A DNA stretch of 34,099 bases from Nautiliaceae bacterium (GTDB lineage Bacteria > Campylobacterota > Campylobacteria > Campylobacterales > Nautiliaceae). Position 1 is the first letter of the stretch; each line of letters begins with the position of its first letter. The notes below the pieces were generated by a model. That model made no database searches. It was not told the DNA's origin and saw only the letters and a program-made list of their open reading frames with translations. The DNA is taken from assembly GCA_027062285.1 (NCBI GenBank), contig JAMOTL010000057.1, forward strand, positions 1 to 34,099, written 5' to 3'. The position numbers and the translations under genes were made by a program. This document shows positions 1 through 34,099 of the stretch, in pieces.

Positions 1-500
1 TTAATTATAAAGGTAAAAAGAGGCGCTGGGAAGTTTGTAATTCTATGGATAGTGTTGCCGTTTTGATTTATGACAGGGATTTAAAATCAATTATTTTAGT
101 TAAACAGTTTAGACTGCCTGTTTTTCTGAAAAACAGAGACGGTTATACTTATGAGCTGTGTGCCGGGCTTTGTGATAAAGATAAATGTTCTATAGAAATA
201 GCCAGAGAAGAGGTATTGGAAGAGTGCGGGTATGATGTTGAGAGTGAAAGAATAGAAAAAATAACCTCAACCTGGGCAAGTGTAGGAACAAATGCCGCTA
301 ATCAGACGATATATTACGTTGAAGTTACACAAAAAGATAAAGTAAATGAAGGCGGCGGAATTGATGATGAGGATATAGAAATAGTAGAAGTTAAAAAAGA
401 TGATGTTGAAAAATTTATTTTTGATGAAAGTAAAGTAATAACACCGGGCGCTAAGTTTGCTCTTATGTGGTGGTTACATTATAAAAAGGAGAGAGGATGA
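1..500 (+). CDS. Nudix hydrolase, NUDT14-like UDP-sugar diphosphatase (5' end outside window)
   Basis: The reading frame is open from base 3, ahead of the first ATG at 45. The residues before that ATG (NYKGKKRRWEVCNS) fit the N-terminal strand of the ADP-ribose/UDP-sugar diphosphatase Nudix group, so the true start lies upstream and the gene is cut by the window edge. The Nudix region reads AGLCDKDKCSIEIAREEV followed by LEECGY. The catalytic REVLEECG-type half is intact, but the first Glu of the canonical GX5E half is Lys. The downstream EGGGIDDEDIEIVEV segment resembles human NUDT14 (UDP-glucose diphosphatase). The last four bases overlap the next gene's ATGA, and that gene is a hexose-phosphate mutase, which supports a sugar-nucleotide substrate. 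The substrate is inferred; the fold assignment is firm. Confidence 0.8.
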   Translation, partial: NYKGKKRRWEVCNSMDSVAVLIYDRDLKSIILVKQFRLPVFLKNRDGYTYELCAGLCDKDKCSIEIAREEVLEECGYDVESERIEKITSTWASVGTNAANQTIYYVEVTQKDKVNEGGGIDDEDIEIVEVKKDDVEKFIFDESKVITPGAKFALMWWLHYKKERG

Positions 501-1861
501 AACATATTTTCAGAGAATATGATATCAGGGGTATTTTTGAAAAAGACCTAAATGAGAATATAGTAAAAAAGATAGGATATTATCTCGGTAAGAAAATTGA
601 GGGAGATTATGTTTTTGTTAGTTATGATGCAAGAAAACATTCACCAATTCTTCATAATTGGCTTGTAAGCGGACTTAATAAAGCTGGCAAAAAAGTAATA
701 AGCGGTGGGATGTTACCTACCGGAGCTAATTATTTTGCCAATTTCAGACCTTTGTGTATTGATGGTGTTGGAAAGGTTGAAATTGGGGGCAGTATTCAAA
801 TTACCGGCTCTCATAATCCTCCTGAATATAACGGATTTAAAATTACGATAAATAAACTACCATTTTATGGAAAAGATATATATGCTTTAGGAGATGAAGT
901 AATAAACAGTGATATGTCAATAGAAAATAACACTGAGGTTATCAAATACGATTTAAAAGAAGATTATATAGATTATATTGTAAATCAGTTTTCTCATTTA
1001 AAGGGACTTGATTTAAATGCCGTATTTGACTGTGGAAACGGGGTAGCTGGAGTGGTTTTAAGAGACATTTTAGAAAGAATAGGGATAAAGAATTACGAAA
1101 TACTTTTGGAAGAACCCGATGGGACTTTTCCAAATCATCATCCTGACCCTACTGAAGAAGAGAATCTAACTTGGGTAAAAGATGCTTTAAAACAGGGAAG
1201 AGACTATGCGTTTGCTTTTGACGGGGATGCCGATAGGATTGCTTTTTTGGATAAATATTATAACTATAAAGGTGATATATTGGCTTTCTTTTTTGCTAAA
1301 AACATGAAAAACCCATGTGTTATAAGTGAAGTAAAAGCAACTCAGGTTATGTATGATGAAATAAATAAATTCGGAAAAGCCATCATGTACAAAACGGGAC
1401 ACAGTAATTTGAAAACTCTTTTAAAAGAAAAAAACTGTGATTTGGCTGCGGAAGTCAGCGGTCATATTTTCTTTAATGACAGATACTTTGGAATTGATGA
1501 TGCTATATATGTAGCTTTTAGGATAATGGAACTTATAAAAGAGGGATTTAATTTTAAAGAAGAATTTGAAAAACTGCCTCGAGTTTATAATACTGACGAA
1601 ATAAAAATAAAAACTACTGAAGATAAAAAGTTTGAAATTATAGAAAAACTTAAAAAATATTTGAATGATAATAAAGACAAATTAGGTATAAAAAAGATTG
1701 TTGATGTAGATGGTGTTAGGGTGATTTTTGAGAACGGCTGGGGTCTTGTTAGGGCAAGTAACACGACTCCTGTATTGGTTACCCGTTTTGAATCGACCAA
1801 TGAACAAGATTTAGAAAAAATAAAAGACACTCTTACAAAAACTCTTCAAAAATTTCTTTAA
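497..1861 (+). CDS. manB: Phosphomannomutase/phosphoglucomutase
   Basis: This 454-residue member of the alpha-D-phosphohexomutase family interconverts hexose 1- and 6-phosphates to feed cell-envelope sugar nucleotides. Four family landmarks appear in order. The phosphoserine loop is TGSHNPP, with Ser105 as phosphoryl carrier. The Mg-binding loop is DGDADR (Asp242, 244, 246). The sugar-specificity loop is EVSGH (319-323). The C-terminal phosphate-binding loop is RASNTTP near residue 420. Length is normal for bacterial ManB/AlgC proteins. The ATG overlaps the upstream Nudix stop (ATGA) and is preceded by GGAGAGG, which indicates translational coupling. Whether mannose or glucose is preferred cannot be told from sequence. 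Confidence 0.93.
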   Translation: MKHIFREYDIRGIFEKDLNENIVKKIGYYLGKKIEGDYVFVSYDARKHSPILHNWLVSGLNKAGKKVISGGMLPTGANYFANFRPLCIDGVGKVEIGGSIQITGSHNPPEYNGFKITINKLPFYGKDIYALGDEVINSDMSIENNTEVIKYDLKEDYIDYIVNQFSHLKGLDLNAVFDCGNGVAGVVLRDILERIGIKNYEILLEEPDGTFPNHHPDPTEEENLTWVKDALKQGRDYAFAFDGDADRIAFLDKYYNYKGDILAFFFAKNMKNPCVISEVKATQVMYDEINKFGKAIMYKTGHSNLKTLLKEKNCDLAAEVSGHIFFNDRYFGIDDAIYVAFRIMELIKEGFNFKEEFEKLPRVYNTDEIKIKTTEDKKFEIIEKLKKYLNDNKDKLGIKKIVDVDGVRVIFENGWGLVRASNTTPVLVTRFESTNEQDLEKIKDTLTKTLQKFL

Positions 1862-1954
1862 TTTTTTCCTTCTTTCTTATATTTGTCAATTTAGTTTTTG
1901 TAAGCTAAATGTAATAATTTTGTTATATAATAACAACTTAACTTTTTCATGTTT

Positions 1955-1987
1955 AACAAAATTGATTGACTTTTACTCAATTTTGTT
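1955..1987. promoter_or_regulatory. HAIR-like HspR operator upstream of cbpA
   Basis: An inverted repeat has 13-nt arms (AACAAAATTGATT at 1955-1967, ACTCAATTTTGTT at 1975-1987) matching at 12 of 13 positions around a 7-nt spacer. The core TTGAtT-N7-ACTCAA has the arrangement of the HspR-associated repeat HAIR (CTTGAGT-N7-ACTCAAG). It covers the -35 box and most of the spacer of the cbpA promoter. An HspR gene lies two genes downstream, so autorepression is the natural inference. Confidence 0.75.
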
Positions 1988-1994
1988 GTATAAT
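1966..1994 (+). promoter_or_regulatory. Sigma70-type promoter of the cbpA-hspR operon
   Basis: TTGACT at 1966-1971 is followed, 17 nt later, by a perfect TATAAT at 1989-1994. This predicts a transcript start near 2001 and a leader of about 37 nt before the strong AGGAGGGG ribosome-binding site of cbpA. It is the most consensus-like -35/-10 pair I saw in the window. The overlapping inverted repeat suggests that a strong promoter is held down by a repressor. Confidence 0.75.
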
Positions 1995-2037
1995 TCTCCT
2001 ATCAAATAATAGGTGTAGTATATATTAAGGAGGGGAA

Positions 2038-2892
2038 ATGGCAAAGAGTTTATACGAAGTATTGGGTGTTAGTGAAAATGCTACTCAAGATGAAATCAAG
2101 AAAGCTTATAGAAAGTTGGCAAGAAAATATCATCCTGATATTTGTAAAAAACCTGAATGTGAAGAAAAATTTAAAGAGATTAATACTGCTTATGAAATTT
2201 TGGGTGATCCTGAAAAAAGAAAACAGTACGATCAAATGGGTGATACTATGTTTAACGGCCAAAATTTCCAAGATTTTTACAGACAGCACAAAGATGTTGA
2301 CTTGGAGGAAATACTAGCATCTATATTTGGTGGAGGTTTTGGCCGCTCTCGTGGAGGATTCGGAGGTTTCGGCGGATTTGACGAGTTTGGATTCGGCGGA
2401 GGCTTTAAACCTGATTTAGATGTTCATGCAAAAATTCAAGTCCCTTTTGATCTTGCCGTAACCGGCGGAGTTTTTCCTATTAATTATAATGGAGAAACTA
2501 TTAAAGTAAAAATTCCTGAAGGAATTCAAACAGGGCAAAAATTAAGAGTAAGAGGAAAAGGTAAAACTTTCCAAGGACATAAAGGTGATTTGATCCTTGA
2601 AATCGAAGTTCTTCCGTCAAACGAATGGGAAAGAAAAGATAATGATTTATACAAAAAAATCGATGTACCTTTAAAAATTATGATGTTTGGCGGAAAGATA
2701 GGTGTGGATACGTTTAAAGGTCATATAAATGTAAAAGTTCCAAAAAACTCTAAATGTTGTCAAAAACTGAGAGTTAGAGGATATGGGATAAAAGGTGGTG
2801 ATTTATATTTGGAAATGAGACCTGTGATTCCAAAAGTGGAAGATCTTGATCCTGAACTTGCCAAAATGATGGAAGAAAAACTTCCGTCATAA
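2038..2892 (+). CDS. cbpA: DnaJ-family co-chaperone CbpA
   Basis: This 284-residue Hsp40 has a J domain at residues 4-70 with the HPD motif (32-34) that stimulates DnaK ATPase. A Gly/Phe-rich linker follows (about 97-125, repeats of GGFGGF), then the two C-terminal beta-sandwich substrate-binding domains. The CxxCxGxG zinc-finger repeats of true DnaJ are absent, which makes it CbpA type. Two Cys (36 and 41) sit just after HPD, an uncommon position. The start is fixed by AAGGAGGGGAA directly before ATG. It is followed after 47 nt by hspR, the cbpA-hspR pairing I recall from Helicobacter and Campylobacter, and probably lies in a heat-inducible operon under the HAIR-like operator. Confidence 0.93.
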
Positions 2893-2939
2893 AATAAAAA
2901 ATTTATAATATTCCTGAAAAGGGAGAAAAGGAGGTTGAT

Positions 2940-3314
2940 ATGTACGGATATGACGAACCGGTATATTTAATAAGTGTGGTGAGTAAAATACTAAATATAC
3001 ATCCTCAGACATTGAGACAATATGAAAGAGAAGGTTTAATTAAACCCAGCAGAACAGAAGGTAAAATGAGACTTTATTCCCAAAGAGATATAGACAGATT
3101 AAAACTCATTTTATCTTTAGTAAGAGATCTTGGAGTAAATTTAGCTGGAGTTGAAATAATTCTTCAGTTAAAAGAAGAAATTGAAAATCTTCAAAGAGAA
3201 ATAGAAACTCTAAAAAAACAACAAGGGCAGATTCCAAGAAACAGAAGTGTAGTAATTAGAAAAGAAAATTATCAGTTGATTTTGGTTCCTGAACATAAAG
3301 AAGAGAAGGAGTAA
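2940..3314 (+). CDS. hspR: Heat-shock repressor HspR (MerR family)
   Basis: This 124-residue MerR-type regulator has a winged helix-turn-helix at residues about 9-75, including HPQTLRQYEREGLIKP and RLYSQRDIDRL. A coiled-coil helix rich in Glu and Lys (about 80-105) follows as the dimerisation element. There is no metal-binding Cys cluster, as expected for HspR. AAGGAGG lies 5 nt before ATG. In actinobacteria and epsilonproteobacteria HspR represses dnaK, cbpA or clpB operons through HAIR elements, and such an element precedes cbpA here, so the protein probably controls its own operon. Confidence 0.92.
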   Translation: MYGYDEPVYLISVVSKILNIHPQTLRQYEREGLIKPSRTEGKMRLYSQRDIDRLKLILSLVRDLGVNLAGVEIILQLKEEIENLQREIETLKKQQGQIPRNRSVVIRKENYQLILVPEHKEEKE

Positions 3315-3323
3315 TCCTTCTCT
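3302..3323. terminator. Bidirectional hairpin between hspR and the AsmA-like gene
   Basis: A perfect 9-bp stem (AGAGAAGGA at 3302-3310, TCCTTCTCT at 3315-3323) with a GTAA loop carries the hspR stop codon in its loop and overlaps the stop of the converging gene. Sequence after the stem is moderately T-rich on the minus strand (TCTTTATG) and AT-rich without a T run on the plus strand. It fits a shared terminator, stronger for the minus-strand gene. Confidence 0.6.
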
Positions 3324-6201
3324 AGAATAAATTAAACGGCAGGGTAATAGCACGTTTGAAAAGTTGAAAAGGTGTTAATAAAATGCTTTTTCCTATGTCT
3401 TGAGTGACTTTAGGATTCTCAAGGTTTCCTTTTACAAGGATTTTTACATCTATATTTCCATCTTTTCCAAATAGAATATAACTTAAGCCTTTTCCGACAA
3501 TAGGTATTTTTTTGTATTTCATTTTCATTATAGCCGTTATTTTCAAATATATTTTTTGAGTGTTAAAATCAATATATCCTTTTCCTATAAAATCCAAATT
3601 TATTCCTGTTATTTTAAGTTGTTTAAAATATAAGATGTTTTTATAAAAAAGATAATCCACATAACCTTTTTTTATTTTATAACCTTTAGCTGAAAATCCT
3701 GGTGTATTTAGGGATAAAAGGGACGGAATTGTATTTAAAAAGGCAATAATATTATTTAATACCGTTAATTTTTTTACTATACCGGAATTAATATATATTT
3801 TTCCGGTATAAAAATTATCAGGTGATTTTACAAAAATAAAATCTAAGTTTATATTTTTGAAATTATTAAAAAAATCTAAAAGAGCTACCAGTTCTTCTTT
3901 TTCATAATGTTTGCCTTCCATTAAAAAGTATCCTTTTTTTGTGTAACCTTCTAAAAAGCTGTTTTTATATTTGGAATATATATGTAAATTATTTTTATAT
4001 TGAACGTTGGCATATTCGGATAAAAATTTATGTGAGTCATAAATGAAATTTGTATTTTTTGATTCTATTTTTACCGATAAATTAGATTCGCTGTTACTGT
4101 GTTTTGAGAAAAGTTTCGTCATTTTATCATAAATGTATATGAGTGTTTTGGTATTAATGTCTAAATTACGGACATTTACATTGATTTTTTCATAGTTGTG
4201 TATTTGAGAATAAATATATTGATTTGAAATTAAGATATCTTTAGGTAAAATCTGAATTACAGCATCTAACAGATAAGGGTTTCTTTGGTTCATAATTAGC
4301 GGTTTTTTAAGAATCAAATTGCCTTTAAGTAATATGTTTTTATCAATTTTTACATATATGCCTCCGTCTTGGATTAAATCATTAAAGACAGTAAAATCAA
4401 TGATTCTTTTTAAAGAAAGGAAAAATATTTTATTATTATTTAAATCGATGTAAATTTGTGAATTTAAAAAATAAATAATATTTTGGATAAAATCAATTAT
4501 GATTTTTTCTTTATAGTCCTGAATTTTTACTAGATTATAAATATTCATATGTTTAATTTTGGTAAAAGCGTTTAAATATGTTTTAGTCGTTGATACGTTT
4601 GCATCAGCAATGAGTTTTCCAAAATCTGTTGGAAGATAGAATTTTTTTATTTTTGTAGTAGAATTAAAATCTTTTATTTTTGATATGAGATTCTCATAAG
4701 AGAAAGTATAATTTTCGTATTTATAAATGCCGTTTGTAGAATTAATATCTAAATCCCATGAAATTTTTTTATTTTTTATAAAGTAATTTATATTTCCTTT
4801 AAGATAATTTTCTCCTCTCAGTTGCATGATAGGAAGAGTAATGTTAAATTCTTTTAAAAGTGTTTTAAGTCTTTTATCGAATTTTAAATTATTGGTATAA
4901 GTGGAAATATTGAGTAAATCATTTTTATACTTAATAAAAGTAGGGGAAAATATTATATTGTTTATATTTATACTTGCTATTACGGCTTTTTTTAGAGAAA
5001 TGTTTATTAAAGTATAAAGAAAATTAAATTTTATGTTTTTATAAGTTCCTTTAATCAGCGGAATTTCTATTCTTTTGTTGTATCCGTATATAATATCGTT
5101 ATATATTCTTAGGAGAGAGTTTTTTAAGGTATTGTCAGATATTTCGAAATAAATAAAATCTTCGAATTTTAAAAATTTACCGTTATTCGATTTAATTAAA
5201 AAATCTTTATATTTTAATGTTATTTTATCGGTATGAAGGTTAAAATTATCAATATTTTTATATGTTAAATTATTTTTATATAAGTTAATATATTTGTCTT
5301 CATAATAAAAAGAGACTTTTTTATTAAAAGGAATTATTAGTAGATTGCTTTTAATAAAATATGCACCTTTTAGATAATCGATAACCAAATTTTTGACTTT
5401 ATCGTATTTATTCAAAGTTATTTGGTCTATTGTGAATTTTATTTTATTTTTGTTTAAAGAAAAATTTATGTCTTTTAAAGCTATTTTTGAATATTTATAA
5501 TTAGCAATCAAGTTATTAATAATAACGTTGGAATTAAAGTTTTTATACCTTAAATCTATTTGTGAAGAGAGTTTGAGATTATTTAATTTGATCGGAATAT
5601 TATTGATATTTATATTTATTTTTTTTGAAGACAATGAAACATTTAATATGTCTTTTGGTGTAAGCTCGCCCTGAAGGTCTATTTTGCCGGTATTGTATAT
5701 TCCTTGTAATTTAAATATAATCGAATTCTGATATTTTATGGAACCGTTGATATTATCGAAAATGTAATTTCTGTAATTTAAGTTTAAATTTTGTAAAATA
5801 GTGTAATTTTTAAATGTATAAATCTTTCCGTTGAGATTTAATATATTGGATTTTATTATTATTTTTTTATCTGAAAATAAAATTAAGGGTATTTTTAATT
5901 CTTGATATTTTATATTTTCGAATTTTAATTTTTCAAAAATTTTATCAATTTTTGAAAGATAATAGACTTTTTTGTGAATATTTATTATGTCTTTACTTAT
6001 TTTTTGTTGAGGTATTATTGTGATAGAATTTGCTTCGAGAATAATTTTTTTATGGATTTTGACGAATAGTTTCTTTATATGAATATTATTAAATTTAAGA
6101 TCATGAAAGGTTAGTCCTTTGAATAATGAAATAAATACGGCAAATGAAAAATATAAAATAACAAAAATTATTGCCGTTATTGAAATTTTTTTGTTGCTCA
6201 T
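3322..6201 (-). CDS. Large AsmA/YhdP-like envelope protein
   Basis: This 959-residue protein has one N-terminal membrane anchor (about residues 8-28, IIFVILYFSFAVFISLF) and then a very long stretch of alternating beta-strand sequence rich in Ile, Asn, Lys and Tyr. The C-terminal 150 residues resemble the AsmA-like C-terminal domain: GKGYIDFNTQKIYLKI, then KKIPIVGKGLSYILFGKDG and GNLENPKVT. Members of this superfamily (AsmA, YhdP, TamB) are periplasmic bridges implicated in lipid transport to the outer membrane. The ATG at 6201 is supported by AAGGA 8 nt upstream. The gene looks more AT-rich than its neighbours. Its 5' end overlaps the divergently encoded mltG. The family is fairly sure; the exact role is inferred. 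Confidence 0.8.
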   Translation of the reverse strand: MSNKKISITAIIFVILYFSFAVFISLFKGLTFHDLKFNNIHIKKLFVKIHKKIILEANSITIIPQQKISKDIINIHKKVYYLSKIDKIFEKLKFENIKYQELKIPLILFSDKKIIIKSNILNLNGKIYTFKNYTILQNLNLNYRNYIFDNINGSIKYQNSIIFKLQGIYNTGKIDLQGELTPKDILNVSLSSKKINININNIPIKLNNLKLSSQIDLRYKNFNSNVIINNLIANYKYSKIALKDINFSLNKNKIKFTIDQITLNKYDKVKNLVIDYLKGAYFIKSNLLIIPFNKKVSFYYEDKYINLYKNNLTYKNIDNFNLHTDKITLKYKDFLIKSNNGKFLKFEDFIYFEISDNTLKNSLLRIYNDIIYGYNKRIEIPLIKGTYKNIKFNFLYTLINISLKKAVIASININNIIFSPTFIKYKNDLLNISTYTNNLKFDKRLKTLLKEFNITLPIMQLRGENYLKGNINYFIKNKKISWDLDINSTNGIYKYENYTFSYENLISKIKDFNSTTKIKKFYLPTDFGKLIADANVSTTKTYLNAFTKIKHMNIYNLVKIQDYKEKIIIDFIQNIIYFLNSQIYIDLNNNKIFFLSLKRIIDFTVFNDLIQDGGIYVKIDKNILLKGNLILKKPLIMNQRNPYLLDAVIQILPKDILISNQYIYSQIHNYEKINVNVRNLDINTKTLIYIYDKMTKLFSKHSNSESNLSVKIESKNTNFIYDSHKFLSEYANVQYKNNLHIYSKYKNSFLEGYTKKGYFLMEGKHYEKEELVALLDFFNNFKNINLDFIFVKSPDNFYTGKIYINSGIVKKLTVLNNIIAFLNTIPSLLSLNTPGFSAKGYKIKKGYVDYLFYKNILYFKQLKITGINLDFIGKGYIDFNTQKIYLKITAIMKMKYKKIPIVGKGLSYILFGKDGNIDVKILVKGNLENPKVTQDIGKSILLTPFQLFKRAITLPFNLF

Positions 6202-7060
6202 TATTTTCGTCCTTTTTTATTTAACAAGACCGATAGAAACTTATCGGGTTATTTATGTACCAAAAGGCAGTACAAATTATACAATAAAAGTTTTACAAAG
6301 CAGGGGATTTGATATTTTTGTTTTCGATAAAATCTTTTTAAGAATATTCGGATATCCTCAGGCGGGCTGGATTGATTTAAAATCTTCTTATATGACTAAG
6401 TTGGATTTTTTATATAAACTTACCAATTCTAAAGCGGCTCTTACGAAAATAGTAATAATCCCCGGAGAGACCAATTATTTTATTTATAAACAAATAGAAA
6501 AAAAACTCAAAACCCCCCATTTTAAATGTAATATAGAAGAAGGCTTTATCAAGCCTGATACATATTATCTTCCGATAGGAATGGAAAAAGAGAGGGTTTG
6601 TAAGTATTTATATGAAAATTCGCTTCGTTGGCATAAGAATATTTCTAAGAAATTTTTAGGGGTATGGAACTACAGGCTTTATAAGCAAAAACTCATTATT
6701 GCTTCTATCATTCAAAAAGAAGCGGCAAACGTAAAAGAAATGCCTATAATATCCGCTATTATTTATAACCGTTTAAAAAAAGGTATGAAATTACAAATGG
6801 ACGGTTCACTTAATTATGGAAAATTTTCACATTCTAAAGTAACTTCAAAAAGACTTAAAAATGATTCTAGCAGATACAATACGTATAAATATAAAGGCCT
6901 TCCTCCTCATCCCGTATGTGTAGTAAGCAAAGAAGCTATAAAAGCGGCTTTTTTCCCGGCGAAAGTCAATTATTTTTATTTTGTGAAATGCGGGAAAAAT
7001 CATCTGTTTTCAGTTTCATACGACAAACATTTAAAAAATATAAGAAAATGCACCAAATAA
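6119..7060 (+). CDS. mltG: Endolytic murein transglycosylase MltG (YceG family)
   Basis: This 313-residue YceG-like lytic transglycosylase cleaves nascent glycan strands at the inner membrane. A single membrane helix (about residues 17-35) precedes a LysM-like segment (VPKGSTNYTIKVLQSRGF). The catalytic domain follows, with SIIQKEAANVKEMPIIS carrying the catalytic Glu and then IYNRLKKGMKLQMDGSLNYG. The best start is TTG at 6119 with AAAGG about 8 nt upstream, because it gives a short cytoplasmic tail and a full helix. No ATG is available before the helix, and a later TTG at 6191 would clip it. With the 6119 start the gene overlaps the divergent AsmA-like gene by 83 bp. The stop is 98 bases before icd. 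Confidence 0.88.
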   Translation: MNNEINTANEKYKITKIIAVIEIFLLLIIFVLFYLTRPIETYRVIYVPKGSTNYTIKVLQSRGFDIFVFDKIFLRIFGYPQAGWIDLKSSYMTKLDFLYKLTNSKAALTKIVIIPGETNYFIYKQIEKKLKTPHFKCNIEEGFIKPDTYYLPIGMEKERVCKYLYENSLRWHKNISKKFLGVWNYRLYKQKLIIASIIQKEAANVKEMPIISAIIYNRLKKGMKLQMDGSLNYGKFSHSKVTSKRLKNDSSRYNTYKYKGLPPHPVCVVSKEAIKAAFFPAKVNYFYFVKCGKNHLFSVSYDKHLKNIRKCTK

Positions 7061-7158
7061 GTTACTTTCTGTAACAAATATCTCGTATGTATTAAAATAG
7101 TTGTTACTTTTTGTATAAAAAAGGGTAAAATTTAAAAAAATCAAAAAAAGGAGAATAT
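7061..7158 (+). promoter_or_regulatory. icd promoter region with TGTTAC boxes
   Basis: This intergenic stretch holds a perfect 5-bp inverted repeat GTTAC-TTTCT-GTAAC (7061-7075) and a second related site TGTTACT (7102-7108). A -10-like GTATAAAA (7113-7120) follows, then the AAAGGAG ribosome-binding site of icd. No clear -35 is visible, as is usual in Campylobacterota. TGTTAC-type heptamers resemble the boxes described for the HP1021/CemR orphan response regulators; that link is inference. Confidence 0.5.
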
Positions 7159-9381
7159 ATGGCACAGCCGACAATTGTATGGACAAAAATTGATGAAGCG
7201 CCTTATCTTGCAACATTTAGTTTACTTCCGATTATGGAAGCTTTTACGAAAGATGCTGATATTAATTGGGAATTAAGAGATATTTCACTTGCGGGAAGAA
7301 TTATTGCCGAATTTAGTGATATGCTTCCTGAAAATTTAAGACAACCTGATGAACTAGCTTATCTTGGAGAGCTTGTAAATAAACCTGAAGCGAATATTAT
7401 AAAACTTCCTAATATTTCAGCTTCGGTTCCACAGCTAAAAGCGGCTGTTAAAGAACTTCAATCTCAAGGTTATCCGCTGCCTGATTTTCCTGAAGAGCCT
7501 CAAAATGCAGAAGAAGAAAAAATCAGACTTAAATATATGAAATGTGTAGGTTCGAATGTTAACCCGGTTCTTAGACAAGGAAACTCAGACAGAAGACTTG
7601 CCGAGCCTGTAAAAGAATACGCAAAAATGCATCCGCACAGTATGAAAGACGTAAGTCCTGAAAGCAAATCTTATGTAGCTCATATGGAAAAAAATGACTT
7701 TTATCAAAACGAACAGAGTTTTATAGCTCCTAAAAAAATGACTGTAGCAATTGAATTTGAAGGTAAAAACGGAACTAAAAAAGTATTCAAAGAAGTAGAA
7801 CTTGACAAAGGTGAAGTATTTTCAGGAACTTTTCTTAACAGAAAAACTTTAAGAGATTTTTATGAAAAAACAATTGAAGATGCAAAAGAAAAAGATATCT
7901 TATTTAGTTTACACCTAAAAGCCACAATGATGAAAGTAAGTGACCCTGTAATGTTTGGGGACGCTATTAGAGTTTATTATAAAGAATTGTTTGATAAATT
8001 TGGAAAAGAACTTGAAGAGATTGGATTTAATCCGAATAATGGACTTAGTGATCTTGAGGCTAAACTTTCAAAACTTCCAGAAGATAAACAAAAAGAAATT
8101 AAAAAGACAATTGAAGAAATTTACGCAAAAAGACCAAGACTTTATATGGTAGATAGCGACAAAGGTATTACAAACCTTCACAGACCAAACGATGTAATTG
8201 TTGATGCGTCAATTCCTGCTACAATTAAAAACGGTCTAAAAGGTTGGGGTCCTCAAGGTGAAGTTGAAGACTTAGTAATTACCGTTCCTGACAGAACATA
8301 TGCAAGAATGTATAAAGAAATCGTAGCGGATATCGTTAAAAACGGACAGTTTGATCCTACAAAAGTTGGGACTGTTCAAAACGTGGGTCTTATGGCTAAA
8401 AAAGCGGAAGAGTACGGAAGCCATGATAAAACATTTTTCCCACCGGAAGATGGTGTGATTAGAGTAGTTGATACTGAAAATAACGAAGTATTAATGGAAT
8501 TTGAAACTGATAAAGGCGATATCTGGAGAGCATATACTGCAAAAGAAGAAGCAATTAACGATTGGATTAAACTTGCTGTAAACAGAGCAAAAGAGAGCGG
8601 ATTACCGATTGTATTCTGGCTTGATAGCAACAGAGCTCATGATGCTAACATTATTAAATATGTAGTAAGAGAACTTGCAAAATATGACCTAAGTGATGTA
8701 GAATATCATGTTATGGCGCCAGAAAAAGCTATGAGATATACGCTTAGAAGATTTAGAAAAGGTCTTGGAACAATTTCTGTAACAGGAAACGTACTAAGAG
8801 ACTATTTAACAGACCTTTTCCCGATTATTGAAGTTGGAACAAGTGCAAGAACACTCTCAATCGTTCCATTGCTTGCAGGCGGAGGGCTTTATGAAACAGG
8901 TGCCGGTGGTTCTGCTCCAAAACACGTAGAGCAATTCATAAAAGAAGGTCATTTAAGATGGGATAGTTTAGGAGAGTTTTTAGCTACAGTTGAATCACTT
9001 AAACTAGCTAAAAAACAAGGCGGAAATGATAAAGTTGATATTATTGCAGATGCACTTAATAAAGCGGTTGGAAAGTATCTTGCTAACGATAAAACTCCAA
9101 AAAGAAAAGTAGGTCAGCTTGATAACAGAGGAAGTCATTATTATCTGGCAAGATACTGGGCTGAAGAGCTTGCAAACTGCGGAGATAGCGAACTTGAGCT
9201 TAAATTTAAGCCGGTTGCGAAAGAACTTATAGAAAACGAAGAAAAAATCTTAGAAGAAATTAGAGCAGCAGAAGGGAAACCTTGTGATATCGAAGGATAT
9301 TATCATCCGAATGAAGAAAAAGTAGCAAAATGTATGAGACCGAGTGCAACATTTAATAAAATTATAGACGCATTAAGATAA
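7159..9381 (+). CDS. icd: Monomeric NADP-type isocitrate dehydrogenase
   Basis: At 740 residues this is the monomeric class II isocitrate dehydrogenase, not the 400-residue homodimeric enzyme. Family landmarks are the N-terminal IVWTKIDEAPYLATFSLLPI, the substrate-binding LRQGNSDRRLAEPVKEYA with the following HPHSM, the FFPPEDGVIRV segment, WLDSNRAHDANIIKYV, and the C-terminal HYYLARYWAEELA. It interconverts isocitrate and 2-oxoglutarate plus CO2. In an organism using the reductive TCA cycle it would run as a carboxylase, taking 2-oxoglutarate from the Oor enzyme encoded downstream. AAAAGGAGAATAT precedes ATG. A hairpin after the stop separates it from mdh. Direction of flux is inferred from gene company. 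Confidence 0.96.
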   Translation: MAQPTIVWTKIDEAPYLATFSLLPIMEAFTKDADINWELRDISLAGRIIAEFSDMLPENLRQPDELAYLGELVNKPEANIIKLPNISASVPQLKAAVKELQSQGYPLPDFPEEPQNAEEEKIRLKYMKCVGSNVNPVLRQGNSDRRLAEPVKEYAKMHPHSMKDVSPESKSYVAHMEKNDFYQNEQSFIAPKKMTVAIEFEGKNGTKKVFKEVELDKGEVFSGTFLNRKTLRDFYEKTIEDAKEKDILFSLHLKATMMKVSDPVMFGDAIRVYYKELFDKFGKELEEIGFNPNNGLSDLEAKLSKLPEDKQKEIKKTIEEIYAKRPRLYMVDSDKGITNLHRPNDVIVDASIPATIKNGLKGWGPQGEVEDLVITVPDRTYARMYKEIVADIVKNGQFDPTKVGTVQNVGLMAKKAEEYGSHDKTFFPPEDGVIRVVDTENNEVLMEFETDKGDIWRAYTAKEEAINDWIKLAVNRAKESGLPIVFWLDSNRAHDANIIKYVVRELAKYDLSDVEYHVMAPEKAMRYTLRRFRKGLGTISVTGNVLRDYLTDLFPIIEVGTSARTLSIVPLLAGGGLYETGAGGSAPKHVEQFIKEGHLRWDSLGEFLATVESLKLAKKQGGNDKVDIIADALNKAVGKYLANDKTPKRKVGQLDNRGSHYYLARYWAEELANCGDSELELKFKPVAKELIENEEKILEEIRAAEGKPCDIEGYYHPNEEKVAKCMRPSATFNKIIDALR

Positions 9382-9406
9382 TCCCTTTTTGGGATTATTT
9401 TCTTTT
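9378..9406 (+). terminator. Intrinsic terminator after icd
   Basis: An 8-bp stem (ATAATCCC 9378-9385, GGGATTAT 9391-9398) with a T5 loop is followed by TTTTCTTTT. It includes the icd stop codon. Only 11 nt separate it from the mdh start and no separate mdh promoter is obvious, so it may act as a partial terminator that lowers expression of mdh and the genes beyond. Confidence 0.7.
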
Positions 9407-9417
9407 AAAGGATAAAG

Positions 9418-10362
9418 ATGTCGAATAAAGTATCAATTGTTGGTGCGGGAAATGTAGGAAGTATTGTCGCTTACTCTCTTGCAATGCAAGGGCTTGCTCA
9501 TGAAATAGTTTTGGTTGACAGAGATACTGACAGAGCTAAAGGAAAAGCTCTTGATATGTCTCATGCTGCAAGTGCCGTGAGAAGCCATTCCATTGTAAGA
9601 GCAGCAGAGAGTTATGAAGATGTAAAAGATAGTAAGGTAGTTGTTATTACTGCCGGATTTCCAAGAAAACCGGGTATGACAAGAGAAGATTTGCTTTTAA
9701 AAAATGCTGAAATTATGAGAGATGTCGTAAATCAGGTAAAAGAAGTTGCTCCTGATTCAGTTTTGGTTATAGTATCAAATCCACTTGATGCGATGACTTA
9801 TACCGCTCTAAAAGTATCAGGTTTTCCAAGAGAAAGAGTAATCGGAATGGCTGGGATTTTAGACAGCGCACGAATGGCATATTTTATTTATGAAAAGCTT
9901 GGTTACGGAGCCGGGCAAATAAGAGCGAGTGTCATTGGCGGTCATGGTGATTTTATGGTACCACTTCCAAGATATTCAACCGTAGCCGGAGTGCCTCTTA
10001 GTGATTTACTTTCACAAAAGGAAATTGATGAAGTTGTTGAAAGAACAAGACATGCAGGAGCCGAAATAGTTAGTTATCTGAAAACAGGAAGTGCTTATTT
10101 TGCTCCGGGGAAATCGACCGCTATAATGGTTGAAGCGATTTTGAAAGATTCAAAACAAATATTCCCGTGTGCCGTGCTTTTAAAAGGTGAATATGAAGTG
10201 GATAATGTAGTAAACGGAGTTCCTGTGATGCTTGGAAGAAACGGAGCTGAAAAAGTAATAGAAGTAACACTTGATCCGTGTGAAAAAGAACAGTTTAGAC
10301 GTTCTACGGCTGCGGTCAAACAAATGATAGATATATTAGAAAAAGATTTTTTTAAAGGATAG
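9418..10362 (+). CDS. mdh: Malate dehydrogenase (NAD-dependent, LDH-like)
   Basis: This 314-residue enzyme interconverts malate and oxaloacetate. The Rossmann motif is GAGNVG (9-14) with Asp34 (VLVDRD) at the end of the second strand, typical of NAD preference. The substrate loop carries Arg83 and Arg89 (PRKPGMTR), where Arg at the first position marks malate rather than lactate specificity. The catalytic pair is Asp149 and Arg152 (LDSAR) with His176 (GGHGD). Length and layout are those of the LDH-like MDH group found in many autotrophs. The ATG follows AAAGGATAAAG. Only two bases separate its stop from the fumarase alpha subunit, so mdh, fumarase and sucCD probably form one transcript. Confidence 0.95.
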
Positions 10363-10364
10363 AA

Positions 10365-11228
10365 ATGAGAGTGGTAAAATATGACGATATCGTAAAATCT
10401 ATAAAAGATATGATTATCTACTCAGCAACACATCTTTCACCGGATATGAAAAAAGCGCTTGAAGAAGCGTATAAAAATGAAAAAAGTGAAGTAAGTAAAG
10501 CTGTACTAAAACAACTTCTTGATAATGCTAAAATTGCGGAAACGGATTGGAAACCTCTTTGTCAAGACACCGGTCTTGCTATTTATTTTGTAAAAGTAGG
10601 AGAAGACGTAAAAGTTGAAGGCGGTAGTCTAAAAGACGCAATATATGAAGGTACTGAAAAAGGTTATAAGGAAGGATATCTTAGAGCATCTACCTGCGAT
10701 TGTTTTACAAGAGCAAATCTTAAAGATAAAGTTGGATATAACCTGCCTCCTGTAATTTATTTTGATATTGTTCCCGGTGATAAAATCGAAATCGAATATG
10801 CGGCAAAAGGCGGAGGAAGCGAAAATGTATCACGTGCTACTGTTTTAGCACCAGCCCAAGGAAAAGAAGGAATAAAAGAATTTGTTAAAAAGGTTGTAAG
10901 TGATGCTGGTCCGAATCCTTGTCCTCCTTTAGTGGTGGGAGTAGGAATCGGTGGAAGCTTTGATTATGCGGCGGTTATGAGTAAACATGCCTTATTTAGA
11001 GATATCGGAAGCAAAAATCCTGACCCTGAAATGGCGGAATTTGAAGAAGAACTTAAAAAAGAACTTAATAAACTCGGAATCGGTGCCATGGGTATGGGTG
11101 GAACCGAAACCGTTTTAGCTGTACATATCGAAACATTCCAACCGGGCAGGATGTGTCATATCGCATCATTACCTGTTGCGGTAAATATTCAATGTCACAG
11201 CAGCAGACACTCACATATTACAATCTAA
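10365..11228 (+). CDS. Fumarate hydratase class I, alpha (catalytic) subunit
   Basis: At 287 residues this is the N-terminal half of the iron-sulfur class I fumarase/tartrate dehydratase family, encoded separately from its beta partner. Cys66 (PLCQDTG), Cys186 (NPCPPL) and Cys277 (QCHSSRHSH) are spaced like the three ligands of the [4Fe-4S] cluster in class I fumarases. STCDCFTRANL and GGGSENVS are further family signatures. It hydrates fumarate to malate, or the reverse in the reductive cycle. The enzyme is oxygen-sensitive, in keeping with an anaerobic or microaerophilic host. L-tartrate dehydratase (TtdA) is the main alternative, but the location between mdh and sucCD argues for fumarase. 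Confidence 0.92.
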   Translation: MRVVKYDDIVKSIKDMIIYSATHLSPDMKKALEEAYKNEKSEVSKAVLKQLLDNAKIAETDWKPLCQDTGLAIYFVKVGEDVKVEGGSLKDAIYEGTEKGYKEGYLRASTCDCFTRANLKDKVGYNLPPVIYFDIVPGDKIEIEYAAKGGGSENVSRATVLAPAQGKEGIKEFVKKVVSDAGPNPCPPLVVGVGIGGSFDYAAVMSKHALFRDIGSKNPDPEMAEFEEELKKELNKLGIGAMGMGGTETVLAVHIETFQPGRMCHIASLPVAVNIQCHSSRHSHITI

Positions 11229-11239
11229 AGGAATAGAAA

Positions 11240-11794
11240 ATGGCTGAATACAGATTAAAAACACCTTTAACTGATGAAGATGTAGAAAAATTAAAAGCCG
11301 GAGATATCGTATATCTTACAGGGACTATTTATACAGCAAGAGACGCTGCTCATAAAAGACTTGTAGATTTAATAGAAAAAGGCGAGCCGCTTCCTTTTGA
11401 TCTTAAAGGTGCGGTGATTTATTACGTGGGACCTACTCCTCCAAAGCCTGGAGAGCCTATAGGAAGTGCCGGCCCTACCACTTCATATAGAATGGACAGT
11501 TATGCGCCTATTTTAATCGAACACGGACAAAAGGGAATGATAGGTAAGGGTAAAAGAAACGAAGCCGTAAGAGAAGCATGTAAAAAATATAAAGCCGTTT
11601 ATTTTGGTGCTACTGGTGGAGCGGGAGCGCTTCTTAGTCAAAGAATTAAAAACGCTGAAATTATTGCGTATCCTGAACTTGGACCGGAAGCTATAAGAAA
11701 ATTAGAAGTTGAAGATTTTCCTGTAGTGGTTGTAAATGATTGTTATGGTAATGATTTGTATGAGCAGGGTAGAGCTCAGTGGGAACAAGAATAA
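11240..11794 (+). CDS. Fumarate hydratase class I, beta subunit
   Basis: This 184-residue protein matches the C-terminal half of class I fumarases. It has the swivelling domain with GDIVYLTGTIYTARDAAHKR near residue 25, YYVGPTPPKPGEPIGSAGP and TSYRMD, then FGATGGAGALLSQ and FPVVVVNDCYGND near the end. It pairs with the alpha subunit 11 nt upstream to complete the active site. AAAGGAATAG precedes ATG. The two-gene arrangement is common in archaea and thermophilic bacteria, whereas E. coli FumA is a single fused chain. Confidence 0.92.
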   Translation: MAEYRLKTPLTDEDVEKLKAGDIVYLTGTIYTARDAAHKRLVDLIEKGEPLPFDLKGAVIYYVGPTPPKPGEPIGSAGPTTSYRMDSYAPILIEHGQKGMIGKGKRNEAVREACKKYKAVYFGATGGAGALLSQRIKNAEIIAYPELGPEAIRKLEVEDFPVVVVNDCYGNDLYEQGRAQWEQE

Positions 11795-11816
11795 ACTTAA
11801 TGAAAGGAGAGATTAA

Positions 11817-12989
11817 ATGAATATTCATGAATATCAAGCAAAAGAGATATTTAGAAAATACGGCGTTCCTACTCCAAGAGGAGGAGTGGCGTTTAGCGGG
11901 CCTGAAGCGAGAAAAGTGGCAGAAGAGCTCGGCGGAAACTTATGGGTTGTAAAAGCTCAAATCCACGCAGGCGGTAGAGGAAAAGCAGGTGGAGTAAAAC
12001 TTGCCAGAACTCTTGATGAAGTGGAAAAAATAGCAGAAGAAATGCTTGGAATGACGCTTGTAACCCATCAGACAGGCCCTGAAGGAAAAGTAGTAAAAAA
12101 AGTATACGTTGAAGAAGGTGCTGATATTAAAGCGGAATATTATCTTGGAATGGTACTTGATAGAGCACTTGAAATGCCTGTAATGATGGCTTCTACTGAG
12201 GGTGGTATGGAGATTGAAGAAGTAGCCGAAAAAACTCCTGAAAAAATCGTAAAAGTGGCAATTGACCCTACAATAGGATTCCAACCTTTCCATGCAAGAA
12301 AATTGGCATTTGGACTTGGACTTGGAAAAGATGAGCAAAAAGAATTTATTAAATTCGCACAAGCTTTATATAACGTTTATATGGATAATGACGCTGAAAT
12401 GATAGAAATTAATCCTTTAATCAAAACTGGTGAAGGTAAATTTTTAGCACTTGATGCTAAAATGGGATTTGATGACAACGCACTTTACAGACATCCTGAC
12501 ATAGCTGATATGAGAGATTTAGATGAAGAAGAACCTACTGAAATCGAAGCTAAAAAATACGGATTAAGCTATATTAAACTTGACGGAAACGTCGGATGTA
12601 TGGTTAATGGTGCAGGTCTTGCCATGGCTACGATGGATATTATTAAACATGAAGGCGGAGAGCCAGCAAACTTCTTAGATGTTGGTGGTGGAGCAAATCC
12701 TGATACTGTTGCTAAAGGTTTTGAAATCATTCTTAGCGACCCTAATGTAAAATCAATTTTCGTAAATATTTTCGGTGGAATTGTAAGATGTGACCGTATC
12801 GCAAACGGTATTCTTCAAGCTACTGAAAAAGTAGAAGTAAATGTCCCTGTAATTGTAAGACTTGACGGTACCAATGCCGAAGAAGCTGCAGAAATACTTA
12901 GAAATGCAAATATAAAAAATATTATTCCGGCAACTGACTTGAAAGACGGAGCGCAAAAAGCCGTAAAAGCTGCGAAAGGAGAGCTATAA
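11817..12989 (+). CDS. sucC: Succinyl-CoA synthetase, beta subunit
   Basis: This 390-residue ATP-grasp protein starts with the family N-terminus [20 protein letters not shown] and has the nucleotide-binding [18 protein letters not shown]. The metal site is EINPLI, and the CoA-ligase domain carries [20 protein letters not shown] and [15 protein letters not shown]. With SucD it forms or cleaves succinyl-CoA at the cost or gain of a nucleoside triphosphate. AAAGGAGAG precedes ATG. The stop overlaps the sucD start by one base (TAATG), so the two subunits are translationally coupled. Confidence 0.96.
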
Positions 12990-13870
12990 TGAGTATTTTA
13001 GTAAATAAAGACACAAAAGTTATCGTGCAAGGATTTACAGGAAAAGAAGGTACTTTCCATTCAGAGCAGTGTATGGCATATGGAACTCAAATAGTTGGTG
13101 GTGTAACACCTAATAAAGGTGGAATGACTCATCTTGGAAAACCTGTGTTTAATACGGTAGAGGAAGCTGTAAAAGCCACAGGGGCTACAGTTAGTATGAT
13201 TTTCGTTCCACCTGCGTTCGTTTCGGATGCAGTTATGGAAGCAGCAGATGCGGGAATTGAACTTGCTGTAATTATTACAGAAGGTGCACCTGTTAGGGAT
13301 ATGATGTATGCTAAACATTATGCTACTAAAAAAGGTATGAAAACAATCGGACCGAACTGTCCCGGGATTATTACGGCAGAAGAGTGTAAAATCGGAATTA
13401 TGCCGGGACATATTTTCAAAAAAGGAAATGTTGGACTTATTTCAAAATCAGGTACTTTAACTTATGAAGCAAGTAATCAGGTTGTAAAAGAAGATCTTGG
13501 GATAACAACAGCAGTTGGTATCGGAGGTGACCCAATTATCGGTCTAAGTTACAAAGAGTTACTTCCTATGTTTGAAGAAGACCCTGAAACCGAAGCTATT
13601 GTAATGATTGGTGAAATCGGTGGTGATTTGGAAATTCAGGCGGCAAAACTTATAAAAGAAAAAATCACTAAACCAGTAATCGCGTTTATAGCAGGTCAAA
13701 CTGCTCCTAAAGGTAAAAGAATGGGGCACGCAGGTGCGATTATAAGCGGAAGTAAAGGTACCGCCGCTGAGAAAATGGCAGCGCTTAAAGAAGCCGGAGC
13801 TTATGTTGTGGAATCACCGGCAGATATTGGTGTTACGGTAGCAAAAGCTCTTAAAGAAAGAAAAAAATAA
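12989..13870 (+). CDS. sucD: Succinyl-CoA synthetase, alpha subunit
   Basis: This 293-residue subunit carries the CoA-binding Rossmann fold ([15 protein letters not shown]) and the active-site His247 in KRMGHAGAI, the phosphohistidine of the reaction. GPNCPG and SKSGTLTYE are further conserved elements. In the reductive cycle it supplies succinyl-CoA to the 2-oxoglutarate:ferredoxin oxidoreductase encoded next. A hairpin beginning in its stop codon ends this transcription unit. Confidence 0.96.
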
Positions 13871-13895
13871 CCCGAATTTTCGGGTTTTTCTTTTT
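13869..13895 (+). terminator. Intrinsic terminator after sucD
   Basis: AACCCGA (13869-13875) and TCGGGTT (13880-13886) form a 7-bp stem with an ATTT loop, followed by TTTCTTTTT. It starts within the sucD stop codon and closes the mdh-fumarase-sucCD unit. Confidence 0.85.
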
Positions 13896-14033
13896 ATTAA
13901 TAAAAAGTAACTGACACTTATTTTAAGTTACAAATTGTTACATTTTTTCTCAAAATAATATTCTTTATAAGTAAATAATATTTTTTAAGTCTTAATTTTG
14001 TTATGATAAAATAAATTAAAAAAAGGAGATTAA
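13896..14033 (+). promoter_or_regulatory. Promoter region of the oorDABC operon
   Basis: The region contains TGTTACA (13936-13942) beside AGTTACAAA (same GTTACA word), related to the sites upstream of icd. T-rich tracts follow, then a -10-like TATGAT (14002-14007). AAAAAGGAG precedes the oorD ATG. There is no recognisable -35. The shared TGTTAC words suggest that the icd and oor units answer to one regulator. Confidence 0.5.
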
Positions 14034-14333
14034 ATGGCTTTGAATGTAGATTTTAAATTAAAAGCTCCGGCAAACACACCTGTTTGGGTTGATGAAGCTA
14101 AATGTAAAAGCTGTGAACTTTGCGTTGAATTTTGTCCGACAGGCGTTCTTGAAATGGTTCCGGATCCTCATAATATTTTAGGTCAAATGGTAAAAGTTTC
14201 TCATCCTGAATGGTGCATTGGATGTAAAGAGTGTGAGCTTGAGTGTCCTGATTTTTGTATTTTTGTAGCGGAAAGAGATGAATATAAATTTAAAAAACTA
14301 AATGAAGTTAAAAAGCTAAAAGGAGAAGCATAA
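14034..14333 (+). CDS. oorD: 2-oxoglutarate:ferredoxin oxidoreductase, delta (ferredoxin) subunit
   Basis: This 99-residue protein has two complete [4Fe-4S] binding motifs: Cys24, 27, 30, 34 (CKSCELCVEFCP) and Cys61, 64, 67, 71 (CIGCKECELECP). It passes electrons between the catalytic OorAB core and soluble ferredoxin or flavodoxin. The stop overlaps the oorA start by one base. The order D-A-B-C matches the Oor enzyme described in Helicobacter and Campylobacter. A cluster-binding pyruvate oxidoreductase delta subunit is the alternative, but the sucCD neighbourhood favours 2-oxoglutarate. Confidence 0.93.
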   Translation: MALNVDFKLKAPANTPVWVDEAKCKSCELCVEFCPTGVLEMVPDPHNILGQMVKVSHPEWCIGCKECELECPDFCIFVAERDEYKFKKLNEVKKLKGEA

Positions 14334-15478
14334 TGCCAAGAGAAGTAGTATCTACAGGGAATCAATTAGCAGCTTTAGCAGCAATTGATGCAGGGTGTAA
14401 GTTTTTTGGTGGATATCCTATTACTCCATCAAGTGAAATTGCTCATGAAATGAGTAAATTACTTCCTAAAGTTGGTGGAGCATTTATCCAAATGGAAGAT
14501 GAAATAGCGGGTATTTCAGTTGCACTTGGGGCAAGTATGAGTGGTGTTAAATCTATGACGAATACTTCAGGACCTGGTATTAGTTTGAAATCTGAGCAAA
14601 TCGGTCTTGCGTTTATGGCAGAAGTTCCTCTTGTAATTACAAACGTAATGAGAGGTGGTCCAAGTACTGGTCTTCCTACAAGACCGCAACAAGGTGATAT
14701 TCTGCAAGCTCAAGCACCAACTCATGGTGATTACCAATCTATTACTTTATGTGCAGGAAGCCTTGAAGAGTGTTATACAGAAACTGTTAGGGCGTTTAAT
14801 TTAGCAGAAAGATTTATGACTCCTGTTTTTGTGTTACTAGACGAAACACTTGGCCATATGGTAGGTAAAGCTGTACTGCCTGATAAAGATGAAGTGGAAA
14901 AAAATATTGTAAATAGAAAAGTTTATGAAGGTGACCCTTTAACATATGAACCATACAATGTAGGTCCTGATGAACCGGCTGTATTAAATCCATTTTTTAA
15001 AGGATACAGATATCATATTACGGGACTTCATCACGGACCGACAGGTTTCCCGACTGAAGACGCTAAATTGTGTCAAGAATTAATTGACAGATTATTTAAT
15101 AAAATATTAGCTCACAAAGACGAAATTGAAAGTTATGAAGAATTTATGCTTGATGATGCAGATATGGCTGTGATAGCTTACGGAAGTGTTAGCTTGGCTG
15201 TTAAAGAAGCTATCAAGCAACTAAGAGAAGAAGGTATTAAAGTAGGATTATTCAGACCAATTACACTTTGGCCGTCACCGGAAGAAAAAATAGATGAAGT
15301 ATGCAGTAAATTCGATAAAGTATTGGTAACTGAAATGAATAAAGGTCAATACTTTAAAGAAATTCAAAGAGCAAGCGGAAGAAAGGCTGAAACGTTTGAT
15401 ACATTATTTAAAGCAAACGGAAGACCTATAAGTCCAGCTGAAATAAAAGCAAAATTAAAAGAAATGGTAGCTAAATAA
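14333..15478 (+). CDS. oorA: 2-oxoglutarate:ferredoxin oxidoreductase, alpha subunit
   Basis: This 381-residue subunit provides the pyrimidine-binding half of the thiamine-diphosphate site, with FFGGYPITPSSEIAHEM at the N-terminus. GASMSGVKSMTNTSGPGISL follows, then the C-terminal transketolase-like domain II (MAVIAYGSVSLAVKEAI). With OorB it reductively carboxylates succinyl-CoA to 2-oxoglutarate in the reductive TCA cycle, or runs oxidatively in heterotrophic relatives. It lacks the fused gamma domain seen in some homologues, which is encoded separately as oorC. The start is coupled to oorD. Confidence 0.95.
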   Translation: MPREVVSTGNQLAALAAIDAGCKFFGGYPITPSSEIAHEMSKLLPKVGGAFIQMEDEIAGISVALGASMSGVKSMTNTSGPGISLKSEQIGLAFMAEVPLVITNVMRGGPSTGLPTRPQQGDILQAQAPTHGDYQSITLCAGSLEECYTETVRAFNLAERFMTPVFVLLDETLGHMVGKAVLPDKDEVEKNIVNRKVYEGDPLTYEPYNVGPDEPAVLNPFFKGYRYHITGLHHGPTGFPTEDAKLCQELIDRLFNKILAHKDEIESYEEFMLDDADMAVIAYGSVSLAVKEAIKQLREEGIKVGLFRPITLWPSPEEKIDEVCSKFDKVLVTEMNKGQYFKEIQRASGRKAETFDTLFKANGRPISPAEIKAKLKEMVAK

Positions 15479-15502
15479 ACAAATAAATTATAAGGAGTAA
15501 CT

Positions 15503-16333
15503 ATGGCATTTAATTATGATTATTATTTAAGAACTGATAAAATGCCAACACTTTGGTGTTGGGGATGTGGTGATGGTATTATTATGAAAGCAATGATTAG
15601 AGCTTTTGCTAAACTCGGATGGGATAAGAATGATATTTGTATCGTATCTGGTATCGGATGTTCAGGAAGATTTTCAAGTTACATCGACGCAAATACGGTT
15701 CATACCACTCACGGAAGAACAGTTGCTTATGCTACCGGTATAAAACTTGCTAATCCTGATAAACACGTAATCGTAGTAGCAGGGGATGGTGACGGACTTG
15801 CAATCGGTGGTAACCATACAATTCATGGATGTAGAAGAAATATTGATTTAAATTTTGTTTTAATCAATAACTTTATTTATGGTCTTACAAATAGCCAAGT
15901 TTCACCTACAACTCCAAAAGGTGCATGGACTGTTACGACTCAATATGGTAATATTGACCCAAGTTTTGACCCGGCAGAACTTGCAAAAGGGGCGGGAGCA
16001 ACATTTATCGGAAGAGAAAGTGTGGCAGAAGCTCAAAAATTAGAGAGATTATTTATAAAAGGTTTCCAACATAAAGGATTCAGTTTCTTTGATGTTCATT
16101 CAAACTGTCACGTAAACTTCGGTAGAAAAAATAAACTTGCCAATGCTAAAAAGAATATGGACTGGATTGAAGGAAATCTTATTCCTAAAAATAAATGGGA
16201 CAAATTGAGTGAAGAAGAAAAATATGAACTTAAAAAACAAGGAAAATTTCCAAGAGGTGTTTTACACCAGGTAGAAGAACCTGAGTATTGTGAAGAATAT
16301 TATAAAATGGTAGAAAAAGTAAGGGGTAAATAA
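15503..16333 (+). CDS. oorB: 2-oxoglutarate:ferredoxin oxidoreductase, beta subunit
   Basis: This 276-residue subunit carries the thiamine-diphosphate motif GDGDG (94-98) running to Asn122-Asn123 (INN). Cys19 and Cys22 (WCWGCGDG), Cys53 (GIGCSG) and a Cys near 203 (HSNCHVNFG) fit the catalytic [4Fe-4S] cluster ligands of this family. The SQVSPTTPKGAWTVTTQYG segment is also conserved. AAGGAG precedes ATG. Its stop overlaps the oorC start by one base. Confidence 0.95.
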   Translation: MAFNYDYYLRTDKMPTLWCWGCGDGIIMKAMIRAFAKLGWDKNDICIVSGIGCSGRFSSYIDANTVHTTHGRTVAYATGIKLANPDKHVIVVAGDGDGLAIGGNHTIHGCRRNIDLNFVLINNFIYGLTNSQVSPTTPKGAWTVTTQYGNIDPSFDPAELAKGAGATFIGRESVAEAQKLERLFIKGFQHKGFSFFDVHSNCHVNFGRKNKLANAKKNMDWIEGNLIPKNKWDKLSEEEKYELKKQGKFPRGVLHQVEEPEYCEEYYKMVEKVRGK

Positions 16334-16890
16334 TGAGAAAGCAATTAAGATTTACAGGAGTCGGGGGACAAGGTGTTCTTCTTGCCGGTGAAATTCTTGC
16401 TAGAGCTTATGTGAAAGCCGGAAAATATGGCGTACAAGTTGGTACATATACTTCTCAGGTGAGAGGTGGACCTACAAAAGTTGATATTATTCTGGATGAT
16501 GAGCCGATTCTTTATCCATATGCTGTAGATGGTGAGATTGATTTTATGCTAAGTGTTGCCGATAAGTCTTATCATCTATTTAAAGATGGTGTAAAAGAAG
16601 GCGGGATTATCGTATATGAACCAAACTTAGTTTATCCTACAGAAGATGATAAAGCAAGATGGAAGATGTTTCCTATTGAGGTAATTACTATTGCTAAAGA
16701 ACAAGTAGGAAACGTTATTACCCAATCAGTTGTAGCACTTGCTATTGCTACAAGAATGAATAATCTTGATAAAGACCTTGTATATCAAGCTATGATCGAA
16801 ACTGTTCCTGCTAAAGCCGTAGAAATTAATAAAAAAGCTTTTGAACTTGGGTATAAAGAAGCGGAGGAAGTTTTGGCAAAAAATTCATAA
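16333..16890 (+). CDS. oorC: 2-oxoglutarate:ferredoxin oxidoreductase, gamma subunit
   Basis: This 185-residue subunit starts with the signature RFTGVGGQGVLLAGEILARA and contains YTSQVRGGPTKVDIILDDEP, both typical of the gamma subunit of 2-oxoacid:acceptor oxidoreductases. It completes the OorDABC complex. The 76 bases after the stop hold pyrimidine-rich tracts (CCTTCTTCCTTCTTTTTT) but no convincing stem, and the next gene converges from the other strand. Confidence 0.94.
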   Translation: MRKQLRFTGVGGQGVLLAGEILARAYVKAGKYGVQVGTYTSQVRGGPTKVDIILDDEPILYPYAVDGEIDFMLSVADKSYHLFKDGVKEGGIIVYEPNLVYPTEDDKARWKMFPIEVITIAKEQVGNVITQSVVALAIATRMNNLDKDLVYQAMIETVPAKAVEINKKAFELGYKEAEEVLAKNS

Positions 16891-16966
16891 GCCTTCTTCC
16901 TTCTTTTTTCGCTATCATTAGTGACAAACACTTAAATTAATAAATAAAAAAAAGAAAAAGGGAAAA

Positions 16967-17806
16967 TTATTTTTTAGAATTGATTGCGTTTAATGCTCTT
17001 TGTAATAATTCTCCATGATAAACTTCTTGACGAGATACAAATAATAAAAAGTCACTTAGTTCTTTATTTCCGATTTTTTTAGCTAAAATTAAGCATTGTT
17101 TTTCAGCATCCATTTCTTCTTCTATGTTTTCTTTTAAGAATTCAATGATTCCGATATTTTCATATTTTTCATGCGGAATCGGTCTTGGTAATGTTAATAC
17201 ACCCATTTTAGCGGCAAGTTCGGCAAATCTTTTTAAATGATAAATAGAATCATATGCTAAATCCGTAAAAGCTGATAAAGCTACTGTAATATCAGTATGT
17301 ACTTTTAAATAGCTGTAAATAGTGATTAATTCATATTCTTTAAAAGTTTCTTCCATTAAGAAAAATACCAATGCTGCTTTAGCGTTTTCGTCAAGTTCAA
17401 TTCCGGGAAGTTCTTTTTTCTCGTTAAATGCTGTAATTTCACCTTCAATATCAAGTCTTCTTAACTCTTCGATAAAATAACTGTCGTCACTTCTTAGTCT
17501 GTTAATTGTAGGATCGTCAACACCTTCGTATAACGCTATATTGTTGTCTAAATCATCAATTAATACATCCAATAAATCTTCTTCTCTTTGAACTTTGATT
17601 TTAGCTATTTCTTTTTCATCAAAATCCATATTAAATTTCACACCATTATAAACGGCATCTTGCATAGCCCATACCATATGTCTGTATTTAAACATAGCGA
17701 TATCTTCTAGTTTATGTCTTATATCAGGTTCTTTTACCATCACGCTTGCGTAGATGAATTTAATAAAACTTTCATGTTGAAATCTTATAAGTTTTGGAAA
17801 TTCCAT
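16967..17806 (-). CDS. Ferritin-like (four-helix) protein of unknown function
   Basis: The protein is all-helical. Helical pairs include HESFIKFIYASVMVKEPDIR with FKYRHMVWAMQDAVYNG, EETFKEYELITIYSYLKV with AYDSIYHLKRFAEL, and ENIEEEMDAEKQCL with SRQEVYHGELLQRAL. The final ExxH (EVYH) and the Glu-rich helix before it recall a ferritin/rubrerythrin diiron site, though the second helix lacks a canonical ExxH. No rubredoxin Cys pairs are present. I start it at ATG 17806 (279 residues) because AAAAAAGGAG lies 8 nt upstream; an upstream in-frame TTG at 17869 has no ribosome-binding site and overlaps the pdxA stop. Metal storage or peroxide protection would be a guess. Confidence 0.7.
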   Translation of the reverse strand: MEFPKLIRFQHESFIKFIYASVMVKEPDIRHKLEDIAMFKYRHMVWAMQDAVYNGVKFNMDFDEKEIAKIKVQREEDLLDVLIDDLDNNIALYEGVDDPTINRLRSDDSYFIEELRRLDIEGEITAFNEKKELPGIELDENAKAALVFFLMEETFKEYELITIYSYLKVHTDITVALSAFTDLAYDSIYHLKRFAELAAKMGVLTLPRPIPHEKYENIGIIEFLKENIEEEMDAEKQCLILAKKIGNKELSDFLLFVSRQEVYHGELLQRALNAINSKK

Positions 17807-17828
17807 AATTTCACTCCTTTTTTGATTA

Positions 17829-17834
17829 ATTATA
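17829..17834 (-). promoter_or_regulatory. -10 box of the ferritin-like gene
   Basis: A perfect TATAAT on the minus strand lies 22 nt before the ATG at 17806, downstream of a run of nine A residues. It suggests a transcript separate from pdxA with a short leader holding only the ribosome-binding site. A TTGACA further upstream (17864-17869) is too far from it to be its -35. Confidence 0.5.
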
Positions 17835-17865
17835 TCTAATGATAATTTTTTTTTCTTGATATATG

Positions 17866-18768
17866 TCAAAAATTACTGTTTTTTATAAATTTTATGGCAT
17901 TTTCATAACTTTTTGTATTGGCAATACCTTTATATGCGATATCAAAAGCAGTACCATGATCTACGGATGTTCTTAAAATGGGTAGATTCAGACTAACATT
18001 TATGCTTTCATCAAAATATAGTGCTTTTAAAGGGGCTAATCCCTGATCATGATACATGGCAATATATATTCCTTTTCTTTTTACAAAAGCGATATCAGGT
18101 ACAAGCGGTCCGTAAAAAACATTTTTTTGAAGAGTTTCATTCGCTTCCAATATGGCGGGAAGTATTTCTTTTATTTCTTCGTCTCCAAGTACTCCTCCAT
18201 CGCCGGCATGAGGGTTTAGACCCAATACTCCTATGTTTTCAAAACCGGTGGATTTATAAAAATCAATTAAAAATTCAAAAAGTTTTTCTTTTTTTATATT
18301 TTCAGCAACTTTTTTTAAAGGAATGTGTTCTGTAAATAATGCTACGTACATTTTAGGACACCCGAGCATCATAATGGCGTTTTTTTTAAATATATCTCTT
18401 AATACTTCGGTATGTCCTTTGTAATTAATCCCGGCTTTTGCCCAACTTTCTTTGTGGATAGGAAGAGTAGTAATTGCGTCTGCTTTTTTTTCTTTTGCCA
18501 GATTTATAGCCGAAATAAAGCTGTCGAATGAATATTTTCCGCTTTTTTTATCTATTTTTCCGGGAGTTATTTCAAAATCTCCCGGAACTTCATAAATTTT
18601 AAAATCTTCAGGAATTTTTATATTTAAAAGTTTTGCGGCTTTTTTTAACATCTTTTCATTTATACAATATATCGGATTAACCCATTTTTTTATTTTGTCG
18701 TGAGCTTTTAAAGCTATTTCAATTCCTATACCGTTTAAATCACCTATACTGACAGCTACTTTTTTCAT
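17866..18768 (-). CDS. pdxA: 4-hydroxythreonine-4-phosphate dehydrogenase
   Basis: This 300-residue enzyme oxidises 4-hydroxythreonine 4-phosphate in the DXP-dependent pathway to pyridoxal phosphate. The three metal-binding His are visible at His148 (FTEHIPL), His187 (NPHAGDGG) and His240 (MYHDQG). SIGDLNGIGIEIALKA is the usual N-terminus and SVDHGTAFDIAYKGIA the C-terminal signature. It is somewhat shorter than the roughly 330-residue E. coli protein but has all key residues. Its ATG overlaps the kdsB stop (ATGA), so the two are coupled. No pdxJ is seen nearby. Confidence 0.93.
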   Translation of the reverse strand: MKKVAVSIGDLNGIGIEIALKAHDKIKKWVNPIYCINEKMLKKAAKLLNIKIPEDFKIYEVPGDFEITPGKIDKKSGKYSFDSFISAINLAKEKKADAITTLPIHKESWAKAGINYKGHTEVLRDIFKKNAIMMLGCPKMYVALFTEHIPLKKVAENIKKEKLFEFLIDFYKSTGFENIGVLGLNPHAGDGGVLGDEEIKEILPAILEANETLQKNVFYGPLVPDIAFVKRKGIYIAMYHDQGLAPLKALYFDESINVSLNLPILRTSVDHGTAFDIAYKGIANTKSYENAIKFIKNSNF

Positions 18769-19481
18769 TGCTTTTCTTTTGCGAATTTTATAGCTTTTTC
18801 CAAATCGTCTTTCGTATCTATACCGAAACTATTTGTTTTTACTTTTATCATTTTTATTTTTTTTCCGTTTTCAATTACCCTTAACTGTTCTAATTTTTCT
18901 ATATGTTCCAAATGTCCTTTCATGGTTACAAATTCATCCAAACTTTTTTTATCAAATCCGTATATACCGATATGCCCGAAATAAGTATGAGGAATATTGT
19001 CTCTGTTATAAGGTATTTTACTTCTGGAAAAATAAATGGCAAAAGAATTTTGGTCTATTACTACTTTTACCAGATTCGGATCTTGTGCCTGAAGCTCGTC
19101 AATTTCTTTATAACAGCTAACCATATTGAAATCTAAATTGTTATCAGATAGGGCACTTTTTACGGCGTGTAGTATTTCCGGCTCTAAAAACGGTTCGTCC
19201 CCTTGCATATTAATTATAAATTCATTCGGAGAAAGTTTTAAAATATCGCTGGCTTCTTTAATTCTGTCACTGCCGCTTTGATGGTTAGGATTTGTCATAA
19301 CCGCATCAAAACCATATTTTTTACAAACATCAACAACTTCTTGAGCATCGGTAGCTATACATACATCATCAACTTCTTTTGCTATATTCGCACATCTTAT
19401 TATCATTGGAATTCCGTTTATATCGGCTAATACTTTATTCGGTAGTCTGGAAGATGAAAGTCTTGCCGGAATGATTATCAT
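18765..19481 (-). CDS. kdsB: 3-deoxy-manno-octulosonate cytidylyltransferase
   Basis: This 238-residue CMP-KDO synthetase activates KDO for lipopolysaccharide inner-core synthesis. The nucleotide-binding N-terminus is IIIPARLSSSRLPNKVLADI. NMQGDEPFLEPEI is the Mg/CTP motif, and HIGIYGF and ERLEQLR-type sequence (IEKLEQLRVIENG) follow. AAAGGG precedes the ATG. It implies a Gram-negative envelope with LPS or LOS. It heads a minus-strand unit with pdxA and is divergent from the small gene at 19525. Confidence 0.95.
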   Translation of the reverse strand: MIIIPARLSSSRLPNKVLADINGIPMIIRCANIAKEVDDVCIATDAQEVVDVCKKYGFDAVMTNPNHQSGSDRIKEASDILKLSPNEFIINMQGDEPFLEPEILHAVKSALSDNNLDFNMVSCYKEIDELQAQDPNLVKVVIDQNSFAIYFSRSKIPYNRDNIPHTYFGHIGIYGFDKKSLDEFVTMKGHLEHIEKLEQLRVIENGKKIKMIKVKTNSFGIDTKDDLEKAIKFAKEKQ

Positions 19482-19497
19482 TTTAACCCTTTTTAGT

Positions 19498-19503
19498 TAT
19501 AAT
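19498..19503 (+). promoter_or_regulatory. -10 box for the 19525-22769 gene run
   Basis: TATAAT lies 22 nt before the GTG start at 19525, in the kdsB divergent region. The surrounding sequence (TTTTAG, one base, TATAATTTTACAAAAAAA, GG) is almost identical to the one before nudH at 25281-25308. Confidence 0.6.
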
Positions 19504-19524
19504 TTTACAAAAAAAGGACACGGG

Positions 19525-19716
19525 GTGGTTAATAAAATAAAAGAAAAAGTCAAAAAAGCAAAACATATTGAGGAAAAAAAGAAAAGTGTGATTTTAGAAA
19601 AGATAGAAGAATGGAGACATGATAAAGAAGCGGTAAATCTTATTCCGTCTTTACTTATGAAATATTATAAAGAAGACATAAAACCTATTCTTGATGAATT
19701 AGGACTTACGGATTGA
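19525..19716 (+). CDS. Small Lys/Glu-rich helical protein, unknown function
   Basis: I do not recognise this 63-residue protein. It starts with a very basic helix (VNKIKEKVKKAKHIEEKKK), followed by SVILEKIEEWRHDKEAVN and a C-terminal helix ending LDELGLTD. The GTG start at 19525 is chosen because AAAAAAAGGA lies 6 nt upstream and a TATAAT 22 nt upstream. A longer frame from ATG 19471 would begin inside kdsB, before the promoter. Its stop overlaps the TTG start of the methyltransferase gene, so it is the first gene of that operon. Confidence 0.6.
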   Translation: MVNKIKEKVKKAKHIEEKKKSVILEKIEEWRHDKEAVNLIPSLLMKYYKEDIKPILDELGLTD

Positions 19717-20396
19717 TACTCTATCAACCTAAAAACGGATATTGTTATAATTCCGATACTATGTTTTTATATGATTTTATTTCGAAATTTAAGCTAAAAG
19801 GAAAAGTTTTAGAAGTGGGGGGAGGGTGTGGAGTTTTAGGGCTTCTTTTGAAAAGAGATTTTCCTGAAATCAATTTAACTTTTATTGAAAAGCAAAAAAT
19901 TATGACAGAATTTATAAAAAAAAATCTACAGGAAAACAAACTCGAAGCAGAAGTTATTGAAGGTGATTTTTTGAAAACCGAATTTAAAAAAGAGTTTGAT
20001 TTTATTATTTCAAATCCTCCTTTTTATCAGGGAACTTTAAAAAGTGACAATGAAATAAAAAAAATAGCAAGATATGAAGAGTATTTACCTATGAAAGATT
20101 TTTTTGAAAAAGTAAACGAGTCATTGAAAGAAAGAGGAGAGTTTTTATTTTGCTATGATGCGAAAAGAGTGGACGATATTGTTAAAAATTTACCAAAACC
20201 TTTAAAAATAACTGATATGCGTTTTTTGCATCCTAAAATAAATAAAAAAGCCACTCTCATTATGGTAAGAGCTAAAAGGCATGCAAAATCTATGACAACG
20301 GTTCATCCTCCTATCATAGGTTTTGAAGGTGAAGAGTATTCTGATGAAGCAAAAAATATTTATAAAAAAGCCGATACGAACAGCATAAAAATTTAA
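19713..20396 (+). CDS. TrmN6-like tRNA (adenine-N6) methyltransferase
   Basis: This 227-residue class I SAM methyltransferase has motif I VLEVGGGCGVLGLLL and the acidic strand-2 end FIEKQ. Its catalytic NPPF motif (FIISNPPFYQG) marks amino-group (N6-adenine) methylation. The N-terminal QPKNGYCYNSDTMFL and the C-terminal AKRHAKSMTTVHPPII agree with the TrmN6/YfiC group that modifies A37 of tRNA-Val. The TTG start at 19713, overlapping the upstream stop (TTGA), is preferred over a later ATG because the preceding residues are conserved in the family. The substrate is inferred. Confidence 0.8.
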   Translation: MILYQPKNGYCYNSDTMFLYDFISKFKLKGKVLEVGGGCGVLGLLLKRDFPEINLTFIEKQKIMTEFIKKNLQENKLEAEVIEGDFLKTEFKKEFDFIISNPPFYQGTLKSDNEIKKIARYEEYLPMKDFFEKVNESLKERGEFLFCYDAKRVDDIVKNLPKPLKITDMRFLHPKINKKATLIMVRAKRHAKSMTTVHPPIIGFEGEEYSDEAKNIYKKADTNSIKI

Positions 20397-20409
20397 GACG
20401 GAGTGTAAA

Positions 20410-20790
20410 TTGAGAATTATTACAAAAGAAGGATTTCCATATAAATTCGATGCGGATGCCTGTAAAACATGTGAGGGAAATTGCTGTATAGGAGATAGCG
20501 GATATATTTGGGTAACACCTAACGATATTAAAAATATTTCAGCTTTTTTGAAAATCGATGAAGGAATATTTAAAGAAAAATTTTTGATAAAAGTAGGTTA
20601 TCGTTATTCTTTGAAAGAAAAACCTCATAAAAGCGGATTTGCCTGTATATTTTTTGAAAACGGATGTAAAATATATCCTGTAAGACCTAATCAATGTAGA
20701 ACTTTTCCTTTTTGGGATTATTACAAAGACAAAATTGACGAACTAAAAAAAGAGTGTCCAGGAATTATTGAGAGGAAATCTGATGAATAA
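20410..20790 (+). CDS. YkgJ-family cysteine-cluster protein
   Basis: This 126-residue protein has the clustered Cys of the YkgJ/CxxCxxCC family: CKTCEGNCC near the N-terminus, then ACIFFENGCKIYPVRPNQCR and KKECPG. These residues are thought to bind zinc or an iron-sulfur cluster; the biochemical role is not established. The TTG start has CGGAG 8 nt upstream, and no ATG is available early. It sits between the methyltransferase and the lipoprotein gene and overlaps the latter by 8 bases. Confidence 0.8.
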   Translation: MRIITKEGFPYKFDADACKTCEGNCCIGDSGYIWVTPNDIKNISAFLKIDEGIFKEKFLIKVGYRYSLKEKPHKSGFACIFFENGCKIYPVRPNQCRTFPFWDYYKDKIDELKKECPGIIERKSDE

Positions 20791-22054
20791 AATTTTTATT
20801 TTGCTTTTTGGGATTATTTTTTTTACGGCATGTAGTGTAAAAAAACCTCAAATCGGTAAAAAAGTGATCCCTGATGAAGACAAATATATAATAAGAGCTC
20901 TTTTAATGGAAGACGAGAGAGATTATGATTCGGCTATAAATATTTATAAATTTTTATATGAAAAAACAAAAAAACCCATATATATGGAAAAAATTGCGGA
21001 AAATTTATATAGAGAAGGAAAATATGACGAAGTAATAAAACTTTCAAGAAATCTTTGTGAAGAAAAATGTAATAAAAAAATTTTAAAATATGAGATTTTT
21101 TCACTTTTAAATCAAAAAAAATATGAAGAGGCTAAAAAAGTGCTTTTGAGCAAGCTTAATCAAAAAGATGAATTCTTTTACTCTATGATGAGTTATATTT
21201 TGATAAAAGAAGGAAAATATGACGAAGCGCTTTATTATTTAAAATCGCTTTATGCTTTAAACCCTAATAAAAACACCCTTTTGGATATGGTGGATATTAT
21301 GATTAATCTGAAAAAATACAACGAAGCTTTGGCATATTTAAGAACGCATTTGAATCTTTACGGCTGTGAATATGACGTATGTTTAAGACTTGCCAATATT
21401 TATAAAAGTCTTTATGATTATGAAAATTTGGCCAATATTTATGAAAAATTGGGAAAATATGACAACAGATATTATATTTTGGCTTTAAATATTTATATAC
21501 AGAATAACGACTTTAAAAAAGCGGAAAATTTAATTAAAAAATATGGATTGGATAAAGAATATTTAATGATACTTTATTCAAAAATGAAAAGATATAGAAA
21601 AGCCGCTTATACAGCTCTAGAATTATATGAAAAAACATCAAATCCCAAATATCTTCTAAAATATTGTGAATTTTTATATAATGACCGGCCTGATTCGGAT
21701 GAAATTAAAGATATAGTAAGGAAATTGAAATTTTTGTCCGAATTATACCCAAGCGCTTATATTTATAATTTTTTGGGATATTTGGAAATTAAATTTGATA
21801 TAAATCCAAAAGAAGGATTAAGCTACGTTCAAAAAGCTCTTGTATTGGACCCGGAAAACGAAGAATATATGGATTCTTTGGCATGGGGGTTATATAAACT
21901 TAAAAAATGTAAAGATGCTTGGGAGATAATAAAAAATGTTCATATTAATGATAAAGAGATAAATTATCATAAAAAAATGATTAAAAGGTGCCTTGATGAT
22001 TTTGAAAAAAATAATAGATCAAACAAAAAAAGACCTTCAAAAAAGAAAAAATAA
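20783..22054 (+). CDS. TPR-repeat lipoprotein
   Basis: This 423-residue protein has a lipoprotein signal (NKIFILLFGIIFFTACSVKK; lipidation expected at Cys17) and then a chain of tetratricopeptide-like helix pairs through most of its length. Examples are YDSAINIYKFLYEK, YDEALYYLKSLYALNPN and EGLSYVQKALVLDPENEEYM. The ATG at 20783 with GAGAGGAAAT before it is preferred over an in-frame TTG at 20768, because it places the signal peptide at the start. A periplasmic or outer-membrane scaffold is likely, and its partner is unknown. I recall a lipoprotein gene directly before trpC in Campylobacter, as here. Confidence 0.82.
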   Translation: MNKIFILLFGIIFFTACSVKKPQIGKKVIPDEDKYIIRALLMEDERDYDSAINIYKFLYEKTKKPIYMEKIAENLYREGKYDEVIKLSRNLCEEKCNKKILKYEIFSLLNQKKYEEAKKVLLSKLNQKDEFFYSMMSYILIKEGKYDEALYYLKSLYALNPNKNTLLDMVDIMINLKKYNEALAYLRTHLNLYGCEYDVCLRLANIYKSLYDYENLANIYEKLGKYDNRYYILALNIYIQNNDFKKAENLIKKYGLDKEYLMILYSKMKRYRKAAYTALELYEKTSNPKYLLKYCEFLYNDRPDSDEIKDIVRKLKFLSELYPSAYIYNFLGYLEIKFDINPKEGLSYVQKALVLDPENEEYMDSLAWGLYKLKKCKDAWEIIKNVHINDKEINYHKKMIKRCLDDFEKNNRSNKKRPSKKKK

Positions 22055-22769
22055 AGTTGATTTTGAAAAATTTTTGAAAGTAAAAAGAGAATTTAGGGAT
22101 GTAAAAAAAGCTTTAAAATCTACTCGTGATAATCCGTACAGGATTATTGCCGAAGTTAAAAAAGCAAGCCCGAGCAAAGGAATTATAAGAGAAGATTTCG
22201 ATCCTGTGGCAATAGCTAAAGAATATAATGAAGTGGCGGATGCTATGAGTATTTTAACCGAACCTCATTTTTTTCAGGGTAGTTTGGAATATTTAAAAAA
22301 GATTAATGAATTCAGTAAAATTCCTTTACTAAGAAAAGATTTTATAGTGGATGAATTTCAAATAGCCGAAGCATACGCAGCGGGTGCTGATTTTATTTTG
22401 CTGATAGCAAAAGCACTTGATTTGAGTCAATTACAAAAACTATATAATTTTGCTAAAAATATAGGTTTGGAAGTTTTATTTGAAATACATGATAAAGAAG
22501 ACTTGGATAAGGCTTTAGCGGTTGGAGCTGATATTATTGGGTTTAATCACAGAGATTTAAAGACATTTAAAATGGATATGGATTTGAGTAAAAAATTAAT
22601 ACCCATTTTACCTAAAAATATTATAATTGTTGCTGAATCAGGAATCAATGATTTTGAAACTGTAAAAAAACTACATAAAAACGGTGTTGATGCGTTTTTG
22701 ATAGGTGAATATTTTATGAGGCTTGACGATATAAAAAAAGGAATAAGAGAATTAAAAGGAGGGGTTTAA
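21996..22769 (+). CDS. trpC: Indole-3-glycerol phosphate synthase
   Basis: This 257-residue TIM-barrel enzyme of tryptophan synthesis has the catalytic segment IAEVKKASPSKG (Glu53, Lys55), LLRKDFIVDEFQI with the catalytic Lys, GADFILLIAKAL, FNHRDLKTF, and the phosphate-binding AESGI and FLIGEYFM. ATG 21996 has AAGG 8 nt upstream and gives the usual N-terminal helix (ILKKIIDQTKKDL). The gene therefore overlaps the lipoprotein's 3' end by 59 bases in another frame. It is a single-function protein with no fused TrpF, and no other trp genes are in the window. Confidence 0.93.
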   Translation: MILKKIIDQTKKDLQKRKNKVDFEKFLKVKREFRDVKKALKSTRDNPYRIIAEVKKASPSKGIIREDFDPVAIAKEYNEVADAMSILTEPHFFQGSLEYLKKINEFSKIPLLRKDFIVDEFQIAEAYAAGADFILLIAKALDLSQLQKLYNFAKNIGLEVLFEIHDKEDLDKALAVGADIIGFNHRDLKTFKMDMDLSKKLIPILPKNIIIVAESGINDFETVKKLHKNGVDAFLIGEYFMRLDDIKKGIRELKGGV

Positions 22770-23501
22770 TTGAAAATTGATTCTTTTTTAAAAATGATAA
22801 TTAAAGATTTTATTACATCGCTGTTATTTACTTTTATATTATTTTTATTTTTAAAATATATGCTTTTTTTATCGGATAAAACAATTCCTTATATTTTGGT
22901 TATTGTATTTTCAATATTGTTTTTGTTTTCTATTTTTATGTCGTTTTTTATAGCTAAACTGAAAACAAAAATAGATTTGTTAAATATGAAAATATCGAAA
23001 CTTTCACAGTTTGATGAAACGACGGACGTTTATAAACGTGTTTATTTTTTTGAGACCGCTCAGAAATATTACAATGTAGCCAAAAGAAAAAAACTGCCTT
23101 TGAGTATTATGATTATAGATATTGACGGATTTAAATTTTATAATAAAAAATACGGTCATAAATTCGCTGATAAAATTTTAAAAGAAATAGGACTTTTTTT
23201 GAAAAAAGAAATAAGAGGAATGGATATTGTAGGAAGATTCGGTGGTGATGAATTTATAATAGTTACATTTTCTACACAAGACGAATTATTAAATTTCGCT
23301 AAAAGAATAAATAAAAAAATATCGCAGTTAAAAATAGAAAATGAAGAAATTAACCTTTCTACAAGTATAGGAATATCTCAGCTCCAAAATAATGAAGAAC
23401 TTTCTTCATTGATAAAAAGAGCGGAAGAAGCGATTATCCTGGCAAAACAAAAAGGTGGAAACAGAGTGGATTATTTGGAACACTTTTTGCTTTTTGAATA
23501 A
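22770..23501 (+). CDS. Membrane-anchored diguanylate cyclase (GGDEF)
   Basis: This 243-residue protein has two membrane helices (about 12-34 and 39-62) joined by a very short periplasmic loop, then a GGDEF domain. The active-site motif is intact (GGDEF 158-162), the metal-binding Asp pair is present (IIDIDG, 117-119), and the product-inhibition I-site RxxD lies exactly five residues upstream (RGMD 149-152). It should make cyclic di-GMP and be feedback-controlled. No separate sensor domain is visible. The TTG start directly follows the trpC stop and has AGGAGG upstream. The adjacent flgH fits the usual link of c-di-GMP to motility. Confidence 0.88.
   Translation: MKIDSFLKMIIKDFITSLLFTFILFLFLKYMLFLSDKTIPYILVIVFSILFLFSIFMSFFIAKLKTKIDLLNMKISKLSQFDETTDVYKRVYFFETAQKYYNVAKRKKLPLSIMIIDIDGFKFYNKKYGHKFADKILKEIGLFLKKEIRGMDIVGRFGGDEFIIVTFSTQDELLNFAKRINKKISQLKIENEEINLSTSIGISQLQNNEELSSLIKRAEEAIILAKQKGGNRVDYLEHFLLFE
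23475..23491 (+). promoter_or_regulatory. Sigma54-like promoter of flgH
   Basis: TTGGAACACTTTTTGCT has the invariant GG (23477-23478) and GC (23489-23490) separated by exactly 10 nt, matching the -24/-12 consensus TTGGCACG-N4-TTGCW at all but two of the defined bases. The predicted start near 23502 falls just after the stop of the GGDEF gene and just before the flgH ribosome-binding site AAAGGA. Sigma54 control of flgH is typical of Campylobacter-type flagellar hierarchies. Confidence 0.65.
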
Positions 23502-23514
23502 AAAAAGGATTCTT

Positions 23515-24222
23515 ATGAAAAAATCCGCTCTTTTGATTTTGCCGGTAATGTTTTTTTTCGGATGTGCTTCTCATCCTATGGATCCGTCCATATCTATGAC
23601 CCCTCCTAAGTATGTTGAAGAAATGCCAAGCCGTGAAAAAGAAACGTTAAATAATCCCGGTTCACTTTTTACTAACGGTGACAATCTTTTTTCCGATACG
23701 AAAGCCAAACAGGTAAATGATGTGGTAACGGTAGTAATAACCGAACAAATCACTCAGTCTTCACAAGCCAGTAAGAAACTTAATGAAGCAAATACGGATA
23801 ACGGAGGATTATTTGACGCATCGATATCAGGCAGCGGATATTTTGGGGGAAAAGAATTAAAAATGGGAAAAACAGGATTGTCTGTTAATATGCCTTCAAT
23901 GAATTCGAGCAGAAGTTTTCAAGGAAGCGGTACTCAGCAAAGAAACGAAAAATTTCAAACTACCATCAGTGCGAGAATAGTTAAAATCTTGGCTAACGGT
24001 AATTATTATATTTATGGTACCCGTGAAATATTCGTAGACGGTCAAAAACAGATTATAAAAATAAGCGGTGTGATAAGACCTGAAGACATAAGTCCTGATA
24101 ATACTATAGACAGCAAATATATTGCTGATGCTAAAATAGCATATGAAAGTGAGGGGGATTTAAAGAGATATACCGAACAAAACTGGCTTGCTAAATTCTG
24201 GAGTGCTATTGCTCCTTGGTAA
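23515..24222 (+). CDS. flgH: Flagellar L-ring protein FlgH
   Basis: This 235-residue outer-membrane lipoprotein forms the L-ring around the flagellar rod. The signal peptide ends in the lipobox MFFFGC (Cys17). Conserved family parts follow: NNPGSLF, DTKAKQVNDVVTVVITEQ, the variable middle, and the C-terminal GNYYIYGTREIFVDGQKQII with SGVIRPEDISPDNTI. The ATG at 23515 has AAAAAAGGA upstream; a longer in-frame start at 23455 lies inside the GGDEF gene. Its stop abuts the stop of the converging hemW gene. No other flagellar gene is in the window. Confidence 0.95.
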   Translation: MKKSALLILPVMFFFGCASHPMDPSISMTPPKYVEEMPSREKETLNNPGSLFTNGDNLFSDTKAKQVNDVVTVVITEQITQSSQASKKLNEANTDNGGLFDASISGSGYFGGKELKMGKTGLSVNMPSMNSSRSFQGSGTQQRNEKFQTTISARIVKILANGNYYIYGTREIFVDGQKQIIKISGVIRPEDISPDNTIDSKYIADAKIAYESEGDLKRYTEQNWLAKFWSAIAPW

Positions 24223-25266
24223 TTATTCGAGAATATAAGCGCTTAAAGCATCTGCCAATAAAAAATCAAAAGAATATATTTTTCCTTCTTTTTCATATAG
24301 TTTTTTTTCGTTTATTAAAATTTCAGCTCTTTCTTTTTCATTTTCATTTAAAATATTTTTTTCAAAACCCAAAATTGAACGCAGTCCTAAAAAAACTTTT
24401 TCTTTTTTTAGGTCTTGTGGGGATAATTTTTCGTAAGTGTATTTTATGGGATTTTTTATATATTTATTTACATCGGTTTGAGTGTAATATCGGTAATTTT
24501 TTTTAAATCCCACAGCTCCGGCTCCAATGCCGGTATATTCCAATCCTTCCCAATATCCTAGATTATGGAGACACTGATTGCCGAAGTTTGATATTTCATA
24601 TTGTAAGAATTTTTCTTTTATTTTATTTATAAAATTTATTTCAAGTTCTTCGTTTTCTTGTCTTTTAGTGTAATCATTTTCCCATTTTGTATTCTTTTCA
24701 ATAGTTAAAGAATATGCACTTATATGATTTATCGGTAAAGAAAAAGCGGTTTTTAAATCGTTATTCAAAAGTTCTTCGGTATCTATAGCGGTTGAATAAA
24801 TCAAATCAAGATTAATATTCTCAAATCCGGCTTCTTTTGCTGAAATTATCGCTTCTATAGCTTGTTTGGGAGAGTGATTTCTGTTTAAAAATTTTAATTT
24901 ATTTTCATTAAAGCTTTGAACCCCGAAACTGATTCTGTTTACTCCGAAGTTTTTTATCTCTTTTAGCCATTCTTTTGAAGTATTAGGGTTACATTCAATG
25001 GTAATTTCTTTTACTTTTTTTATGTAAGGGGAAAGAAGAGAAAAAAGTTTTTCGTAAAAAGTTACGGACATTGTCGAAGGAGTTCCTCCTCCTATAAACA
25101 CGGTGTAATAATCTTTGGTGTCGTTTTCAAAAAGAAACTGTTTTTTTATAGCGTCGAAATACTCTTTTTTCAAATGATTTAGATTAGTATAAGAATTAAA
25201 AGCACAATAATTACATTTACTGTCGCAAAAAGGTATATGAATATATAATAATTTTCTTTTTTTCAT
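24223..25266 (-). CDS. hemW: Radical SAM heme chaperone HemW (HemN-like)
   Basis: This 347-residue radical-SAM protein carries the cluster motif [10 protein letters not shown] (Cys14, 18, 21, CX3CX2C with the aromatic of the HemN/HemW group). The SAM-binding [10 protein letters not shown] follows, then [14 protein letters not shown] and NLDLIYS. Length and the absence of the extra N-terminal residues of true HemN point to HemW, which inserts heme into respiratory enzymes rather than oxidising coproporphyrinogen. I place the start at 25266 ([13 protein letters not shown]); a longer frame to 25395 would run across the nudH promoter and start. The adjacent divergent nudH is the arrangement I recall from Campylobacter. 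Confidence 0.88.
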
Positions 25267-25287
25267 TTTCAAATTTCCATTTTTAGA

Positions 25288-25293
25288 TATAAT
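25288..25293 (+). promoter_or_regulatory. -10 box of the nudH-lysC-hobA-holB-folP operon
   Basis: TATAAT lies 20 nt before the GTG start of nudH, within the 46-nt gap to divergent hemW, in a sequence nearly identical to the one at 19491-19517. No -35 is recognisable. Confidence 0.6.
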
Positions 25294-25312
25294 TTTACAA
25301 AAAAAAGGTGAA

Positions 25313-25774
25313 GTGTTGAAAAAATATAGACCAAATGTTGCGGCGATAATACTTTCACCTAAATATCCCGAAAAGGTTGAAATATTAATTGCCAAAAGAA
25401 CAGATATTGATGCTTGGCAGTTTCCTCAAGGGGGTATTGATGAGGGAGAGAGCCCAAGAGAAGCTCTTTTAAGAGAATTAAAAGAAGAAATAGGTACAGA
25501 TGAGGTAGAAATTATTTCAGAAATGCCGGAGTGGTTGAAATATGATTTTCCCAAAAAAATTGCCGAAAAAATGTATCCTTTCGACGGTCAGACACAAAAA
25601 TATTTTTTAGTCAGATTAAAACCGTCGGCAAAGATAAATTTAAATACGGAGGTTCCGGAATTTAAAGAGTATAAATTTGTAAGTCTTAATGATGTATTCA
25701 AATATGTAAAATCATTTAAAAGACCTGTATATAAAACGGTAATAGATTATTTTAAAAAGCAAGGGTATCTATAA
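25313..25774 (+). CDS. nudH: RNA pyrophosphohydrolase (Nudix), RppH/NudH type
   Basis: This 153-residue Nudix enzyme has a perfect box: GGIDEGE, seven residues, then RELKEEIG. The N-terminal [10 protein letters not shown] and WQFPQGG and the C-terminal [14 protein letters not shown] agree with the RppH/NudH (InvA) branch, which hydrolyses dinucleoside polyphosphates and removes pyrophosphate from mRNA 5' ends. GTG 25313 or the next codon TTG 25316 could initiate; AAGGTG is upstream. Ten bases separate it from lysC. The order nudH-lysC-hobA-holB-folP is the one I recall in Helicobacter pylori. Confidence 0.92.
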
Positions 25775-25783
25775 AGGAGATAA

Positions 25784-26992
25784 ATGTTAGTAGTTCAAAA
25801 ATTTGGTGGAACAAGTGTAGGAGATTTGGATAGGATACAGAATGTCGCCAATATCGTAAAAAAATATAAAGAAAGAGGCGATGACGTAGTTGTTGTTGTT
25901 TCCGCTATGGCTGGAGAGACGAATAAACTTTTAGAATATGCAAATCATTTCAGTAAGACTCCTCCGCAAAGAGAAGTGGATTTATTAGTTAGTAGCGGAG
26001 AGAGAGTTACAAGCGCACTTTTAAGTATTGCCCTTCAAGCGATGGGAATAGACGCAATTGCTCTAACAGGTAGACAAGCGGGAATAAAAACCACAAGCGA
26101 CCATACTAAAGCCAGAATTATGGATATAGAACCTGAAAAGATGCAAAAACATTTAAAAGAAGGTAAAGTTGTAATAGTCGCGGGCTTTCAGGGAATCAAT
26201 GAAAATGGAGATGTTACCACGCTAGGACGTGGCGGGAGTGATTTGACGGCAGTAGCTATTGCCGGTGCCCTTAATGCCGATAAATGTGAAATTTATACAG
26301 ATGTCGACGGAATTTATACTACTGATCCGAGAATTGAACCGAAAGCCAAAAAAATCGACGTAATAAGTTATGACGAAATGTTGGAGCTGGCAAGTCTCGG
26401 TGCAAAAGTTATGCAAAGCCGCTCGGTCGAGCTTGCAAAAAAATTAAATGTCGATATCGAAGTAAAATCATCTTTTAAACCGGAAGTAAAAGGAACATTA
26501 ATAACAAAGGAGACGCCAGATATGGAAAAAGTATTGGTAAGCGGTATTGCCCTTGATAAAAATCAGGCAAGAGTGAGTATTTTCGGGGTGGAAGACAGAC
26601 CCGGAATCAGTGCTGAAATTTTTGGAAAATTAGCGGATAAAAATATAAATGTTGATATGATTGTACAAAATGTAGGAAAAGACAATAAAGCGAACTTAAC
26701 TTTTACCGTTCCTCAAACGGAACTTGAGCTGACTAAAGAAGTGTTAAAAGAGTATGAAAACAAATCCGAATCCATAGAATACGATGATTCCATCGCAAAA
26801 GTAAGCGTCGTGGGAGTAGGTATGAAATCTCACAGCGGAGTTGCCGCTACGGCATTTAAAACATTAGCGGATGAAAATATAAATATATTAATGATCAGTA
26901 CAAGTGAAATAAAAATATCAATGGTAATAGATGAAAAATACGGAGAGTTGGCTGTAAGAGCACTTCATAAAGCTTATGAATTGGATAAATAA
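25784..26992 (+). CDS. lysC: Aspartate kinase
   Basis: This 402-residue enzyme catalyses the first step of the aspartate amino-acid and diaminopimelate pathway. The kinase core starts [14 protein letters not shown] and includes [31 protein letters not shown] and [14 protein letters not shown]. Two ACT domains follow from about residue 265 ([18 protein letters not shown], and [17 protein letters not shown]), so feedback control by lysine and/or threonine is expected. AAAGGAGATAA precedes ATG. It overlaps hobA by one base. Confidence 0.95.
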
Positions 26993-27525
26993 TGGATTTG
27001 AATCGTTTTATAATTGATTTAATCCGTAAAAAAAATATAAAATGGATGGAAGAAAGAAGACTTGATTTTGTTCCTCTTCTATCCGATTTTTTATCGCAAA
27101 TAATAGAAGGAAAAAGTGTTTTGATTGTTACCGATGACGAAAGAGAATGGTATGGGGATTATCTTATTCAAAAAATTAATAATTTTAATGAATTCAAACC
27201 TTCTTTTATTCCTTTATACAATCTTTTTAAAATTGTTCCGCAAATGAAATCGGCCAGACATCCCGAACAGTTTGATATGATAGAGGATATGTTGAATATT
27301 TCATTTAATGACGAATATATTTTTTGGTATATCGGAAAAGAGACAAATCTTTTAAAATTTGTAAGAAGGAAACCCGAATCGTTTTTTTGGATAATGGATA
27401 CAGATCTTTCAAAAAATTTTTATTTAAAATCCATCGATGTGAATTTGGATAGGAAACTGCTTGATTTGGCCGATATGTTGAATGAATCTTTAAAAGCAGC
27501 TATTTTTGGAGAAATAGAAATTTGA
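26992..27525 (+). CDS. hobA: HobA, DnaA-binding replication initiation factor
   Basis: This 177-residue protein matches my recollection of Helicobacter HobA in position (between lysC and holB), in length, and in segments such as IFWYIGKETNLLKFVRRKPE with SFFWIMD and the C-terminal LLDLADMLNESLKAAIFGE. HobA forms tetramers that organise DnaA at the origin and is the epsilonproteobacterial counterpart of DiaA. It shows no sugar-isomerase active site. The identification leans partly on gene order because sequence conservation is modest. Confidence 0.8.
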   Translation: MDLNRFIIDLIRKKNIKWMEERRLDFVPLLSDFLSQIIEGKSVLIVTDDEREWYGDYLIQKINNFNEFKPSFIPLYNLFKIVPQMKSARHPEQFDMIEDMLNISFNDEYIFWYIGKETNLLKFVRRKPESFFWIMDTDLSKNFYLKSIDVNLDRKLLDLADMLNESLKAAIFGEIEI

Positions 27526-28067
27526 ATAAAGTAATAATTACGAATGATTATGAAAAAGCTTTGAAAGATATTAAATATGATGTTTCTTTTATTAGAGACG
27601 AATTGAAAATCGAAGATGTGAATGAAATAAAAAAAGAGGCTTATATTGCTGAAAAACACAAAAAAATTATTTTGATAGCAGCTAAAAAATATAATATTTA
27701 TGCCCAAAACGCTCTTTTAAAAATTTTGGAAGAGTCTCCCAAAAATATAGAATTCGTGCTTCTGAGCGAATCGAAATATAATCTATTGGATACTGTTTTG
27801 TCTCGACTTGTACTTGAAAAAATTTTTTATAAAGAAGAAGAAAAAAAATATAATATAAATAATATAACCAATTCATTAATATTCGATTTATTAAAAGAAG
27901 ATCTTGAAATTAAAGAAATAAAGGAAATTTTGAAAGAACTTTTGCCAAAAGCTTCTTCAGAAGAGCAGTTGAAAATTATAAATGACGCTTTGATGATGCT
28001 TGAGCTAAATATCGATCCGAAAGCTGTGTTATCAATGGTGATGCTCGGGTTTAAGGAGAGAAAATGA
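27522..28067 (+). CDS. holB: DNA polymerase III delta' subunit (short form)
   Basis: At 181 residues this is much shorter than E. coli delta' (334). The recognisable core is the clamp-loader segment KKIILIAAKKYNIYAQNALL with KILEESPKNIEFVLLSE and DTVLSRLV, which carries the sensor-1-like SRL region. No Walker A motif is visible, which is acceptable because delta' does not bind ATP. The TTG start overlaps the hobA stop (TTGA), and the stop overlaps folP (ATGA). Short HolB proteins at this locus are a feature of Campylobacterota. Its neighbour hobA also serves replication. Confidence 0.82.
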   Translation: MNKVIITNDYEKALKDIKYDVSFIRDELKIEDVNEIKKEAYIAEKHKKIILIAAKKYNIYAQNALLKILEESPKNIEFVLLSESKYNLLDTVLSRLVLEKIFYKEEEKKYNINNITNSLIFDLLKEDLEIKEIKEILKELLPKASSEEQLKIINDALMMLELNIDPKAVLSMVMLGFKERK

Positions 28068-29224
28068 GAGTTTATAAATTAAACTATGATATAGATTTGG
28101 CAAAACTTATGCAAAAATTAGGTGTCGATAAGCCTGGAATCGATATTATGAAAAAAAAGAAATGTGAGTTTATTTTTTATATAAAAGACATGAACTGCGG
28201 GGCTGCAAATATTTTAAAACAAGATGCTTTAAGTATCGGAGCGGAACTTGCCGTACCAAGAGGAGTACCAAACTGTAATAATAAAAATTTTGATGCGCTT
28301 CTTTTATGTAATAAAAAACAGCTTGAAATTTTAAGCAAAAAAGAACTGGCACAGCCTTTTAAGTTAAAATCTCTTGCCAAACAATTGAAAGAATTTGTGG
28401 AATTACCAAAATATCCCGTAAAAATTATGGGTGTAATAAATGCTAATGATGATTCTTTTTTTGAAGGGAGTAGATTTCAGGGAAAAGAAGCTGTAAAACA
28501 AATTGAGAATATGATTAATGACGGAGCTGAAATAATAGATATAGGAGGAATATCTAGCCGTCCGGGAAGCGAATATCCGGGTATTGAAGAAGAGCTTAGA
28601 CGGGTAAAACCGATTATTGATGAAATTTATGTGAACAGACTCTATGAAAGAGCAGTTTTTAGTATTGATACTTTTGTACCTGAAGTTTTAGAATATGCAT
28701 TAAATAGAGGTTTTAAAATAGCAAATGATATAACCGGGCTTGAGAATGATGAATATGCTAAAATTGTCGCAAAGTATAATGCTACCGTAGTAATCATGCA
28801 CAAAAAAGGTGATCCGAAAAACATGCAGCAAAATCCTTTTTATGAAAATGTAATTTTGGAAGTTGATGATTTTTTTAATGAACGAATTCAAAAAGCAAAG
28901 AATTTCGGGATTAAAGACATAATTCTCGATGTTGGGATAGGTTTTGGTAAAAGACTTCAGGATAATTTGGCTTTGATAAAACATATGGAGCATTTTTTAC
29001 ATTTCGGTTATGAGTTGTTAATAGGTGCCAGCAGAAAAAGTATGATAGATATTATTATGAAAAAAGAAGGTATTTCTACGACTCCGGCCCAAAGGCTTCC
29101 GGGGACGCTGATTTTACATACTGAAGCCGTTAGAAACGGAGCAAGTATTGTCAGATGTCATGATGTAAAAGAGCATTTTCAGGCATTGAAAGTATTTGAA
29201 TCATTGAGAGAATTTGATGTATAG
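28064..29224 (+). CDS. folP: Dihydropteroate synthase with N-terminal extension
   Basis: This 386-residue protein joins p-aminobenzoate to the pterin pyrophosphate in folate synthesis. The catalytic barrel begins near residue 120 with IMGVINANDDSFFEGSRF. IIDIGGISSRPGSEYPG is the sulfonamide-site loop. FSIDTF, NDITGL, VIMHKKGDPKNMQ, ILDVGIGFGK, IGASRKSMI and the C-terminal VRCHDVKEHFQAL follow. The first 115 residues are an extra domain with Cys residues (for example MNCGAANIL and PNCNNKNF) that E. coli FolP lacks; long FolP proteins are usual in Campylobacterota. Translation is coupled to holB by ATGA. Confidence 0.93.
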   Translation: MRVYKLNYDIDLAKLMQKLGVDKPGIDIMKKKKCEFIFYIKDMNCGAANILKQDALSIGAELAVPRGVPNCNNKNFDALLLCNKKQLEILSKKELAQPFKLKSLAKQLKEFVELPKYPVKIMGVINANDDSFFEGSRFQGKEAVKQIENMINDGAEIIDIGGISSRPGSEYPGIEEELRRVKPIIDEIYVNRLYERAVFSIDTFVPEVLEYALNRGFKIANDITGLENDEYAKIVAKYNATVVIMHKKGDPKNMQQNPFYENVILEVDDFFNERIQKAKNFGIKDIILDVGIGFGKRLQDNLALIKHMEHFLHFGYELLIGASRKSMIDIIMKKEGISTTPAQRLPGTLILHTEAVRNGASIVRCHDVKEHFQALKVFESLREFDV

Positions 29225-29846
29225 AAGACAAATAGAAGTAATAGGTAAAGAAAATCAAGAAACACTAAAAGAAAAAAGCATTTTAATCGTCGGGTGCGGA
29301 GGGCTTGGAAATATTATTGCTACCACTCTTAGCTGTATAGGGCTTAAAAAAATTTATCTTATTGATTTTGATAAAATCGAAAAACATAATATCCATAGAC
29401 AATTTCAGTTTTCACTGGAAAATATTGGTGAAAGTAAAGCAAAAAGACTTTGTGAAAACATAAAAAGATGTCCTGATACGGAAATAATTGCTATTGAGGG
29501 ATATTTTGATGAAAATATTAAATTGGATATCGATTTGATTTTAGATGCTACGGATAATTTTGAAGTAAGAAAAAAAATCGATAAATTCGCTAAATCTAAT
29601 TCAATTCCGTGGATTTATGCGAGCGTAGAAGAATACAGAGGTCAAGTGGGAGTTTTTAAAACCACTCCTTTTGAAATATTTGCTACAAAAAATCATGAAG
29701 TAAAAGGACAGCTGCCTCCGATGGTAAACCTTGTAGGTTCGATTGCTTCAATGCTTGGGCTAAAAACCCTTCTTAATTTGCAGGATGAGATTTTCTATTA
29801 TATCGATTTTGAAAATGATTTGGAGATAAAAAAGTTTAAGTTTTAA
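29217..29846 (+). CDS. ThiF/MoeB-like E1-type protein lacking the zinc site
   Basis: This 209-residue protein has the adenylation Rossmann fold of the ThiF/MoeB/E1 family: ILIVGCGGLGNIIATTLS, DFDKIEKHNIHRQFQF with the Asn and Arg used for ATP, and ILDATDNFEVR. It ends early, with no rhodanese domain. The two CxxC pairs that bind zinc in MoeB and ThiF are absent; the region where they belong reads FKTTPFEIFATKNHEV and then PPMVNLVGSIASMLGLKTL, a shortened crossover loop. Either it is a degenerate sulfur-carrier adenylyltransferase or a specialised form. The ATG at 29217 overlaps the folP stop by 8 bases. It is the last gene before the CRISPR array. Confidence 0.78.
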   Translation: MYRRQIEVIGKENQETLKEKSILIVGCGGLGNIIATTLSCIGLKKIYLIDFDKIEKHNIHRQFQFSLENIGESKAKRLCENIKRCPDTEIIAIEGYFDENIKLDIDLILDATDNFEVRKKIDKFAKSNSIPWIYASVEEYRGQVGVFKTTPFEIFATKNHEVKGQLPPMVNLVGSIASMLGLKTLLNLQDEIFYYIDFENDLEIKKFKF

Positions 29847-29955
29847 TCTTTAATCTTTAAGAAATATTGAGAATCCAAGTATAATCTTCTGCTTTTAAAA
29901 TATTTAATAAACCTAATCTAAATTATTAACAAGCAAATTAAATATAATTTATAAA
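29847..29955. other. AT-rich spacer between ThiF-like gene and array
   Basis: These 109 bases hold no gene and no clear hairpin. One TATAAT on the plus strand (29880-29885) could by chance look like a -10 box facing the array. This is the leader-distal (trailer) flank. Confidence 0.5.
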
Positions 29956-29985
29956 ATCTTCTAACTTCAAATGTTTCGGTTGAAT
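29956..29985 (-). repeat. Degenerate terminal CRISPR repeat
   Basis: The last 22 plus-strand bases equal the consensus; most of the first eight do not (ATCTTCTA in place of GTTTCAAT). In crRNA orientation the damaged part is the 3' handle end, so this repeat would not give a normal 5' handle. It marks the old end of the array. Confidence 0.9.
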
Positions 29986-30719
29986 AAATTAAATCATCTT
30001 CTTCAATTCCTTGAATATAAAAGTTTCAATACTTCAAATGTTTCGGTTGAATTTAATTTGCAAAAATATTTATTCAGATGCGAATTTGTTTCAATACTTC
30101 AAATGTTTCGGTTGAATGAAAACGACAGAAAGGTGATATTCGGAGTAAACAGGGTAGTTTCAATACTTCAAATGTTTCGGTTGAATCTATGAAGCAGGGT
30201 ATTATCCAGCTTATTATACGGGTTTCAATACTTCAAATGTTTCGGTTGAATTGGGTAGATTTTGAAAAGAGGGTGATTATTTATCCTAGTTTCAATACTT
30301 CAAATGTTTCGGTTGAATCTTAAATTGCCTATTGTCTCAGGCAGAGTTGTTAGTGTTTCAATACTTCAAATGTTTCGGTTGAATTAAGGTGGGCGGCAAC
30401 TGAGTTTAATGAACAAAATAGGTTTCAATACTTCAAATGTTTCGGTTGAATAAACTCCTTTTCAATATTGCTTGCACCTTTAATTGTGTTTCAATACTTC
30501 AAATGTTTCGGTTGAATTTAGAAGGTGAAGAGCTAAACTATATGCAAATAGTGTTTCAATACTTCAAATGTTTCGGTTGAATTTTTCTCCCAGTTAGTGT
30601 CTTTTGCTAAATCCGCTAACGTGTTTCAATACTTCAAATGTTTCGGTTGAATCCTGATTGATTATGTGCTTAATCCTATTTTTGAGAGCGTTTCAATACT
30701 TCAAATGTTTCGGTTGAAT

Positions 30720-30758
30720 TTTAAACACATCTTCAAAATTTTTGGGCGATTGATTTTG
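30720..30758. repeat. Duplicated spacer, copy 1 (spacer 12)
   Basis: This 39-nt spacer is identical at every base to spacer 16 (30988-31026). Its length is unusual for this array, so shared origin by copying is likely. Confidence 0.95.
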
Positions 30759-30987
30759 GTTTCAATACTTCAAATGTTTCGGTTGAATCTCTCAACCCCG
30801 ATAAAATCGATGAAATTTATTTTTGTTTCAATACTTCAAATGTTTCGGTTGAATAAGCAAGGAAAATACCGCATTACGCTATTCCTAACGGGTTTCAATA
30901 CTTCAAATGTTTCGGTTGAATACTGCTGTAACTATTGAAGAAATAGAGGCTATTAAAGTTTCAATACTTCAAATGTTTCGGTTGAAT

Positions 30988-31026
30988 TTTAAACACATCT
31001 TCAAAATTTTTGGGCGATTGATTTTG
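30988..31026. repeat. Duplicated spacer, copy 2 (spacer 16)
   Basis: It is an exact 39-nt copy of spacer 12, separated from it by three unrelated spacers. Confidence 0.95.
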
Positions 31027-32452
31027 GTTTCAATACTTCAAATGTTTCGGTTGAATATGTTAATCATCTTTCGCCTCCTGTTTTATTTTTTAGTTTCAAT
31101 ACTTCAAATGTTTCGGTTGAATTTTGCATTTTCCCCAAAGCTCCACCCGCATAACCCGAGTTTCAATACTTCAAATGTTTCGGTTGAATCCACTTATCTT
31201 TATAATCAAAACAAGGAGCAAAAAAAGTTTCAATACTTCAAATGTTTCGGTTGAATTTTGTGTTTTAGTTAGATTCTTATTTGTTAAAATCCTTGTTTCA
31301 ATACTTCAAATGTTTCGGTTGAATGAAGCACTTGAAGATGTTATAGACGAGCTTATGAGCGTTTCAATACTTCAAATGTTTCGGTTGAATCGTTGTTTCT
31401 TGCCTCTATATTTATTATCCTGCTGTGGTTTCAATACTTCAAATGTTTCGGTTGAATGAAAAATGAATTTTTTAGCCCCGTTGATTTTGATTGTTGTTTC
31501 AATACTTCAAATGTTTCGGTTGAATCTTTATTTAGAAATAAAACCTAACGGCAAAAAAACCGTTTCAATACTTCAAATGTTTCGGTTGAATGTAAAAGTA
31601 GACAAAAAAGGGAGGGAAACTTATGTCGTTTCAATACTTCAAATGTTTCGGTTGAATTACACAGGCAATCACGAACTAAACAGGCACCAAAAAGTTTCAA
31701 TACTTCAAATGTTTCGGTTGAATGTTGTTGTCCGTTTTTTCTTTTTTATTATCGTCATCTTTTCGTTTCAATACTTCAAATGTTTCGGTTGAATGGGTAG
31801 TGACTTATTATGGAATAAGAGGCAAAATAAAGTTTCAATACTTCAAATGTTTCGGTTGAATACGGGCATTTGGAGAAATTATTGTATGGAACTTAATGTT
31901 TCAATACTTCATATGTTTCGGTTGAATGAGAGTTTAGCAAGACTACAAGTAAATATTTATATATCGTTTCAATACTTCATATGTTTCGGTTGAATTTCTC
32001 AAATTTTTCTAAAACTCTAACCTGTTCGTCGTTTCAATACTTCATATGTTTCGGTTGAATCAAAGCTACCAGACTATTATTGGGGCTTATAACAGTTTCA
32101 ATACTTCATATGTTTCGGTTGAATTTATAATTCAAACTTATAAACGGGTAGCTTTTAGGTTGTTTCAATACTTCATATGTTTCGGTTGAATTTAACAGCA
32201 ACGAAGTCACCGACATATTTAGAGAGTTTCAATACTTCATATGTTTCGGTTGAATCTTGAAAGTGACGGGGTAAAATTTGATGATGATTTAGTTTCAATA
32301 CTTCATATGTTTCGGTTGAATACATATTCGAGAGTGTAGCAGAGGTTAAAAGATATGGTTTCAATACTTCATATGTTTCGGTTGAATTTAAAGATGAGTT
32401 ATCAAATTCTTGTTTATAAAGAGTTTCAATACTTCATATGTTTCGGTTGAAT

Positions 32453-32488
32453 CGCCTACGAGATGATTAAAAGCAAAGCCTTAATTAA
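32453..32488. repeat. Spacer 38, homologous to spacer 57
   Basis: The last 35 bases match the last 35 of spacer 57 (33711-33745) at 31 positions. Read as codons, the plus strand gives AYEMIKSKALI. Confidence 0.9.
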
Positions 32489-33708
32489 GTTTCAATACTT
32501 CATATGTTTCGGTTGAATCCCTAAAAAACCTATCACAAAAACCCCTATGGTAGTTTCAATACTTCATATGTTTCGGTTGAATAATAGTGAGAGTGAATGG
32601 CACGATGAGGCGGTAAAGCGTTTCAATACTTCATATGTTTCGGTTGAATAATTGAAGACAATGATTTTAAACACGTACTATTTAGTTTCAATACTTCATA
32701 TGTTTCGGTTGAATCAGCGCAAGACCTGACCTGATTAAAGAATGGAAAGGTTTCAATACTTCATATGTTTCGGTTGAATTTGATTTTTTTCTAAATGTAA
32801 ACGGGGAAAGAAAGCGTTTCAATACTTCATATGTTTCGGTTGAATGAAAATCAAGTGTTTAGATTTAAGCGAGGGCAAAAATGGTTTCAATACTTCATAT
32901 GTTTCGGTTGAATTTCAATGGAAAATTCTTATTTTTCCGAAGAGGAAAGTTTCAATACTTCATATGTTTCGGTTGAATTCTACATTGTCCTCAGTATCTC
33001 TTATAACGATAAGGTTTCAATACTTCATATGTTTCGGTTGAATACACATACAGTAATTACAAGTACAACGACAAATAAGTTTCAATACTTCATATGTTTC
33101 GGTTGAATAGGAAATATGTGCGAAATAACGGCAATAGCTGAAATGAGTTTCAATACTTCATATGTTTCGGTTGAATTTCCATCGTTTGCGTCAGTTGTAA
33201 GCACTCTATTTATAGTTTCAATACTTCATATGTTTCGGTTGAATGACAAATACAAAAATATTGAAGTTCCAGAAAATGTGTTTCAATACTTCATATGTTT
33301 CGGTTGAATCTGCAAAAGATTAGAGACAACTACGACTTAGAATTGTTTCAATACTTCATATGTTTCGGTTGAATTTTAACAGATACACTTATTAAAATTT
33401 TAGATAATAGTTTCAATACTTCATATGTTTCGGTTGAATCTTGGGAAAATAGAAATAGAAATTATTTACTACACTGAAAAAGTTTCAATACTTCATATGT
33501 TTCGGTTGAATGAAGACATAGCAGGAAAAGCAATAAGACTACTATTTGTTTCAATACTTCATATGTTTCGGTTGAATGGGATTTTTAATGTGTTTTAGAA
33601 AGGATTAAAAAGTTTCAATACTTCATATGTTTCGGTTGAATTTTTTCGCCCCCTTTTTTAATTTTTTACATAATAAGCGTTTCAATACTTCATATGTTTC
33701 GGTTGAAT

Positions 33709-33745
33709 AAGCATACGAAATGCTTAAAAGCAAAACCTTAATTAA
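33709..33745. repeat. Spacer 57, homologous to spacer 38
   Basis: The plus strand reads AYEMLKSKTLI in the frame where spacer 38 reads AYEMIKSKALI. The right-hand end is at the same position in both. Confidence 0.9.
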
Positions 33746-33973
33746 GTTTCAATACTTCATATGTTTCGGTTGAATCTTCGCAAGTCGCTACGCGACCCTT
33801 GACAAGCCGTTGTTTCAATACTTCATATGTTTCGGTTGAATTCCTAAAAAGAAAGAAGTTTTTGAATTGTATAAAAGGTTTCAATACTTCATATGTTTCG
33901 GTTGAATTTACGATCTAGATCAGAATTATTATTATTCTTGTTAGTTTCAATACTTCATATGTTTCGGTTGAAT

Positions 33974-34099
33974 TCATTAAATTTCGGGTTTTTTGAAGAT
34001 TGGAGTCCGAAATTTAGGCTTTTTCCAATTAAAATAAAATAAACAAAAAATTTTCAAAAATCTTTTAACTATCACGATTATACCGAAGTTTTTACTCGA
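33974..34099 (-). promoter_or_regulatory. CRISPR leader with -10 box and inverted repeat
   Basis: This AT-rich stretch abuts the newest repeat. Reading on the minus strand, TATAAT at 34077-34082 (preceded by GG) is placed to start pre-crRNA about 97 nt before the first repeat. A perfect 10-bp inverted repeat (33978-33987 and 34007-34016, TAAATTTCGG/CCGAAATTTA) with a 19-nt loop begins 4 nt from the first repeat. The leader probably continues beyond the window. Confidence 0.7.

Follow-up and report, generated by a model that had tools for sequence, protein, structure and literature searches.

Two diverged spacers of a Nautiliaceae type I-B CRISPR array probably sample one promoter-proximal leader in a family of tailed phages

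Introduction

The window analysed here is a contig of 34,099 nucleotides from a Nautiliaceae bacterium (JAMOTL010000057.1), and its CRISPR array holds two spacers, S38 and S57, that are diverged versions of one another, raising the question of what kind of sequence they were cut from and how it came to be stored twice. A preliminary description, made from the DNA alone, read the pair as a protein-coding protospacer under purifying selection that had been acquired on two occasions from related mobile elements. We re-examined both halves of this proposal by fixing the orientation and protospacer adjacent motif (PAM) of the system, by searching for the protospacers in viral and bacterial genomes, and by weighing the coding signature of the pair against simulated non-coding sequence.

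Results

The array (29961-33973, minus strand) comprises a degenerate distal repeat at its left end (29961-29986), 60 repeats of 30 bp and 60 spacers of 34-42 nt, and is transcribed leftward from a right-hand leader (33974-34099, minus strand) that runs up to the contig end. The repeats vary at a single position, which is A in the first 28 (CTTCAAATG) and T in the last 32 (CTTCATATG), the latter delimiting a newer array part (repeats 29-60; 31898-33973, minus strand). A different contig of this genome, C86, holds an 11-repeat array adjoining cas4-cas1-cas2 that is preceded by the same leader and whose repeats differ from those of the window at one position. Because the C86 array has the same leader, the left distal repeat is degenerate and the repeat variant divides older from newer parts, the leader end is on the right. 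The right end of each spacer had previously been taken as the 5' end of the guide, and this orientation is backed by the -ATTGAAAC end of the repeat and by a CCN PAM on the right side. One exact duplicate exists within the array, S12 and S16 (30720-30758 and 30988-31026), which have three spacers between them and reflect in-array duplication or repeated uptake.

Judged from its genes, the window system is type I-B, with a Cas1b, a Csh2-like Cas7, and a leader and repeats that tie the array to the C86 cas locus. That contig encodes Cas4, Cas1b (TIGR03641, 397 bits, cut-off 304) and Cas2, while the short contig C94 carries, in order, a Cas8b-like ORF, the Csh2-like Cas7 (TIGR02590, 162-164 bits, slightly below the 171.55 cut-off), a Cas5-like ORF and a truncated Cas3-like ORF, the Cas8b-, Cas5- and Cas3-like labels coming from reading and gene order only. 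The same genome has two more cas1 genes on one contig (C111, 2339-3106 and 9167-9874), indicating additional CRISPR systems. When the pooled spacers were compared with 21 same-family genomes, protospacers were found in prophages and mobile contigs, preceded in crRNA orientation by CCT, CCA or CCG. Pooling family genomes and phage matches, CC occupied positions -3/-2 in 18 of 22 protospacers (background 3.3%). Derived here solely from such protospacer matches, the predicted PAM is CCN and lies on the 5' side of the protospacer in the guide strand.

Four of these spacers have protospacers in a P2/Mu-like, myophage-type prophage near dnaG in genome G048 (contig C1, ~1.121-1.156 Mb), namely in its terminase (S8), repressor (S9), integrase (S24) and baseplate (S47) genes; the portal of this prophage has close relatives in four IMG/VR contigs (L089-L092). 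S54 matches contig C133 of genome G147 at 1983 and 3387, in a ~1.4-kb tandem duplication with a 148-188 aa ORF.

S38 (32453-32488, minus strand, 36 nt; crRNA from the minus strand, 5' end at 32488) and S57 (33709-33745, minus strand, 37 nt) lie exactly where they had been placed before, 19 positions apart with 18 spacers in between, and both are in the newer portion of the array as had been proposed, within the CTTCATATG-variant repeats nearest the leader. Their likeness and shared right end stand, but the earlier count of 31 identities in 35 bases left out the last overlapping base; right-aligned, they are identical at 31/36 positions, with mismatches at 11, 23, 27, 33 and 36 from the shared end (hand count). 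The match-minus-mismatch score of this pair is 26, compared with 16 for the next pair and at most 11 in six shuffled arrays, and the only stronger pair in the array is the exact duplicate S12/S16. Both guides have the same seed, from the PAM-proximal block CCTTAATTAAGG.

Phage and plasmid BLAST searches with single or pooled spacers returned chance matches only, including matches to a Helicobacter prophage and an Aeromonas RNA ligase that were inspected and dropped as chance. A pattern search for KSK[A/T]LI[K/N]G combined with the PAM led to a 42-kb IMG/VR contig (IMGVR_UViG_3300026484_000122, hereafter G399), whose flanks around the site then revealed copies of other spacers; under ungapped scoring the site itself resembles chance, and it was the flanks that made it recognisable. 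G399 encodes a terminase, a major head protein, a connector, RecT, a DnaB-like helicase and SSB, with an overlap of 806 bases between the two contig ends (96.5% identity); this overlap and gene set mark it as the nearly complete genome of a tailed phage. Another phage, G400 (IMGVR_UViG_3300006076_000010), shares 78% (terminase) and 73% (helicase) protein identity with it. No G399-like prophage was found among the 21 family genomes. G399 is a relative of the phages that S38 and S57 came from, the exact sources being absent from the collections searched.

Both spacers map to G399:4489-4524. The 20 PAM-proximal bases of S38 are identical to G399:4505-4524 (20/20) and are followed by GGG (score 40, null maximum 29), whereas S57 aligns over its full length with gaps (score 43, null maximum 31), its 12 distal bases being identical; this alignment requires two small gaps, amounting to a net 1-nt indel. 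G399 thus carries the S38 base at position 11 together with the S57 distal block and, as read from these alignments, the differences between the two spacers are alleles that are also present in relatives. The adjoining GGG corresponds to a PAM of CCC, compatible with CCN. This site, which holds one allele of each spacer followed by GGG, supports the part of the preliminary description in which related mobile elements gave rise to the pair in two acquisitions, with a common cut position and PAM.

Immediately upstream of the site, at G399:4450-4478, is a 12/12 promoter match (TTGACA-17-TATAAT), and downstream of it AAGGAG is followed by an ATG at G399:4559 that opens a 79-aa ORF (ORF1). The KSKALIKG frame of G399 has stops upstream and no start codon before the ATG at 4559. 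In G400, a homologous promoter, TTGACATTAATTTTTTTTTGATATATAAT, is followed by TCGTAAGGCAAACGAAACAAGCCGAGATGATTGAAAA, and GAGATGATT is common to the G400 leader and S38; the G400 leader aligns well in its 5' half only and, like that of G399, is not a long ORF. Given the promoter upstream, the Shine-Dalgarno sequence and ATG downstream, and the homologous counterparts of promoter and leader in G400, we conclude that the site belongs to the 5' leader of the first early gene, which runs rightward. A looser seed pattern search gave no second leader context.

A 15-bp inverted repeat (AAAGCCTTAATTAAG at G399 4511-4525, CTTAATTAAGGCTTT at 4814-4828) flanks the first early gene and is a possible operator; G400 has a similar sequence, CTTAATTAAGGGCTTT. 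A gene-junction motif resembling TATAATCAAAA-(C/G)AAGGAG is repeated before several early ORFs of G399 (5115, 6558, 8033, 8900 and 9046), and S19 matches one copy.

The leader contains an ATG in S38 and S57, and a short leader peptide starting there (MIKSKALI... or MLKSKTLI...) would mean that the site is translated, if only over a very short stretch. G400 also has this ATG, opening a 12-aa ORF (MIENRLLSQTSK followed by a stop), and its GAGATGATTGAAA comes after two strong promoters; the ATG of the source phages could likewise have opened a short ORF since lost by G399. G399 however has no ATG here, no good Shine-Dalgarno sequence precedes the ATG, and both changes 3' of it are non-synonymous, so that we consider a leader peptide improbable.

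Still less probable is the reading first proposed, in which the protospacers lie in a protein gene whose AYEM[I/L]KSK[A/T]LI product is under purifying selection. One frame is indeed open in both spacers, with two silent and two conservative changes, and S3, S22, S34, S30 and S18 do show such a pattern in real phage genes. The homologous site of G399 is nevertheless a leader, in which the frames are broken by stops and shifted by the net 1-nt indel relative to S57, and degenerate AYEM[I/L]KSK[A/T]LI patterns gave chance matches only, with no protein family, in viral contigs, named genomes and 399 same-order genomes. Of simulated non-coding pairs (35 nt, four substitutions), 94% kept one or more frames open in both members, 55% shared an open frame in which no more than two amino acids changed, and in 19% all changes were conservative; since non-coding pairs reproduce it so often, the coding signature of S38 and S57 is weak evidence. 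A non-coding origin, which the preliminary description had itself named as contradicting its reading, is what the G399 site shows for the coding half of the claim.

By analogy with the exact duplicate pair S12/S16, S57 might be an old copy of S38 that mutated in place. Such a history is highly unlikely, as the two spacers differ in length and at five positions while their flanking repeats are all identical, and as G399 has alleles of both. Finally, the best peptide-level look-alikes among relatives, a host-type nitrilase gene found in two same-genus genomes (WFEMLKSRAFMNN, three mismatches to the degenerate pattern, no GG PAM) and the portal protein of the G048 prophage (IYEAVITEAVIKG, the top peptide match with a score of 32, to which its portal relatives added nothing), can be set aside with near certainty, since their nucleotide identities of 24/32 (hand count) and 18/36 are within chance and the leader match is far stronger than either.

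Besides S38 and S57, at least 10 spacers from the window array or the sister array match G399. Within ORF1 lie the protospacers of S34 (32192-32225, minus strand; G399:4605-4638; NSNEVTDIFR versus NSDEVTDIFR, score 46, null maximum 40), S22 (31391-31427, minus strand; G399:4667-4703, PAM CCA; HSRIINIEARNN versus HSRILNVEAKNN, peptide score 55, null maximum 40) and S3 (30118-30156, minus strand; G399:4736-4774, PAM CCA; 30/39 nt; ENDRKVIFGVNRV versus ENDKKRAFAVNRV). S17 (31057-31092, minus strand) is tentatively assigned to the Shine-Dalgarno sequence and start codon of ORF1 (ATGATTAACAT, G399:4534-4569), its 25/36 nt identity being by itself within the null range and its placement relying on position and start-codon identity. 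S18 (31123-31159, minus strand) falls in the second early ORF (G399:4918-4954, PAM CCG), and further downstream are S30 (31928-31965, minus strand; G399:6739-6776, PAM CCA; 32/38 nt), S43 (32780-32815, minus strand; G399:7001-7036, PAM CCA; 33/36 nt) and S23 (31458-31495, minus strand; G399:7892-7929, PAM CCA; 33/38 nt). S33 (32125-32161, minus strand) matches, at 35/37 nt, an intergenic stretch (G399:4262-4298) that precedes the early promoter by ~150-190 bp; the two mismatches fall on the first two bases of the seed and TTA stands at the PAM position, a pattern expected of an escape variant. S32, S3, S22, S18, S34, S19 and one sister-array spacer have 73-79% identity to G399, compared with 72% at best for reversed spacers, and 11 spacers exceed the peptide null (maximum 40).

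All 14 mapped spacers (13 from the window array and one from the sister array, S17 and S19 being the weaker members) fall within 3.7 kb of G399 (4.26-7.93 kb), a mapping limited by the divergence of G399 from the true sources. Six of them, S3, S17, S22, S34, S38 and S57, lie in 316 bp (4480-4795) made up of the leader and ORF1. No PAM-flanked spacer match was found in the terminase, RecT and helicase genes of G399, and because these slowly evolving core genes, 73-78% identical even in G400, lack such matches, the bias towards the early region is probably not merely one of detection. With uniform sampling of PAM sites, 0.03 coincident pairs are expected genome-wide, as against 0.3 if only the 4.2-8.0 kb region is sampled; given the regional bias, therefore, one same-spot coincidence requires no special mechanism. 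The 79-aa ORF1 product (MINILIGDNVG...) had no PHROG family match; a role in host takeover or counter-defence early in infection is possible.

Discussion

These data make it very probable that the type I-B system acquired S38 and S57 independently, from different members of a G399-like tailed phage family, at the same CCN PAM in an early-gene leader. In both cases the cut would fall within the transcribed leader 5' of the first rightward gene, close downstream of its consensus promoter. This leader would vary among phages and tolerate indels while the PAM-proximal CCTTAATTAAGG is kept, giving the two guides an identical seed, and the exact source phages would share this leader context and carry a CCN PAM. 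The coincidence itself would follow from heavy sampling by the array of an early region of ~3.7 kb, a hot spot in which a shared PAM is unsurprising. A more ambitious proposal, which we regard as doubtful, is that CCTTAATTAAGG and its inverted copy beyond the first gene form a functional palindromic control site that phages cannot easily change, so that the spacers stored by the host settle on a conserved, PAM-locked seed within a leader that otherwise changes fast, and that the first early gene with its leader (six spacers in 316 bp) is a genuine hot spot of acquisition or selection.

Repeated CRISPR sampling of one phage family, here well resolved, is an ordinary event of a known type, and a possible hot spot at the first early gene is mildly interesting. 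Through more than ten spacers, the analysis ties an uncharacterised phage family to its host; it also establishes how the window type I-B system is oriented and which PAM it uses, and provides a concrete case in which a coding signature was misleading and the target was a promoter-proximal leader.

The Nitratiruptor phages NrS-4 and NrS-5 (Campylobacterota, vent chimney) have a RecT homologue (33% identity), but differ in genome organisation and share no DNA similarity with the targeted early region. The type I-B system of Clostridioides difficile, which takes new spacers from CCN-flanked protospacers (adaptation PAM CCN; PMC8406132), resembles the window system in its Csh2-type Cas7, Cas1b, Cas4 and CCN PAM, although it belongs to another host lineage and the window PAM comes from matches only. 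Spacers also crowd into small early-gene regions in Thermus infected with phiFa (type III), where most phage-derived spacers came from early genes and the authors credited selection, and in phage T5 with E. coli type I-E, where they came exclusively from the small pre-early region (PMC7515739). The apparent clustering on G399 resembles this, but it is deduced from a natural array compared with a metagenomic relative; if real, it would add a natural type I-B array to the known cases of early-region hot spots.
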